A stretch of 64,000 nucleotides of DNA, from contig NZ_LT607653.1 in assembly GCF_900095265.1 (NCBI RefSeq), positions 124,001 to 188,000 on the forward strand. Reading direction: 5' to 3'. Positions 1 through 64,000 of this stretch are shown in pieces (within the stretch, counting starts at the first letter, position 1; each line of letters opens with the position of its first letter). Under the pieces are notes generated by a model, which was not told where the DNA came from, did no database searches, and worked only from the letters and a program-made list of their open reading frames with translations. This DNA comes from Janthinobacterium sp. UMAB-56. Its GTDB lineage: Bacteria; Pseudomonadota; Gammaproteobacteria; Burkholderiales; Burkholderiaceae_D. Made by a program: the position numbers and the translations under genes.

Positions 1-1
1 G

Positions 2-808
2 ACGTATGAATACCTGGAAGACGTGCATGGCCATGGCGTGCGCTATGCGGAGTTCTTCTGGAACCCGACTGGCACGGTGCGCGTGTCTGGCATCCGCTAT
101 GACTCCGCGCAGGACGCCATCGTGGCCGCCATCCGCGACGCGCAGCGCGATTTCGGCGTGATCGGCCGCTTGATCCCCAGCATCGACCGCGAAGCGAGTC
201 CCGCCGAAGCCGTGCAGATGGTGGAATGGATGAAGGCCTACCGCGCGCCGGAAGTCATCGGCATCGGCATCGACTACCGCGAAAACGACCGTCCGCCGGA
301 ACTGTTCATCGAAGCCTACCGCGCCGCGCGCGAGGCAGGCTTCAAATGCACGGCGCATGCGGGAGAATTCGGCATGCCGTGGATGAATGTGGCGACGGCG
401 ATAGACGTCTTGCAGGTCGACCGCGTCGATCATGGCTACACCATCGTCGACAATCCGGAACTGGCGCAGCGCTGCGTGGAGCGGGGCCTGGTGTTTACCG
501 TGGTGCCGACCAATTCCTACTATCTGCGCACCCTGGCGCCCGAACGCTGGGCGCTCGACCACCCGATCCGCGCCATGGCCAAGCTGGGATTGAAACTGCA
601 TCCGAACACGGACGACCCGACCCTGCACCACGTGACGCCGACGGGCGCCTGGATGATGATGCGCGAATTCGGTTTCGGCTTCGATGACATGCGCGGCTTC
701 ATGTTGAATGGTCTCGATGCGGCCTGGATAGCCGAGTCCACGCGGCGCGACTGGCGCGCGCAATTTACGCGCACATTCGACGCGCTGCGCGCAAGAGTCG
801 TCGAGTAA
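2..808 (+). CDS. add: Adenosine deaminase family protein, 5' end outside window
   Basis: Metal-dependent purine deaminase that hydrolyses adenosine (or possibly adenine) to the hypoxanthine form plus ammonia in the cytosol. The reading frame is open from base 2, so the N-terminus with the first metal-binding His-x-His lies outside the window; the GTG at 23 is an internal codon. Visible family motifs are the catalytic HAGE near base 355, a VDRVDHG stretch that fits the metal-ligand His near base 430, and NTDDP near base 605, the Asp pair of the active site. The gene ends one base from the stop of the convergent regulator, with no terminator between them. Adenosine and adenine deaminases are hard to separate without the N-terminus, so the substrate is open. 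Confidence 0.85.
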   Translation, partial: TYEYLEDVHGHGVRYAEFFWNPTGTVRVSGIRYDSAQDAIVAAIRDAQRDFGVIGRLIPSIDREASPAEAVQMVEWMKAYRAPEVIGIGIDYRENDRPPELFIEAYRAAREAGFKCTAHAGEFGMPWMNVATAIDVLQVDRVDHGYTIVDNPELAQRCVERGLVFTVVPTNSYYLRTLAPERWALDHPIRAMAKLGLKLHPNTDDPTLHHVTPTGAWMMMREFGFGFDDMRGFMLNGLDAAWIAESTRRDWRAQFTRTFDALRARVVE

Positions 809-809
809 A

Positions 810-2192
810 TCAGGCGGACGCTGGTGGCGGCGCCAGCAGCGAAGGAAATGCCCGCTGCGGGCAAGCCTGGCGCTCGCACACCTTGCAGCCCGTGCCGATC
901 GGCGTGGCGCTGGAGGGATCGTGCAAATCGAGTCCCTTCGAATAAATCAGCCGGTGCGCCTGCGAAATATCGCAGCCCAGCGCCACGGCAAAGGTCTTGC
1001 CGGGCGCCCGGAAACCCGGCGAGGCCGTGCTGACCTGGCGCGCGATCCACAGATACGTGCAGCCGTCCGGCATGCTGGCCACTTGCGTGAGCACCTGGCC
1101 CGGATGGCTGAAGGCGTCGTAGACGATCCACAGCGGACACGTGCCGCCCACCCTTGAAAAGTGAAAGTCCGTGGCCGACTGGCGCTTCGACACATTGCCG
1201 GCCCGGTCCACGCGTACAAAGAAAAACGGCAAACCCGCCGCCTCGGGGCGCTGCATGGTGCTCAGGCGGTGGCACACGGCTTCGAACCCCACGCCGAACT
1301 GGTGCGCCAGGCGTTCGATATCGTAGGCGCGCGTTTCCGCCGCCTGCAAGAAGCGCTGATACGGCATCAACAGGGCGCCGGCAAAATAATTGGAAAATGC
1401 CAGGCGCGCGCCCGTTTGCGCGGCCGCGCCGGAGAGTCCCGCCGCCAGCACCAGGGCGTCGATCAGGTCGCTGTGTTCGAGCAGGCTGATTTGCGCCGCC
1501 ATCTGGAAGGCGCGCTGGCCGCCTGTCAGGGTGTCGGGCAGCCACAGTATCTGTTGCTGGGCATCGTAGCGGTGTTTGCGCACCATGCCCGCGTCGCCAT
1601 CGGACAAGCGCACCTGGATGCCGTGGCGCTCAAGCAGGCGCCCCTGCAAGGCTTCGAGCGTGCGCAGTTGCGGGTCAAGTTCGCCCGCCACCAGCTCTGC
1701 TGCTCTATCCAGCTCATCGATGTAGTTTTGCCGCCGGTTCAGGTATTCGCGCACTTCCTCGTCCGTGGAAGGGGCCGCCGAACTGGCGCCGCGACTGCCG
1801 TCATCGAGGCGCGCGGCCAGGGTATCGGCCCGCTCAGCCATCACCCGGTAGCGCCGCTGCAGCAGCAGGATCGAGCGGGCCAGTTCCGGCATGTTTGCCA
1901 CCAGCATTTTGAGTTCGGCCATCGAGGTGGGCGGCGCGTCGGGCAATTCGCCGAACACGTCGCGCACGTCGGCTACCAGGCTGGCGCTGTCGTGTTCGGA
2001 AAAGATTTGCGGGTCCACCCCCAGCACCGTGCCGATGCGCAACAGAATCGGTACCGTCAGCGGGCGCTGGTTGCGCTCCATCTGGTTCAGGTAGCTGGGC
2101 GAAATGCCCAGGGACTTGGCCAGCGCCACCTGCGTCATGCGCCGTTCTTCGCGCAGGCGTTGCAGGCGCACGCCCATGAAAACCTTTGCCAT
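810..2192 (-). CDS. XRE-family regulator of the short-chain fatty acid (ScfR/RamB) type
   Basis: A 460-residue transcription factor. Residues about 8-62 form an XRE helix-turn-helix ([17 protein letters not shown]). A middle region with an IrrE-like [14 protein letters not shown] segment follows, and the C-terminal domain ends in a Cys cluster (CKVCERQAC), the layout of ScfR/RamB regulators that sense short-chain acyl-CoA metabolism. The gene is divergent from the valine-degradation operon, and the 157-bp gap between them holds TTTGCA palindromes resembling RamB-type sites. I infer that it controls that operon and itself. Pseudomonas valine operons instead use an AraC-type MmsR. The acyl-CoA it senses cannot be read from the sequence. 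Confidence 0.85.
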
Positions 2193-2219
2193 CGCGTTTC
2201 CTCTTCCCGGTTTGTGGAA

Positions 2220-2244
2220 TCTGCAAATTTACAATATTTGCAGA
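2220..2244. promoter_or_regulatory. Perfect 9-bp palindrome, candidate operator of the ScfR-like regulator
   Basis: TCTGCAAAT and ATTTGCAGA form perfect inverted arms around a 7-base AT-rich spacer, 28 bases upstream of the regulator start and about 105 bases upstream of mmsA. The core TTTGCA matches the half-site described for RamB-type regulators. The role as operator is inferred from position. Confidence 0.6.
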
Positions 2245-2258
2245 TTAACAGAATCGTC

Positions 2259-2318
2259 TTTGCATTATCTCGCATTTTTACGCCTTGTTTGCGGCGGCTA
2301 TTGTGCGAATAATGCAAA
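2259..2318. promoter_or_regulatory. Second TTTGCA inverted pair between regulator and mmsA
   Basis: TTTGCATTAT (2259-2268) and ATAATGCAAA (2309-2318) are perfect 10-bp inverted arms 40 bases apart, carrying the same TTTGCA core as the upstream palindrome. The right arm ends 31 bases before the mmsA GTG. Separated arms suit DNA looping or two dimers. Function is inferred. Confidence 0.45.
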
Positions 2319-2349
2319 CAGACCTATACCCCCAACGAGGAGACACCGA

Positions 2350-3870
2350 GTGACCACGCAAAACGCCGCTGCCATTAATATTCCGACTGTTCCACTGCTG
2401 ATCAACGGTGAATGGGTCGAATCCCAGACCACCGTCTGGCGCGACGTCGTCAACCCTGCCACGCAGGAAGTACTGGCCCGTGTGCCGTTCGCCACGCCGG
2501 ACGAAGTCAACGCGGCCATCGCCTCGGCCCAGCGCGCCTTCAAGACCTGGCGCAAGACGCCGATCGGCGCCCGCGCGCGTATTTTCTTGAAACTGCAGCA
2601 GTTGATCCGCGAAAACATGGCCGACCTGGCCGCGACCTTGACCATGGAACAGGGCAAGACCCTGCTCGACGCGGAAGGGGACGTCTTCCGCGGCCTGGAA
2701 GTGGTGGAACATGCTGCCAATATCGGCACCCTGCAAATGGGCGAATACGCGCAAAACGTGGCCGGTGGCGTCGATACCTACAGCGTGATGCAGCCCTTGG
2801 GCGTGTGCGCCGGCATTACCCCGTTCAACTTCCCCGCCATGATCCCCCTGTGGATGTTCCCGATGGCGATTGCCTGCGGCAATACCTTTGTGCTGAAACC
2901 ATCGGAGCAAGATCCGCTGGTGACGGAAAAACTCGTGCGCCTGGCCTTGCAGGCGGGCATCCCGGCTGGCGTGCTGAACGTCATCCACGGCGGCGAAGAC
3001 GTGGTCAACGCCCTGTGCGACCACCCGGACATCAAGGCGATCTCGTTCGTGGGATCGAGCAAAGTGGGCACGCATGTGTACCAGCGCGCCAGCCTGAACG
3101 GCAAGCGCGCGCAATGCATGATGGGCGCCAAGAACCACGCCGTCGTCTTGCCGGACGCGAATAAGGAACAGACCCTGAACCAGTTGCTGGGCGCCGGCTT
3201 CGGCGCGGCCGGCCAGCGCTGCATGGCGGCGTCCGTCGCCGTGCTGGTAGGCGCAGCGCGCGAATGGCTGCCGGAACTGTCCGCCAAGGCGCAAACCTTG
3301 ACGGTGGGCGCGGGCAAGGACAATCCGGACCTGGGCCCCGTCATCTCGTGTGCGGCGAAAGAGCGCGTCTTCAGCCTGGTTGCCAAGGGCATCGAGCAGG
3401 GCGCCGTCCTGACCCTCGATGGCCGCGACGTGAAGGTCGATGGCTATCCGAATGGCAACTTCGTCGGCCCTACCATCCTTTCTGGCGTGAAACCGGGCAT
3501 GGTCGTGTATGACCAGGAAATCTTTGGCCCCGTCCTGATCGTCGTCGAAGTCGATACCCTGGACGAAGCCATCGCCCTGGTCAACGCGAATCCGAACGGC
3601 AACGGCACGGCGCTGTTCACGCAAAGCGGCGCCGCCGCGCGTTATTTCCAGGAAGAAATCGACGTGGGCCAGGTGGGCATCAACGTGCCCATCCCCGTGC
3701 CCGTTCCCCTGTTCAGCTTTACGGGTTCGCGCGGCTCCAAGCTGGGCGACCTGGGCCCGTTCGGCAAGCAAGTCGTGCTGTTCTACACGCAGACGCAGAC
3801 GATTACCCAGCGCTGGTTCACGGATGCGGCCTCGGTGGGCAAGGTCAATACCACCATCAGCCTCAAGTAA
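2350..3870 (+). CDS. mmsA: Methylmalonate-semialdehyde dehydrogenase (CoA-acylating)
   Basis: Oxidises methylmalonate semialdehyde to propionyl-CoA with NAD+ and CoA, the last step of valine breakdown. The product is 506 residues, normal for the family. The aldehyde dehydrogenase fold is clear: [18 protein letters not shown]-site GSSKVG, catalytic Cys about 291 in GQRCMAAS, and IFGPVL near the C-terminus. I chose the GTG at 2350 because a GAGGAGA ribosome site lies just upstream and the protein then starts shortly before the conserved INGEW; the frame is open upstream to 2104 but that part overlaps the regulator's promoter and start. It is the first gene of the operon, nine bases before the acyl-CoA dehydrogenase. 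Confidence 0.95.
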
Positions 3871-3879
3871 GGAGTTGCC

Positions 3880-5040
3880 ATGGACTTTGAACTGAGCGAC
3901 GAGCAGCGCGAGTTCCAGCAGGCGGCGCGCGCGTTTGCCGAAGGCGAACTGGCGCCGCATGCGGCGCATTGGGATGCGGAATCGATCTTTCCGGTGGAAA
4001 CCATCGCCAAGGCGGGCGAGATGGGCTTTTGCGGCTTGTACACGCCGCAGCGCTGGGGCGGCCTGGGCCTGTCGCGCCAGGATGCTGCCATCGTCTTCGA
4101 GGAGCTGGCGGGCGGTTGCACCTCGACCACGGCCTATATCACGATACACAACATGGCCACCTGGATGCTGTCGCGCTGGGGCCAGGAAGCCCTGTGCGAT
4201 GAGTGGGTACCGGCCCTGGCTGCCGGCCAGAAGCTGGCCAGCTATTGCCTGACGGAACCGCAGTCGGGTTCCGACGCGGCATCGCTGCGCACGAAAGCCG
4301 TCAGGGATGGCGACTTTTACGTGCTGGACGGCACGAAAGCGTTTATCTCGGGCGCGGGCCAGACGGACATGCTGATCGTCATGGCCCGCACGGGCGGCGA
4401 GGGCGCTGCCGGAATTTCCGCGTTTGCCGTGCCGGCGAATTTGCCCGGCATCGTATATGGCAAGAAAGAAGAAAAGATGGGCTGGAATAGCCAGCCCACG
4501 CGCATCATCAGCTTCGACCAGGTGAAAGTGCCTGTTGGTAATTTGCTGGGTGCGGAAGGCGAAGGTTTTGCCATCGCCATGAAGGGCATCGATGGCGGGC
4601 GCATCAATATCGCCGTGTGCTCGGTGGGCACGGCGCAGGCAGCCCTCACCCGCGCGCAAGCGTACATGAAGGAGCGCACGCAGTTCGGCCGCGAGCTGGC
4701 GCAATTCCAGGCTTTACAATTCAAGCTGGCCGACATGCTGACGGAGCTGGTGGCGGCGCGCCAGATGGTGCGCCTGGCAGCGTGGAAACTGGATCAGGAA
4801 AGCCCGGATGCCACGGCGTATTGCGCCATGGCCAAACGTTTCGCCACGGATGTGGGCTTCAATGTGGCCAACGATGCGCTGCAGCTGCATGGTGGCTACG
4901 GCTACATCCGCGAGTATCCGCTCGAGCGCCACGTGCGCGACACGCGGGTGCACCAGATACTGGAAGGGACGAATGAAATCATGCGCCTGATCGTCGCGCG
5001 AGCGATTTTGAAAGATGGCGCCACGGAGAATTTGCGATGA
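3880..5040 (+). CDS. Acyl-CoA dehydrogenase, probably isobutyryl-CoA dehydrogenase
   Basis: FAD enzyme of 386 residues that introduces a double bond in a short branched acyl-CoA. The family signatures are present: CLTEPQSGSDA in the middle domain, MKERTQFGRELAQFQALQ, LHGGYGYIREYP, and the C-terminal ILEGTNEIMR with the expected catalytic Glu. An AAGGAG ribosome site precedes the ATG. Its position between mmsA and an enoyl-CoA hydratase in a valine operon makes isobutyryl-CoA the likely substrate, giving methacrylyl-CoA. Substrate choice rests on context, since short-chain acyl-CoA dehydrogenases look alike. The stop overlaps the next start by four bases, suggesting translational coupling. Confidence 0.9.
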   Translation: MDFELSDEQREFQQAARAFAEGELAPHAAHWDAESIFPVETIAKAGEMGFCGLYTPQRWGGLGLSRQDAAIVFEELAGGCTSTTAYITIHNMATWMLSRWGQEALCDEWVPALAAGQKLASYCLTEPQSGSDAASLRTKAVRDGDFYVLDGTKAFISGAGQTDMLIVMARTGGEGAAGISAFAVPANLPGIVYGKKEEKMGWNSQPTRIISFDQVKVPVGNLLGAEGEGFAIAMKGIDGGRINIAVCSVGTAQAALTRAQAYMKERTQFGRELAQFQALQFKLADMLTELVAARQMVRLAAWKLDQESPDATAYCAMAKRFATDVGFNVANDALQLHGGYGYIREYPLERHVRDTRVHQILEGTNEIMRLIVARAILKDGATENLR

Positions 5041-5822
5041 CAAAAGTGTATACCAATTTGCTGCTGGAACGCCGTGGCCATACGGCCCTGGTGACCCTCG
5101 ACAACCCGCCGGCCCACACGTGGACCCTGGCCAGCCTGAACGCGCTGACACAGCTGGTGGCCGACCTGAATGTGGACCCGGACGTGTACGCGCTGGTGAT
5201 CACGGGCGGCGGCGCCAAGTTCTTTTCGGCCGGTGCCGATCTGAAAGTATTTGCCGACGGCAACAAGGACACGGCGTTCGCCATGGCTGCCGCCTTCGGC
5301 GAGGCCTTCGAAGCGTTGTCTGCGTTTCGCGGTGTCAGTATCGCCGCCATCAATGGCTATGCCATGGGCGGCGGGCTCGAATGCGCGCTGGCCTGCGATA
5401 TCCGCATTGCCGAGGAACACGCGCAGATGGCCTTGCCGGAAGCGTCCGTCGGCTTGCTGCCGTGCGCGGGCGGCACGCAGCACTTGCCGTGGCTGGTAGG
5501 CGAAGGCTGGGCCAAGCGCATGATTTTATGCGGCGAGCGCGTCGATGCAGCCAAGGCCCTGGCCATCGGCCTGGTCGAGGAAGTCGTGCCAACCGGCAAG
5601 GCTGCCGCCACGGCGTTGGCGCTGGCCGCCAAGGTGGCGCGCCAGAGCCCTGGCAGCGTGACGGCGTGCAAGACCTTGATCCAGGGCGCGCGCAGCCATC
5701 CTCTCGTCAATTCCTTGCCCGATGAGCGCACCCTGTTCCTCGGCTTGTTCGATACGCAAGACCAGAAAGAGGGCGTGCAAGCGTTCCTGGAAAAACGTCC
5801 GGCGGAGTGGAAGAATGGTTGA
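5037..5822 (+). CDS. Enoyl-CoA hydratase, probably for methacrylyl-CoA
   Basis: Crotonase-fold protein of 261 residues. The oxyanion-hole region (FFSAGADLKVF) and the second signature GYAMGGGLECALACD followed by LPEASVGLLPCAGGT are intact, with the two Glu residues expected of a true hydratase. In this operon it should hydrate methacrylyl-CoA to 3-hydroxyisobutyryl-CoA. It overlaps the upstream gene by ATGA and the downstream hydrolase by eight bases, so these three genes are tightly coupled. The paralogous crotonase next door is a hydrolase and is told apart by its different motifs. Confidence 0.88.
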   Translation: MTKVYTNLLLERRGHTALVTLDNPPAHTWTLASLNALTQLVADLNVDPDVYALVITGGGAKFFSAGADLKVFADGNKDTAFAMAAAFGEAFEALSAFRGVSIAAINGYAMGGGLECALACDIRIAEEHAQMALPEASVGLLPCAGGTQHLPWLVGEGWAKRMILCGERVDAAKALAIGLVEEVVPTGKAAATALALAAKVARQSPGSVTACKTLIQGARSHPLVNSLPDERTLFLGLFDTQDQKEGVQAFLEKRPAEWKNG

Positions 5823-6930
5823 GACAGTCAATATAGAAGAACGCGACTGTCCCGGCGGCATGAAGCTGGGCGTCATCACCCTTGACGCGCCGAAGTCCTT
5901 GCACGCCTTGACCCTGGAAATGATACGCGCCATCGATGGCGCCCTCGTGCGCTGGGCCAGTGACGCGGCCTTCGCCTGCGTGGTACTGCAATCGTCGACC
6001 GACAAGGCTTTTTGTGCCGGCGGCGATGTGCGCAGCCTGCGTTCGGCCGTCGCCGAGCAGCCAGGTGTCGTGCCCAACCCGCAGGCGCTGGCTTTCTTTG
6101 CCGAGGAATACCGGCTCGACCATCGCATTCATACGTATGTGAAACCGCTGCTGGTATGGGGCGGCGGCATCGTCATGGGTGGCGGTCTGGGCTTGATGGC
6201 GGGCGCCAGCCATCGGGTCGTGACGGAAAGCACGCGCATCGCCATGCCGGAAATCACGATTGGCCTGTTCCCGGACGTGGGTGGCAGCTGGTTCCTGGGC
6301 CGCATGCCGGGGCGCAGCGGTCTGTTTCTGGGCTTGACGGGTGCGCCCTTGAATGCGGCCGATGCCCTGTTCGCGGGCCTCGGTGACTATTTCCTGCGCC
6401 AGGAAGAGCGCGCCATGCTGCTTGATGCATTGTCGCTGGCGCAATGGCAAGCCAGCCCGCTGGCCAACCACGAGCAACTGGACCGCCTGTTGCTCGGCTT
6501 CTCGGCGCCCACGTCCATGCTGCCCGTGTCCGAAGTGCGCGCCAACTTCGACGCCATCGCCGCGCTGACGCAAGCGCCCACCTTGCCCGAAGTGGTGGCC
6601 GCTATTGCCGCGTATGACGGCGACTCGGCCTGGCTGCAAAAGGCGGCCCATGTTCTGGACAAGGGCGCGCCCAGCTCGGCCGCGCTGGTATGGGCCATGC
6701 GCGAACGCACGCGACATCTGAGCCTGGCGCAAGTGTTCCAGCTGGAACTCATCGTCGCCGTGCAATGTTGCGCCCATGGGGATTTCAGCGAAGGCGTGCG
6801 CGCCTTGCTGATCGACAAGGACAACGCGCCGCGCTGGCAACCAGCCAGCCTGGCAGACGTCAGCGCAGCGTATCTGGACGAGTATTTTGCCGCGCCGTGG
6901 ACACAGCATCCACTGGCCGATTTACATTAA
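5815..6930 (+). CDS. 3-hydroxyisobutyryl-CoA hydrolase
   Basis: Crotonase-superfamily thioesterase of 371 residues that releases 3-hydroxyisobutyrate from its CoA ester. Diagnostic motifs are AFCAGGDVRSL, GGGIVMGGGLGLMAGASHRV and MPEITIGLFPDVGGSWFL, typical of HIBYL-CoA hydrolases rather than hydratases. The frame is open upstream to 5722, but the ATG at 5815 sits at the end of the previous gene, overlaps its stop, and gives the normal N-terminus. The C-terminal region is longer than in enoyl-CoA hydratases, as usual for this family. Confidence 0.92.
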   Translation: MVETVNIEERDCPGGMKLGVITLDAPKSLHALTLEMIRAIDGALVRWASDAAFACVVLQSSTDKAFCAGGDVRSLRSAVAEQPGVVPNPQALAFFAEEYRLDHRIHTYVKPLLVWGGGIVMGGGLGLMAGASHRVVTESTRIAMPEITIGLFPDVGGSWFLGRMPGRSGLFLGLTGAPLNAADALFAGLGDYFLRQEERAMLLDALSLAQWQASPLANHEQLDRLLLGFSAPTSMLPVSEVRANFDAIAALTQAPTLPEVVAAIAAYDGDSAWLQKAAHVLDKGAPSSAALVWAMRERTRHLSLAQVFQLELIVAVQCCAHGDFSEGVRALLIDKDNAPRWQPASLADVSAAYLDEYFAAPWTQHPLADLH

Positions 6931-6953
6931 AAGAACAACAGGAGATTTTTACC

Positions 6954-7856
6954 ATGCAACATATCGCTTTTATCGGCCTGGGCAACATGGGCGCGCCGAT
7001 GGCCCGCAACCTGGTGGCCGCCGGCTTCCACGTCTCCGTGTTCGACCTGGCGCCGGCGGCAGTGGCATCGCTGGTCGAGGCGGGCGCCACGGCAGCTGCG
7101 TCCGCCAGCGCGGCCGTGCAGACGGCAGATGCCGTCATCACCATGTTGCCTGCCAACAAGCATGTGCAGGAACTGTACCTGGCCGCAGGCGGCGTGCTCG
7201 ATTCGGCCAAGCCCGGTGCCCTGTTCATCGATTGCAGCACGATTGCCGCCGATGTGGCGCGGCAAGTGGCACAGGCGGCGAGTGAGCGCGGCTTTGCCAT
7301 GATCGATGCGCCCGTCTCGGGCGGCACGGCGGGCGCGGCGGCCGGCACCCTGACCTTCATCGTCGGTGGTAGCGTAGCGGCCTTGCAGCAGGCGCGTCCC
7401 CTGTTGGAGAAAATGGGCAAGAACATTTTCCATGCGGGCGAGGCCGGTGCAGGGCAGGTGGCGAAGATTTGCAACAACATGCTGCTGGGCATCTTGATGG
7501 CCGGTACGGCCGAGGCGCTGAACCTGGGCGTGGCGCATGGCCTGGACCCGAAAGTGTTGTCCGACATCATGGCCAAGAGTTCGGGCCGCAACTGGACCCT
7601 GGAAGTGTACAACCCGTGGCCCGGTGTCATGGAGGGCACGCCCGCCTCGCGCAACTACAGCGGCGGCTTCGGCACGGCGCTGATGCTGAAAGACCTGGGC
7701 CTGGCGCAGCAGTCGGCCTTGTCGGCGAACGCGCCCACGCCCTTGGGCGGTCTGGTGCGTCAGATGTACCAGATGCATGCGCAAGCCGGTTATGCGCAGC
7801 AGGATTTCTCCAGCATCGTGCAGATGCTGCAGCCGGGCTTGAACAAGACTGCGTGA
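6954..7856 (+). CDS. mmsB: 3-hydroxyisobutyrate dehydrogenase
   Basis: NAD-dependent dehydrogenase of 300 residues converting 3-hydroxyisobutyrate to methylmalonate semialdehyde, the substrate of mmsA at the head of the operon. The N-terminal Rossmann signature GLGNMGAPMARNL, the substrate-binding DAPVSGGTAGA and the catalytic-Lys segment KICNNMLLG are all present. The ATG at 6954 has an AGGAGA ribosome site and starts directly with the Rossmann strand; the frame extends upstream to 6690 inside the previous gene, which I reject. It closes the valine operon. No plus-strand terminator with a T-run is visible after it. Confidence 0.95.
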   Translation: MQHIAFIGLGNMGAPMARNLVAAGFHVSVFDLAPAAVASLVEAGATAAASASAAVQTADAVITMLPANKHVQELYLAAGGVLDSAKPGALFIDCSTIAADVARQVAQAASERGFAMIDAPVSGGTAGAAAGTLTFIVGGSVAALQQARPLLEKMGKNIFHAGEAGAGQVAKICNNMLLGILMAGTAEALNLGVAHGLDPKVLSDIMAKSSGRNWTLEVYNPWPGVMEGTPASRNYSGGFGTALMLKDLGLAQQSALSANAPTPLGGLVRQMYQMHAQAGYAQQDFSSIVQMLQPGLNKTA

Positions 7857-7875
7857 GGATTTTTGGGCAAAAAAA

Positions 7876-7897
7876 AGCCCGCTGGTAAAAGCGGGCT
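7876..7897 (-). terminator. Intrinsic terminator for the lipoprotein pair
   Basis: AGCCCGCT and AGCGGGCT form a perfect 8-bp stem with a six-base loop. The run of T follows the stem only when read on the minus strand, so it should stop transcripts from the two lipoprotein genes and is not a proper terminator for mmsB. Confidence 0.7.
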
Positions 7898-8010
7898 AAA
7901 TCCAATTCTTGGAAGAGTTGGAGGAGACAGATGCATTATGCTGCATCGCCACATATAACTCCAATTTATCTTTGAAATATCAACTATAGATTTCTGTGAT
8001 ATCTATCCCT

Positions 8011-8031
8011 GGCAGCCGCCGTGCGGCTGCC
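8011..8031. repeat. Perfect 9-bp hairpin after the lipoprotein gene
   Basis: GGCAGCCGC and GCGGCTGCC pair perfectly around a three-base loop, 12 bases beyond the stop of the downstream lipoprotein gene. No T-run follows on either strand. It may protect the mRNA 3' region or work together with the terminator at 7876; this is inference. Confidence 0.5.
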
Positions 8032-8043
8032 AGGACGACTTGC

Positions 8044-8634
8044 TTAGCTAGCAGGGGCTGGATTGCAAGCGATCTGCACGGTGGTGATGTTGGCGCTGCC
8101 CATGGTACCTGTGCCTGTGCCAGGCTGTACGACGCACAGCAGGCCCTTCGGCTGGCTGGAGACGCTGACGTTGTAGGTGGCGCCATCGGCGACAGCGCCG
8201 GCCATGACGAAGGTCTTGGCATCCTTGGCCACCGTGGTGGTTGCACTGCCGTTAATCAGCACCAAGCCTTCTACCGACAGGCCGGAAATCGTGCCGCCCA
8301 CAGTATACGTGTTTTGCGAACAAGAAACGGCTGCGCTGATGTTGATGTAATGACCTGCCGAACCGGAACCACCGCTGATGCCGCAAGTCATGTGGGCAGG
8401 CTGGCTTTGCACGGTAATGTTGTAGTCGGTGCCATAGTCGATGCGCTTTTTAAAGGTAAACGTGGTCTGGCCCGCTTCAACCGGCAGGTTCTCCCCGCCA
8501 TTGGCCAGGACCAGGCCATTGTTGTTCAAGTTGCTGACGGTGCCGCTGACATCATACGAGGCCTTGCCGCCGCAAGCGGCCAGTCCCAGGGTCAGCAGCA
8601 GCGCGGTGAGTGGGCGCAGGCAGGATAACTTCAT
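8044..8634 (-). CDS. Lipoprotein with two repeated beta domains (copy B)
   Basis: Predicted 196-residue lipoprotein of unknown function. A signal peptide ends in LGLAAC-GG, a lipobox, so the mature protein is tethered by Cys, probably in the outer membrane. The mature part is two similar segments of about 80 residues, each starting with a G-T-[VI]-S-x-L motif, then GL-V-L-x-NG, a F-x-F/F-V strand, Y-N-[IV]-[ST]-V-x-[SQ]-QP and a late Cys (residue ranges about 28-105 and 110-190). I chose the ATG at 8634 because GGAG lies six bases before it; the TTG at 8646 overlaps that site. It follows its paralogue by about 35 bases and is probably cotranscribed with it. Confidence 0.8.
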   Translation of the reverse strand: MKLSCLRPLTALLLTLGLAACGGKASYDVSGTVSNLNNNGLVLANGGENLPVEAGQTTFTFKKRIDYGTDYNITVQSQPAHMTCGISGGSGSAGHYINISAAVSCSQNTYTVGGTISGLSVEGLVLINGSATTTVAKDAKTFVMAGAVADGATYNVSVSSQPKGLLCVVQPGTGTGTMGSANITTVQIACNPAPAS

Positions 8635-8669
8635 GTATTTCTCCAAAAATAGGTGACGGATCGCAAGGA

Positions 8670-9269
8670 TTACTGCGGCGTGCAGTCAAGTGTGGCCGCG
8701 CTCGTGGCGGCAGAGCCCATCGTGCCGACCGTATCGCTGCCGTCGGCACTGGCTGAACCCTGAAAGCGGCACTTCAGGCCCGTTGGCTGAGTCAGTACGG
8801 AAATACTGTATGGGCTGCCGTCAGGTACCGCATCGAACTTGTAGGAGGTGGTGCCAGCCAGTGGGCTGGTCCCGTTAGGGCCCATCACCAGGTACAAGCC
8901 GCCAGCGGTCAGGCCCGTGATCGTGCCGCTCAGCGGGTAGGTATTGGTTGTGCAGACAACATATGCTGTGCTCACGGAATAGCTCGTTGCCTTGCCGCTG
9001 CCGTTGGTAATACTGCATACGGCGCCCTTGGGCTGTTGCGCGATAGTGATGTTGTAGCGGTCATCGGTTTTGATCAGCTTGGTGAAAACAAAGCTGCTCT
9101 GGCCCGCAGGAACCGTCAAGTTTTCCCCATCATTCAAGAGAATCAGGCCGTCTTTTGCCAGGCCGGTGACTGTGCCTTGCAGATACAGGTTGCCGCCGCT
9201 GCCGCCGCAGGCTGCCAGTGTGACGGCGCAAGCCGCCGCCAGCATCGAGCGCAGGTACAAATTTTTCAT
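8670..9269 (-). CDS. Lipoprotein with two repeated beta domains (copy A)
   Basis: Predicted 199-residue lipoprotein, paralogue of the gene downstream. The signal peptide ends in the lipobox VTLAAC-GG. Two tandem segments follow, with the same pattern as the neighbour: GTVTGL...GLILLNDGENLTV, then FVFTK and Y-N-I-T-I-x-x-QP with a Cys, then GTITGL...GLYLV in the second half. A TTTTGGAGAA ribosome site precedes the ATG, nearly the same as that of the other copy. Function unknown; the domain arrangement suggests a surface-exposed beta-sandwich. The pair looks like a tandem gene duplication of a protein that was itself internally duplicated. Confidence 0.8.
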   Translation of the reverse strand: MKNLYLRSMLAAACAVTLAACGGSGGNLYLQGTVTGLAKDGLILLNDGENLTVPAGQSSFVFTKLIKTDDRYNITIAQQPKGAVCSITNGSGKATSYSVSTAYVVCTTNTYPLSGTITGLTAGGLYLVMGPNGTSPLAGTTSYKFDAVPDGSPYSISVLTQPTGLKCRFQGSASADGSDTVGTMGSAATSAATLDCTPQ

Positions 9270-9487
9270 ACATTCTCCAAAACGAATTAGGTGGGGTAGC
9301 GCAACGCGGACGCTGGCGCCGCATTGGAATGGCGCCTATTTTAGTCTATCTGGCAAGCTGAATGATCTTGCCTTGTATCACCCTGTAACAATTTTTCGCC
9401 GGGAAGCGCGGGCCCGGCCCCATTTCACCGGGGCGCAGCCATGCCGGCTGCGGCGTTCGGTGCGACAATAGCGCTACCCTGCGCACC

Positions 9488-10240
9488 GTGACGCAGCATC
9501 CCATTGTGAGCCCCATGTCCCTTGCTACTGTAAAACCCGCCGTGCCGCCCAAGGCCATCCTGTTTGACCTCGACGATACCTTGTGGCCCATCGCGCCCGT
9601 GATTGCCGCCGCAGAAACCCTGCTGCACGACTGGCTGGCCACGCATGCACCCAAGGTGGCGCAGCAGTTTTCCATCGAGGTGCTGCGCCAGCACCGCCTG
9701 GCCATGCTCAAGGAACAACCGCATTTCCATGGCAATTTGATCGAGTTGCGCCGCGCGGGCCTGCTGGTCGCCTTCGAAGCCGCTGGCGAGGATGCCGCCC
9801 TGGTCGACGGTGCCATCGCGCAGTTTCTGGCCGCGCGCCATCGCGTCCAGCCGTATGACGACGTCTTGCCGGGCCTGGCCTGGATGGGGCAGCGCATGCT
9901 GGTCGGCTCCATCTCGAATGGCAATGCGGACCTTGACATTATCGGCCTGGCCCAGCATTTCAAGGTATCGATAGCCGCCAGCGAGTTTGGCGTGGCCAAG
10001 CCGGACGCCAGCATCTTTCTGGCTGCTTGCGCCGCGCTGGGCGTGGCCCCGCATGAGGCCGTGTATGTGGGGGACGACCTGTATTTCGACGTGACGGGAG
10101 CACAAGGGGCGGGCATGCGTGCCGTCTGGATGAACCGCCAGGGCAGCGACGCGCATCTGGCCGCCGGCGTGCAGCCCGACGCCATCTGCGCCAACTTTGA
10201 CGAGTTGCTGCTATGGCTGCAGCAGCAACTGGAAGATTGA
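9488..10240 (+). CDS. HAD-family hydrolase
   Basis: Haloacid-dehalogenase superfamily phosphatase of about 250 residues. Motif I is FDLDDTLWP (nucleophile Asp), motif II is the Ser in VGSISNGN, motif III is the Lys in VAKPDASIF, and motif IV is VGDDLYFDV. The helical cap lies between motifs I and II, as in subfamily IA (YjjG/phosphoglycolate phosphatase type). The substrate cannot be named from sequence. The GTG at 9488 gives the longest product; the ATG at 9515 (residue 10) is an equally good start, and neither has a strong ribosome site. It stands alone between the lipoproteins and hrcA. Confidence 0.85.
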   Translation: MTQHPIVSPMSLATVKPAVPPKAILFDLDDTLWPIAPVIAAAETLLHDWLATHAPKVAQQFSIEVLRQHRLAMLKEQPHFHGNLIELRRAGLLVAFEAAGEDAALVDGAIAQFLAARHRVQPYDDVLPGLAWMGQRMLVGSISNGNADLDIIGLAQHFKVSIAASEFGVAKPDASIFLAACAALGVAPHEAVYVGDDLYFDVTGAQGAGMRAVWMNRQGSDAHLAAGVQPDAICANFDELLLWLQQQLED

Positions 10241-10364
10241 TCGCCGCCTGGCGGGCGAACGTGCATAATAGGAACTATCGGACGTCGTGGCGCGCGTCTG
10301 GCTGAGCTTCGCGTTACTTGGATTGCTACTTTATTAATAGAAAATTTGTCTAACTAATTACACC

Positions 10365-11381
10365 ATGCAACTCGATACACGTGCCCAAACACTGCTGAAA
10401 GCCCTGGTCGAGCGATATATCGCCGACGGCCTGCCGGTCGGTTCGCGCGCCTTGTCGAAAATTTCCGGTCTGGACCTGTCGCCGGCCACGATCCGCAACA
10501 TCATGGCCGACCTGGAAGAACTCGGTTATGTGTCCAGTCCGCACACCTCGGCCGGACGCATACCCACTCCGCGCGGCTACCGCATCTTTGTCGATACCTT
10601 GCTGACCGTCCGGCATCTGGACGAGCACCTGGTGGAATCGCGCATGCGCCTGCAGACGCAGCAACCGCAAAAAACCATCGCCAACGCGGCGCAGATGCTG
10701 TCGTCGCTGTCGCAGTTTGCCGGCGTCGTGCTCAGTCCGCGCCGCGAATCCGTGTTCCAGCAAATTGAATTCCTGCGCCTGTCGGAAAAACGCATCCTGC
10801 TCGTCATCGTCGCCCCCAGCGGCGACGTGCAGAACCGTTTATTGCTGACGGAGGCTGATTACACGCCGGCGCAACTGGTGCAATCGGCCAATTACATCAA
10901 CCAGAATTATGGCGGCCTGTCATTCGACGCCGTGCGCGTGCGCCTGCTGGGTGAATTGCGCCAGTTGCGCGATGACATGGGCAGCCTGATGCAGGCGGCC
11001 GTGGAAGCGGGCAGCGAAGCGATGGCCGACCATAGCGATGACATGATCATTTCCGGCGAGCGCAACTTGCTCAGCGTGAGCGATCTGTCATCGAATATGC
11101 ATTCCCTGCGCCAGATGTTCGACATGTTCGAGCAAAAAACCGGCTTGATGCAGTTGCTCGACGTGTCGAGCAAGGCGACGGGCGTGCAGATCTTCATCGG
11201 CGGCGAGTCGAAGCTGGTGCCGATGGATGAAATGAGCGTGGTGACGGCGCCGTATGAAGTCAACGGCAAGATCGTGGGAACGTTGGGAGTGATCGGACCG
11301 ACGCGCATGGCTTACGAGCGCGTCATCCCTATCGTCGATATTACGGCTAAATTATTGTCAAGCGCGCTCAGCCATCATTGA
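10365..11381 (+). CDS. hrcA: Heat-inducible transcription repressor HrcA
   Basis: Repressor of class I heat-shock genes (groE, dnaK) that binds CIRCE elements. The 338-residue length is normal. The N-terminal winged helix contains [30 protein letters not shown]-type sequence (residues about 20-55) followed by HTSAGRIPT; the middle and C-terminal regions include [11 protein letters not shown] and the effector-domain FIGGES and [11 protein letters not shown] near the end. The ATG at 10365 gives the standard N-terminus. No perfect CIRCE inverted repeat was seen in the 124 bases upstream, so autoregulation is not evident here. Confidence 0.95.
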
Positions 11382-11429
11382 TGCTGCGCAATGTTGCGCC
11401 AGCCGCCCCTTGGGAGCGGCCGGCAAGCG

Positions 11430-11861
11430 TCAGGCTGTTTTATGCGGGCAGGCCGTCTTGATGCAGTTGCCGTAGATGGCCAAGGCGTGTTCGGCGATCT
11501 TGAAGCCGCGCTCTTCAGCCACTTTTTGCTGGCGGATTTCGATTTCTTCGTCGAAGAATTCTTCGACCCGGCCACAGTCGAGGCACACCAGGTGATCGTG
11601 GTGGGAACCTTCGTTGAGCTCGAAAATCGCCTTTCCGGTTTCAAAATGGTTGCGGTTGAGCAAGCCTGCCTGTTCGAATTGCGTCAGGACGCGGTAGACA
11701 GTTGCCAAGCCGACATCCATATTGTCGGCCAGCAGAATCTTGTAGACGTCTTCTGCTGTCAGGTGGCGTACCGGGCTACTCTGGAAGATATCGAGTATCT
11801 TCAGCCGTGGCAGGGTGGCTTTCAGGCCGCTTGCCTTGAGATCACTAGGATTGTTACTCAT
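11430..11861 (-). CDS. fur: Ferric uptake regulator Fur
   Basis: Iron-responsive repressor of 143 residues. The winged helix includes [11 protein letters not shown] and [19 protein letters not shown]; the metal-binding region has [22 protein letters not shown], and a C-terminal Cys pair lies in CIKTACPH. The frame is open much further upstream, but the ATG at 11861 gives the normal Fur N-terminus and the upstream part overlaps divergent bamE. The fur-bamE divergent arrangement is common in proteobacteria. Confidence 0.96.
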
Positions 11862-11985
11862 GTTTGTTGCTCGTATGTGGGTCAGGTGCTTTATCATATA
11901 GCGTTTTGTCGGGGAGTGCCAAAATATGCTTTTTTTTGGCGGGCCGGTCACTCCTGGCGTTTTGTTCATCCAATTGAGGTCATTT
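11862..11985. promoter_or_regulatory. Shared fur/bamE promoter region
   Basis: This 124-base gap must hold the promoters of both divergent genes. A TTTATCATATAG stretch near 11891-11902 resembles a -10 region reading towards bamE. No clear Fur box was recognised by eye. Confidence 0.35.
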
Positions 11986-12687
11986 ATGCGCGTAACACCG
12001 GCTGTATTGCCATCTCTCTGGCACCGTATTTCCTTTCGAGCACCAGTCGTGGCAGGCCTGGTCTGTGTCGCGCTGGCCATGTCCGGCTGCGCCAGCCGTG
12101 GCATCCTTGGCGAAAAGCCGGCGGCAAGCCAAAAAGAAGGCAAGGAACTGGTTCCCGAACAGGGCGCACAAACGACCACCATTACACCGCTGCAAAAATT
12201 CATGTGGTTTTTCTCGCCGTATCGTCCTGACATTCAACAAGGCAACTTCGTCTCCGAAGAGATGCTGGCCCAGTTGAAAGTGGGCATGACGCGCGACCAG
12301 GTGCGTTTCGTCCTCGGCACCTCCCTGCTGACCGATATCTTCCATGCCGACCGCTGGGATTACCCATTCCGCCTGGCGCGGGGCAGTGGTGAAACCACCA
12401 GCAGCCGCGTGGTCGTGTACTTCGGCAAGGATGGCAAAGTTGAACGTTTCGAAGGCGGCAACTTGCCAACGGAGAAAGAATACATCGACCGTATCGCCGG
12501 TCCGTCGCGGTTCGCCAAGGTCGCCAAGGCTGACCTGCCCGTCGCCGCCGTGCCGTCGCCCGTGGCACCGAGCGCCGTGCCGGTAGCGATCGATGCCGCG
12601 CCAGCCATTCCTGTGAGCAAGCCTGAAGTTGCACCTGCACCTGCACCTGCCGCCGAGCCTGCACCCACTGCCGCGCCCACTAAATAA
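11986..12687 (+). CDS. bamE: Outer membrane assembly lipoprotein BamE (OmlA/SmpA)
   Basis: Accessory lipoprotein of the BAM complex that inserts beta-barrels in the outer membrane. The signal peptide ends in the lipobox LAMSGC. The SmpA/OmlA domain is clear from about residues 75-150 ([24 protein letters not shown], then DRWDYPFR and the VVVYF strand). The ATG at 11986 begins a proper signal peptide; the upstream frame from 11926 does not. The product is 233 residues, longer than usual, because of a C-terminal tail of about 60 residues rich in Ala and Pro; its DNA includes three copies of GCACCT (12631-12648). Confidence 0.93.
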
Positions 12688-12706
12688 GTTGTTGTAAGAG
12701 AATAAA

Positions 12707-13516
12707 ATGACTGAACTGAAAATTGCCATCGCTGGCGCCAGCGGCCGCATGGGCCATATCTTGATCGAAGCGGTCAGCAATGCGCCCGACGCCGTGCTGG
12801 CCGGTGCGCTCGACCGTGTGGGTTCGCCGTCCGTTGGTCAGGACGCCGCCGCTTTTCTTGGCAAACCTGCCGGCGTGCTGATCGAGTCCGATCTGGTCAC
12901 CGGCCTGGCCGGTGCCGATTACCTGATCGACTTCACGCGCCCCGAAGGCACTTTGCAGCACCTGGCGTATTGCGCCGAGCACGGCATCAAGATGATCATC
13001 GGCACCACCGGTTTCGATGACGCGGGCAAGGCCGCGATTGCCGCAGCCGCCGAAAAGACGGCCATCATGTTCGCGCCGAACATGAGCGTGGGCGTGAATG
13101 TCACCATGAAACTGCTGGAACTGGCCGCGAAAAGCCTGTCCGAAGGCTACGATATTGAAATCATCGAAGCCCATCACCGCCACAAGGTCGATGCGCCATC
13201 GGGCACCGCCCTGCAAATGGGTGAAGTGGTGGCCGGCGCCCTGGGCCGTGACCTGAAGGAATGCGCCGTGTACGGCCGCGAAGGCGTGACGGGCGAACGC
13301 GACCCGTCGACCATCGGCTTTGCCACCATCCGCGGCGGCGATATCGTGGGCGACCATACGGTGCTGTTTGCCGGCATTGGCGAGCGCATCGAGATCAGCC
13401 ACAAGTCGAGCAGCCGTGTCACCTACGCCCACGGCGCCCTGCGCGCCGCGCGTTTCCTGGCCGACAAGCCGACCGGCCTGTTCGACATGCAGGATGTGTT
13501 GTCGCTGAAGAATTGA
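12707..13516 (+). CDS. dapB: 4-hydroxy-tetrahydrodipicolinate reductase
   Basis: NAD(P)H-dependent reductase of the diaminopimelate/lysine pathway, 269 residues, normal length. The dinucleotide-binding [14 protein letters not shown] starts at residue 9. Also present are [20 protein letters not shown], the catalytic [16 protein letters not shown] and [15 protein letters not shown]. The ATG at 12707 lies 19 bases after bamE, so the two may be cotranscribed. It is followed after eight bases by the barstar-like gene. Confidence 0.97.
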
Positions 13517-13524
13517 GGAACACC

Positions 13525-13851
13525 ATGGCCACTGCCATCCTGAATGGAAAAGACATCACCGACGCAGCGAGCTTCCATGCGCAATGCGTGCCAGCCTTCG
13601 GTTTCCCCGAGTTCTACGGCAATAGCATGGATGCGTGGGTCGATTGCCTCAGCTATCTGCGCGACGATGAAAACATGACACAGTTCCGTCTGAAGCCGAA
13701 CGAAGTGCTGGAGATCGTCGTGCACGATGCGGAAACAATGAAGGCGCAGGCGCCGGACTTGCTGGAAGAAATCACGTTTTGCATCGCCGGCATCAATGAA
13801 CGCTATGAAGACTATGGCGAGAAGCCGGCGCTGAAACTGGTGCTGAAATAA
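13525..13851 (+). CDS. Barstar-family protein
   Basis: A 108-residue protein of the barstar (RNase inhibitor) family. The characteristic start is seen: short strand with LNGKDI, then FGFPEFYGNSMDAWVDCLSYL, the helix-loop that in barstar contacts barnase. GAGGAA and an ATG at 13525 give this start; the longer frame from 13261 lies inside dapB. No ribonuclease gene is adjacent, so this may be an orphan immunity protein or have another role. It ends the dapB transcript just before a strong terminator. Confidence 0.88.
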   Translation: MATAILNGKDITDAASFHAQCVPAFGFPEFYGNSMDAWVDCLSYLRDDENMTQFRLKPNEVLEIVVHDAETMKAQAPDLLEEITFCIAGINERYEDYGEKPALKLVLK

Positions 13852-13856
13852 TAAAA

Positions 13857-13894
13857 AACGCGGGACAGTTTTTTGACTGTGCCGCGTTTTTTTT
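13857..13894. terminator. Strong bidirectional terminator between barstar gene and CoA-transferase
   Basis: AACGCGG...CCGCGTT with the inner arms ACAGT and ACTGT makes a 13-position stem with one G-G mismatch. A T-run follows on the plus strand and an A-run precedes it, so it can stop both convergent genes. It overlaps the stop codon of the minus-strand CoA-transferase by two bases. Confidence 0.85.
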
Positions 13895-15152
13895 AGACGA
13901 CCTTGCGTTCGCGCAAGCCGTCGATCTGGCCGCCATCCAACCCTAGCCACTGCTGCAGCACCTCCCGCGTATGCTGCCCCAGCAATGGCGGCGGCAAGCG
14001 GTATTGCACCGGCGAACCGGACAGGCGTACGGGATTGGCCACCAGCGCCACCGTGCCCGCCGTCGGATGTGGCATCTCCACTTTCAAGCCGCGCGCCACC
14101 ACTTGCGGGTCGGCAAAGACCTGGTCGATGCGGTTGACGGGGCCGCATGGCACGGCCTGCGCCTCGAACGCGCTGATCCACTCGGCCGTCGTGCGCATGA
14201 CCGTGGTCTGGCGCATCAAGGGGATCAAGATTGCCCGGTGCGCCACGCGCTGCGGATTGCTCATGAAACGCTCGTCCTGCGCCCATTCCGGATGGCCGGC
14301 GACGGCGCAAAAGCGCGAGAACTGCCCATCGTTGCCGATCGCCAGAATCATGTCGCCATCGGCCGTGGGAAAGTCCTGGTAGGGCACGATGTTCGGATGG
14401 GCATTGCCCATGCGCTGGGGCACCTTGCCGCCGCACAGGTAATTGGCTGCCTGATTGCCCAGCGCCGCCACTTGCACGTCGAGCAAGGCCAGGTCGATAT
14501 GCTGGCCCAGCCCCGAGCGTTCGCGTTCGGCCAGCGCCGCTTGCACGGCGATGGTGGCGTACAGGCCCGTCATGATGTCCGTCTGCGCCACGCCCACTTT
14601 TTGCGGCCCTGCGCCCGGCTGGCCATCGGGCACGCCCGTGATGCTCATCAGCCCGCCCATGCCCTGGATCAAGAAGTCATAGCCGGCGCGCGCCGCATAC
14701 GGCCCATCCTGGCCAAAGCCAGTAATGGAGCAATACACGAGGCGCGGGTTGAGCGCCAGCAAGCTGGCCGCGTCCAAACCATATTGCTTCAAGCCGCCCA
14801 ATTTGAAATTTTCCAGCAAGACATCTGCTGTGGCCGCCAGCTGGCGCACCAGGGCCTGGCCTTCGATTGCTGCCAGGTCGATGCACAGGGAGCGCTTGTT
14901 GCGGTTGGCGCACTGGAAGTAGGCAGCCTCGGCCGTATCGCGGCCGTCTTCATCTTTCAGGTAGGGCGGTCCCCATGAGCGCGTGTCGTCGCCACGGCCC
15001 GGTTGTTCAACCTTGACGACGTCGGCACCGAGGTCGGCCAGCATTTGCCCGGCCCACGGGCCGGCCAGCACGCGCGACAGATCGAGCACGCGCAAGCCTT
15101 CCAGCGGCGCGGGCCGCAGGGTGGAGGCGAAGGTGGAAGCCAAGGCGCCCAT
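13893..15152 (-). CDS. CaiB/BaiF (family III) CoA-transferase, probably for glutarate
   Basis: Family III CoA-transferase of 419 residues. N-terminal motif LEGLRVLDLSRVLAGPWAGQ, then ADVVKVEQPGRGDDTRSWGPP, the catalytic Asp in ARAGYDFLIQGMGG, and DGDMILAIGNDGQF are typical. Its start overlaps the gcdH stop by one base (TAATG), so the two are coupled. With glutaryl-CoA dehydrogenase next to it, the likely reaction is transfer of CoA from succinyl-CoA to glutarate; this is inferred from context, as the family has many substrates. Confidence 0.88.
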   Translation of the reverse strand: MGALASTFASTLRPAPLEGLRVLDLSRVLAGPWAGQMLADLGADVVKVEQPGRGDDTRSWGPPYLKDEDGRDTAEAAYFQCANRNKRSLCIDLAAIEGQALVRQLAATADVLLENFKLGGLKQYGLDAASLLALNPRLVYCSITGFGQDGPYAARAGYDFLIQGMGGLMSITGVPDGQPGAGPQKVGVAQTDIMTGLYATIAVQAALAERERSGLGQHIDLALLDVQVAALGNQAANYLCGGKVPQRMGNAHPNIVPYQDFPTADGDMILAIGNDGQFSRFCAVAGHPEWAQDERFMSNPQRVAHRAILIPLMRQTTVMRTTAEWISAFEAQAVPCGPVNRIDQVFADPQVVARGLKVEMPHPTAGTVALVANPVRLSGSPVQYRLPPPLLGQHTREVLQQWLGLDGGQIDGLRERKVV

Positions 15153-16330
15153 TAGTTGAAGGCGGCGATGCCAGTGATGGCGCGGCCGATGATCAGCGCG
15201 TGCACATCGTGCGTGCCTTCATAGGTGTTGACCACTTCCAGGTTGACCAGGTGGCGGATGACGCCGAACTCGTCGGAAATGCCATTGCCGCCCATCATGT
15301 CGCGCGCTACGCGGGCAATATCGAGTGCCTTGCCGCAGCTGTTGCGTTTCATGATAGAGGTGATTTCCACGGCCGGCGAACCTTCATCCTTCATGCGACC
15401 CAGGCGCAAGCAGCCTTGCAAGCCCATGGTGATTTCCGTCAGCATGTCGGCCAGTTTCTTTTGCACCAGCTGGTTCGCAGCCAATGGGCGGCCGAATTGC
15501 TGGCGGTCCATCGTGTACTGGCGGGCTTTCAGATAGCAGTCTTCGGCCGCGCCCAGCGCGCCCCACGCGATGCCGTAGCGGGCACTGTTCAGGCAAGTGA
15601 ACGGGCCTTTCAAGCCGCGCACGTCGGGGAAGGCGTTTTCTTCCGGGCAAAATACTTCATCCATGACGATTTCACCGGTGATGCTGGTGCGCAAGCCGAC
15701 CTTGCCGTGGATCTCGGGCGCCGACAAGCCTTTCCAGCCTTTTTCCAGCACGAAGCCGCGGATCGCGCCTTCATCGTCCTTGGCCCAGACAACGAACACG
15801 TCGGCGATGGGGCTGTTGGTAATCCACATCTTGGCGCCGGACAGGCTATAGCCGCCCGGCACCTTGCGCGCGCGCGTGACCATGCTGCCTGGATCGGAGC
15901 CGTGGTTCGGTTCCGTCAGGCCGAAGCAGCCGATGAATTCGCCCGTCGCCAGCTTCGGCAGGTATTTCTGTTTCGTTTCTTCGTTGCCAAAGGCGTTGAT
16001 CGGCACCATTACCAGTGACGATTGCACGCTCATCATCGAGCGGTAGCCCGAATCGACGCGCTCGACTTCGCGCGCGGCCAGGCCGTAGCACACGTAGTTC
16101 AGGCCGGCGCCGCCGTATTCTTCTGGTATCGTCGTGCCCAGCAAGCCCAGTTCGCCCATTTCGCGGAAGATGGCCGCGTCCGTGCGGCCATGGCGGAACG
16201 ATTCGAGCACGCGCGGCACCAGGCTGCCCTGGCAATAGTCGCGGGCCGCTTCCAGCACGGCGCGTTCGTCGCCCGTCAGTTGTTCTTCCAGCAGCAGGGG
16301 GGAATTCCAGTCGAATACGGTTTTGCTCAT
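15152..16330 (-). CDS. gcdH: Glutaryl-CoA dehydrogenase
   Basis: FAD enzyme of 392 residues that oxidises and decarboxylates glutaryl-CoA to crotonyl-CoA in lysine/tryptophan and glutarate breakdown. Motifs include [62 protein letters not shown] and the catalytic Glu in [13 protein letters not shown], which together are specific for GcdH. The ATG at 16330 gives the normal N-terminus (TVFDW); an upstream extension to 16459 is open but unlikely. It is the first gene of a two-gene unit, divergent from a LysR regulator. Confidence 0.95.
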
Positions 16331-16491
16331 CACAGGCCTCGCAGGTGAGCGCCGGTGATCGGCGCAAGATTGAATATGGCTCATGGTAGGTTTTTGCCTA
16401 GCCTTGCGCAAACGATTTTTTCGCACCCAGACATGCGTGTTGCGCATATCTTGCGGCATACTGGCGACTTCCTCCTCGTCATCGCTCCCTC

Positions 16492-17397
16492 ATGTCCAGA
16501 AAAATTCCCATGCTGCAAGCCCTGAACTGCTTCGAGGCGGCCGCGCGCCACCAGAGCTACACGCACGCGGCGCGCGAACTGTCGCTGACGCAAAGCGCCG
16601 TGTCGCGACAGATTTCGTCCTTGGAAAGTTTTCTTGGCGTACAACTGTTCCAGCGCACGCGCCATGGCGTGTTGCTGACCAGCGCCGGCGCCGCGTATGC
16701 GCGCCAGATCGCGGCGCGCCTCGATGGTCTCGAACGCGACACGCTCGACACCATGGCGCGCCAGGGCGGCGGCGGGGCATTGCAGATCGCCTCCGTGCCC
16801 ACGTTTGCCACGCGCTGGCTGATGCCGCGGCTGTCATCGCTGGCGGGCTTGCACCCCGACATCGTGGTGCATATCGATGCCTATACCAAGCCATTCATGT
16901 TTGCCGATACGGAATACGACGGCGCCCTGTATGCGGGCACGCCCGAGCAGCTGGCGCGCTGGCCCGGCACGCGCGCCACCTTGCTCATGCATGAAGAAAT
17001 CGTACCTGTCGCCAGCCCCCGCCTGCTGGCGGCGCGCAGCGACTGGCAACCGCAGGATTTGCTGGAACTGACCTTGCTGCAGCAAAGTACGCGTCCGGGT
17101 GCATGGCGCCAATGGTTTGACGCCATGCAGGTCGAGGGAGAAGGGCGCGATGGAGCGCATTACGGCGCCCGCTATGAACTGTTTTCCATGCTGGCCATGG
17201 CGGCTGTGCAAGGGCAAGGCGTGGTCTTGCTGCCACGCATGCTGGTCGAAGCGGAACTGGCGCGTGGCGAACTGCGCATCGTATGCGAGCGCCCACTGCG
17301 CGGGCAGCGGGCGTATTACCTGATCACGCCCGAAACGGCGCATGAAAAAACGGCCTTGCAGCAGTTGCGCGCCTGGCTGCAGGACGAAGCGGCTTAG
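16492..17397 (+). CDS. LysR-family regulator (GcvA/GcdR-like)
   Basis: LysR-type transcription factor of 301 residues with the N-terminal winged helix (LNCFEAAARHQSYTHAARELSLTQSAVSRQI, residues about 7-40) and a periplasmic-binding-like effector domain. The style SVPTFATRWLMPRL is that of the GcvA subgroup. It is divergent from gcdH with 161 bases between starts, so control of the glutarate genes is the obvious inference. Its TAG stop lies inside the left arm of a 174-bp inverted-repeat element. Confidence 0.88.
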   Translation: MSRKIPMLQALNCFEAAARHQSYTHAARELSLTQSAVSRQISSLESFLGVQLFQRTRHGVLLTSAGAAYARQIAARLDGLERDTLDTMARQGGGGALQIASVPTFATRWLMPRLSSLAGLHPDIVVHIDAYTKPFMFADTEYDGALYAGTPEQLARWPGTRATLLMHEEIVPVASPRLLAARSDWQPQDLLELTLLQQSTRPGAWRQWFDAMQVEGEGRDGAHYGARYELFSMLAMAAVQGQGVVLLPRMLVEAELARGELRIVCERPLRGQRAYYLITPETAHEKTALQQLRAWLQDEAA

Positions 17398-17569
17398 AGC
17401 CTATCCCAGTAGATGAATACCTCCCCTGCTGGCGCCCCTCAGACGCAGGGACTGGCCGTCATGCATGACTTGCCTCGTCGTCGCGTGGCTCGCCACGCGT
17501 CCTCCTCACGCCTTGTCCGCGCTCCTGATGAACTGCCAGCAGAAGACGCTCCCTACTGGGATAGGCTCT
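17396..17569. repeat. 174-bp MITE-like element with perfect 17-bp terminal inverted repeats
   Basis: AGAGCCTATCCCAGTAG (17396-17412) is repeated exactly inverted at 17553-17569. Inside lies an 8-bp hairpin with a two-base loop (CGCGTGGC/GCCACGCG, 17482-17499). The element fills the gap between two convergent genes, and both stop codons fall in its arms. No coding frame inside is convincing. It may be a mobile repeat, a folded RNA or a bidirectional terminator. Confidence 0.75.
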
Positions 17570-17934
17570 TAAACGACTTTGCCGGCGTCGAAATGGGGAT
17601 TGTCGATGAGCCCGATCTGGTTGCCGAACGGGTCGAGCAATTCCACCGTGCGGATGCCGTCGCCCACGTCCGTGATCGGGTGGTGCAGGCTGCCGCCCAG
17701 CGCAACGATGCGCTCGACTTCCTGTTCGATGCCGTCCACGCCCCAGTACGTCACGCTGCCCTGCGTGCCTGGGTCGCCGCCTGGCAGCAGCCCGAGTTCG
17801 AAGCCGCCGATGGCAAAACCGACATAAAACGGCTGGTCGAAATATGGCGTGGTACCAAATACCTGGCTGTACCAGGCCTTGGCCTTGTCCAGGTCGGGGA
17901 CGGGATAGGTGACGGTGCGCAAGCCCTTGATCAT
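17569..17934 (-). CDS. VOC-family (glyoxalase-fold) protein
   Basis: A 121-residue vicinal-oxygen-chelate protein with one glyoxalase/bleomycin-resistance module: TVTYPVPDLDKAKAWYSQVFG at the start, FYVGFAIGGFELGL, and the closing strand VELLDPFGNQIGLI. The ATG at 17934 has AGGAGCAG immediately before it; the longer frame to 17970 includes this ribosome site and is rejected. It lies 76 bases downstream of an AraC regulator on the same strand, a pair often seen in detoxification modules. Substrate unknown. Confidence 0.85.
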   Translation of the reverse strand: MIKGLRTVTYPVPDLDKAKAWYSQVFGTTPYFDQPFYVGFAIGGFELGLLPGGDPGTQGSVTYWGVDGIEQEVERIVALGGSLHHPITDVGDGIRTVELLDPFGNQIGLIDNPHFDAGKVV

Positions 17935-18010
17935 GTTCTGCTCCTGATGAATAAAGAATGACGCCATCATGCCACTGGTGCGCGCGTGGCGATTGTAAAA
18001 ATGGAAGGTA

Positions 18011-18775
18011 TTAATGGCGGCGCCGTATTAACCAGGCCTCGGGCGAACTGCGGGCGAAATCCTGGAAATCGTGGATCAGGTGTGACTGGTCGAAATAACC
18101 GAATTGCAAGGCCACTTGCGCCCAGTCCGGCTGTCCCGCCAGGCTTGTCAGCCCCTGGCTGGCGGCGCGAAAACGGCAGATGCGGGCAAACAGCTTCGGG
18201 CTGATGCCGACTTGCTGGCGAAATTGCAGCGCCAGATGCTGGCGCGACACGCCCAGTTGCCGCGCCAGGCCATCCACGCGCAGCTGGCCGCGTGCTGCCT
18301 CGATGGCCGCGACGGCATGGTCAGCCGCGCCGGCCTGGCGCCGTGGCGGCGCGGTGCGCAGGCGCAGCAGCAGATAATCCTGCAAGATGGCGAGGCGTTG
18401 CAGGCTGGACAAGGGCTCGCTCCACAGGGCGTCGCCCAGGCGCGCCGCCAGTTCGCGGCCCCACAGTTGCTGCAATCCCGTGCGACCATCGCTGAGCTCG
18501 CACAAGGGCAGCTGGAAGAAGCGGGCCGCCGCGCCCGGCTTGAAGCGGGCCGCCACCGTCTGCACCAGCCCCTGGCTGACGACGGCAAGCGGCGCCGTCA
18601 TCATGCCCACGGCAAAGCTGGCATCTTGCTGGTCCTGGCACAGGATGTCGATGCAATTGTCCGGCAAGACCTGGTGCGTCAGGGGCCTGTCGCCCGTTTG
18701 CACGCGGCAGGTCCAGACGCAGTCCAGCCAGGGCCGCAGGGCGGGGATGGGCAGATATTCCTGGTAGACGAGCAT
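18011..18775 (-). CDS. AraC-family transcriptional regulator
   Basis: A 254-residue regulator with an N-terminal effector-like domain (LRPWLDCVWTCRVQ, LPDNCIDILC) and a C-terminal AraC double helix-turn-helix: VDGLARQLGVSRQHLALQFRQQVGISPKLFARICRFRAA and WAQVALQFGYFDQSHLIHDFQDFARSSPEAWL. The frame continues far upstream opposite leuS, but the ATG at 18775 gives the normal start of this family. It probably controls itself and the VOC gene downstream. A small palindrome sits 28 bases before its start. Confidence 0.9.
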   Translation of the reverse strand: MLVYQEYLPIPALRPWLDCVWTCRVQTGDRPLTHQVLPDNCIDILCQDQQDASFAVGMMTAPLAVVSQGLVQTVAARFKPGAAARFFQLPLCELSDGRTGLQQLWGRELAARLGDALWSEPLSSLQRLAILQDYLLLRLRTAPPRRQAGAADHAVAAIEAARGQLRVDGLARQLGVSRQHLALQFRQQVGISPKLFARICRFRAASQGLTSLAGQPDWAQVALQFGYFDQSHLIHDFQDFARSSPEAWLIRRRH

Positions 18776-18802
18776 GGCCGGCTTTGATGTAAAGAACAAG
18801 AT

Positions 18803-18819
18803 TGTGTATATATTACACA
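18803..18819. promoter_or_regulatory. TGTGTA-N5-TACACA palindrome upstream of the AraC gene
   Basis: Perfect 6-bp inverted arms around TATAT, located between the AraC gene and leuS. Position and symmetry suit an operator or a -10 region for the AraC gene; not diagnostic. Confidence 0.35.
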
Positions 18820-18898
18820 GCCTAATTGCGCGCCGGCCAAAATTTGCCAGCCCGGGCCGCCAGCGCGCCGCGCTATCGGGCGGCGACAACCAGTATAA

Positions 18899-21571
<2,673 letters not shown>

Positions 21572-21573
21572 TC

Positions 21574-22164
21574 ATGACGATTTCCTCTCAAGTATCGCTG
21601 TTGGGCCGGCGTGCCGTGCTGGCGTTGGGCTTGACCGTCCTGCTGTCGGCCTGCGGCTTTCATTTGCGCGGTTCGAACGGCAGTTTCATGCTGCCGTTCG
21701 CGACGATGTACATCGGCTTGCCCGACACGTCGCCGCTGGCGATCGGCCTGAAGCGCTATATCCGTGCCATTGGCAGCACGGAGGTGGTCAACACCAGAGA
21801 GGGCGCCGACGCCGTGCTTGAAGTGCTCACCGATCCTGAGAAGAATCGCAGCAAGACCATTTTGTCGCTGAACAAAAATGGCCGTGTGCAAGAGTACCAG
21901 CTCGGCTATTCGATCAATTTCCGCGTGCTGGACAAGGCTGGCAACCAGTTGCTGGCACCGACCACCATCAGCCTGGTGCGTCCGATCACCTTCGACGAAT
22001 CGCAGGTACTGGCCAAGGAAACCGAGGAAGCGGCGCTGTACCGCGACATGCGTAACGACCTGGTGCAGCAAATCATGCGCCGCCTGGCCGCCATCAAGCC
22101 GGTGCTGCCGGCCATGTCGGTGGCGCCAGTGACGCCGGTCGCGCCGGCAGCCCCGCAGCAGTAA
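21574..22164 (+). CDS. lptE: LPS-assembly lipoprotein LptE
   Basis: Outer-membrane lipoprotein that plugs LptD and helps deliver LPS to the cell surface. The 196-residue product has a signal peptide ending in the lipobox LLSACGFHLRG, the hallmark start of LptE/RlpB. It then has the QEYQLGYSINFRVLD strand region and a helix with YRDMRNDLVQQIMRRL. The ATG at 21574 is two bases after the leuS stop; the frame is open upstream inside leuS but lacks a signal peptide there. Short Pro/Ala tail. Confidence 0.93.
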   Translation: MTISSQVSLLGRRAVLALGLTVLLSACGFHLRGSNGSFMLPFATMYIGLPDTSPLAIGLKRYIRAIGSTEVVNTREGADAVLEVLTDPEKNRSKTILSLNKNGRVQEYQLGYSINFRVLDKAGNQLLAPTTISLVRPITFDESQVLAKETEEAALYRDMRNDLVQQIMRRLAAIKPVLPAMSVAPVTPVAPAAPQQ

Positions 22165-22174
22165 CGGGGACGCC

Positions 22175-23191
22175 ATGCAATTGCGGATAGACGCGCTCGA
22201 CGGGCATGTGGCCAAGCCGCTGGCGCAGCTGTATGTGATCACCAGCGACGAACACTTGCTGGCGCTGGAAGCGGCCGACAAGATCCGCCGCGCGGCGCGC
22301 GCACAGGGGTACTCCGAGCGCGATGTGCTGACGGTGGAGCGCAGCTTCAAGTGGGGTGAACTGCTGGCGGCGAACCAGGAGCTGTCGCTGTTCGGGGACA
22401 GGAAATTGATCGAACTGCGCATCCCCACCGGCAAGCCGGGCAAGGATGGCGGCGCGGCGCTGCAAAGCTACGCGAAAAACCTCAGCCCCGACAACCTGAC
22501 CCTGATCACCCTGCCCAAGCTGGACTGGGCGACGCAGAAGGCGGCCTGGGTCGCCAGCCTGCAGCAGGCGGCCGTGTATATCGAGATTCCGAATGTGGAG
22601 CGGGCGCAGTTGCCTGCCTGGATATCCCAGCGCCTGGCCGCGCAGGGGCAAAGCGCGGAGCGCGCCAGTATCGACTTCATCGCTGAACGGGTGGAGGGCA
22701 ATTTGCTGGCGGCGCACCAGGAAATCCAGAAACTGGGCTTGCTGCATGCCGCCGGCAAGCTGACATACGAGCAAGTGCAGGACGCGGTATTGAACGTGGC
22801 CCGCTACGATGTCTTCAAGCTGTCCGAAGCCATGCTGGCAGGCGACCCGGCGCGCCTGGTGCGCATGCTGGAAGGCTTGAAAGGCGAGGGCGAGGCGCTG
22901 CCGCTGGTCTTGTGGGCAGTCTCCGAAGAAATCCGCACGCTGTTAAAATTGAAGGCCGGCATGGCGCAAGGGCGTCCATTGGGCGCGCTGCTGAAGGAAT
23001 ACCGCATCTGGGGTCCGCGCGAGCGGATGATGGAGCCGGCCCTGCGGCGCATTTCGCTACCCGTGCTGGAAGCGGCGCTGCAGCAGGCGGCGCAGGTTGA
23101 CAAGATGATCAAGGGCTTGCGCGCCAAGGGCTACGCGGGCGATGCCTGGGATGCCATGTTGCAGCTGGGCCTGAAGATCGCCCGAGGCTAG
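22175..23191 (+). CDS. holA: DNA polymerase III delta subunit
   Basis: Clamp-loader subunit that opens the beta clamp at the replication fork. The 338-residue length is normal. The family pattern is seen in [61 protein letters not shown] and the C-terminal collar segment with [24 protein letters not shown]. It lies ten bases after lptE, the usual order in proteobacteria, and eleven bases before proA. Confidence 0.94.
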
Positions 23192-23202
23192 TTTTTTACA
23201 CT

Positions 23203-24486
23203 ATGGATACGAGCATGGACATCACAGAATATATGCAGGACGTGGGTATGCGCGCGCGCGCCGCCTCGCGCGCCATGGCGCGTGCCGACAGCGCCACGCG
23301 CAACCGCGCCTTGAGCCTGATCGCCGCCGCCATCGTGCGCGATGCCGATCTGCTGCGCGCGGCCAATCAGCGCGACCTCGAGGCGGCGGCTGCTGCCGGC
23401 CTGGCGCCGGCCATGCTCGATCGCCTGACCCTGTCCGACGCCGCCATTGCCACCATGGTCGAAGGCTTGACGCAGATTGTGTCGCTGGCCGATCCGATCG
23501 GTGAGATATCGAACATGAAATTTCGCCCGACGGGCATCCAGGTGGGACAGATGCGCGTGCCGCTGGGCGTCATCGGCATCATCTATGAGGCGCGTCCGAA
23601 CGTGACGGTGGACGCGGCCGGCCTGTGCATCAAGAGCGGCAACGCGACGATTTTGCGCGGCGGTTCGGAAGCCATCCATTGCAACCGTGCACTGGCCAGG
23701 CTGGTGGCAGAGGGCTTGCTGGGAGCCGGCCTTCCGGCCGACGCCGTGCAGGTCATCGACACCACCGACCGTGCCGCCGTCGGCGCCCTGATCACCATGC
23801 CGCAATACGTGGACGTCATCGTGCCGCGCGGCGGCAAGGGACTGATCGCGCGCCTGATGGCCGAGGCTACCGTGCCGATGATCAAGCACCTCGATGGCAT
23901 CTGCCACGTCTACATCGACGCCAAGGCCGATATCAGGAAGGCGATCGATATCGGCTTCAACGCGAAGTGCCACCGCTACGGCACCTGCAACACCATGGAA
24001 ACCCTGCTGGTGTCGCGCGCCGTCGCCGCTACCGTGCTGCCGCAGCTGGCCGAACTGTACCTGACCAAGCAGGTGGAACTGCGCGCCGATCCGGAAAGCC
24101 ATGCGATCCTGGCCGCCGCCGCCTATCCGCACCTGGTACCCGCCACCGAGGAAGACTGGCGCACCGAATACCTGGCGGCGATCCTGTCGATCAGGATCGT
24201 CGACGGCATCGACGAAGCGATGGACCACATCAACCAGTATTCGTCGAAGCATACGGAATCCATCATCACGGAAGACTACAGCGATGCGCTGCGCTTCCTG
24301 CGCGAAGTCGATTCCGCCTCGGTGATGGTGAATGCGTCGACGCGTTTTGCCGATGGCTTCGAGTATGGACTGGGCGCCGAGATCGGCATTTCGAACGATA
24401 AGCTGCATGCGCGCGGCCCCGTGGGACTGGAAGGCCTGACCTCGCTCAAGTACGTGGTCTTTGGTCACGGTGAAGTACGCAAGTAG
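23203..24486 (+). CDS. proA: Gamma-glutamyl phosphate reductase
   Basis: NADPH-dependent enzyme of proline synthesis that reduces gamma-glutamyl phosphate to glutamate semialdehyde. The aldehyde dehydrogenase-like fold shows [34 protein letters not shown], and catalytic Cys in [15 protein letters not shown]. Length is 427 residues from the ATG at 23203; the ATG at 23215 (423 residues) is an equally good start with a GGA-N3-GAG stretch before it. It lies at the end of the leuS-lptE-holA run. Confidence 0.96.
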
Positions 24487-24557
24487 TCTTTCTCTGCGGG
24501 CGGCTCACGAGGCGGCCCGTGCTCTCCTTTTTCGATACCTCTGACACTGGGAATCCC

Positions 24558-24995
24558 ATGCTCTTTCTCTGGACCAAAGCCTTCCACATCATCTTCGTCA
24601 TGTCCTGGTTCGCCGGCCTGTTTTATTTGCCGCGCATCTTCGTGAACCTGGCGATGGAGACGGAAACGGTGGCTACCGAGCGTTTGCTGCTGATGGCGCG
24701 CAAGCTGTACCGCTTCATGTCCCTGCTGGCGCTGCCGGCCATGGTGCTGGGACTGGCGTTGATGTGGATGCTGTACGGTGGGGGCGAAGGCCGCATGAAG
24801 ATGCCGGGCTGGATGCACGCCAAGCTGACGCTCGTGGTATTGCTGCTCGGCTATCACCACGCCTGCGGCGCCATCCTGCGCAAGTTTGAAAAAGGTCTCA
24901 ACAAGCGTAGCCACACCTGGTTCCGCTGGTTTAATGAAGTGCCGGTGGTGATGCTGCTGGTTGTCGTCGTGCTGGTCGTGGTCAAGCCTTTCTAA
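24558..24995 (+). CDS. hemJ: HemJ-like/CopD-family membrane protein
   Basis: Small integral membrane protein of 145 residues. The start KAFHIIFVMSWFAGLFYLPRIFV carries the His and the Arg of the HemJ (UPF0093) family, and the later KLTLVVLLLGYHHACG and C-terminal hydrophobic segment complete about four membrane helices. HemJ is a protoporphyrinogen oxidase of heme synthesis. The ATG at 24558 begins right at the conserved start; the longer frame from 24519 is less likely. Betaproteobacterial copies are often only called CopD-family, so the enzymatic role is probable and not proved. Confidence 0.8.
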   Translation: MLFLWTKAFHIIFVMSWFAGLFYLPRIFVNLAMETETVATERLLLMARKLYRFMSLLALPAMVLGLALMWMLYGGGEGRMKMPGWMHAKLTLVVLLLGYHHACGAILRKFEKGLNKRSHTWFRWFNEVPVVMLLVVVVLVVVKPF

Positions 24996-25005
24996 GGGAA
25001 TCGAG

Positions 25006-25623
25006 ATGAGTGCAAGCCAGAGCAAAGTCGTGCAGTATTTCTTCGCACCCCACTCGCCATGGACCTACCTGGGTCACGCGCGCCTGATGGCCATCGCCGC
25101 AAAGACGGGCGCCCAGATCGACGTGCGCCCCTTCGACCTGGGCAAGGTCTTCAGCGTTTCGGGCGGCCTGCCGCTGGCCAAGCGCGCACCGCAGCGCCAG
25201 GCATATCGCCTGGCCGAACTGGCGCGCTGGTCGGCCTTTTTGCAAGTGCCCTTGACCTTGCAGCCGAAGTTCTTCCCCGTGTCGCCGGAAGCCTCGGCCA
25301 AGCTGATCATCGCCACGCGCCTGGCGCATGGCGTGGAGGCATCGCTGAACCTGGCGCACGCCATCATGCGTGGCCTGTGGGCCGAAGAGCGCAACATCGG
25401 CGACGAGGAAACCCTGGTGCAGATCGCGCTGGATGCCGGCTTCGATGGCCGCCAGTTGCTGAAAACGTCGGAAACGGCCAGCGTGCAGGCCGAATACGAT
25501 GCCAACACGGAGGCCGCTACTGCCGCCAGCATCTTCGGCTCGCCGTGGTACATCGTCGATGGCGAAGGGTACTGGGGCCAGGACCGCCTCGATTTTGTCG
25601 AGCGCGCGCTGTCAGTAAAGTAA
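25006..25623 (+). CDS. DsbA-family isomerase, 2-hydroxychromene-2-carboxylate isomerase type
   Basis: A 205-residue protein of the DsbA/kappa-GST fold. It begins with VVQYFFAPHSPWTYLGHARL, where Ser replaces the redox CxxC, as in 2-hydroxychromene-2-carboxylate isomerases. The family end IFGSPWYIVDGEGYWGQDRLDFVERAL is intact. The ATG at 25006 has AAGGGAA upstream; the longer frame from 24961 overlaps hemJ. No aromatic-degradation genes are nearby, so the natural substrate is open. Confidence 0.85.
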   Translation: MSASQSKVVQYFFAPHSPWTYLGHARLMAIAAKTGAQIDVRPFDLGKVFSVSGGLPLAKRAPQRQAYRLAELARWSAFLQVPLTLQPKFFPVSPEASAKLIIATRLAHGVEASLNLAHAIMRGLWAEERNIGDEETLVQIALDAGFDGRQLLKTSETASVQAEYDANTEAATAASIFGSPWYIVDGEGYWGQDRLDFVERALSVK

Positions 25624-25631
25624 TTAGTACC

Positions 25632-25672
25632 GGGGTCAGACCCGTCGGAACTCGGCGTCCCCGTCTGACCCC
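25632..25672. repeat. GGGGTCAGAC inverted repeat (REP-like)
   Basis: GGGGTCAGAC (25632-25641) and GTCTGACCCC (25663-25672) are perfect 10-bp inverted arms separated by 21 bases, just after the isomerase stop. I recall this core as a common dispersed repeat in betaproteobacteria. No T-run follows, so termination is not assured. Confidence 0.65.
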
Positions 25673-25728
25673 AGATTTCATTTGCTTTTAAGTAAAATTG
25701 TTTTTAACGGATAAAAGGTATCCTTATT

Positions 25729-26934
25729 ATGGCTTCATATTTTTGCCCATGCCCGCGCGGCATGGAAGCGGCGCTGGCCGAGGAACTGGGCGAGATCGCC
25801 CAGGATAGTTCGACCATGAAGGTCCACAACCAGGTGCCGGGCGGCGTACACTGCTCGGGCGACCTGCTGGACTCTTACCGCATCAACCTGCATTCGCGCA
25901 TCGCTTCGCGCGTGCTGATGCGCATGGCCCATTCGGGCTACAAGACGGAAAACGATATCTATGACCTGACCCTCGCGCAATCCTGGGAAGACTGGTTCGG
26001 CGTGCATCACACGATCCGCGTCGACGTCACGGCCGTGAAATCGCCGTTGCGCAGCCTGGAATTCACGACCTTGAAAATCAAGGATGCCATCTGCGACCGC
26101 TTCCGCGACCAGTTCAACGAACGTCCATCGGTCAACACCAAGACGCCGGACATGCGCATCGTCGGTTTCCTCGACGCACACACGTTCACCGTCTACCTCG
26201 ATACTTCGGGCGAAGCCCTGTTCAAGCGCGGCTGGCGCGAAGAAACGGGCGACGCGCCGCTGCGCGAAAACCTGGCGGCCGGCCTGCTGCGCGTGTCGGG
26301 CTGGAAGCCCGGCATGGTACTGTTCGACCCGATGTGCGGTTCCGGCACCATCCTGGCCGAAGCGGCGCAAATGCTGCAGGGGATTCCGCCGGGCGCTTCG
26401 CGCCAGTTCGCGTTTGAAAACTTCCACGACTTCGATCCTGCGCCGTGGAATGCCATGAAAAACGCCATCAAGGTCAATCCCTTGCCGGCCGAACCAACTA
26501 TTTTCGGCAGCGATATTTCGGGCGACATGGTCGCCATGACGCGCCATAACCTGCGCTGCGCCGGCGTGCGCTTCGACGTGCCCTTGAAACAGATCGAGGC
26601 GCAGGAAGTCAAGCCGCCAAGCGAGGTGCCGGGCATCATGCTGACCAACCCGCCGTACGGCGAGCGTATCGGCGTGCGTGGCGACAGCACCATCCCGGAA
26701 GATGAACTGTCGACCTCCTTCTATTCGGCCATGGGCACGACCCTGAAGCAGCGCTTTGCCGGCTGGACGGTGTTCCTGTTTACGGCCGACCTGGGCTTGC
26801 CCAAGTTGTTGCGCCTGAAGGAAGCGCGCAAGACGCCATTCTTCAACGGCGCGCTGGAATGCCGTTTGTTCCGCTTCGATATGGTCGCAGGCTACAACCG
26901 CCGTGAAGAAGCCAAACCGAAACCACAGCAGTAA
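25729..26934 (+). CDS. THUMP-domain rRNA methyltransferase (RlmL N-terminal type)
   Basis: SAM-dependent RNA methyltransferase of 401 residues, resembling the N-terminal half of E. coli RlmL that makes m2G2445 in 23S rRNA. The N-terminal part (CPRGMEAALAEELGEI) and THUMP region precede a Rossmann-type domain with DPMCGSGTILAEAAQML and the catalytic NPPYGERIG. The RlmK half of the enteric fusion is absent, as is usual outside the gammaproteobacteria. Stand-alone gene; the rRNA position is inferred from the family. Confidence 0.87.
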   Translation: MASYFCPCPRGMEAALAEELGEIAQDSSTMKVHNQVPGGVHCSGDLLDSYRINLHSRIASRVLMRMAHSGYKTENDIYDLTLAQSWEDWFGVHHTIRVDVTAVKSPLRSLEFTTLKIKDAICDRFRDQFNERPSVNTKTPDMRIVGFLDAHTFTVYLDTSGEALFKRGWREETGDAPLRENLAAGLLRVSGWKPGMVLFDPMCGSGTILAEAAQMLQGIPPGASRQFAFENFHDFDPAPWNAMKNAIKVNPLPAEPTIFGSDISGDMVAMTRHNLRCAGVRFDVPLKQIEAQEVKPPSEVPGIMLTNPPYGERIGVRGDSTIPEDELSTSFYSAMGTTLKQRFAGWTVFLFTADLGLPKLLRLKEARKTPFFNGALECRLFRFDMVAGYNRREEAKPKPQQ

Positions 26935-26965
26935 GCGTTCACCGTAATACACCCGCAGTAACCCC

Positions 26966-26993
26966 GCGCGCGGATCGGAATCGGTCCGCGCGC
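26966..26993. repeat. 9-bp GC hairpin between methyltransferase and MFS genes
   Basis: GCGCGCGGA and TCCGCGCGC pair perfectly around a 10-base loop, 31 bases after the methyltransferase stop. No T-run follows, so it is a weak or Rho-assisted terminator at best. Confidence 0.45.
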
Positions 26994-27008
26994 CACTTTG
27001 GATGTGCC

Positions 27009-28289
27009 ATGTTTCCCACCCCTCCGGCCGATGTGCCGCCCGACCCGGTCACGCCCGTTCCACCTCCCACACCGAGCCACATGGCGCCGCTGAGCCGCGG
27101 TGCGCTGGCCATGATGCTGGCCGGGCTGTCGATGCTGGGCCCCCTGTCAATCGATACCTATCTGCCGGCGTTTGGCGCGATCCAGGGTTCGCTGCAAGCC
27201 TCGCCGCTGGAAGTGCAGCAGTCGCTGACGTTCTACATGCTGGCCTTTGCCGGCATGGTGCTGTGGCATGGCGCGATCTCCGATACCTTCGGCCGGCGCA
27301 ACGTCATCCTCGTGTCACTGCTGATGTTTGCCATCGGCTCGCTCGGCTGCGCTTCGGCGCACACGGTGCACTATCTGTGGTTCTTCCGCATCATGCAGGG
27401 TGTCTCGGCCGGCGCCGGCGTGGTGATCAGCCGCGCCATCATCCGTGACCTGTATGCCGATGCGGCAGCGGCGCGGCTGCTGTCGCTGGTGACGATGATC
27501 TTTTCCATCGCCCCTGCCGTGGCGCCGATACTCGGCGGCTGGATCGTCATCTGGTTCGACTGGCGCTCGATCTTCCTGTTCCTCGCCTTTTACACGGTGG
27601 TGCTGCTGGCGTTCTGCTACTGGCGCCTCCCTGAAACCTTGCCGATGGAAAAACGCCAGCCGTTCAATCCACGCTTCCTGGCGTCGAGTTATGGGCAGAT
27701 CCTGCGCTCGCCCCTGTTTCACATCAAGGCGGGCATCGTCGCCCTCAATTTCGCGGGCCTGTTCCTGTTCATCACGGCTGCACCGGAAATGCTGCCCAAG
27801 CAGCTGGGCCTGGGACCATCGCAATTCGCCTGGCTGTTCATTCCCTGCGTGAGTGGCATCTTCATGGGGGCCGCAGCGGCCAACCGCATCGCCGGCAAGG
27901 TCACGTTCGCGCGCCAGATCGGCATCGGCTTCGCCTTCCTGCTGTGCGCTGCCAGCGTCAATGTCGTGTATCACCTGTTCCTGCCGCCATCCTTGCCCTG
28001 GTCGGTGCTGCCCCTGTTTTTCTACACCTTCGGCATGTCGCTGGTGGGACCGGGCGCGACCCTGCTGGCGCTGGATCTGTTCCCGCATATCCGCGGCACT
28101 GTGGCCTCGTGCCAGTCGTTTGCCAGCACTTTGCTGGGCGCCGTGGTGGCGGGCGTGATCTCGCCCCTGCTGTCCGGTTCCGTGCTGTGGCTGGCCTCGG
28201 GTCAGCTGGCGTTTACGGGCCTTGCGCTGGCCCTGTGGCTGATATCGCGGCGCTTCCGCCACCGTTTGCTGGGTTCCTTCAGGGCATAA
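27009..28289 (+). CDS. Bcr/CflA-type multidrug efflux MFS transporter
   Basis: Inner-membrane proton-driven exporter of 426 residues with about twelve hydrophobic helices. The Bcr/CflA signature PLSIDTYLPAFGAIQGSL is in helix 1, motif A appears as DTFGRRNVIL, and GAGVVISRAIIRDLY follows. The first 25 residues are Pro-rich and hydrophilic, so the ATG at 27009 may be slightly upstream of the true start (Met25 is an alternative). Substrates of this family include chloramphenicol, bicyclomycin and others; none can be assigned here. Confidence 0.87.
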   Translation: MFPTPPADVPPDPVTPVPPPTPSHMAPLSRGALAMMLAGLSMLGPLSIDTYLPAFGAIQGSLQASPLEVQQSLTFYMLAFAGMVLWHGAISDTFGRRNVILVSLLMFAIGSLGCASAHTVHYLWFFRIMQGVSAGAGVVISRAIIRDLYADAAAARLLSLVTMIFSIAPAVAPILGGWIVIWFDWRSIFLFLAFYTVVLLAFCYWRLPETLPMEKRQPFNPRFLASSYGQILRSPLFHIKAGIVALNFAGLFLFITAAPEMLPKQLGLGPSQFAWLFIPCVSGIFMGAAAANRIAGKVTFARQIGIGFAFLLCAASVNVVYHLFLPPSLPWSVLPLFFYTFGMSLVGPGATLLALDLFPHIRGTVASCQSFASTLLGAVVAGVISPLLSGSVLWLASGQLAFTGLALALWLISRRFRHRLLGSFRA

Positions 28290-28479
28290 GTTTCCATGGA
28301 AGAACGCTGGATTTATTTCAACTTAATTTTCTATATTGCAAGTAATATTCGGCGCTTATGATAAGATGAGCTCTTTTCCCGGCATCCTCTCAGGCAACAT
28401 TTTTTTGCTTACAGGAGTAGAGGATTTCTCTGACGTGGCCGCGCTTCGCTGCTGAGCGCTCTTCCTTTTCGAACCGGCA

Positions 28480-30645
28480 ATGCCTGATACGATGCATCAA
28501 TCTGATCAAGATATTCGCAATCGCCTGCTGATTGCCCGCCTGCCGGCCATGCCGCAGATCCTCATCAAGCTGATCGCCCACCTGCAGGCCGACGATGCCG
28601 GCATGCCGGAACTGGCCGCGCTCATCGCCAAGGATGCGGGCATGACCAGCAAGATCCTCGGCGTGGCCAGCAGCTCGGCCTACCATCGCCAGGGCAAGGT
28701 CGTCAGCCTGGAGCAATCGCTCGTGTCGCTGGGTACGGACATGATCAAGACCCTGGTCATCAGCGAATCCGTCTTCCAGACCTTCAACAGCTTTCCCCAT
28801 TCCGGCAGCACGGATTTGCGCGCCTTCTGGAAAAGTTCGCTATCGGCTGCCGTCATGGCGCGCGCACTGGCCAAGGCCATGGCCTATCCGCACGTCGAGG
28901 AAGCGTATCTGGCAGGATTGCTGCACAACGTGGGCCGCCTGGCCTTGCTGGCCACGGCGCCGAAAGAGTATGCGTTCAATTTCACGGCGCGCGACGATGC
29001 CGCCCTGTGCGCGGTGGAGCAGCGCACCTTGCAGATCACGCATGCCGAAGCGGGTGCCTGGCTGATCGAGCGCTGGCATCTCGATTCCTTCCTGGCCGAT
29101 AGCGTGCTGTATCACCACGAACCGCTGGCGCGCCTGGAAGCGAGCCATCCTTTGATCCGCATCGTGCGCCTGGCGCACCTGCTGTGCTGTCATGCCGACG
29201 ATGCGGACTCGATCACGCAGGCGGCAAGCCTGTGTGCGCTGGACGTCGAGGTACTGGAAGACCTGGCCGGCAGCGTGGCGCGCCAGGTGGCGCAGGCCGC
29301 GCAGCACCTGGGCATCGACCTGGCAGGCGCCGACGATATCGCCACGCCGCCCGCGTATGCGCCGCCACCGGTCGATCCGGTGCAGCAGCGCCTGTCCGAC
29401 GAAGTGCGCAACATGGTGCTGGTGTCCGAAGTGGGGCAGACCTTCGCCCGGCAGCAGGGCGAAACCAGCCTGCTCGAAGCCATCACGCGCTCGGCGCGCA
29501 TCCTGTTCGACTTCGACACCGCCGTCATCCTGCTGCAAAACCCCACCGGCCATGCACTGGTCGGCGTGGCAGCGGGAGAACATCAGCAGCGCCTGGCCGG
29601 CTTCTCGATCCCGCTCGCCAAGGGCGGGCCCTTGGCCGCCTCGGCGCTGGAGTGTCAGTTGGCGTTCCTGAAACGCGACATGCCGGCGCTGGGCATCGTT
29701 GAGGAGCAGCTGTTCCGCATTCTCGGTACCGATAGCCTGGTCTGCGTGCCTTTGGCGTCTGGCCAGCGCAGCCTGGGCGTGCTCATTGGCGGCGTGGCGG
29801 CGTGGCAGATTCCCGCTTGCCAGAAGCGCGAGGGTTTCTTGCGCGCCTATGCCAACCAGGCCGCCATGGCGCTGGAAACGGCCGTCAGTGCGCGCGGCCT
29901 GGCACGGCGCCAGCTCGATCACGTGGCCGAGGAATACCGCGCCGCATCGCGCCGCGTCGTGCATGAGGTGAATAACCCGCTGTCCATCATCAAGAATTAC
30001 CTCAGCGTGCTCGATCACAAGCTGGAGAAGCAGGAGCCGGTGAGCGGCGAGATGGCTATCCTGAACGAGGAAATTGACCGCGTCGGCCAGTTGATCGGTG
30101 GCCTGGCCGATCTGCAGCCGGTAGTGACCAGTGGCGTGACCGATTGCGCGCGCGTGGTCGACGATGTGCTGCGCCTGTTCCGCGCCACCGATTTCCTGCC
30201 ACCGAAGATCGAGGTGGTCACGCGCATGCAGGACGCGCCATGCGAGGTGGAGGCCGATGCCGACATGCTCAAGCAAATCCTGCTCAACCTGCTGAAAAAC
30301 GCCGTCGAAGCCTTGCCCGAGGGCGGGCGCATCGAAGTGGCGAACCGTGGCCACGTCAACCGGGACCGTCGCCTGTATCTGGAATTGTGCGTCAGCGATA
30401 ATGGTGCTGGCCTGGCGCCGGAAGTGCTGGCCAATCTGTTTTCCCCTGTGCGCAGCAGCAAGGAAGGGGCGCATCACGGCCTGGGCTTATCTATCGTGCA
30501 TGACCTGGTCACGCGCCTGCATGGCGTGATCGGCTGCCGCAGCAGCAAGTCCGGCACCTCGTTTGAAATCTTGCTGCCGATTCCCTTGCCGGTGAGCGCT
30601 GCGGCCGCGCTGCCCGCGCCCGGCAATATCGCCATGTCTTCGTAA
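28480..30645 (+). CDS. HDOD-GAF-histidine kinase hybrid protein
   Basis: A 721-residue signalling protein. Residues about 15-220 form an HDOD domain (LPAMPQILIKLIAHL, LEQSLVSLGTDMIKTLVI, AYLAGLLHNVGRLALL). About 310-455 fit a GAF sensor. Then comes a histidine kinase: H-box RRVVHEVNNPLSIIKNYL with His near 494, N-box LKQILLNLLKNAVEAL, and ATP-lid motifs SDNGAGLAPE and HHGLGLSIV. No membrane segment is seen, so it is cytosolic. Fusing HDOD with a kinase is uncommon. The next gene, five bases on, begins with a receiver domain and is the likely phosphorylation partner. Confidence 0.88.
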   Translation: MPDTMHQSDQDIRNRLLIARLPAMPQILIKLIAHLQADDAGMPELAALIAKDAGMTSKILGVASSSAYHRQGKVVSLEQSLVSLGTDMIKTLVISESVFQTFNSFPHSGSTDLRAFWKSSLSAAVMARALAKAMAYPHVEEAYLAGLLHNVGRLALLATAPKEYAFNFTARDDAALCAVEQRTLQITHAEAGAWLIERWHLDSFLADSVLYHHEPLARLEASHPLIRIVRLAHLLCCHADDADSITQAASLCALDVEVLEDLAGSVARQVAQAAQHLGIDLAGADDIATPPAYAPPPVDPVQQRLSDEVRNMVLVSEVGQTFARQQGETSLLEAITRSARILFDFDTAVILLQNPTGHALVGVAAGEHQQRLAGFSIPLAKGGPLAASALECQLAFLKRDMPALGIVEEQLFRILGTDSLVCVPLASGQRSLGVLIGGVAAWQIPACQKREGFLRAYANQAAMALETAVSARGLARRQLDHVAEEYRAASRRVVHEVNNPLSIIKNYLSVLDHKLEKQEPVSGEMAILNEEIDRVGQLIGGLADLQPVVTSGVTDCARVVDDVLRLFRATDFLPPKIEVVTRMQDAPCEVEADADMLKQILLNLLKNAVEALPEGGRIEVANRGHVNRDRRLYLELCVSDNGAGLAPEVLANLFSPVRSSKEGAHHGLGLSIVHDLVTRLHGVIGCRSSKSGTSFEILLPIPLPVSAAAALPAPGNIAMSS

Positions 30646-30650
30646 CGTTC

Positions 30651-32855
30651 ATGAACTCCTCCGCCATTTCATCTGACCTGGAAAACAGCCCGCGCATCCT
30701 GCTGGTCGACGACGAGCCGCGCCTGCTCGCTTCCCTCCACGAATTGCTGAAGGACCGCGGCTACCAGCTGTATACGGCGACCTGCGGCAGCGAGGCGCTG
30801 GCGCAGTTGTCGAAACTGCGCTTCGACCTGATCCTGCTCGATTTGCGCCTGCCTGACATGAGCGGCCATGAAATTATGGACCACATCAACCGCCGCGGCA
30901 TCGAGGGCGACGTGATCGTCATGAGCGGTGACGTCGGCATCGAGGCGGCCATCGGCGCCCTGAAACGTGGCGCCTACGATTATCTGCGCAAGCCCTACAG
31001 CCGCGAGGAACTGCTCAAGACGGTGGAGAACGCGCTGCAAAAGCGCAAGCTGGCGCTGGAAAACGAGCGCATCGCGCTGCAGCTGGAAAACTCGGAAAAG
31101 ATGTACCGCTACCTGGTCGACAGCTCGCCCGACATCATCTACACCTTGAATCACGAAGGCCGCATCACCTTCATCAACGACAGGGTGCACCAGTTGCTGG
31201 GCTTTAGCCGCGAAGAGCTGATTGGCAGCCATTATTCGATCCTCGTGCACGATGAAGACCAGGAGCGGGCGCGCTATGCGTTCAATGAGCGCCGCCTCGA
31301 CGAGCGCGCCTCGCGCAATGTGGAACTGCGTCTGAAATGCCATAGCGGCAGCGGCAGCGACCGCACTTTCAGCAACACGCTGATGACGATCCCGCTCAAT
31401 TCGATCGGCATGCATAGCCTCGATCACGAAGCCAGGAAGCAGGAGTACTTCGGCACCTATGGCGTGGCGCGCGACATCACCGACCGCAAGCGGGCCGAGG
31501 AAGTCATTTCTTACCAGGCTTACCATGACATCCTGACGGACCTGCCGAACCGCATGCTGTTCAAGGACCGCCTGGGACTGGCCGTGATCCAGGCGCGGCG
31601 CAAGCTGACGGAACTGGCCGTGATGTTCATCGACCTGGACCGCTTCAAACTGGTCAACGATACCTTGGGCCACGTGAAGGGTGACGAGTTGCTGCAGCAG
31701 GTGGCGCTGCGTCTGAAGGATTGTCTGCGCCGCGGCGATACCCTGGCGCGCCAGGGCGGCGATGAATTCACCATCGTGCTGCCGGAATTGCGCGACCGCC
31801 AGGATGCGCGCCTGATCGCCGACAAATTCCTCGAATGCCTGCACCAGCCCTTCGACCTCGATGGCAACCAGGTGCATATTTCGGCCTCCATCGGCATCGC
31901 CATCTATCCGGGCGATGGCGAGACCATCGACGAGCTGTTGCGCCACGCCGACATCGCCATGTACCAGGTCAAGGCGCTGGGCAAGAACGGCCACAGTTTT
32001 TATCACGAGTCGATGCTCGACGTGTCGCACCAGAAGATCGCGCTCGAGCAGAGCCTGCGCAAGGCGCTGGAATTGAACCAGCTGGAGATGTATTATCAGC
32101 CGCAGGTGGACGTGATGACGGGCCGCATCGTTGGCGCCGAAGGCCTGATGCGCTGGAACCACCCGCAACGGGGCTTGCTGACGGCCGGCGAATTTTTGCC
32201 GTTTGCCGAGGAAAACGGCTTGATGCTGCCGATCTCGGACTGGATGCTGGGCGCCTTGTGCCGCGACCTGGTGCAGTGGAACGCGGCCGGCGGCGAAGCC
32301 GTGCGCCTGTCACTCAATTTGTCGCCGCAATACCTGGACCGGGGCGACTTTTTCGAGAAGATGCGCGGCGCCCTGACGCGCTATGGCATCGCGCCGGAAA
32401 AGATCGAAGTGGAAATCACGGAAAACATCTGCATCCGCAACCCGCAGTATGCGATCGAGCAGTTGAACAAGCTGTGCCAGTTGGGCGTGTCGGTGGCCAT
32501 CGACGATTTTGGCACCGGTTATTCTTCGCTGTCGTACCTGCACCGCTTCCCCATCCACACCATCAAGATCGACCAGTCGTTTGTGAAGGAAATCCACGAT
32601 GAGCACGGACACTATCCCGTCATCCTGGCCATCATCTCGATTGCGCGCGGCCTGGGCTTGCACCTGATCGCCGAGGGCGTGGAAACGGAGGGCCAGGCGC
32701 GCTATCTGCAGGACAAGGGCTGTACCACGATGCAGGGCTATCTGTACCACCGGCCCATTTCGCTGGGCAGTTTCATCGGCGTGCTGCAGGAGCAGAATCG
32801 CCTGATTGCCGATGCCGCACCGGGTGCGCCGCAGCCGCTGGCCATCGAGGCTTGA
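30651..32855 (+). CDS. Response regulator with PAS, GGDEF and EAL domains
   Basis: A 734-residue c-di-GMP protein. The receiver (about 14-130) has the phospho-acceptor Asp near residue 63 in LILLDLRLPDMSG; a PAS domain (about 145-280) follows. The GGDEF active site RQGGDEF is intact at about 367-373, with an RxxD inhibitory site (RRGD) five residues before it. The EAL domain reads EGL in place of EAL but keeps LNLSPQ, ITEN, DDFGTGYSSLSYL, IKID and AEGVETEGQ, so hydrolysis is plausible. It may make or degrade c-di-GMP on a signal from the kinase upstream. Its stop is next to the Sel1-repeat gene start. Confidence 0.92.
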   Translation: MNSSAISSDLENSPRILLVDDEPRLLASLHELLKDRGYQLYTATCGSEALAQLSKLRFDLILLDLRLPDMSGHEIMDHINRRGIEGDVIVMSGDVGIEAAIGALKRGAYDYLRKPYSREELLKTVENALQKRKLALENERIALQLENSEKMYRYLVDSSPDIIYTLNHEGRITFINDRVHQLLGFSREELIGSHYSILVHDEDQERARYAFNERRLDERASRNVELRLKCHSGSGSDRTFSNTLMTIPLNSIGMHSLDHEARKQEYFGTYGVARDITDRKRAEEVISYQAYHDILTDLPNRMLFKDRLGLAVIQARRKLTELAVMFIDLDRFKLVNDTLGHVKGDELLQQVALRLKDCLRRGDTLARQGGDEFTIVLPELRDRQDARLIADKFLECLHQPFDLDGNQVHISASIGIAIYPGDGETIDELLRHADIAMYQVKALGKNGHSFYHESMLDVSHQKIALEQSLRKALELNQLEMYYQPQVDVMTGRIVGAEGLMRWNHPQRGLLTAGEFLPFAEENGLMLPISDWMLGALCRDLVQWNAAGGEAVRLSLNLSPQYLDRGDFFEKMRGALTRYGIAPEKIEVEITENICIRNPQYAIEQLNKLCQLGVSVAIDDFGTGYSSLSYLHRFPIHTIKIDQSFVKEIHDEHGHYPVILAIISIARGLGLHLIAEGVETEGQARYLQDKGCTTMQGYLYHRPISLGSFIGVLQEQNRLIADAAPGAPQPLAIEA

Positions 32856-32857
32856 AC

Positions 32858-34462
32858 GTGCCGCTTGCCGCTCCCCGCTACACGGCCGCGCATTCCACGG
32901 CTGCTCATTACACAGCTGCTCATTACACAGCTGATTACCTGCGCCTGAAAGGACTGGCCGAGAAGGGCAATGCGAACGCCCAGCACAGCCTGGGTTTCAT
33001 GTATTTCAATGGCCAGGGGATCGAGCAAAGCTATGCGCAGGCGCTGCACTGGTATGGCCTGGCTGCCGCGCAGGGACTCGAGCACGCGCAATACAACCTG
33101 GGCGTGATGTGCCAGAAGGGACAGGGCGTACCCCAGGATTTTGCGCAAGCGGCGCACTGGTACCAGCAGGCAGCCGAGCAGGGTTACGCAGCGGCGCAAT
33201 ACAACCTGGGCTGGCTGTATGCCAAGGGCCAGGGGCTCGCACAAGATAGCGGGCGGGCCATGCTGTGGTTCAGCCGCGCGGCGGAACAGGGCGACGCCGG
33301 TGCGCAAAACAATCTGGGCATGATGTATGACAATGGCAAGGGCGTGCCGCAGGACTTCGTGCAAGCCATTGCCTGGTACCGCAAGGCGGCCGAACAGGGC
33401 TATGCACGGGCGCAGTTCAACCTGGGCCTGCGCTACGACAATGGCCAGGGCGTGCGCCAGGACCGCCAGCAGGCGACGGCCTGGATGCGCAAGGCCGCTG
33501 AACAGGGCTATGCACCGGCCCAGTTCAACCTGGCGCTGCGCTATGAAAATGGCGACGTGCTGCCGCAGGACAGCGGGCAGGCGATCACCTGGTACCGGCG
33601 CGCGGCCGAGCAGGGCCACGCCAGTTCGCAGTTCAATCTGGGCCTGATCTACGACAATGGTCAGGGCGTGCCCTGCGATAAACAGGCGGCGCTCGAGTGG
33701 TACGTGAAGGCAGCGGGGCAGGGGCATGCGGCGGCCCAGCACAATCTGGGTCTGCATCATGAACATGGCGCGCAGGACTATACCCGGGCGCAGGTGTTCT
33801 ACCGCCAGGCGGCAGGGCAGGGCTTTCCCGCCGCGCAGTATCAGCTGGGACTTTTGCATGAGCATGGGCAGGGCATGCCTGCCGATGCGCAGGAAGCCAT
33901 CGTCTGGTACCGCAAGGCGGCCGATCAGGGACATGTGCGGGCGCAGTTCGACCTGGGCCTGCGATATGAGCATGGTCAGGGCGTGCTGCAGGATTTATCG
34001 CTGGCGCTGGAGTGGTACCGCCGCGCCGCCGAGCAGGATTACGCGCCGGCGCAATACATGCAGGGCGTGCTGCACGACCGCGACGATGGTCCAGCGCCCG
34101 ACAGCCAGCTGGCCTGCGCCTGTTACTGCCGCGCCGCCGCGCAGGGCCACAGCCTGGCCCAGTTTGCGCTGGGCCTGCGGCATGACAATGGCCAGGATGT
34201 GCCGCAGGATTATGCCGCCGCCCGGGACTGGTATGCGCTGGCCGCGCGCCAGGGCCATGCGCGGGCACAAATGAATCTGGGCTTGATGGCGGCCAGCGGC
34301 CAGGGTGGACCGCTCGATTTGCAGCAGGCGTATTTCTGGCTGTCGATGGCCGCAGCGGCGGGCGTGGCCGGTGCGGAAAAAACCTTGCGCCAGACAGCAG
34401 CGCGCATGCGCGAGACAGATCTGGCGCGGGTGCGCGAGCAACTGGCGGCGATAGCCGGCTAA
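32858..34462 (+). CDS. Sel1-repeat protein (about 13 repeats)
   Basis: A 534-residue protein made of about thirteen Sel1-like (SLR) helical repeats of 36 residues, such as AQYNLGVMCQKGQGVPQDFAQAAHWYQQAAEQG. Such scaffolds mediate protein-protein contacts, often in signalling. No signal peptide or membrane helix is seen. I prefer the GTG at 32858, which has GAGG at proper distance; the TTG at 32852 overlaps the previous stop. The N-terminus repeats AAHYT, encoded by a perfect 15-bp tandem duplication at 32901-32930. Tight spacing links it with the two-component c-di-GMP genes. Confidence 0.88.
   Translation: MPLAAPRYTAAHSTAAHYTAAHYTADYLRLKGLAEKGNANAQHSLGFMYFNGQGIEQSYAQALHWYGLAAAQGLEHAQYNLGVMCQKGQGVPQDFAQAAHWYQQAAEQGYAAAQYNLGWLYAKGQGLAQDSGRAMLWFSRAAEQGDAGAQNNLGMMYDNGKGVPQDFVQAIAWYRKAAEQGYARAQFNLGLRYDNGQGVRQDRQQATAWMRKAAEQGYAPAQFNLALRYENGDVLPQDSGQAITWYRRAAEQGHASSQFNLGLIYDNGQGVPCDKQAALEWYVKAAGQGHAAAQHNLGLHHEHGAQDYTRAQVFYRQAAGQGFPAAQYQLGLLHEHGQGMPADAQEAIVWYRKAADQGHVRAQFDLGLRYEHGQGVLQDLSLALEWYRRAAEQDYAPAQYMQGVLHDRDDGPAPDSQLACACYCRAAAQGHSLAQFALGLRHDNGQDVPQDYAAARDWYALAARQGHARAQMNLGLMAASGQGGPLDLQQAYFWLSMAAAAGVAGAEKTLRQTAARMRETDLARVREQLAAIAG
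32901..32930 (+). repeat. 15-bp perfect tandem duplication within the Sel1 gene
   Basis: CTGCTCATTACACAG occurs twice in succession and a degenerate copy lies just before it. The unit is five codons, so copy-number change keeps the frame. Confidence 0.8.
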
Positions 34463-34470
34463 GCCATGCC

Positions 34471-34492
34471 ATCCGCGTTAGCGTGCGCGGAT
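34471..34492. repeat. Short hairpin after the Sel1 gene
   Basis: ATCCGCG and CGCGGAT form a 7-bp stem with an eight-base loop, nine bases after the stop. There is no T-run. Possible weak terminator for the signalling operon; the rest of the 180-base gap shows nothing distinctive. Confidence 0.4.
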
Positions 34493-34642
34493 ACAACAGC
34501 TGCTGCTGTATAGTCCTCTCCCGCCGCCATCTGCGGCCCCCTTGTTTCCCCCTGACGCAAAAAAATGCTGCAGTATTTGCAGTTTCGATGTGCTAAGGTT
34601 CCAGAAGAAGGTGGTCTGTCTATTCTTTAGAAAAGGAAAACC

Positions 34643-35347
34643 ATGCGCCTGAACCCTTGCACTGGCCGTTCGGCCGCCATCCTGTGTGCGCTGCTGTTGC
34701 TGTCGTCCGGCGCAGGCGCCGCCAGTCCACTGGATGCCCTCAGCAACCAGGATGCCAGCAATGGCTTGAAGGCGGCGCTGGAAGCCGGATCGGCCGCCGC
34801 CGTTGCCAAGTTGGGCATCGAAAATGGTTTCCTGAACAATGACAAGGTCAAAATCAAGTTGCCCGGCATCCTGGAGCAAGCCAAGCCCTTGCTGAAAATG
34901 ACGGGCCGTGGCCAGCAACTGGACGATCTGGTAGTGGCGATGAACCGTGCCGCCGAGTCGGCAGTGCCCATGGCCAAGCCCTTGCTGCTCAACGCGGTCA
35001 AGTCGATGAGCGTGAGCGATGCGAAAAATATCCTGTCCGGTGGCGATACCTCCGTCACGGATTTCTTCCGCCAGAAGACCTCGGCACCTCTGGCCGTCAA
35101 ATTCCTGCCCATCGTGAAATCCGTCACCGACCGTTCCGGCCTGGCCAGCCAGTACAACAGCACCATGAGCCAGATCGGCAAGACGGGCCTGGTGCCGCAG
35201 CAGCAATCGACGGTGGAAGGCTACGTCACGGACCGGGCGCTTGACGGCCTGTACCTGATGATCGGCGAGGAAGAAAAAGCCATCCGCAGCAATCCGCTCG
35301 CCTATGGCAGCAAGATTATCGGCAAAGTGTTTGGCAGTTTGAAATGA
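34643..35347 (+). CDS. DUF4197 family secreted protein
   Basis: A 234-residue protein with a cleavable signal peptide (about residues 1-26, ending GAGAAS) and a DUF4197 domain over the rest: SNQDASNGLKAALEAGSAAAVAKLG, LPGILEQAKPLLKMTG, and the C-terminal VTDRALDGLYLMIGEEEKAIRSNP. It should be periplasmic. The family has no established function. AAAAGGAAAA precedes the ATG. It stands alone between the signalling genes and the polysaccharide locus. Confidence 0.87.
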   Translation: MRLNPCTGRSAAILCALLLLSSGAGAASPLDALSNQDASNGLKAALEAGSAAAVAKLGIENGFLNNDKVKIKLPGILEQAKPLLKMTGRGQQLDDLVVAMNRAAESAVPMAKPLLLNAVKSMSVSDAKNILSGGDTSVTDFFRQKTSAPLAVKFLPIVKSVTDRSGLASQYNSTMSQIGKTGLVPQQQSTVEGYVTDRALDGLYLMIGEEEKAIRSNPLAYGSKIIGKVFGSLK

Positions 35348-35654
35348 CTGTGGCAGCGTCCCGCCGGGCCGCAGGCGGCGCTTGCGCCGCGTGGACAGGT
35401 GTGGCGCAGGGGAAACAAGTTAAGCATTTGCTACAAGAAAACAATGTTAAAATTCTGCGACATACATTCTTGGGCATGGTTAAGCAACGATCTGCTGCCC
35501 GGAAGTGCCGAGTTTTAGTGGCGAACTGATGCGTGGCATTGAAAAATGCCCGTCGGTTGGCCTTTTTTCGTTTCATTCACGTTTCCCCACGCTCATTGAT
35601 TTTCTGAATATATTCTCAGGAATTCCAGGTGCAGGATATTTTAGGTAGCCGGAT
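35348..35654 (+). promoter_or_regulatory. 307-base leader/intergenic region of the polysaccharide locus
   Basis: No gene found here. An AT-rich stretch lies at about 35420-35455, then a terminator-like stem at 35520-35568, then GAATATATTC and GGAATTCC palindromes (35606-35623) close to the first gene. A promoter before the stem would create a transcribed leader. No recognised riboswitch consensus or JUMPstart/ops core was seen. Confidence 0.4.
35520..35568 (+). terminator. Intrinsic terminator or attenuator ahead of the polysaccharide operon
   Basis: Outer arms GGCGAAC/GTTGGCC (one mismatch) and an inner perfect hairpin GGCATT-GAAA-AATGCC are followed by six T. It is 173 bases past the DUF4197 stop and 87 bases before the first polysaccharide gene, so it either ends a long 3' tail or small RNA, or attenuates the operon. 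Confidence 0.6.
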
Positions 35655-38642
35655 TTGTTAAGCGTACTCAGAAAATCAATCAAATATACCTGGTGTGGCT
35701 GTCTGGTGCTTGGCGCACCGTCGGTGACGGCGGCAACACCGAATCATGGTGGCCAATCCGGCTATATCAATATGCCCAGCGCCGTGGTGGAAACGGACGG
35801 CACCTTCAGCGTCGGCTATAGTTACGACAGCCCGTACGGCCAGACTTGGGTCACGTCGAGTATTTTGCCCTTCCTGCAAGTGACGGGGCGTTATGTGTCG
35901 ATCACGGGCATACCTGGTTTTACCAATGTGCCCGGCGAATATGGCAGTGGCTATGGCCGCTACAAGGATAAAGTCGTCGACGGTAAATTGCGCCTGTGGA
36001 CGGAAACGGACTGGATGCCGTCTGTCGCCGTCGGCATGACGGATTTGTTCGGTACCGAGTTGTTCAAGGGCCAATACGTGGTTGCCACCAAGACTTTTGG
36101 CGCGAGCAAGAATATCGAAGCAAGCCTGGGCTATGCGCATAAACGCCCGGACGGCGTGTTTGCCGGCGCGCGCTGGACGCCGACCGCACTGCCGCGCTGG
36201 TCGGTGGTGGCTGAGTACGATACAACCGATTATCTGCGCGACTTCCGCGCCAGCGAAACGAATGCCGGCAAGCGCCGCAAGGGCGCTTCCGTGGGCCTGG
36301 AATACCGCTGGGGCTGGCTTGCCCTGCAAGCGGCACGCAGCCGCGACCAGTTCAGCGTGAACGCCTTTGTCAGCATTCCGTTTGGCGAGCGCGAGTACGT
36401 CCCCAAGGTGTATGAACCAGCGTATTTCGTGGACGACAAGAATCCGCCACCGCTGCCGAGCAAGGATGAATGGCACCGCAATCCGGGGTATGGCGCCGAC
36501 CTGGTCAATGCGCTGGTGAAGCAGGACTACAAGAATATCCGTGTCGAGCAGGAAGGCAATGTCCTCAGCCTGAGCCTGACCAACAGCCGTATTTCGAACA
36601 TGGGCCGCGCCGTTGGCCGTGCCGCGCGTACCGCCGTCGCCTTCACGCCGAAGGGCGTGACGACCATGCGCATCACGTACACCAAGCTGGACCAGCCGAT
36701 CGCCACCTACGAATTCTTTGATTTGCCAAAACTGAACGACTATTTGGCAGGCAAGATCGACCGCAAGGCCTTCCTCGACGTCGTGCTGCTGCGTTATCCT
36801 GAAAAAAGCGATGTCATCCGGGACGATCAGCAAGGCTGGCTGCAGGAGTTCCTCGACAAGCCGGCGCCTGTGGTTGCCGCTGCATCAGCACCTGCTCTCG
36901 CACCTGCGCCCGCGCCGGTACTTGCCGCGGCTCCCGTGACTGCAGTTGCGCCGGCTTCCACCAAGGCTGCTGATGTCATCAAGGATGACGGCAAGCTGGC
37001 CGTCGGTGTCGGCGTCGATGGCGACGTGGTGCAGATCAAGTCATTGGACCGGGAAGCGAACCGTTTCAAGATCGCTCCCAAGGTGGGCTTCTTCTTTAAT
37101 GACCCGAGCGGCGCCTTCCGTTACTCGATCTTGGCGGTAGCGAATTACGACCGCCGTCTGGGCGACGGCCTGTACCTGAATAGCGCCGCCAGTCTGCAGT
37201 TGCTGGAAACGGTATCGGGCGTCAAGCAGCCATCGAACAGTAACTTGCCGCATGTGCGCTCGGATGTGGCGGAATATTTGCGCGGCGGACGTTTCTCGCT
37301 GAGCCGCGTCTTGCTGAACAAATATAACAATCCCGCCGAGCGCGTGTACACCCGTATGTCGGCAGGCCTGTATGAAGACATGTTTCGCGGCGTGGGCGGC
37401 CAGGCGCTGTACCTGCCGAAGGATAGTCGCTGGGCGGCCGACGTGGCCGTCGATGCCTTGCAGCAGCGTGGATTCAAGGGCTTGCTCGATTCGCGCGACT
37501 ACAAGACGGTGACGGCGATCGGCTCCCTGCATTACCGCTTGCCGCACGATATTACCGTGACGGCGCGCGCGGGCCGCTTCCTGGCCAAAGACACGGGCGT
37601 GCGCGTGGAATTCAAGCGCCGCTTCCAGTCCGGTATCGAAGTCGGCGCCTGGTATACGCATACGAATGGCAACGATATCACCACCCCAGGTACGCCATCG
37701 AAGCCATACCAGGACCGTGGCATCTTCCTGTCCCTGCCCTTGAACATCATGTTGCCGGCGGACACGCAATCGACGGCTGGCTTTGCCATTGCCCCATGGA
37801 CGCGCGACGTGGGGCAGATGGTGGCCTCACCGGGCGACTTGTACGACATGTTCGAGCGCCCGCGCGCCGACATGCACAGCTACGATGGCCTGGGCAACTT
37901 TGCCGAGCGCGCGGACGAGCAGCACCTGCCTGCCGTCAATCCGCCGGATCGGCCGTTTGTCAGCCCATGGCCCGCCATGCGCGCGCGCCTGGAGCAATCC
38001 GCATCGGCTACGCCTAGCGCCCCTGAATGGCTCAAGGCGACGGCGGTGGTCGGTGGCGTGGTGCTGGCATCGGCCCTCAGCGACAAGCCCGTCGACCGTT
38101 TCGTCAAGAAGCACGAGGATTCCAAGGTTTACCGCAACTGGGACAAGCTGGGCAAGGCCATGCCATACGCAGCAGTGGGAGCGGCGGCGGCCGCCTTCGC
38201 CCTTGGCGATGAGCGTATGCAAAATACGGGACTCATCTCGTTGCAATCGGTTGCCGCGGCAACGGGCGTGGCGGTGGTCGGCAAATATGCGATTGGCCGC
38301 GCTCGTCCGGAGGAAGACCTCGGAGCGTGGAGCCGTGTCGGCAGCGGCAGTTCCCGTTCGAATTCCTCCTTCCCTTCCGCGCATGCCGCCATCGGCTTTG
38401 CTGCCGTGACGCCATTTGCCAAGGAATACGATGCGCCCTGGCTGTACAGCGTGGCCGCCGTTGGGTCTGCCGGCCGCGTGTTTGGCCGCAAGCACTGGGT
38501 GTCTGACACGGTCGCCGGCGGCATTGTCGGCTACGCCATGGGCAGCTGGCTGTGGCACGCGCAGCGCGACCAGAGCAAATCGGGTTTGTCGATCAATCCG
38601 GGACCGAAAGAAATCAGCGTGACCTGGCAGGGCAAGTATTAA
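35655..38642 (+). CDS. YjbH-type beta-barrel fused to a PAP2 phosphatase
   Basis: A 995-residue exported protein. After a signal peptide (about 1-26) comes a YjbH/DUF940 region linked to exopolysaccharide export, divided by an Ala/Pro linker near residues 405-440. From about 790 to 975 a PAP2 phosphatase follows, with all three motifs: K-x6-RP (KYAIGRARP), PSAH (SFPSAHAAI) and R-x5-H-x3-D (GRVFGRKHWVSD). Such phosphatases often act on lipid pyrophosphates such as undecaprenyl-PP. The start is TTG at 35655; an in-frame TAG lies three codons upstream, so no other start is available. First gene of the plus-strand polysaccharide arm. Confidence 0.85.
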   Translation: MLSVLRKSIKYTWCGCLVLGAPSVTAATPNHGGQSGYINMPSAVVETDGTFSVGYSYDSPYGQTWVTSSILPFLQVTGRYVSITGIPGFTNVPGEYGSGYGRYKDKVVDGKLRLWTETDWMPSVAVGMTDLFGTELFKGQYVVATKTFGASKNIEASLGYAHKRPDGVFAGARWTPTALPRWSVVAEYDTTDYLRDFRASETNAGKRRKGASVGLEYRWGWLALQAARSRDQFSVNAFVSIPFGEREYVPKVYEPAYFVDDKNPPPLPSKDEWHRNPGYGADLVNALVKQDYKNIRVEQEGNVLSLSLTNSRISNMGRAVGRAARTAVAFTPKGVTTMRITYTKLDQPIATYEFFDLPKLNDYLAGKIDRKAFLDVVLLRYPEKSDVIRDDQQGWLQEFLDKPAPVVAAASAPALAPAPAPVLAAAPVTAVAPASTKAADVIKDDGKLAVGVGVDGDVVQIKSLDREANRFKIAPKVGFFFNDPSGAFRYSILAVANYDRRLGDGLYLNSAASLQLLETVSGVKQPSNSNLPHVRSDVAEYLRGGRFSLSRVLLNKYNNPAERVYTRMSAGLYEDMFRGVGGQALYLPKDSRWAADVAVDALQQRGFKGLLDSRDYKTVTAIGSLHYRLPHDITVTARAGRFLAKDTGVRVEFKRRFQSGIEVGAWYTHTNGNDITTPGTPSKPYQDRGIFLSLPLNIMLPADTQSTAGFAIAPWTRDVGQMVASPGDLYDMFERPRADMHSYDGLGNFAERADEQHLPAVNPPDRPFVSPWPAMRARLEQSASATPSAPEWLKATAVVGGVVLASALSDKPVDRFVKKHEDSKVYRNWDKLGKAMPYAAVGAAAAAFALGDERMQNTGLISLQSVAAATGVAVVGKYAIGRARPEEDLGAWSRVGSGSSRSNSSFPSAHAAIGFAAVTPFAKEYDAPWLYSVAAVGSAGRVFGRKHWVSDTVAGGIVGYAMGSWLWHAQRDQSKSGLSINPGPKEISVTWQGKY

Positions 38643-38695
38643 GCGCGCATGGCGCTCCCTTTACTCATACAACATTCATCCAGACAAAGACCAGC

Positions 38696-40576
38696 ATGAA
38701 AAAGCAATTTCGTACTTCCTCGCCGTTCGTGAAACACATGATTTTCTCGGCTTGCCTGATGGGAATGGGTTCTGCCGTTGCTCAAGACCTTGGGGCAGGT
38801 GACACTCCCAAAATGCAATCGATGGAGACTGGCAGCGGCCTCCCGGCCATACGCAGTGGCCGCAGTGAACAACGGCAGGCGCAGAACCCGCCCGCCAGCC
38901 GTCCGGCCAAACGCGCCGTTGCCGAAGCAGGGGCTTTTGAGGTCTATGCGGAAGGCGTGACCGGACAAAAATTGAACCTGTTCGGCAAGGATTTATTCAG
39001 CGACGTGCCATCCACCTTCGCGCCTTTCGATGGCGCGCAAGTGAACCAGGATTATGTCATCGGCACGGGCGATGAGTTGCAGGTGCGTGGCTGGGGCATG
39101 GTTGATATCGACGTCAGCGCCACGGTCGACCGCAGCGGCGCGATCTTCATTCCCCGCGTCGGCTCCGTCAAGGTCAGCGGCGTGCAGTACAAGGATCTGC
39201 AGGGCTACCTTAAGAAAGCAGTCGGCAAGATTTACACCAACTTTGAATTGACGGCCAGCATTGCCCAGACGCGCGCCGTGCAAGTGTATGTGGTCGGCCA
39301 CGCCGTGCGTCCCGGCACCTATACCCTGAGCGCCATGAGCACGCTGCTAAACGCCCTGTTCACCTCGGGTGGCCCGGACGCCACGGGTAGCATGCGCAAC
39401 ATCCAGTTGAAGCGTGGCGCACAAACCGTCAGCACCTTCGACTTGTACGACATGCTGGCCAAAGGCGACAAGAGCAGCGACATGACCCTGCGCGACGGCG
39501 ACGTGATTTACATTCCAGAAGTCGGTCCCCTGGTGGCCTTGACGGGTAATGTGAAGCAGCCCGCCATTTTCGAATTGAAAGGCAATGCCAGCCTGGCCGA
39601 TGTATTGAGCTGGGCCGGCGGTTTTGATTCGGCAGCGGAAACGAAGCAAGTGATCGTTGAAAAGAACGTCGACAATCAATACAAGACGGTGGTGGAACTG
39701 ATCGCCGACAAAACCGTCACCAGCAGCCAGCTGGCAAGTATCCCGGTAAAACCGACCGATGTACTGCGTGTGTTTGCACCAGGCGCCGTGCCGGTGCAGG
39801 CACAAATCCAGAACGAGTACGTCCGCGTCGCCGGTGAAGCCAAGCAAAGCGGCATCTTTCTGCTGAAAAAAGGCGAAACCCTGCGCGAGTTGGTCGCCCG
39901 CGTGGGAGGTGCGAACGAAAACGGTTATCTGTACGCCACCCAGTTGAACCGCGAATCGGTACGGCGTGCCCAGCAAGCCAAGTTGAATGAAGTGGCGGAC
40001 CGTTTTGAACGCGACCTGGAGTCGAATGCCACCCAGCGTATGGCTGCCACTCGCGACAAGGAAAATGCGGCTAAAACCGCCGCCGAAGTGGAGCAGCAGC
40101 GCCGCATCGTCCAGAAACTGCGCACCATCAAGGCCGAGGGCCGCATCGTGCTCGATTTGCCTGGCGTCGACACGCAAATCAAGAACTTACCCGACTTGCC
40201 CTTGCAGGATGGCGATACCATTCTGATCCCGCGCCGCCCAGGCACTGTTGATGTGCTTGGCTCGGTATTCCAGCAAAACGCCTTTGTCTACCGCCCACAG
40301 CGAACGGTGAACGATTATGTCCAGCAAGCTGGCGGCATCACCGTCACGGCGGATAAATCCGAAATGTACGTAATACGCGCGGATGGTACGGCGCAGAGTG
40401 GCCAAAGTACAGGCTGGTTCAGCGGCATTGGCGGTACGGCACTGAATCCGGGCGATACCGTGGTGGTACCGGAGAAAATTGACCGCAGCACGTTTATGCA
40501 GAGTTTGAAGGAATGGACATCGATCTTTTATCAGTTTGGTTTGGGGGCGGCTGGTTTGAAGGTCCTGCAGAATTGA
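38696..40576 (+). CDS. wza: Wza-like polysaccharide export protein with SLBB domains
   Basis: A 626-residue outer-membrane exporter of the polysaccharide-export family. A signal peptide ends in GSAVA-QD; no lipobox Cys follows, unlike classical Wza. The polysaccharide-export domain begins NQDYVIGTGDELQVRGWG, followed by several SLBB modules (VYVVGHAVRPGTYTLSAMSTL, LTGNVKQPAIFEL, VRVAGEAKQSGIFLL). A charged helical insertion of about 60 residues, probably coiled coil, lies before the last SLBB. The ATG at 38696 starts the signal peptide. The frame is open upstream within the previous gene, which I ignore. Confidence 0.9.
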   Translation: MKKQFRTSSPFVKHMIFSACLMGMGSAVAQDLGAGDTPKMQSMETGSGLPAIRSGRSEQRQAQNPPASRPAKRAVAEAGAFEVYAEGVTGQKLNLFGKDLFSDVPSTFAPFDGAQVNQDYVIGTGDELQVRGWGMVDIDVSATVDRSGAIFIPRVGSVKVSGVQYKDLQGYLKKAVGKIYTNFELTASIAQTRAVQVYVVGHAVRPGTYTLSAMSTLLNALFTSGGPDATGSMRNIQLKRGAQTVSTFDLYDMLAKGDKSSDMTLRDGDVIYIPEVGPLVALTGNVKQPAIFELKGNASLADVLSWAGGFDSAAETKQVIVEKNVDNQYKTVVELIADKTVTSSQLASIPVKPTDVLRVFAPGAVPVQAQIQNEYVRVAGEAKQSGIFLLKKGETLRELVARVGGANENGYLYATQLNRESVRRAQQAKLNEVADRFERDLESNATQRMAATRDKENAAKTAAEVEQQRRIVQKLRTIKAEGRIVLDLPGVDTQIKNLPDLPLQDGDTILIPRRPGTVDVLGSVFQQNAFVYRPQRTVNDYVQQAGGITVTADKSEMYVIRADGTAQSGQSTGWFSGIGGTALNPGDTVVVPEKIDRSTFMQSLKEWTSIFYQFGLGAAGLKVLQN

Positions 40577-40657
40577 TACCACAGAATGACAATACGGGGT
40601 GGCGCATGGGTGTCGACCTTGTTTAGAGTTTAACCCACCTTGACGCAGAGAAAATTA

Positions 40658-41878
40658 ATGTCAGAAAAAAATACTCAAACGGATGGTCGCGTTGTTGATC
40701 ATGGCGATGATGAAATAAAGTTGTTCGACGTGCTCTTGGTTCTATTAGAAAACAAAGGAAAAATTGCTGCGGCGACACTGCTGACAGCTTTGCTAGCCGC
40801 TGGCGCGACGGCATTGCTGCCCGATAAATTTCAAGCTGAGGTACTTTTATTACCGCCAAAGCAAGCGCAGAATACATCCGCATTATTAATGGGGCAATTG
40901 AGTTCGCTTGGTGGTTCAGTCGGCGGTGCGTTGGGACCCAGCCCCAATGATATGTATATTGGCATGCTGCAAAGCAGGACGATTGCAGACGCATTGATAC
41001 GCCGCTTCAATCTGGCCAGTGACTATCGAACTAAGGATGCCAGCGAAACGCGCATGGAACTCGCAAAAGCGAGTACGTTCATAAACGAAAAAAGCGGCAT
41101 GATTACCTTGCAGGTTCTAGATAAAGATAAGCTGCAGGCCGCTGCTCTTGCGAATGGTTACATCGAGGAATTGCAAAAGCTGGTCCAAGTATTCGCTGTA
41201 ACCGAGGCAGCCCAGCGTCGTCAATTCTATGAGAAGCAATTGGCAGGTGCGAAACGCCAACTTAGTGACGCCGAAGTAGCTTTGAAAAAAGTACAGCAAA
41301 AGACCGGCCTGATTCAGATGAATGCGCAGGCTGAGGCGCTGATCCAAGGAGCCGCTGCAGTTCAGGCGCAGGTCGCCGCCCATGAGATTAGGCTAACCGC
41401 GATGCAAACCTTTGCGACTCCTCTCAATCCTGACTACGTGCGAGTTCAACAAGAGTTGATAGGGTTGCGCGCTCAACTAAGTAACATGGAAACGGGTGTC
41501 AATCGTGGCAATGGAGATTTATCCATCTCAGCAAGCAAGGCGCCAGAAGATGGGTTGGAATATGTGCGCAAGTTGCGCGATGTTAAATATTATGAAACCA
41601 TTTTTGACTTGATGGCTAAGCAATTTGAAATTGCAAAGATCGATGAAGCGAAAGAAAGTGCTTTCATTCAGGTTTTGGACCCAGCGATTCCACCCGATAA
41701 TAATGCACAACCCCGTCGGGTCCGAATTGTTGTCATCGCTGCGCTGATGGCGGCATTTTTTTCTATGTGTTGGGCATTTGCCAGCGAGGCGTTAAAGAGC
41801 GCACGCAGGGATATTAAGAAATTGGATAAGATGAAATTGCTTAAAAGAAGTTTATTGTCGAAGTCGATGGCTGAGTGA
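40658..41878 (+). CDS. wzz: Wzz/GumC-type chain-length determinant
   Basis: Inner-membrane polysaccharide co-polymerase of 406 residues. It has a cytoplasmic N-tail, a membrane helix (about residues 38-58), a large periplasmic part with coiled coil (AGAKRQLSDAEVALKKVQ), the Pro-rich LDPAIPPDN before the second helix, and a short charged C-terminus. It lacks a tyrosine-kinase domain, so it is Wzz-type and not full Wzc. The ATG at 40658 is chosen; an upstream TTG at 40640 is the alternative. From here on the DNA is visibly AT-richer. Confidence 0.9.
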   Translation: MSEKNTQTDGRVVDHGDDEIKLFDVLLVLLENKGKIAAATLLTALLAAGATALLPDKFQAEVLLLPPKQAQNTSALLMGQLSSLGGSVGGALGPSPNDMYIGMLQSRTIADALIRRFNLASDYRTKDASETRMELAKASTFINEKSGMITLQVLDKDKLQAAALANGYIEELQKLVQVFAVTEAAQRRQFYEKQLAGAKRQLSDAEVALKKVQQKTGLIQMNAQAEALIQGAAAVQAQVAAHEIRLTAMQTFATPLNPDYVRVQQELIGLRAQLSNMETGVNRGNGDLSISASKAPEDGLEYVRKLRDVKYYETIFDLMAKQFEIAKIDEAKESAFIQVLDPAIPPDNNAQPRRVRIVVIAALMAAFFSMCWAFASEALKSARRDIKKLDKMKLLKRSLLSKSMAE

Positions 41879-41937
41879 GTGCTGTTGCGAAATAACATTG
41901 GTATTAACTGAGTAATTAATTAATGGAAGAGTTTTTT

Positions 41938-43056
41938 ATGACTAAAGTCGCACTTATCACGGGTATAACCGGACAAGATGGCTCGTATTTGGCTGAGTTT
42001 CTTTTGGCGAAAGGTTATCAAGTTCATGGAATCAAGCGTCGCGCATCACTGTTTAATACCGATAGGATCGACCCGATATATCAAGACCCGCATGTTCCTA
42101 ATCCAAAGCTGTTTCTCCATTATGGTGATTTGACGGATTCGTCCAATTTGATTCGTATCCTGCAGCAGGTTCAACCGGATGAGGTATATAACCTAGGTGC
42201 AATGAGCCACGTTGCAGTATCGTTCGAGTCGCCGGAATACACGGCAGACGTCGATGGTATGGGTACGCTTCGTTTGCTCGAAGCGATACGTTTGCTGGGG
42301 CTGGAAAAGAAGACGCGCTTTTATCAAGCTTCAACATCAGAATTGTATGGGTTGGTCCAGGAAATTCCGCAAAAGGAGACAACTCCCTTTTATCCTCGTA
42401 GTCCATACGCGGTTGCGAAGTTGTATGCTTATTGGATCACGGTAAATTACCGTGAAGCCTATGGTATGTATGCCTGCAACGGGATTTTGTTTAATCACGA
42501 GTCACCGCGCCGTGGAGAAACGTTTGTAACGCGAAAAATCACCCGGGCCTTGGCTAATATATCTCAGGGACTAGAGTCACTGCTCTATCTCGGCAATATG
42601 GATGCTTTGCGTGACTGGGGCCACGCGCGCGACTATGTCGAGATGCAATGGTTGATGCTGCAGCAGGAGCAACCGGAAGATTTTGTCATTGCCACCGGGG
42701 TACAGTATTCCGTACGCCAATTCGTTGAAGTCGCAGCTTCTGAATTAGGTATTAGTATCGAATGGCAAGGCTCGGGTATTGATGAGAAGGGAATTGTTGC
42801 CTCCGTTACCGGGGAAAAGGCTCCTGGCATTGTGGTTGGTCAAACGATTGTCAGTATTGATCCTAAATATTTCCGTCCAACGGAGGTGGAAACTCTACTA
42901 GGTGATCCTACTAATGCCCGCGTTAAACTTGGTTGGGTTCCAACGACGACATTTGTCGAAATGGTGCAAGAAATGATGGCGTTTGATTTCGATGCAGCGA
43001 AACGTCACGTATTGTTAAATAATCATGGCTACAAAGTCGCGATTTCAATCGAGTAG
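41938..43056 (+). CDS. gmd: GDP-mannose 4,6-dehydratase
   Basis: Short-chain dehydrogenase of 372 residues that forms GDP-4-keto-6-deoxy-mannose, first step to GDP-fucose. The Rossmann start [35 protein letters not shown] and the catalytic Tyr/Lys in [14 protein letters not shown] with [16 protein letters not shown] are diagnostic. The ATG at 41938 is preceded by GGAAGAG; the ATG at 41923 would include this ribosome site in the coding frame. Its product is used by fcl, 15 bases downstream. Confidence 0.96.
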
Positions 43057-43071
43057 TAAGGATTATTAAAT

Positions 43072-44025
43072 ATGACTACAAAGAAGCGAATTTATGTCGC
43101 CGGCCATCGCGGGATGGTAGGCGCAGCAATCGTGCGCCTGTTAGTTGCGCGTGGAGATAGCGAGATAGTTACGAAAAGTAGCAATGAGCTTGATCTCACT
43201 GACCAAGCCCAGGTTCGGTCATTTTTTGCTGTCCAGAAAATCGATGAGGTATATATCGCAGCGGCAAAAGTTGGCGGAATTCACGCTAACAATACTTTTC
43301 CTGCCGAATTCATTTATCGAAATCTGATGATTGAGAGCAATGTGATTCACGAAGCGTGGAGTTCAGGTGTTCAGAAATTACTCTTTCTAGGCTCGTCATG
43401 TATCTATCCTAGAATGGCTGAACAGCCGATCAAGGAAGAGTATCTGCTTACTGGAAAACTTGAGCCGACCAATGAAGCTTATGCAATTGCAAAAATAGCG
43501 GGTATTAAGCTCTGCGAAAGTTATAACCGACAATATGGAGTCGATTACCGCAGTATAATGCCGACCAATTTATATGGTCCTGGTGATAACTACCATTCAG
43601 AGAATAGCCATGTGATTCCAGCATTGATCCGCCGGTTTCATGAAGCAAAATTAGCCGCTGCTCCTGAAATTGTAATTTGGGGGACCGGAACGCCACGCCG
43701 CGAGTTTCTCTACGTCGATGACATGGCTGGAGCCAGCATTCACGTAATGGAACTGCCGCGTGAAGTTTACGAAGCCACTACTCAGCCGATGAGTTCTCAC
43801 ATCAATGTGGGAACAGGATCCGATATAACGATCGCGCTATTGGCAGAAACGATAGGGAAAATTGTAGGGTATTCTGGAAATATTAGGTTTGATGTTACCA
43901 AGCCGGATGGAACTCCGCGTAAATGGCTGGATATATCACGTCTGCTTAGTTTGGGGTGGAAGCCAAGCGTAGAACTAGAGAGCGGTCTGCAGCATGCATA
44001 CCAAGCATTTCAGCGCGGAACCTGA
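43072..44025 (+). CDS. fcl: GDP-L-fucose synthase
   Basis: Epimerase-reductase of 317 residues turning GDP-4-keto-6-deoxy-mannose into GDP-L-fucose. It has [17 protein letters not shown], the family's [22 protein letters not shown], the catalytic AYAIAKIAG (Tyr and Lys) and [14 protein letters not shown]-rich codons are common, in contrast with the housekeeping genes. The gene pairs with gmd; an AT-rich 96-base gap then separates it from rfbF. Confidence 0.96.
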
Positions 44026-44121
44026 CTTTTTATTTTGGTTGGTACGTCGTGATTTATAAAAAAATCGCTTCAGCGCTAAATAAGTATTGGTATATTTTTA
44101 TTATTTATAATTGGGTATGAA

Positions 44122-44889
44122 ATGAAAGCAGTCATTCTTGCAGGTGGACTAGGCACGCGCATTAGCGAAGAGACATCCACTAAGCCGAAACCGATGGTGG
44201 AAATAGGAGGTAAACCCATATTATGGCATATCATGAAAAGTTATTCAGCTCATGGTGTGAATGATTTTGTAATTTGCTGCGGCTATAAGGGGTATGTTAT
44301 TAAGGAATACTTCGCAAATTATTTTCTTCATATGTCGGATGTTACATTTGATATGAAAAATAATAAAATGGAAGTTCATGCTCGGAACGCTGAGCCATGG
44401 AAAGTTACATTGGTGGATACCGGTGATGACACGCTTACGGGCGGACGTTTAAAACGTGTCAAGCAGTATGTCGCTGACGAGGAAGAATTCTGCTTTACCT
44501 ATGGCGATGGCGTCAGCGATGTTAATATCACAGAATTAATAAAATTTCATCGGAAAAATGGGAAACTTGCTACGCTGACAGCGACCCAGCCACCTGGTCG
44601 TTTTGGTGCTTTGAATTTGGATGGGCACGTTGTAAATAGTTTTCAAGAAAAACCGCAAGGTGATGGAGCATGGATCAATGGTGGTTATTTTGTATTGTCG
44701 CCAAAAGTAATTGATTATGTTGATGATGACGCTATCATGTGGGAAAAGCAGCCGATGGAACGATTGGCGGAAGATGGCCAACTGAATGCCTATTTTCATA
44801 AGGGATTCTGGCAGCCAATGGATACGCTGCGTGACAAGGTACATCTGGAAGAGCTGTGGCAGTCTGGTAAAGCTCCTTGGAAGGCATAA
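44122..44889 (+). CDS. rfbF: Glucose-1-phosphate cytidylyltransferase
   Basis: Nucleotidyltransferase of 255 residues making CDP-glucose, entry to the 3,6-dideoxyhexoses. The signature [36 protein letters not shown] and the active-site [11 protein letters not shown] are present, and [10 protein letters not shown] is typical. It is followed by rfbG, whose start lies two bases after its stop. Confidence 0.95.
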
Positions 44890-44891
44890 GC

Positions 44892-45965
44892 ATGAGCATG
44901 AATCTCTCATTTTGGAGGGGGAAGCGGATCTTTTTAACCGGGCACACTGGGTTTAAAGGCGGCTGGCTGAGCCTATGGTTACAACAACTCGGTGCTGAAG
45001 TTACCGGCTATGCCCTATTGGCACCAACCGAACCAAGCTTATACGAGGTGGCTGATGTTGCGCGCGGCATGCGTTCAATTATCGGAGACGTGCGCGATGC
45101 TGCCGCGCTCAAGCGTGCAATGGTCGAGGCCTGTCCGGAAATCGTGATTCACATGGCTGCCCAGCCGCTCGTACGTTACTCTTACGACCACCCAGTGGAA
45201 ACGTATTCGACTAACGTGATGGGCCTAGTCAACCTGTTGGAAGCCGTGCGCGGCTTACCAGGCGTCCGTTCAGTCGTCAACGTTACCAGCGACAAATGCT
45301 ATGAAAACAGGGAATGGCCTTGGGGCTATCGTGAGAACGAAGCCATGGGGGGGTACGACCCCTACAGCAACAGTAAAGGCTGCGCTGAACTCATTACTTC
45401 TGCCTATCGCAATTCGTACTTCAATCAAACAAAATACTCCACGCACGGTATCGCTCTGGGCAGTGGCCGAGCTGGTAACGTGATCGGCGGCGGAGATTGG
45501 GCCTTGGATCGGCTGATTCCGGACATGCTGCGCGCAATCGGCGCGGGCGAGGCCGTCAAAATTCGTAACCCGGATGCGATTCGGCCATGGCAACATGTAT
45601 TGGAGCCACTGAGCGGTTACCTGACCTTGGCGGAAAAACTCTACACGGACGGTGCTACCTACGCCGAAGGCTGGAATTTTGGTCCGCATGACATTGACGC
45701 CAAGCCGGTTGGTTGGATCATCGAACGTATTACCCAGGTTTGGGGCGACGGCGCAGCCTGGCAACTGGAAGGCGTGCCGCAACCGCACGAAGCCACGTAC
45801 CTGAAGCTGGATTGTTCCAAGGCGCGCGCAGCCCTCGGCTGGCATCCGCGTTGGAACATTGGGCAGACCATCGAAAAAATCGTCGAGTGGCACAAGGCCT
45901 GCGACCAGGGCGCCGATATGCGCGCACTGACGCTGGGGCAAATCACGGCCTATCAAAACACTTAA
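44892..45965 (+). CDS. rfbG: CDP-glucose 4,6-dehydratase
   Basis: Short-chain dehydrogenase of 357 residues producing CDP-4-keto-6-deoxyglucose. Features include FLTGHTGFKGGWLSLWLQQLGAEVTGYAL, VTSDKCYENREW and the catalytic DPYSNSKGCAEL. The ATG at 44892 has a GGAAGG element upstream; a second ATG two codons on is an alternative. From this gene through rfbH the codon use is more GC-rich than in the three genes before, hinting at a different origin. Confidence 0.95.
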   Translation: MSMNLSFWRGKRIFLTGHTGFKGGWLSLWLQQLGAEVTGYALLAPTEPSLYEVADVARGMRSIIGDVRDAAALKRAMVEACPEIVIHMAAQPLVRYSYDHPVETYSTNVMGLVNLLEAVRGLPGVRSVVNVTSDKCYENREWPWGYRENEAMGGYDPYSNSKGCAELITSAYRNSYFNQTKYSTHGIALGSGRAGNVIGGGDWALDRLIPDMLRAIGAGEAVKIRNPDAIRPWQHVLEPLSGYLTLAEKLYTDGATYAEGWNFGPHDIDAKPVGWIIERITQVWGDGAAWQLEGVPQPHEATYLKLDCSKARAALGWHPRWNIGQTIEKIVEWHKACDQGADMRALTLGQITAYQNT

Positions 45966-45989
45966 AATATATACATTCAAGGAATTAGC

Positions 45990-47303
45990 ATGAACAAAGA
46001 GCAAATCAGAGAACAAATCCGCGCACTGGTTGGCGAATACGGCGCATTGGCCAGCGCCCCAAGAGCTTTTGAACCGGGTGTGACCGTTATTCCTCCAGCC
46101 GGCAAAGTTGTGGGCGCACCGGAAATGGAACTGATGGTCGATGCCTCGCTGGATGCCTGGCTGACGACCGGCCGCTTTAACGACCAATTCGAAGCGCGTT
46201 TGGCTAAGTTCCTTGGTGTAAATTTCTTGATCACCGTGAACTCGGGCTCATCAGCCAATCTGGTCGCGTTTAACACGCTGACCTCGCCAAAACTCGGAGC
46301 GCGTGCCATTCAGCCGGGTGACGAAGTGATTGGTGTAGCCGCCGGTTTCCCTACAACCGTCAACCCTATCCTGCAGTTCGGTGCCGTACCTGTGTTCGTC
46401 GACGTGGAACTGGGTACCTACAACGTTGATGCGACTTTAATCGAGGCTGCCATTACGCCGAAGACCAAGGCCATCATGTTGGCGCATACGCTGGGTAATC
46501 CATTCAATTTGGAACTCATCGTTGCTCTGTGCAAAAAATACAACCTGTGGCTGATCGAAGATTGCTGCGATGCGCTGGGTGCGACCTACAATGGCCAACT
46601 GGTTGGCACGTTTGGTGACATCGGCACCATGAGTTTTTATCCAGCACACCACATCACCATGGGTGAAGGCGGTGCCGTGTTTACGAACAGCCCGGAATTG
46701 AAAGCAATTGCGGAATCGTTCCGCGACTGGGGCCGCGACTGTTACTGCGCTCCCGGCAAAGACAACACCTGCGGTCAGCGCTTCTGCTGCAAACTTGGTA
46801 CGCTGCCCGAAGGCTACGACCATAAATACACCTACTCTCACCTAGGCTACAACCTGAAGATCACCGACATGCAGGCCGCCTGTGGTGTGGCTCAACTCGA
46901 CCGGATCGATGGGTTTGTCGCTGCACGTAAAGCTAACTTCGCTTACCTGACGGAACGCCTGCAAAGCTGTACAGAATTCCTGCTGCTGCCAGAGGCGACG
47001 CCAAATTCGGACCCATCGTGGTTCGGCTATCCGATTACCCTTAAACCGGAAGCTAACGTCAATCGCGTTGACCTGCTGACCTATCTGGATCAACACAAAA
47101 TTGGTACGCGGCTGCTTTTTGCTGGTAATTTGACACGTCAACCTTATATGTTGGGCCGAAATTACCGTGTTGTTGGCAAGTTGGACAACACGGACCGCAT
47201 TATGCACGACACGTTCTGGATTGGTGTGTTTCCAGGCCTGACAAATGAGATGCTTGATTTCACGATTGGCAAAATCGAAGCGTTCTTTGGCGTAAACTTC
47301 TAA
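45990..47303 (+). CDS. rfbH: CDP-6-deoxy-D-xylo-4-hexulose-3-dehydrase (E1)
   Basis: PMP- and [2Fe-2S]-dependent dehydrase of 437 residues that removes the C3 hydroxyl, the step committing to 3,6-dideoxyhexoses. The fold is that of sugar aminotransferases, but the usual Schiff-base Lys is His in [15 protein letters not shown], which marks E1. The iron-sulfur Cys cluster is visible in [18 protein letters not shown]. It needs an E3 reductase partner, which is not in the window and is probably encoded elsewhere. Confidence 0.96.
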
Positions 47304-47305
47304 CT

Positions 47306-48178
47306 ATGCGCTTGTTATTAACCGGTGCGACGGGCTTTTTGGGCGAGTCCTTGGTACGTCGCTTCTTGGCCGATGGTCATCAGATTGTGATATTGAAAAG
47401 GCGCACTTCGGTATTGCCCAGCCTGATCGCTAGCAATGCTGCCATCGTCTGCCATGATGTGGAGGACGGCTTGGCTGCAGCCTTTGTGGTAACAAAGCCT
47501 GATGCCGTTATTCATTTGGCGACGTGTTATGGCCGCAGTGGCGAAGACATGATGACCGTTTTCGAGACCAATACGGCTTTTTCACTGCACCTGCTGCAGG
47601 CCGCCCGGGCGGCCGAAGTCGCACTGTTCATCAATACCGATACGGCGCTTGAGAAATTGACGAACGCTTATTCACTGTCGAAAAGACAATTCGCTGAGTG
47701 GGGCCAATGGCTGGCGCAGCGCAATGAATTTACGTTCATTAACGTGCGGCTGGAGCATATGTTTGGCCCTGGAGATGCTGCGTCCAAATTTACGGCCCAC
47801 GTTATCGGTACATTGTTGGAAAATCGTCTCGAAATTAATCTGACCAAGGGCGAACAGTTGCGTGACTTCATTTATATCGACGATGTGCTTTCTGGCTATC
47901 AGACCTTACTGGCCCATTACGCCCACAATACTGTCAATGGTTATATAGAATGTGATTTGGGCAGCGGGGAGGCGATTACCATCAAGGATTTTGTCGAATT
48001 GGTTCACACCCTGACTAAGTCGCGAACCAAACTTAACTTCGGTGCATTGCCGTACCGTCCCGGAGAGGTCATGCGGACACAAGCCGATACAAGTTATCTG
48101 AAAAAACTTGGCTGGCGTGTGCAAACCAGCTTGGCTGACGGCATACAAAAAATTATAGCGAGTGAAAAAATACTATGA
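47306..48178 (+). CDS. rfbS: CDP-paratose synthase (RfbS-like SDR)
   Basis: NAD(P)-dependent reductase of 290 residues that would reduce the CDP-3,6-dideoxy-4-keto sugar. It has the Rossmann start [33 protein letters not shown], the Tyr/Lys catalytic [12 protein letters not shown] and [10 protein letters not shown]. Its pattern matches both RfbS (paratose) and RfbJ (abequose) as I remember them; the neighbouring CDP-paratose epimerase favours RfbS. It starts two bases after rfbH and overlaps rfbE by four bases. Confidence 0.82.
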
Positions 48179-49200
48179 AATTACTAATTACAGGTGGCTG
48201 TGGATTTTTGGGCAGTAATTTATCAGTCGACGCTTTGGCGCGTGGCGATGACTTAATGATTTTCGATAATCTATATCGCAACGGTTCGCGTGAGAACCTT
48301 ATATGGCTGCAGCAGCAAGGAAAGTTCAAGTTTGAGCATGGCGATATTCGTAATCATAACGACGTCACGAGAGTAATACAGTCGTTTCAACCAGACGTAA
48401 TTTTTCACTTGGCAGGGCAGGTTGCCATGACCACGTCGATCGCTAATCCACGTATGGATTTTGAGGTTAATGTGGCAGGTACTCACAGTCTGCTCGAAGC
48501 AGTGCGCTTGTATGCTCCACAAGCGACTGTGGTCTACTCGTCAACCAACAAGGTTTACGGCGATCTCGAACAATATCAGTACGTTGAAACGGAGATGCGC
48601 TATAAGTGTAGTGACCGCCCGGAGGGATTCAGCGAGGAAACCCCACTTGAATTTCACTCGCCATATGGCTGCTCAAAGGGCGCGGCTGACCAATATATGC
48701 TTGATTATGCACGTATTTTCGGGTTAAAAACGGTGGTGTTCCGTCATTCATCAATGTATGGCGGCCGCCAGTTTGCCACCTATGACCAAGGATGGGTCGG
48801 TTGGTTTTGCCAAAAGGCGATTGAGGCGAAAAATGGGCAGGTTGTGGAGCCGTTTACTATTTCAGGGACAGGGAAGCAGGTACGGGACGTGCTGCATGCC
48901 GACGACATGAAACGGCTGTACTTTGCCGCCGTCACCAATATTGAAGCGGCAAAGGGCCAAGCGTTCAACGTGGGTGGCGGCCTTCAAAATAGCCTGTCAT
49001 TGTTGGAGTTGTTTTCACTGCTGGAAGAATTTTCAGGGGCCAAATTGAATTACGTTAAACTGCCGGTACGCTCTAGCGATCAGCGTGTGTTCGTTGCGGA
49101 CATTGCCAAGGCTCAAAAAATCTTGCAATGGCAACCAATTGTGACGGCTAGGGAAGGTGTCGCAAGCATGGTCAACTGGGTAGATCAGTACTATGCTTGA
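48175..49200 (+). CDS. rfbE: CDP-paratose 2-epimerase (CDP-tyvelose synthesis)
   Basis: NAD-dependent epimerase of 341 residues converting CDP-paratose to CDP-tyvelose. The sequence follows enteric RfbE closely from memory: [41 protein letters not shown], the catalytic [19 protein letters not shown] and [19 protein letters not shown]. Together with rfbF, rfbG, rfbH and rfbS it completes the tyvelose pathway. It overlaps the gene before by ATGA and the flippase after by eight bases. Confidence 0.94.
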
Positions 49201-50527
49201 TGCCGCAGTATCGCAGCAGCGGACGAAGAATTACCTGACGCAAATCAAGTGGGCAGTGGTCTGCAAGGGGGGGGCAATGCTCGCCTCGTTTCTGGCCATT
49301 CCCTTGATGATACGTTATCTCGGGCAGGAGCAATTTGGCGTGTGGTCGACATTGCTAACTGTGATGTCGTGGATCGTCTTTTTCGATCTTGGCTTAGGCA
49401 ACGGTTTACGCAATAAAGTCGCAGAGGCATTGTCAAAAAATCAGGCGGTGCTGGCAGCCGCCTATATTGGTTCTGGATACAGCCTGATTGCTGTGCTCGG
49501 GATATTGGTGTGGTCAATTGTGATTGGCATGTCCTTTTTCGTTTCTTGGCAAAGCATATTCAACACCACGGTGATTTCCGAGCCTACGTTGCGCATGACC
49601 GTGAATATCGCTGTAACATTCATCGTCTTGAACTTTTGGATGGGTCTGATTAACGCCTTGCTTGGTGCAGTCCAAAGGACCTCACTAATAGCGTTTGGAC
49701 AGCTAATTTCAAATGGACTGGCTTTGTTGCTAGTCTATTTAATCAGTATGTCTGCAAGAGCGACGATCGTCAATCTTGCACTAATATACGGAGGGACAGT
49801 AACAGTTTCCAATGTTCTTTTGAGTTTCTGGTTCTACCGAGCATTTCCTGCTTTACGTCCACGCCTAAAAATGGACCGGCAGCATGTCCAACCGCTACTA
49901 TCAGTGGGAATTCAGTTTTTTGTCATTCAACTCGCTGTTTTGTTAATTTTTACAACAGATAAAATCCTAATCACCCAATTGTTTGGTCCTGCTTATGTTG
50001 CACAGTACGAAGTGGTGTTCAAGCTGATGAGTATATTTACATTCGCTCATTCAATGGTCACTACACCGTTATGGTCGGCCTATACCGATGCCTATCATCG
50101 CGGTGATCTAGCATGGATCCGAAAAATATTGAACAAGCAACTCGTGATTTTTGGTGCAATGGTGGTTGGAGTGGTTATTCTCGCGATGCTGGCCAGGCCG
50201 CTGATTAGAATTTGGGTCGGGCCTGGGATCGCTATCGACCGAGGACTGGTACTATCGATGGCTATATTGGTACTGGTCACTATTTGGTCAAATATCTATG
50301 CCTATTTTTTAAATGGAGTTCAGAAAATTCAGTTGTCTTGGATTGTAGCAGTTGCTGCAATGTGCATTAATATTCCACTAAGTATTATACTTGCAAAATA
50401 TACCAATTTAGGCACCTCTTCAGTGGTCATCGGTACCAGTTGTGCGCTTTTGCTACCGTCTTTCTTTGGTTGTGTGCAGACATTTAAGATAGTTGGTGGC
50501 CAGGCTGATGGTATATGGGGGCGCTAG
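49193..50527 (+). CDS. wzx: Wzx O-unit flippase
   Basis: Polytopic inner-membrane protein of 444 residues, with about twelve hydrophobic helices of the MATE/polysaccharide-transporter kind. The N-terminal region [26 protein letters not shown] and [18 protein letters not shown] are typical of Wzx. It should turn the undecaprenyl-linked unit to the periplasmic face. The DNA here is AT-rich. The start overlaps the end of rfbE, indicating one transcript. Confidence 0.9.
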
Positions 50528-50620
50528 TATGAAATCCATCTGGTATTGTTGAAGGTCTCATTGCAATTTAGCCTAAAATCGCTACTTAATTAAAAAAACA
50601 AATAATTGATTTATAAAACT

Positions 50621-51595
50621 ATGACACTTCCTCTCGTCAGTATCTTGATCCCGGTTTTTAACCGGGAGCAGATCATAGCTCAAACGCTAGATTCTGCATT
50701 GTCGCAAACCTATATCGATTTTGAGATTGTCGTGGTGGATAACTTTAGTAACGATGGGACGTGGGGTATTCTTCAAGAATATGCTGAAAAACATGACCGC
50801 GTTCGGGTGTTTCGTAATGCAGAGAATATCGGGCCTGTTAGGAATTGGCTTGCTTGTGTATCAAAAGCACGTGGAATTTTCTCTAAAATATTATGGTCGG
50901 ACGACCTGATTCATGCGGATTTTTTATGGAAAGTGATGCCCTATATGGCGGATTCTGATGTGGGATTTGTATACTCAGCCACCAAAATTTTTACAGGCAA
51001 TAATAAAAATTCAGGAAATACTGTTTTTTCCTCATTGCGAAGTGGCTGTTATGCGAGCGCCCTGTTCCAAGAAGGCGCTTTGCTAAATGGAGATTTCCCT
51101 GTCTCCCCAGGCTGTGCGGTATTCAGAACTGCGGATTTGCAGAAAAACTTGTTATTGCATGTCCCCAATTCAGTTGATAGCGATTTTAGTATGCACGCAA
51201 TTGGTAACGATCTATTAATTTTCTTGCTTACTGCAAAAAACTATAAAAAATTCGCTGTCGTTGCCGAGCCTCTTTCATATTTTCGATCCCATACAGGATC
51301 TATCACTATCTCATCAGCATCTGGAAAAATACCGCTGCATTACGACTTGGCAAAAGGATTTTTCTTGGAGCAATCTGGAGCGGATGAAAAGCTTTTGATG
51401 AAAGTTTCTGCAATGTTTCGTTTTCATATGTTGCGATATGACGCAAGGAAATTCGGTATAGTAAAACTGGCTGATTTTTTTCCTAGCCAGCGAGAAGTAC
51501 ATGTATCACTGTCTTTAGTTATTAAAATTGCTTTCAGGATGTATATACAAAAATTACGTGGTTTATTTTTGAAAAAATTATCACGAGCAAGTTGA
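50621..51595 (+). CDS. Family 2 glycosyltransferase (first of three)
   Basis: GT-A type transferase of 324 residues. The start LVSILIPVFNREQIIAQTLDSAL, the metal/nucleotide region VVVDNFSNDGTW and LWSDDLIHADFL (DxD-like) define GT2. Donor and acceptor are unknown; candidates include tyvelose, fucose, rhamnose and mannose transfer. The ATG at 50621 is preferred over the upstream start at 50606. Very AT-rich DNA, rare for this chromosome, as are the two gaps beside it. Confidence 0.85.
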   Translation: MTLPLVSILIPVFNREQIIAQTLDSALSQTYIDFEIVVVDNFSNDGTWGILQEYAEKHDRVRVFRNAENIGPVRNWLACVSKARGIFSKILWSDDLIHADFLWKVMPYMADSDVGFVYSATKIFTGNNKNSGNTVFSSLRSGCYASALFQEGALLNGDFPVSPGCAVFRTADLQKNLLLHVPNSVDSDFSMHAIGNDLLIFLLTAKNYKKFAVVAEPLSYFRSHTGSITISSASGKIPLHYDLAKGFFLEQSGADEKLLMKVSAMFRFHMLRYDARKFGIVKLADFFPSQREVHVSLSLVIKIAFRMYIQKLRGLFLKKLSRAS

Positions 51596-51681
51596 TCTCT
51601 CCTAATCGCAATAATGTCGCAGCAGCAGCCCCCCCACGCGGTATCGTATATCTTAATTTCGTATAGAAAAGTGTCAAAATA

Positions 51682-52536
51682 ATGCATGTAGAGTTCGATT
51701 TACCCCATTCCCAGAATTCCATAAAACAACAGGCCAAGAAAGAAGGAGGTCGCCGTTTAAAAGAACAGAACGCGGATGATGCAGATCACCCTCTAATTAC
51801 AATCATTACGGCTGCTTTTAATGTTGAAGAGTTGATCTGGAAAACAGCTGAGTCAATCCGGAATCAATCCTGCAAGACCGCTGAATGGATCATCATCGAT
51901 GGCGGATCTCACGACGGAACTATCGACTTACTGCAGAAAAATACAGATGTCATCGACTATTGGATAAGTGAGCATGACGGTGGTATTTACGATGCGCTTA
52001 ACAAGGGAATTTTCTTGGCGCAGGGTAGATATTATCTTGTCTTGGGGGCTGGCGATACATTGGCGCCTGACGCTATCGAAAAATTTAGTCAAATAATTCG
52101 GGCAGATCAGCCGGACCTGATTACAGCATGGGTAAAGGATGGTGATCGTATTATTCCGCCAGCAAGACTACGAAATCGTCGGTACCTGTGGTTGGGTCAC
52201 AATTTTTTTTGTTCATCCCACAGTGTCGGGACTTGCATTAAATTGGATTTACATGCACGGTATGGCCTGTATTCACATTGGTATCCATTGTTGGCTGATG
52301 GAAAGTTCATTGGCGACGCCTTGCGTAGCAAAGATGTCAAATATTCGCATGCAGAGTTTCTTTCAGGTGAATTTTTGGGTGGAGGTGCAACCCATCAACG
52401 ACGTTACCGTTCTGCGTGTGAACATTTTATGATTCAAATGGAAAGTGGCGCCCATGTAGTACCACAGATGGCGTTGCTATTTTTACGGCTGATAAAAGCA
52501 TCCATTGACAGCACTCGTTCAAAATTTGTGGCTTAA
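51682..52536 (+). CDS. Family 2 glycosyltransferase (second)
   Basis: A 284-residue GT2 enzyme. Following a hydrophilic N-terminal extension of about 35 residues come LITIITAAFNVEELIWKTAE, IIIDGGSHDGTIDLLQ and SEHDGGIYDALNKGI with VLGAGDTL, a form common in surface-polysaccharide transferases. The catalytic Asp-containing motifs are intact. No good ribosome site precedes the ATG at 51682, and an internal start after the extension is possible. Donor sugar unknown. Confidence 0.84.
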   Translation: MHVEFDLPHSQNSIKQQAKKEGGRRLKEQNADDADHPLITIITAAFNVEELIWKTAESIRNQSCKTAEWIIIDGGSHDGTIDLLQKNTDVIDYWISEHDGGIYDALNKGIFLAQGRYYLVLGAGDTLAPDAIEKFSQIIRADQPDLITAWVKDGDRIIPPARLRNRRYLWLGHNFFCSSHSVGTCIKLDLHARYGLYSHWYPLLADGKFIGDALRSKDVKYSHAEFLSGEFLGGGATHQRRYRSACEHFMIQMESGAHVVPQMALLFLRLIKASIDSTRSKFVA

Positions 52537-52595
52537 TTTTTAGGTGTTGCCGCAAGGTTACTACAACTTTAGGCTGTCTATGAAAGGTAGATAAA

Positions 52596-53849
52596 TTGTT
52601 CGATCCGATATATGTCACGTTGTGTGTGTCATTGGTGATCTATTTTTTTTCCAGAAAATTAGTCTTCAATATTTTGGATCCGGTCATTGCTGGCTTGGCT
52701 ACCATTGCCATGAGTGCCTCTTTGGTTTATTCGTTGTATGGCCGCGAGACGCTCACAACTCCGGTTGTTCAGATTTTTGCAATAAGCGTTTTGGGTTATC
52801 TTGTTGGTATATACAGTATTGCTAGAAGCTTTTCTTTACAGCGCTTGCGGCACGCATTGTCCGAAACTGTAGATAGATTTGATGAGCGCGAAATTATTGG
52901 AGCCTGTATCGTTGCGCTCGTATTGACTTTGCTGCTAGCTGGTCTTGCTGTGATCATGGGCGGTGCCGGCGATGCGCGACAAGATTTTGCAAAGACTTTA
53001 CGCCCACTCGCAATATTGCAAGGTGGAGTAATTTTACCCGTCTATGTGCTTTTACTAAGCAAAAAAATCCGCTTTTTGCGTCGATTGTTGGTGGTATTTA
53101 TGTTGGTTTTGCTATCAATTCCATTCTCCGGGAAAAGTGTTTTCTTTCCCATGCTAGCATGGATCGGTATGGTCATGTATTTGGATAATAGGAAAGTCAG
53201 CGTCAAGCTCTTATTCTTGCTGGGACTAGCAACCATCTTGCCTATTTATCTTGTAGCAGTGATCGGCTATGGATCAAGCGGATTGTCGGACGTAGTTTCA
53301 TTGCTGATGATTCGCTTTTTGCTGTCGGGCGATGTTTACATTTTCGCTTATCAAAATGGTGGTTTGGATATTATTCGTAGTTACTATAAACCAGGATTTC
53401 TCTCATACATCCTTCACCCGATAACTGCTTTGATCGGTTTTCGCGCATATGACAAGCCGTTAGGCTCAATGATTGCATCGCAATTCACGGGGCGTGATTT
53501 GATAACCGGGCCAAATCCACAGCTTCCGGTTCTTTTTGATTTTTTCTTTCCTCATAGCCGAGTTATTAGTTTTTTTCTTTCTTTTTTTGTTGGCTTGGCA
53601 ACATATTCGACTCGATTGTGGCTAATTCGTTCTACGCATTTATCGCGCAGATATTTGCAATTGGGGATAGCTGCGATGGCGATATTTTTGCCCGGAATGG
53701 CTTTTGCTGACGTTTCCCTTTTTATAATGGGTTTGATTGGAATCACGGCCGGTGTATTTTTTCTTGCTGGTGCGAATGTCATATTCGGTACACTGCGCTA
53801 TATTATTTTTTTAGCCATAACTGAAATAGCTATAAAAAATAGAGGATAA
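52596..53849 (+). CDS. wzy: Wzy-type polysaccharide polymerase
   Basis: Very hydrophobic 417-residue protein with about ten to twelve membrane segments and a larger hydrophilic loop in the second half (about residues 265-315, with DKPLGSMIASQFTGRDLITGPNP). Sequence conservation in Wzy proteins is low, so the call rests on topology and on its place between glycosyltransferases and beside Wzx. The start is TTG at 52596 with AGGTAGA upstream. It would join O-units on the periplasmic side under Wzz control. Confidence 0.78.
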   Translation: MFDPIYVTLCVSLVIYFFSRKLVFNILDPVIAGLATIAMSASLVYSLYGRETLTTPVVQIFAISVLGYLVGIYSIARSFSLQRLRHALSETVDRFDEREIIGACIVALVLTLLLAGLAVIMGGAGDARQDFAKTLRPLAILQGGVILPVYVLLLSKKIRFLRRLLVVFMLVLLSIPFSGKSVFFPMLAWIGMVMYLDNRKVSVKLLFLLGLATILPIYLVAVIGYGSSGLSDVVSLLMIRFLLSGDVYIFAYQNGGLDIIRSYYKPGFLSYILHPITALIGFRAYDKPLGSMIASQFTGRDLITGPNPQLPVLFDFFFPHSRVISFFLSFFVGLATYSTRLWLIRSTHLSRRYLQLGIAAMAIFLPGMAFADVSLFIMGLIGITAGVFFLAGANVIFGTLRYIIFLAITEIAIKNRG

Positions 53850-53854
53850 TTGGT

Positions 53855-54805
53855 TTGAATTTTATAAATGAAATAAATTCCGGCTTTCGGCCACGAGTGT
53901 TAGTTTTAATGGCGACTTATAATGGCGCTGCTTGGCTGGTAGAGCAAATAAAATCAGTGCTGGCTCAGCAGGACGTTGATGTTCATATTCTTATCGGTGA
54001 TGATTGTTCGAAGGATAAGACACGTGATTTTGTCGAGATAAATTTTTCCGGTAACAGTGCAGTAAAGTTAATGGCTTGGGAAAGTTCCAGTGGGACTGCG
54101 GGAGCTAATTTTCGGCGTTTATATCTAGCCGCTGATGTGGGAAACTATGATTTTATAGCGCTTGCTGATCAAGATGATATATGGTTGCCTCTTAAATTGA
54201 TTACCGGCATTCGCTGTTTAAATGAGACAGGCTTCCATGGCTATTCGGGAGCTGTGGAGGCTTTTTGGCCGGATGGCCGCAAAAAAATATTGGCTCAAGT
54301 ACCTGTAATAAAACCTGCTGATTTCCTTTTCGAAGGTGCCGGGCAGGGATGCACTTTTGTTGTCCGCGCCGAACTTTTTCTACGTATTCAACAGTTTTGT
54401 CGTGCCCATCCCACTGCTGTTGATGCTCTACATTACCACGATTGGCTGATATATCTTTTGGCGAGGGCCTGGAACAAAGAGTGGTATTTTGATCCGTTGC
54501 CATTCATGCTTTACAGGCAACACGGTGGAAATGAAATCGGATCTCGGGATGGTATTGCCGCAGTCAAAAAACGCTTGAATTTGATCCGAAGCGGCTGGTA
54601 TCGCGGGCAAGTACGGGCAGCATTTGCAATTTATCAACAAGCTAATGGTAACGATAGTATCGCACTAAATATTGGGCAATTAGTTATCCAACGTCCCGTG
54701 TTGATGAGGGGTGGCCGTCTATTCTTCATACTGCTTCGGCACGGGCGGCGGCGCTTCGTCGACCGGCTGGTGCTAGCGTTGGCTGCGGTAATCGCTTGGT
54801 TGTGA
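53855..54805 (+). CDS. Family 2 glycosyltransferase (third, rhamnosyltransferase-like)
   Basis: A 316-residue GT2 protein with VLVLMATYNGAAWLVEQIKSVL, IGDDCSKDKTRD and the motif IALADQDDIWLP, a pattern common in rhamnosyltransferases. The later part has GAGQGCTFVVRAEL and YHDWLIYLLA. The start is TTG at 53855 with GAGGATAA before it. It is the last gene of the plus-strand arm; mobile-element remnants follow. The rhamnose assignment is a hint only. Confidence 0.83.
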   Translation: MNFINEINSGFRPRVLVLMATYNGAAWLVEQIKSVLAQQDVDVHILIGDDCSKDKTRDFVEINFSGNSAVKLMAWESSSGTAGANFRRLYLAADVGNYDFIALADQDDIWLPLKLITGIRCLNETGFHGYSGAVEAFWPDGRKKILAQVPVIKPADFLFEGAGQGCTFVVRAELFLRIQQFCRAHPTAVDALHYHDWLIYLLARAWNKEWYFDPLPFMLYRQHGGNEIGSRDGIAAVKKRLNLIRSGWYRGQVRAAFAIYQQANGNDSIALNIGQLVIQRPVLMRGGRLFFILLRHGRRRFVDRLVLALAAVIAWL

Positions 54806-55202
54806 CGGAAGCGTCCCCTAACGGTAGTTTATCGAATTTGGATGCTTGTTGAAATAGGATTGCACTAGAAAAACTGGGGCGCGATGTCCACTGGGAAGGC
54901 AAGTGCCGATTTCTGAAGCTTTTTTACGATTTTCTGTCCGTCGTGCAGAATTATTCCACGTCCGACAAACTACCGTTAGTGCGTTGGAGCTCACGACAAA
55001 TTGTGCTGGCGGAACGGCAAAGGCGTTTAGCAATGGACCGGATAGAGCACAGGTCATCTCGCAGGATCATGACGACGGCACGCTCCTGCCTGGTTAAGTA
55101 GTTAGATATGGGTGATCATATTCCAATTCGTAGCCTGCCATTTTTCAGGGCCAGGTTGCTTTTGAGTACACTGTTGAATCCTGTCACCCAACTACCAGCG
55201 CC
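54806..55202. other. 397-base mobile-DNA junction between the two polysaccharide arms
   Basis: No convincing gene. It holds the 162-bp inverted-repeat element (54818-54979) and then about 220 bases without clear coding signal; short open frames there lack start signals and family resemblance. The IS481-family transposase begins at 55203. Confidence 0.6.
54818..54979. mobile_element. 162-bp MITE-like element, possibly IS630-derived
   Basis: CTAACGGTAGTTT (54818-54830) is inverted exactly at 54967-54979, and similarity continues inwards (TCGA against TCGG). If the outer TA is taken as the target duplication, the ends fit IS630/Tc1-mariner type insertion. The 160-base interior does not encode a transposase, so it is a non-autonomous copy or a deletion remnant. 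Confidence 0.6.
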
Positions 55203-56193
55203 ATGAGCCAAGCCCTTCACAGCCAAGCCCGCACCACTCATCTGATCCGGGACGAAATCCGCAACTCGACGCTCTCTCAACGGGAACTGGCTGAGCGCTA
55301 CAATGTCAGTCGTCTGACGATCCGCAAGTGGCAGAACCGCGACAGCGCCGAGGATCTTTCGCACCGGCCAGGTATCATGCACACCACGCTCACGCCGGCG
55401 CAGGAATTGATCGTCGTGGAGCTGCGCACCACGCTGCTGCTGCCCACCGACGACCTGCTGGCGGTGGCCCGCGAGTTCGTCAATCCAGCGCTTTCGCGCG
55501 CCGCCCTGGGTCGCTGCCTGCGCCGTCATGGTGTCTCCAGCCTGCTTGAACTGGCCGCCCGGGAAACCGATAAGCCCGTCACCAAAAAGTCGTTCAAGGA
55601 CTACGAGCCCGGCTTTTTATATATGGATATCAAGTACTTGCCGCAGATGCCTGACGAAACCGAACGTCGTTACCTGTTCGTCGCCATCGACCGCGCCACG
55701 CGCTGGGTTTTCATGGAGATCTATGCCGACCAGTCCGACATTAGTAGCACCGACTTCCTGATCAAGCTCAACAATGCCTGTCCGATCGCCATCGTCAAGC
55801 TCCTCACTGACAATGGCAGTCAGTTCACCGACCGCTTTAGCAGCAAGAAAAAAGACCCGGAAACGGGCGACCGGATTCCCAGCGGCAAGCACGCGTTTGA
55901 CGTGCTATGCAAGCAACTGGCGATCGAACATCGCCTGATCCCGCCACGTCATCCTCAGACCAACGGCATGGTGGAACGCTTCAACGACCGCATCAGCGAG
56001 GTCGTCAATCAGACCCGTTTCGCGTCCAGGGCCGAGCTCGAATCAACACTGCGCAATTATCTGAAAATCTATAACCACAACATCCCACAGCGTGCCCTCA
56101 ACAACGAAACACCGATTCAGGCAATGAAGAAATGGCAGGCGAAAAAGCCGGAATTATTCGTTAAACGTGTCTATAACCAGGTGGGTCTTGACA
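55182..56193 (+). mobile_element. IS481-family insertion sequence (boundaries approximate)
   Basis: About 1.0 kb, containing one complete transposase. The right end shows TGTCAAGACCCACCTGG inverted (outer base 56193). The left end TGTCACCCA (from 55182) agrees only in part, so the left boundary is uncertain. No clear target duplication was seen. The GC content resembles the chromosome rather than the AT-rich cassette it interrupts. Confidence 0.65.
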
Positions 56194-56198
56194 GTTAA
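55203..56198 (+). CDS. IS481-family transposase
   Basis: DDE transposase of 331 residues, apparently intact. N-terminal helix-turn-helix (LSQRELAERYNVSRLTIRKWQNR) is followed by the rve core: first Asp in FLYMDIKYLPQM, second in LLTDNGSQFTDR, and Glu in TNGMVERFNDRI. The C-terminus YNQVGLDS is encoded across the right inverted repeat, so the stop codon lies at or just beyond the element end. It could still be active. Confidence 0.92.
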   Translation: MSQALHSQARTTHLIRDEIRNSTLSQRELAERYNVSRLTIRKWQNRDSAEDLSHRPGIMHTTLTPAQELIVVELRTTLLLPTDDLLAVAREFVNPALSRAALGRCLRRHGVSSLLELAARETDKPVTKKSFKDYEPGFLYMDIKYLPQMPDETERRYLFVAIDRATRWVFMEIYADQSDISSTDFLIKLNNACPIAIVKLLTDNGSQFTDRFSSKKKDPETGDRIPSGKHAFDVLCKQLAIEHRLIPPRHPQTNGMVERFNDRISEVVNQTRFASRAELESTLRNYLKIYNHNIPQRALNNETPIQAMKKWQAKKPELFVKRVYNQVGLDS

Positions 56199-56220
56199 GT
56201 CCGTGTAGGTTTCTGACATG

Positions 56221-56248
56221 GCAACACCTTACAGGATGATGGTGTTGC
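56221..56248. repeat. 8-bp hairpin between IS element and rfbD
   Basis: GCAACACC and GGTGTTGC pair perfectly around 12 bases. It lies past the 3' end of the rfbD transcript with no T-run on the minus strand. A weak terminator is possible. Confidence 0.4.
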
Positions 56249-56277
56249 ACTTGGTTCTGGAGAACGCCGGGTCATAT

Positions 56278-57158
56278 TTAACTTTGACACAACCTTAATG
56301 CGTCATGCCAATTCGGAATGCGACAAAAAGTATCCATCAAGCGTTGTGACGTTGTGATGATAGTAATGAATTGATCGGACGCTTCGCCGGTACAGGATAG
56401 TCTTGGGCTAATATCGGTTTTAATCTTGGCTTTTTCGTCATTGAAGGATGGGCCATGATCGCTTCGGTAAAGCCGAACCAGCTGGTCCTTCCTTGCGCCG
56501 TCAAATGATATAAGCCGGCGCGTGCCTGCCACCATGTTTGCTGGTCGCTTGTCGCCAGGCTTTGTGCCACGATATGCGCCGTGGTATCGGCGATGGTACG
56601 GCTCCATGTCGGTGCGCCGAACTGATCGGATACGATATTTAGTTCTTCGCGCTCCTTTGCCAGGCGCAGCATGGTCAACAGAAAATTCTTGCCATGCGTG
56701 CTATAGACCCAACTGGTGCGCAAGATCAGGTGTGGGATGCCGGTGGCCTGGATCGCCTGTTCGCCGGCCAGCTTGCTGCTACCGTACACATTGATCGGGC
56801 TGGTTGGATCGGTTTCGACGTAGGGGCCATCTTTCGAGCCATCAAATACGTAGTCGGTGCTGTAATGGATCATCGCGGCGCCCAGTTTTTTGGCTTCTTC
56901 CGCCATCAAGCCCGGTGCTTCGCCGTTGATGCGCAGTGCCAGTTCAGGCTCGCTCTCGGCCTTGTCAACAGCGGTGTAGGCCGCCGGATTAACGATCAGC
57001 GTCGGCTTGATGCGGCGAATTACATCGCGTACCTGGTCCAGGTCGGCCAGGTCCATCTGGCTGCGGTCTAGCGCGATGATCTCTCCCAGACCTTGCAGGC
57101 TACGTTCCAGTTCGTAACCGACCTGGCCGTTTTTTCCTGTAATTAAGATACGGCTCAT
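56278..57158 (-). pseudogene. rfbD: dTDP-4-dehydrorhamnose reductase with C-terminal frameshift
   Basis: Reductase for the last step of dTDP-L-rhamnose synthesis. The Rossmann start ILITGKNGQVGYELERSL, catalytic STDYVFDGSKDGPY, YGSSKLAGEQ and RTSWVYSTHGKNF are intact from the ATG at 57158. Near the end, CGTTGTGA occurs twice in tandem (56342-56357 on the plus strand). This 8-bp duplication shifts the frame, so translation stops at 56337 after 273 residues (ending SSQRHNA). Removing one copy restores ...SSQRLMDTFCRIPNW and DALRLCQS to a stop at 56278, a normal 290 residues. The enzyme may be damaged, phase-variable or still partly active. Confidence 0.85.
56342..56357. repeat. Perfect 8-bp tandem duplication inside rfbD
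   Basis: CGTTGTGA CGTTGTGA. The unit is not a multiple of three, so one copy keeps and two copies break the rfbD frame. Confidence 0.95.
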
Positions 57159-57198
57159 AATTGTTTCCATGAAGGGTGGAGCGGTAGTGTTGCAGTGC

Positions 57199-57744
57199 TC
57201 AGGCGAAGACGTCGGCATTGGCCAGCAATGTGCCGACTTTGTCCTTGCCAGACAGTAACGGTTCGCCGTCCAGCGGCCAGTCGATGCCGATCGCCGGGTC
57301 ATTCCACAGGATGCTGCGTTCGAATTCCGGCGCCCAATAGTCGGTGGTCTTGTACAGGAACTCTGCGCTCTCGCTGGTCACCACGAAGCCGTGGGCGAAA
57401 CCTTCAGGTATCCACAACTGGCATTTGTTGGCGGCCGACAGGACTACGCCAACCCAGTGGCCGAAGGTTGGCGAGCTTTTGCGCAGGTCGACGGCAACGT
57501 CGAAGACTTCGCCGGCCGTCACACGCACCAGCTTGCCTTGCGGCTGCTGGATCTGATAATGCAGGCCGCGCAACACGCCCTTGGCGGACTTGGAGTGGTT
57601 GTCCTGCACGAAGTCGCGCGTAATTCCAGTCAGTTCGGTAAAGCGTTTCTGGTTAAAACTCTCATAGAAAAAGCCGCGATCATCGCCAAAGACAGTAGGC
57701 TCGATGATCAGCACGTCCGGAATTGCTGTGGTTTGAATTTGCAT
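57199..57744 (-). CDS. rfbC: dTDP-4-dehydrorhamnose 3,5-epimerase
   Basis: Cupin-fold epimerase of 181 residues, third enzyme of dTDP-L-rhamnose synthesis. Motifs: EPTVFGDDRGFFYESFNQKRF at the start, FVQDNHSKSAKGVLRGLHYQ with the catalytic His, VRVTAGEVFDVAVDLRKSSPTFG and WIPEGFAHGFVV, then the family Tyr region LYKTTDYW. Normal length. It lies 23 bases after rfbA and 40 bases before rfbD. Confidence 0.96.
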   Translation of the reverse strand: MQIQTTAIPDVLIIEPTVFGDDRGFFYESFNQKRFTELTGITRDFVQDNHSKSAKGVLRGLHYQIQQPQGKLVRVTAGEVFDVAVDLRKSSPTFGHWVGVVLSAANKCQLWIPEGFAHGFVVTSESAEFLYKTTDYWAPEFERSILWNDPAIGIDWPLDGEPLLSGKDKVGTLLANADVFA

Positions 57745-57767
57745 GGTATGGATGAGCCGTTCAGGTC

Positions 57768-58664
57768 TTAATATATTTTTTCTTCGAGCAGGCGCAGCAG
57801 GTATTGGCCATACGCGTTTTTCTTCAATGGCTGGGCTAGTTGTTCCAGTTTGGCGGCATCGATATACCCTTTACGGTAGGCGATTTCTTCCGGGCAGGCG
57901 ACTTTCAATCCCTGGCGATTTTCGATGGTGGCGATGAATTGGCCTGCTTCAAGCAAGGATTCATGTGTGCCGGTATCGAGCCAGGCCATGCCGCGCCCCA
58001 TCAGCTCAACGTTCAACTGACCGCGTTCCAGATAAACCCGATTGACGTCGGTGATTTCCAGTTCGCCGCGAGGTGATGGTGCGATGCCGGCGGCGATGTC
58101 GCATACCTGGCGATCGTAGAAATACAGGCCGGTGACGGCGTAGTTCGATTTTGGTTTGAGCGGTTTTTCTTCGATGCTGACGGCGCGCCGCTGTGCGTCG
58201 AAGTCGACCACGCCATAACGTTCCGGATCGGTCACATGGTAAGCGAACACGGTCGAGCCGCTGGTGCGTGCCGAGGCTTCGCGTAACTGCGATTCAAAGT
58301 CGTGCCCATAATAGATGTTGTCACCCAAAATCAGCGCCGATGGCGCATCGCCGACAAACTCTTTGCCAATGATGAAGGCCTGTGCCAGGCCATCCGGGCT
58401 CGGCTGCACTGCATAGGTCAGGCTGATACCCCACTGGCTGCCGTCACCCAGCAACTCCTGGAAGCGAGGCGTATCTTGTGGCGTGGAAATGATCAGGATA
58501 TCGCGTATGCCGGCCAGCATCAGGGTGGTCAGCGGATAGTAAATCATCGGCTTGTCATACACGGGCAGCAATTGCTTCGATACTGCCATGGTGACCGGGT
58601 ACAGCCGCGTGCCTGAACCACCGGCCAGGATGATGCCTTTGCGTTCGATCGGTGCGCTCATCAT
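57768..58664 (-). CDS. rfbA: Glucose-1-phosphate thymidylyltransferase
   Basis: Makes dTDP-glucose from dTTP and glucose-1-phosphate, first step of the rhamnose pathway. 298 residues, normal. [36 protein letters not shown] is the classic start, followed by [21 protein letters not shown] and the [19 protein letters not shown] region. The ATG at 58664 overlaps the rfbB stop (ATGA); an adjoining ATG at 58661 is equally possible. A long upstream frame inside rfbB is spurious. Confidence 0.96.
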
Positions 58665-59740
58665 GCCGATTCCTTTGCCGCATCGCGTGCCGCGTAGTTT
58701 TTCTCTACCCACTTCAGATAATCGCCCGACTGCACGTCGCGTACCCAGGCCTGGTTGTCCAGGTACCACTGGACCGTCTTGCGTATGCCCGTGGCGAAGG
58801 TTTCTGCCGGCTTCCAGCCCAGTTCGCGCTCGATCTTGCGCGCATCGATGGCATAGCGGCGGTCGTGGCCAGGGCGATCCTGTACATAGGTGATTTGTTC
58901 GCGATAGCTGCCAGAAGCCTTCGGGTCCAGCGTATCGAGGATGTCGCACAGGGTATGCACGACTTCCAGATTGGCCATTTCATTCCAGCCGCCCACGTTG
59001 TAGACCTCGCCCAGACGTCCCGCTTCCAGCACGCGACGAATCGCCGAGCAATGGTCGCCTACATACAGCCAGTCGCGCACTTGCATGCCGTCGCCATAGA
59101 TAGGCAATGGCTTGCCGGCACGGGCGTTGCTGATGATGAGGGGAATCAGTTTTTCCGGGAAATGGAAAGAGCCATAGTTGTTTGAGCAGTTTGTCGTCAG
59201 CACCGGCATGCCATACGTATGGAAATAGGCGCGTACCAGATGGTCGGAGGCTGCTTTCGATGCCGAATAGGGGCTGTTCGGCGCATACGGCGTCGTTTCC
59301 GTGAATGGGGGATCTTGCGGACCCAGGGTGCCATAGACTTCATCGGTCGAGACGTGCAGGAAACGGAAACCATCCTTGGCCTCGCCCGTCAGGCCGGACC
59401 AATAGGCACGCGCGGCTTCGAGCAAGCTGAAAGTGCCATTGACGTTGGTCGAAATGAATTCACCTGGGCTATGAATCGAGCGGTCGACATGGCTTTCCGC
59501 CGCAAAATGCACGACGGCGCGCGGCTTATGTTCTGCCAACAGGCGGGAGACGTGATCGGTATCGCAAATATCGCCGCGTACAAAGATATGCCGCGGGTCT
59601 TGCTCCAGGCTGGCCAGATTACTGAGATTGCCTGCGTAAGTCAGTTTATCGAAGTTGATGACGGGCTCATCATTGAGCGCCAGCCAATCGCGTACAAAAT
59701 TTGACCCGATGAAGCCGGCGCCGCCAGTAACTAAAATCAT
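58661..59740 (-). CDS. rfbB: dTDP-glucose 4,6-dehydratase
   Basis: Short-chain dehydrogenase of 359 residues, second step of dTDP-rhamnose synthesis. The start [44 protein letters not shown], the catalytic [16 protein letters not shown] and [15 protein letters not shown] are all present. It leads the rfbBACD run, with 51 bases of AT-rich DNA between it and wbaP upstream. Confidence 0.97.
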
Positions 59741-59791
59741 GCTCTTATCCTTTTTTCTTGTAAATTATCAAATTTTACACTGTATATTTTG

Positions 59792-61255
59792 TTAATACGC
59801 GCCATCTTTCTTGAAGATGACTTTGACCGTTTTCAGCAAAATGACGATGTCATTGAACAGAGACCAATTCTTGACATACCAGGCGTCGAGGTAGACGCGC
59901 GTATCGTAGCTGACATCGTTCCTGCCGCTGACTTGCCATAGACCCGTGACACCGGGTCTAGCTTCCAGGTAATAGTCAACTTGGGTGCCATAACGCTCCA
60001 GTTCCGCATCGACCACGGGACGCGGCCCGACCAGGCTCATTTCGCCTTTCAGTACGTTCCATAGCTGTGGCAATTCATCGAGGCTAGTCCGGCGCAGGAA
60101 ATGACCTATCGAGGTAATGCGTGGATCGTTTTTCAGTTTGAAATCACGGTCCCATTCGGCACGGGCGACCGGGTCGCGTTCCAGTAACTCTTTCAACAAC
60201 ACATCGGCATTCACAGCCATGGTGCGAAATTTATAGCAGAGGAAATGCTTGCCATGCTGGCCCACGCGCTTGTGGCCGTAGAAAATGGGGCGGCCTGAAG
60301 CCATGACCTTGGCGGCGATCCACAGCAGGATGGGCGCGCCGACGATCATCACGGCGATCGACATCGTCAGGTCAAAGCAGCGCTTGATCAGTTGCAAACC
60401 TGGTCGCGCCAGGTTGTTGCGCATGGTCAGCAGGAGTACCTCGTGCGTAAAGAAATGGTTGACCTCCATGCCATACAGCGGCAGGCCGCGTACGGCTGGT
60501 ACCACTTGCATATTGGCAACGCAACGGCTGACTTGTTGAATCATGCCTTGATAGGCATCAATACCACCTTGCTCCAGCGCCACGACCGCATGCGGATCGC
60601 CCAGCATCTTGAGTGTTTTTTCTGGATCATCGCCGAGTGAAATACATGGGACGGCCTGTTTGTTGCGGTTGAGGTAGTGATGCTCGAAGCGCTCCTGGCC
60701 TTCTGGTATCAGGAAGGCGATCAGGCGATAACCCATCAATGCTTCCTCATCGAAGGCGCGCGCTGTTTGCAAGGCATTGTCTCCCCATCCGATGATGACC
60801 ATGGGACGTATCCAGCCGCCAGCTTTCATCAGCAGGTATTTGACCATGGCGCGCAGGAGCAATACCGCGCACGGCACCAGCAGCCAGGTGGCCAACAGTG
60901 CCTCGCGCGAGGAATCGCGCTTGCCCAGGAAGAGCAGGGCCGCATCGATCAAGCCCATGACCATGGCGACCTTCAGGAGTTCCTTGATTTCATTCGAGTA
61001 CGGACGGCGTTTGGCATGGTGACCCTTCAGCTTGAACATAGCCACAGTGACCAGGGATAGCAGGCTGTAGCTGAACAGACGCGAGCTATCCAGCCCAAAG
61101 CTGTTCAGGTCGCTGGAATCGAGGGTCCATTTGCCAGCGAACCAGAATGCGATGAACATGGCAAGTGCATCGGCAAAGGTGAGGAAATATTTTTCCGCCC
61201 TGCTGCTGCAATACCATTTCACTTCTTGTACAAATATACCTTCGATTGGTTTCAT
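59792..61255 (-). CDS. wbaP: Undecaprenyl-phosphate sugar phosphotransferase (WbaP-like)
   Basis: Initiating enzyme that moves a sugar-1-phosphate, probably galactose, to undecaprenyl phosphate. The 487-residue protein has about four N-terminal membrane helices, a middle nucleotide-binding-like domain ([17 protein letters not shown]) and, after a further helix, the catalytic PglC-like domain: [52 protein letters not shown] and [15 protein letters not shown]. Full-length WbaP organisation argues for Gal-1-P over Glc-1-P, but not strictly. Confidence 0.88.
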
Positions 61256-61332
61256 GATGACTTGCTTAACCTTATATACTTCAGTGTGGATGACTTGATG
61301 TATCGCAGTGGATATCTCTGCGATCGGCCCGG

Positions 61333-62751
61333 TTAAACTCGGCCGTAGCGGTCTTCAAAGCGGACAATATCGTCTTCCCCAAGGTAGCTACCCGATTGAA
61401 TTTCAATCAATTCCAGCGGTAGCTTGCCCGGATTGGCCAGAGAATGGACGACGCCGAGGGGGATATAGGTGGACTGATTTTCGGTCAGTAAATATTCCTT
61501 GTCGCCGTTGGTGATCTGAGCGGTGCCGGATACCACGATCCAGTGCTCTGCGCGGTGGTGATGCATTTGCAATGACAGTTTGGCACCCGGCTTGACGGTG
61601 ATGCGCTTGACCTGGAAGCGCTCGCCGTTGCCGATGGAATCGTAGGATCCCCACGGTCGGAACACTTCGCGGTGCATGGTGGCTTCAGCACGGTCCTGGG
61701 CAATTAGCTGCGCCACCAGGGTCTTGGTATGTTGCGCCTGATCCGCATCCATGACCAATACGGCGTCGGCCGTTTCTACGATGACGGTATTGCGCATGCC
61801 GATGGCGGTCACCAGGCGACTATTGCCATGCACCAGGCAATCATTGCAATCCTGCATCAACACATCGCCTTGGGCGCTATTGTTGTTGGCGTCTTTTTTT
61901 GCCACGTCGAAGACGGCGGCCCATGAGCCGATATCGTTCCAGCCGGCATCGAGCGCAATGGTCGCCGCATGGCTGGTGCGTTCCATGACGGCATAGTCGA
62001 CGGCGATATCGGGACTGGCGGCGTAGGCATCATGATCCAGGCGGATGAAATCGAGGTCGCTTTTCGCCTTGGCCAGCGCTTCCCGGCACGCCGCGACGAC
62101 GGCAGGCTGAAAGCGTTCAAGTTCTTCCAGGTAACGGCTGGCGCGAAATACAAACATTCCGCTGTTCCAGAAATAATCGCCGCTGGCAATATATTGTTCA
62201 GCCAGCGCCAGGGCAGGCTTCTCGACAAATTCGACAATACGCTGGACCTGGCCAGCTGCGCCACCCTCGGCGCGGATATAGCCGTAGCCTGTCTCCGGTC
62301 CGCTAGGGGTAATGCCGAAGGTGAGCAGGTTGCCTTGTTCTGCAGCATCGCGCGCCAGGTTGATGGCGCGGTGGAACGCTGGGGTATCCAGGATGACATG
62401 GTCGGAAGGCAAAACGAGCAGGATGGGGTCGTCGCCGTTTTCCATGGCTTGCAGGGCCGCTGTGGCAATGGCCGGCGCCGTATTGCGGCGCATCGGTTCG
62501 AGTACCATGCGGGCATTGTCCAGGCCTATTTCACGCAACTGTTCCGCAACAATGAAACGCGACGATTCATTGCATACCAGCAAAGCCGGCGCCAAGGCCT
62601 CAATACCAGCCAGCCGTTGCAGCGTCTGCTGCAACATGCTGGTCTCGCCGGACAAACGCAAAAACTGTTTAGGGTAGCCTTCGCGCGACAGAGGCCACAA
62701 GCGTGTGCCGGAACCACCGCAAAGAATCACTGGTACAAGGGGAGTATTCAT
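61333..62751 (-). CDS. manC: Mannose-1-phosphate guanylyltransferase / mannose-6-phosphate isomerase
   Basis: Bifunctional enzyme of 472 residues making GDP-mannose, the precursor of GDP-fucose and a possible donor itself. The pyrophosphorylase domain has VILCGGSGTRLWPLSREGYPKQFL and FVEKPALALA; the C-terminal cupin isomerase domain has FRPWGSYDSIGNGERFQVKRI, KPGAKLSLQMHHHRAEHWIVVSGTA and NQSTYIPLGVVHSL. It is first in the minus-strand arm. It supplies gmd and fcl of the other arm, so the two arms depend on each other. Confidence 0.96.
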   Translation of the reverse strand: MNTPLVPVILCGGSGTRLWPLSREGYPKQFLRLSGETSMLQQTLQRLAGIEALAPALLVCNESSRFIVAEQLREIGLDNARMVLEPMRRNTAPAIATAALQAMENGDDPILLVLPSDHVILDTPAFHRAINLARDAAEQGNLLTFGITPSGPETGYGYIRAEGGAAGQVQRIVEFVEKPALALAEQYIASGDYFWNSGMFVFRASRYLEELERFQPAVVAACREALAKAKSDLDFIRLDHDAYAASPDIAVDYAVMERTSHAATIALDAGWNDIGSWAAVFDVAKKDANNNSAQGDVLMQDCNDCLVHGNSRLVTAIGMRNTVIVETADAVLVMDADQAQHTKTLVAQLIAQDRAEATMHREVFRPWGSYDSIGNGERFQVKRITVKPGAKLSLQMHHHRAEHWIVVSGTAQITNGDKEYLLTENQSTYIPLGVVHSLANPGKLPLELIEIQSGSYLGEDDIVRFEDRYGRV

Positions 62752-63031
62752 TTACGCATCAATTCAAAGTTAAAACAGCGTCGCCAAATGGGGAACTGAG
62801 TCGTTAGTCGCTCGAAAAAAGCGATGATTGTTTACGCAATTGCCATGCATGTATGCACAAGGCGTGCAGAAAATTATTATTGGTAAAGATTAAATATTTC
62901 AAAAGGGTATTATTTTAATGAATTATAAGAATCCATGTGTTTTTTCTCATCGTCTCGAATATTGACGTGGGCAGGAGGTGCCTTGGCGATCCATGTATTG
63001 TAATTTGCCTGGCAGCTATATCTACTCAGCT
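62752..63031 (-). promoter_or_regulatory. 280-base AT-rich gap upstream of manC
   Basis: No gene is seen here. It holds the best promoter candidate for the minus-strand arm at 62873-62902 and is otherwise rich in A and T between 62870 and 62940. Confidence 0.45.
62873..62902 (-). promoter_or_regulatory. Candidate sigma-70 promoter for the manC-wbaP-rfb arm
   Basis: Read on the minus strand, TTGAAA and AATAAT are separated by 18 bases, about 120 bases before the manC start. The match is good but unsupported by any experiment. Confidence 0.4.
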
Positions 63032-63382
63032 TCAAAGCGTTTCGAACAGAAAAGCAACAAAAATGCAGACGGCACTCATGCTGAGAATGAGTACAGCCCC
63101 TGCCGCACAGTCCTTGGCGATCTTGATGCTGGGGTGCAGGCCCGGATGCAGATGGTCAATCAAGTGCTCAAGCGCCGTATTAAACAGTTCAGCAGCCAGC
63201 ACCAGGCCACAGTTGAGTAACAGCAGTGCCCACCAGAGCATCGCCGGCTTGCTACAGGCGAGCACGATCACGACCATCAGGGTGGCAAGGCATTGCAAGC
63301 GAAAGCTCGATTCCATACGGAAAGCCACGGCAATGCCGTTCAAGGCGAATCCCATGCGCTTGAAAAAAGGCTGGTTCTTCAT
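63032..63382 (-). CDS. dgkA: Diacylglycerol kinase (DgkA)
   Basis: Small inner-membrane kinase of 116 residues that phosphorylates diacylglycerol (or undecaprenol in some bacteria). Three membrane helices and the family motif AAELFNTALEHLIDHLHP with KIAKDCAAGAVL are present. Diacylglycerol kinases of this kind often lie beside cell-envelope genes. It is on the same strand as manC but separated by an AT-rich gap with its own promoter candidate, so cotranscription is doubtful. Confidence 0.92.
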   Translation of the reverse strand: MKNQPFFKRMGFALNGIAVAFRMESSFRLQCLATLMVVIVLACSKPAMLWWALLLLNCGLVLAAELFNTALEHLIDHLHPGLHPSIKIAKDCAAGAVLILSMSAVCIFVAFLFETL

Positions 63383-63679
63383 GGATAGTGGCGATTAGAT
63401 AGGGTGTTTCACGAACACGGCAAAGGGATTTCTTAATGGATACTTGACCATCGCGTTGATACGAGTGCAATATTGCGTCACCCATTAGAATAAAAAAGCT
63501 GACATCAGCGTCTTTGGCGCTTGTTAAAAAGTAAAAAGCCCATTTTCAAGAGAAATGAAAAGGGCTTTTTATGATTGCAGTGCCATGTCGCTCAACATAC
63601 CAACTTCCTCCATGAAGCTGTCTGTTAGACAGCCAACTAAAGTGAGGAATCTAGCTGTCGCTGCTGGCGCAGCCAGGTG
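63383..63679. other. 297-base gap between dgkA and the small secreted protein
   Basis: It contains the upstream region of dgkA, a strong terminator at 63533-63570 and about 110 bases after it without recognisable signals. No gene was seen. Confidence 0.5.
63533..63570. terminator. Bidirectional intrinsic terminator
   Basis: AAAAAGCCC and GGGCTTTTT form a 9-bp stem, extended by TTTTC/GAAAA with a one-base bulge. T-runs arise on both strands. On the minus strand it would stop the small secreted-protein transcript before dgkA. Confidence 0.8.
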
Positions 63680-63946
63680 TTACTTATGGGCAGTAGCTGC
63701 GTGGTGCGTGGTGGTCGAATCTGAGCTTGCTGCGCCGGCTACGACGGCAACTGCTGCGCCGATGGCGATCATGGCGCTCGTGCTCAGGCCGGCAGCAGCG
63801 CCCACGCCGGCAGCAGTGCCGCCGCCGGTAGCGCCAGCAGCGCCAGCTGCTGGTGGCTGTGCTGGTACAACAGGTGGCGTCGTTTGAGCCATGGCTTGTG
63901 CGGAAGCGAAGCACAGGATTGCCGAAGCGATCAGAATTTTCTTCAT
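63680..63946 (-). CDS. Small secreted Ala/Gly-rich protein
   Basis: An 88-residue protein of unknown function. A signal peptide (about 1-20, ending AMA-Q) leads to a Pro-rich stretch, then an Ala/Gly run with a hydrophobic segment (STSAMIAIGAAVAVVAG, about residues 55-71) and a polar Thr/His tail. The mature part could be a single-span or surface-associated peptide. AAGGATA precedes the ATG. It stands alone, with its own terminator, beside the polysaccharide locus. Confidence 0.75.
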   Translation of the reverse strand: MKKILIASAILCFASAQAMAQTTPPVVPAQPPAAGAAGATGGGTAAGVGAAAGLSTSAMIAIGAAVAVVAGAASSDSTTTHHAATAHK

Positions 63947-64000
63947 GGGATATCCTTTTAGGTTGAACAGCGGGAATGATAAACTGTCACGCGATTGTAG

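Follow-up and report, generated by a model that had tools for sequence, protein, structure and literature searches.

An 8-bp tandem duplication in rfbD of a Janthinobacterium rhamnose operon: probable recent inactivation of a redundant gene

In the 64-kb stretch of Janthinobacterium DNA analysed here (the window), the rfbBACD operon ends in an rfbD that is broken by an exact 8-bp tandem duplication, which is absent from the relatives read. A second complete rhamnose operon is present in the same genome, and in 40 genomes of the genus breakage of rfbD is associated with the presence of another intact copy. The best explanation, and a likely one, is that a redundant rfbD at the operon's end was recently inactivated by a de novo 8-bp duplication, that the operon on contig C18 covers for it, and that this is one of several such losses in the genus. 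The features concerned are:

56337..57158, minus strand: rfbD (rmlD), dTDP-4-dehydrorhamnose reductase, with an early end at 273 aa (...SSQRHNA), matched by TIGR01214 and Pfam RmlD_sub_bind
56342..56357: exact 8-bp tandem duplication, CGTTGTGA twice (TCACAACG twice on the coding strand), without a double copy in any orthologue examined
56335..56339, minus strand: TGATG, the new stop overlapping an ATG of the old frame, at which re-initiation would yield a 19-aa tail peptide
56278..56341, minus strand: old C-terminal end of rfbD, out of frame, free of internal stops, conserved P and W kept
57202..57744, minus strand: rfbC (rmlC), intact, 181 aa, TIGR01221 280.6 bits (cut-off 155.75)
57771..58661, minus strand: rfbA (rmlA), intact, 297 aa, TIGR01207 530.1 bits (cut-off 360.65)
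58664..59740, minus strand: rfbB (rmlB), intact, 359 aa, TIGR01181 502.4 bits (cut-off 365.1)
55203..56198, plus strand: IS481-family transposase gene, NF033577 243 bits (cut-off 224)

The duplication was read directly from the sequence, in which the two copies at 56342-56357 together give CGTTGTGACGTTGTGA. From the conserved ATG at 57158 the frame runs on the minus strand to a stop at 56337, a length of 273 aa (the open reading frame list gives 321 aa, counted from an upstream ATG), and at the repeat acquires the new C-terminus ...KRPINSLLSSQRHNA. Beyond the repeat an alternative frame, ...RLMDTFCRIPNWHDALRLCQS with its stop at 56278-56280, encodes the C-terminus of the family, and with a single copy of the 8-mer rfbD reads through to 290 residues, as counted by hand, retaining the conserved P and W. 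The first-pass annotation had proposed both the frame-breaking duplication with its SSQRHNA tail and the family-like one-copy reading, and both are confirmed; none of the homologues read ends naturally at SSQRHNA. A slippery heptamer was not seen by eye at the new stop, and programmed frameshifting was set aside.

Comparison within the genus indicates that the double copy is the derived state. The best named matches are from Janthinobacterium sp. SUN073 (93%) and J. lividum PAMC 25724 (90%), and full-length window-type rfbD genes encode 286-304 aa, all with a P-x-W end. Among 16 tails compared, including those of G011 and G016, whose genes are broken at other sites, TCACAACG occurs once in five (G055, G054, G002, G023 and G020), in a diverged version in 11 and as a double copy in none; L025 and L027 were left out of the orthologue list used for rfbD ends. 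The 16-mer comprising both copies is unique in its own 6.1-Mb genome and, with at most one mismatch allowed, has other matches in the 40 genus genomes only in G009 and G005, at sites other than their rfbD genes. An exact 8-bp tandem is not rare in itself, about one being expected by chance per 64 kb: the window holds two, including that in rfbD, against a mean of 1.0 and a maximum of 3 in 40 first-order Markov simulations of the window, and the repeat number at rfbD is thus not beyond chance. Such repeats arise by chance, but the orthologues lack the one in rfbD, and chance was rejected as a full account; since the orthologues are without a double copy and the break sits exactly at the repeat, the repeat is taken to be a mutation. 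The other 8-bp tandem (TGGCGGCG) extends over 20 nt at 29787-29806, and a 15-bp unit is repeated in tandem over 34 nt at 32900-32933.

A search for another rfbD in the same genome detected an intact gene (C18:90416-91219, 51% identical to that of the window) inside a complete rmlB-D-A-C (rfbB-D-A-C) operon on contig C18 (L135:7347-10742), with ABC-2 membrane and ABC/Wzt_C genes downstream. Its RmlD (L135:8414-9307, 298 aa) scores above the cut-offs of both NCBIfam RmlD models (NF007440, 418.3 bits with a cut-off of 308; TIGR01214, 325.1 bits with a cut-off of 224.05), and RmlB (499.4 bits, cut-off 365.1), RmlA (519.5, cut-off 360.65) and RmlC (265.2, cut-off 155.75) likewise, so that for every enzyme one or more curated NCBIfam models are matched above cut-off. 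For certain narrower models of RmlA and RmlB the scores stay below the cut-off in the second operon, as they do with RfbA and RfbB of the window. Given this second complete operon, neither loss nor switching of rhamnose at the genome level follows from the rfbD break, and the suggestions of the first-pass annotation that the strain may have lost rhamnose, or may turn its synthesis on and off, are left unsupported.

The relation between breakage and redundancy was surveyed in 40 genomes of the genus, related and one per species, which were searched with RfbD, RfbC, RfbA and RfbB and the loci then read; weak matches (at most 38% identity) were set aside as presumably other enzymes. Seven genomes carry a window-type rfbD together with another intact rfbD, and in five of these the window-type gene is broken (this genome, G000, and G008, G011, G016 and G049), both copies being intact in G002 and G047. 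A single rfbD is present in 32 genomes (27 of the window's type, five of another type), and all are full length (0/32 broken). These 32 include two genomes less than 90% complete (G051 and G053) and four with a window-type rfbBAC from which rfbD is not adjacent but lies elsewhere (G004, G010, G012 and G050); G013 (82% complete, without rfbD) was left out of the table. Fisher's test, which ignores kinship and is indicative only, gives p = 3.6e-5 for 5/7 against 0/32, 7.5e-5 within the window's type (5/7 against 0/27), 2.0e-4 without G016 and 1.3e-3 without both G016 and G000. The lesions are:

G000: the 8-bp duplication
G008: cut short after about 34 aa
G011: C-terminal shift, and also altered at G8, D102, W150 and R260, which are otherwise invariant
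G016: one-base shift near residue 160, with rfbBAC not adjacent in the 18 kb read
G049: two remnants beside rfbC, covering about residues 1-35 and 225-270, with starts 1148 bases apart and residues of about 36-224 lost

The lesion in G016 may be a sequencing error. That the five lesions are all different speaks for independent events, and the pattern would, on this comparison of gene sequences, be best explained if redundant rfbD genes had been lost several times independently within Janthinobacterium. The retention of two intact rfbD genes in G002 and G047 is a point against loss through redundancy. At the window-type locus of G008, rfbB, rfbA and rfbC remain and rfbD is lost; in its second operon, rfbB, rfbD and rfbC remain beside an rfbA which starts only at residue 194, its first 193 aa lost (L139:8652-8753 and L140:8436-8744 mark the two losses). 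The gene lost differs between the two operons, and RmlABCD is therefore encoded only by both together. A separate observation concerns G042, in which rfbC falls into two overlapping frames around residue 25 (L166:7241-7785) and the sole other rfbC match is 38% identical; this is either a sequencing error or a genuine break for which no close backup exists.

Selection on the remainder of the gene does not distinguish it from its relatives. Over codons 1-268, dN/dS against ten orthologues averages 0.099, within the orthologues' own range of 0.075-0.130, giving no signal of relaxed selection, and no decay beyond the break was seen by dN/dS or as internal stops in the out-of-frame tail. Normal dN/dS implies that the break is young, or is an assembly error, or that the short protein is harmless or still working. 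Of the characters of a redundant pseudogene, a frame broken with respect to orthologues and an intact gene for the same step are both present, whereas relaxed selection is not, which means that the break is too young or that the gene is still used. Normal dN/dS and the open tail, together with the retained cofactor and catalytic motifs described below, are points against inactivation.

An assembly or sequencing error, with the isolate truly one-copy and its rfbD intact, would account for the normal constraint, and the assembly is a draft of 82 contigs; many called pseudogenes stem from assembly, according to the part of PMC11017572 consulted. Homopolymer-type errors, however, do not take the form of an exact 8-base tandem insertion in non-repetitive sequence, and the break sits in a genome with a backup, as do the other broken copies (5/7 against 0/32). 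We regard such an error as unlikely.

A second alternative, that the 273-aa protein retains reductase activity and the change is neutral, is favoured by what the protein retains. The GxxGQxG cofactor motif, YSTDYVFDG, YxxxK and RPxxS are all kept, relaxation is absent, and the score against TIGR01214 rmlD is still 319.1 bits (cut-off 224.05), with positions 1-262 of the 285 in the profile matched; the Pfam RmlD_sub_bind match reaches 262 of 287. The truncated protein falls below the second RmlD model, NF007440 (277.8 against 308), as does the full-length orthologue of G055 (288.9). In its operon, motifs and score the window's gene resembles the known RmlD/RfbD enzymes (TIGR01214; PDB 1KBZ and 1N2S), 1kbz being the best solved match to the profile of its relatives, and differs from them in that the last 20 residues, including the P-x-W, are replaced by HNA. 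P279 and W281 are invariant in 18/18 relatives and paralogues (alignment A2), and the full-length relatives read retain the P-x-W end, which is absent from the window's frame and argues against a neutral change. AlphaFold models, from shallow alignments of 18 and 19 sequences (mean pLDDT 76.8 and 78.7), place a helix at 269-275 and a low-confidence helix at 279-289 in the G055 orthologue, whereas confidence is below 50 over residues 255-273 of the short form. The parts of PMC6487966 consulted contain nothing on the C-terminus. Continued activity is, in our estimation, quite improbable, marginally more so than an error.

Under the preferred reading, recent inactivation of a redundant gene, the duplication would shift the frame of the last gene of rfbBACD and exchange the last 20 residues of RmlD for three foreign ones, leaving a short protein which is probably inactive. 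The C18 operon would supply dTDP-L-rhamnose and cover for the window's rfbD, and inactivation is probably tolerated because this second complete operon makes the sugar nucleotide. The duplication itself may have arisen without slippage: the repeat run is exactly 16 nt, with zero microhomology flanking the duplication ends, and the lack of an extra matching base on either side argues against ordinary slippage. In an E. coli topA mutant, de novo head-to-tail duplications of 2-19 bp occur independently of existing repeats, and the authors deem polymerase slippage unlikely (PMC6954433, seen in part); the 8-bp duplication in rfbD would similarly be a short, repeat-independent tandem duplication.

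Phase variation commonly affects polysaccharide genes, and the first-pass annotation had viewed the duplication as a slipped-strand on/off switch. Like simple-sequence-repeat systems, the lesion is a direct repeat that breaks the frame of a gene for surface polysaccharide; its unit length of 8 is not divisible by 3, a direct repeat can drop a copy by slippage, and constraint on rfbD is intact. It differs from such systems in having just two copies and no repeat tract, at a frequency expected by chance, and an intact RmlD elsewhere which would mask switching. The repeat is absent at rfbD in all the other genus genomes (different species rather than strains of the same species), and in the other genomes rfbD was lost through lesions of a different nature, the majority of which could hardly revert. 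Repeat-mediated switching is sought through repeat numbers unexpected from genome composition, as stated in the part of a review consulted (PMC11868660). With two copies, relatives without the repeat, no microhomology and a backup gene, phase variation was rejected as the main reading; slipped-strand switching is unsupported and very unlikely.

The IS481-family transposase gene sits between two convergent gene blocks, about 80 bp past the old rfbD stop. Related but partial sequences occur at other places in the genome, including one at the end of contig C18. As the gene lies at that distance and does not reach the repeat, it was set aside as a likely cause of the duplication. The content downstream of rfbD, or of rfbC where rfbD is gone, varies among 14 loci compared; shared downstream genes are seen by eye in G010/G012/G047, G049/G055 and G000/G004, and candidate transposase-like frames lie downstream in G019, G024 and G049. 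rfbD may lie at the edge of a variable segment. Clean footprints of departed insertion sequences are rare in bacteria, and although the exact length, zero microhomology and nearby IS481-family gene would suit the footprint of a departed element with an 8-bp target duplication, no element remnant lies between the copies and crowding of insertion sequences on the rfbD flank was not shown, making this origin scarcely credible. Equally remote is a two-piece RmlD, in which a re-initiated 19-residue peptide, MDTFCRIPNWHDALRLCQS, would dock on the 273-aa body as a weak or regulated second enzyme; no Shine-Dalgarno sequence for re-initiation at the TGATG was seen by eye.

Duplicated rfb sets in Oxalobacteraceae and the idea of backup are already in print. 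In the parts of PMC9834719 consulted, all four rfbABCD genes are duplicated in J. lividum and J. svalbardensis, Oxalicibacterium faecigallinarum is noted to have a doubtful short rfbD within a duplicated set, and copies are suggested to maintain the protein level if one breaks. According to that paper, none of the rfb genes in its 20 genomes carries deletions or nonsense mutations, in contrast to the five broken copies among the 40 genomes of the present survey. A limited search of titles and abstract beginnings in the open literature found no report of a broken rfbD in Janthinobacterium.

In the genomes searched, breaks in the window-type rfbD recur and are confined to genomes with a second, intact rfbD; in G008, the duplicated operons provide a natural example of reciprocal loss. 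A simpler, testable idea, the loss of redundant copies, thus takes the place of the striking idea of a rhamnose switch, and a break in one operon tells little about a strain's sugars.
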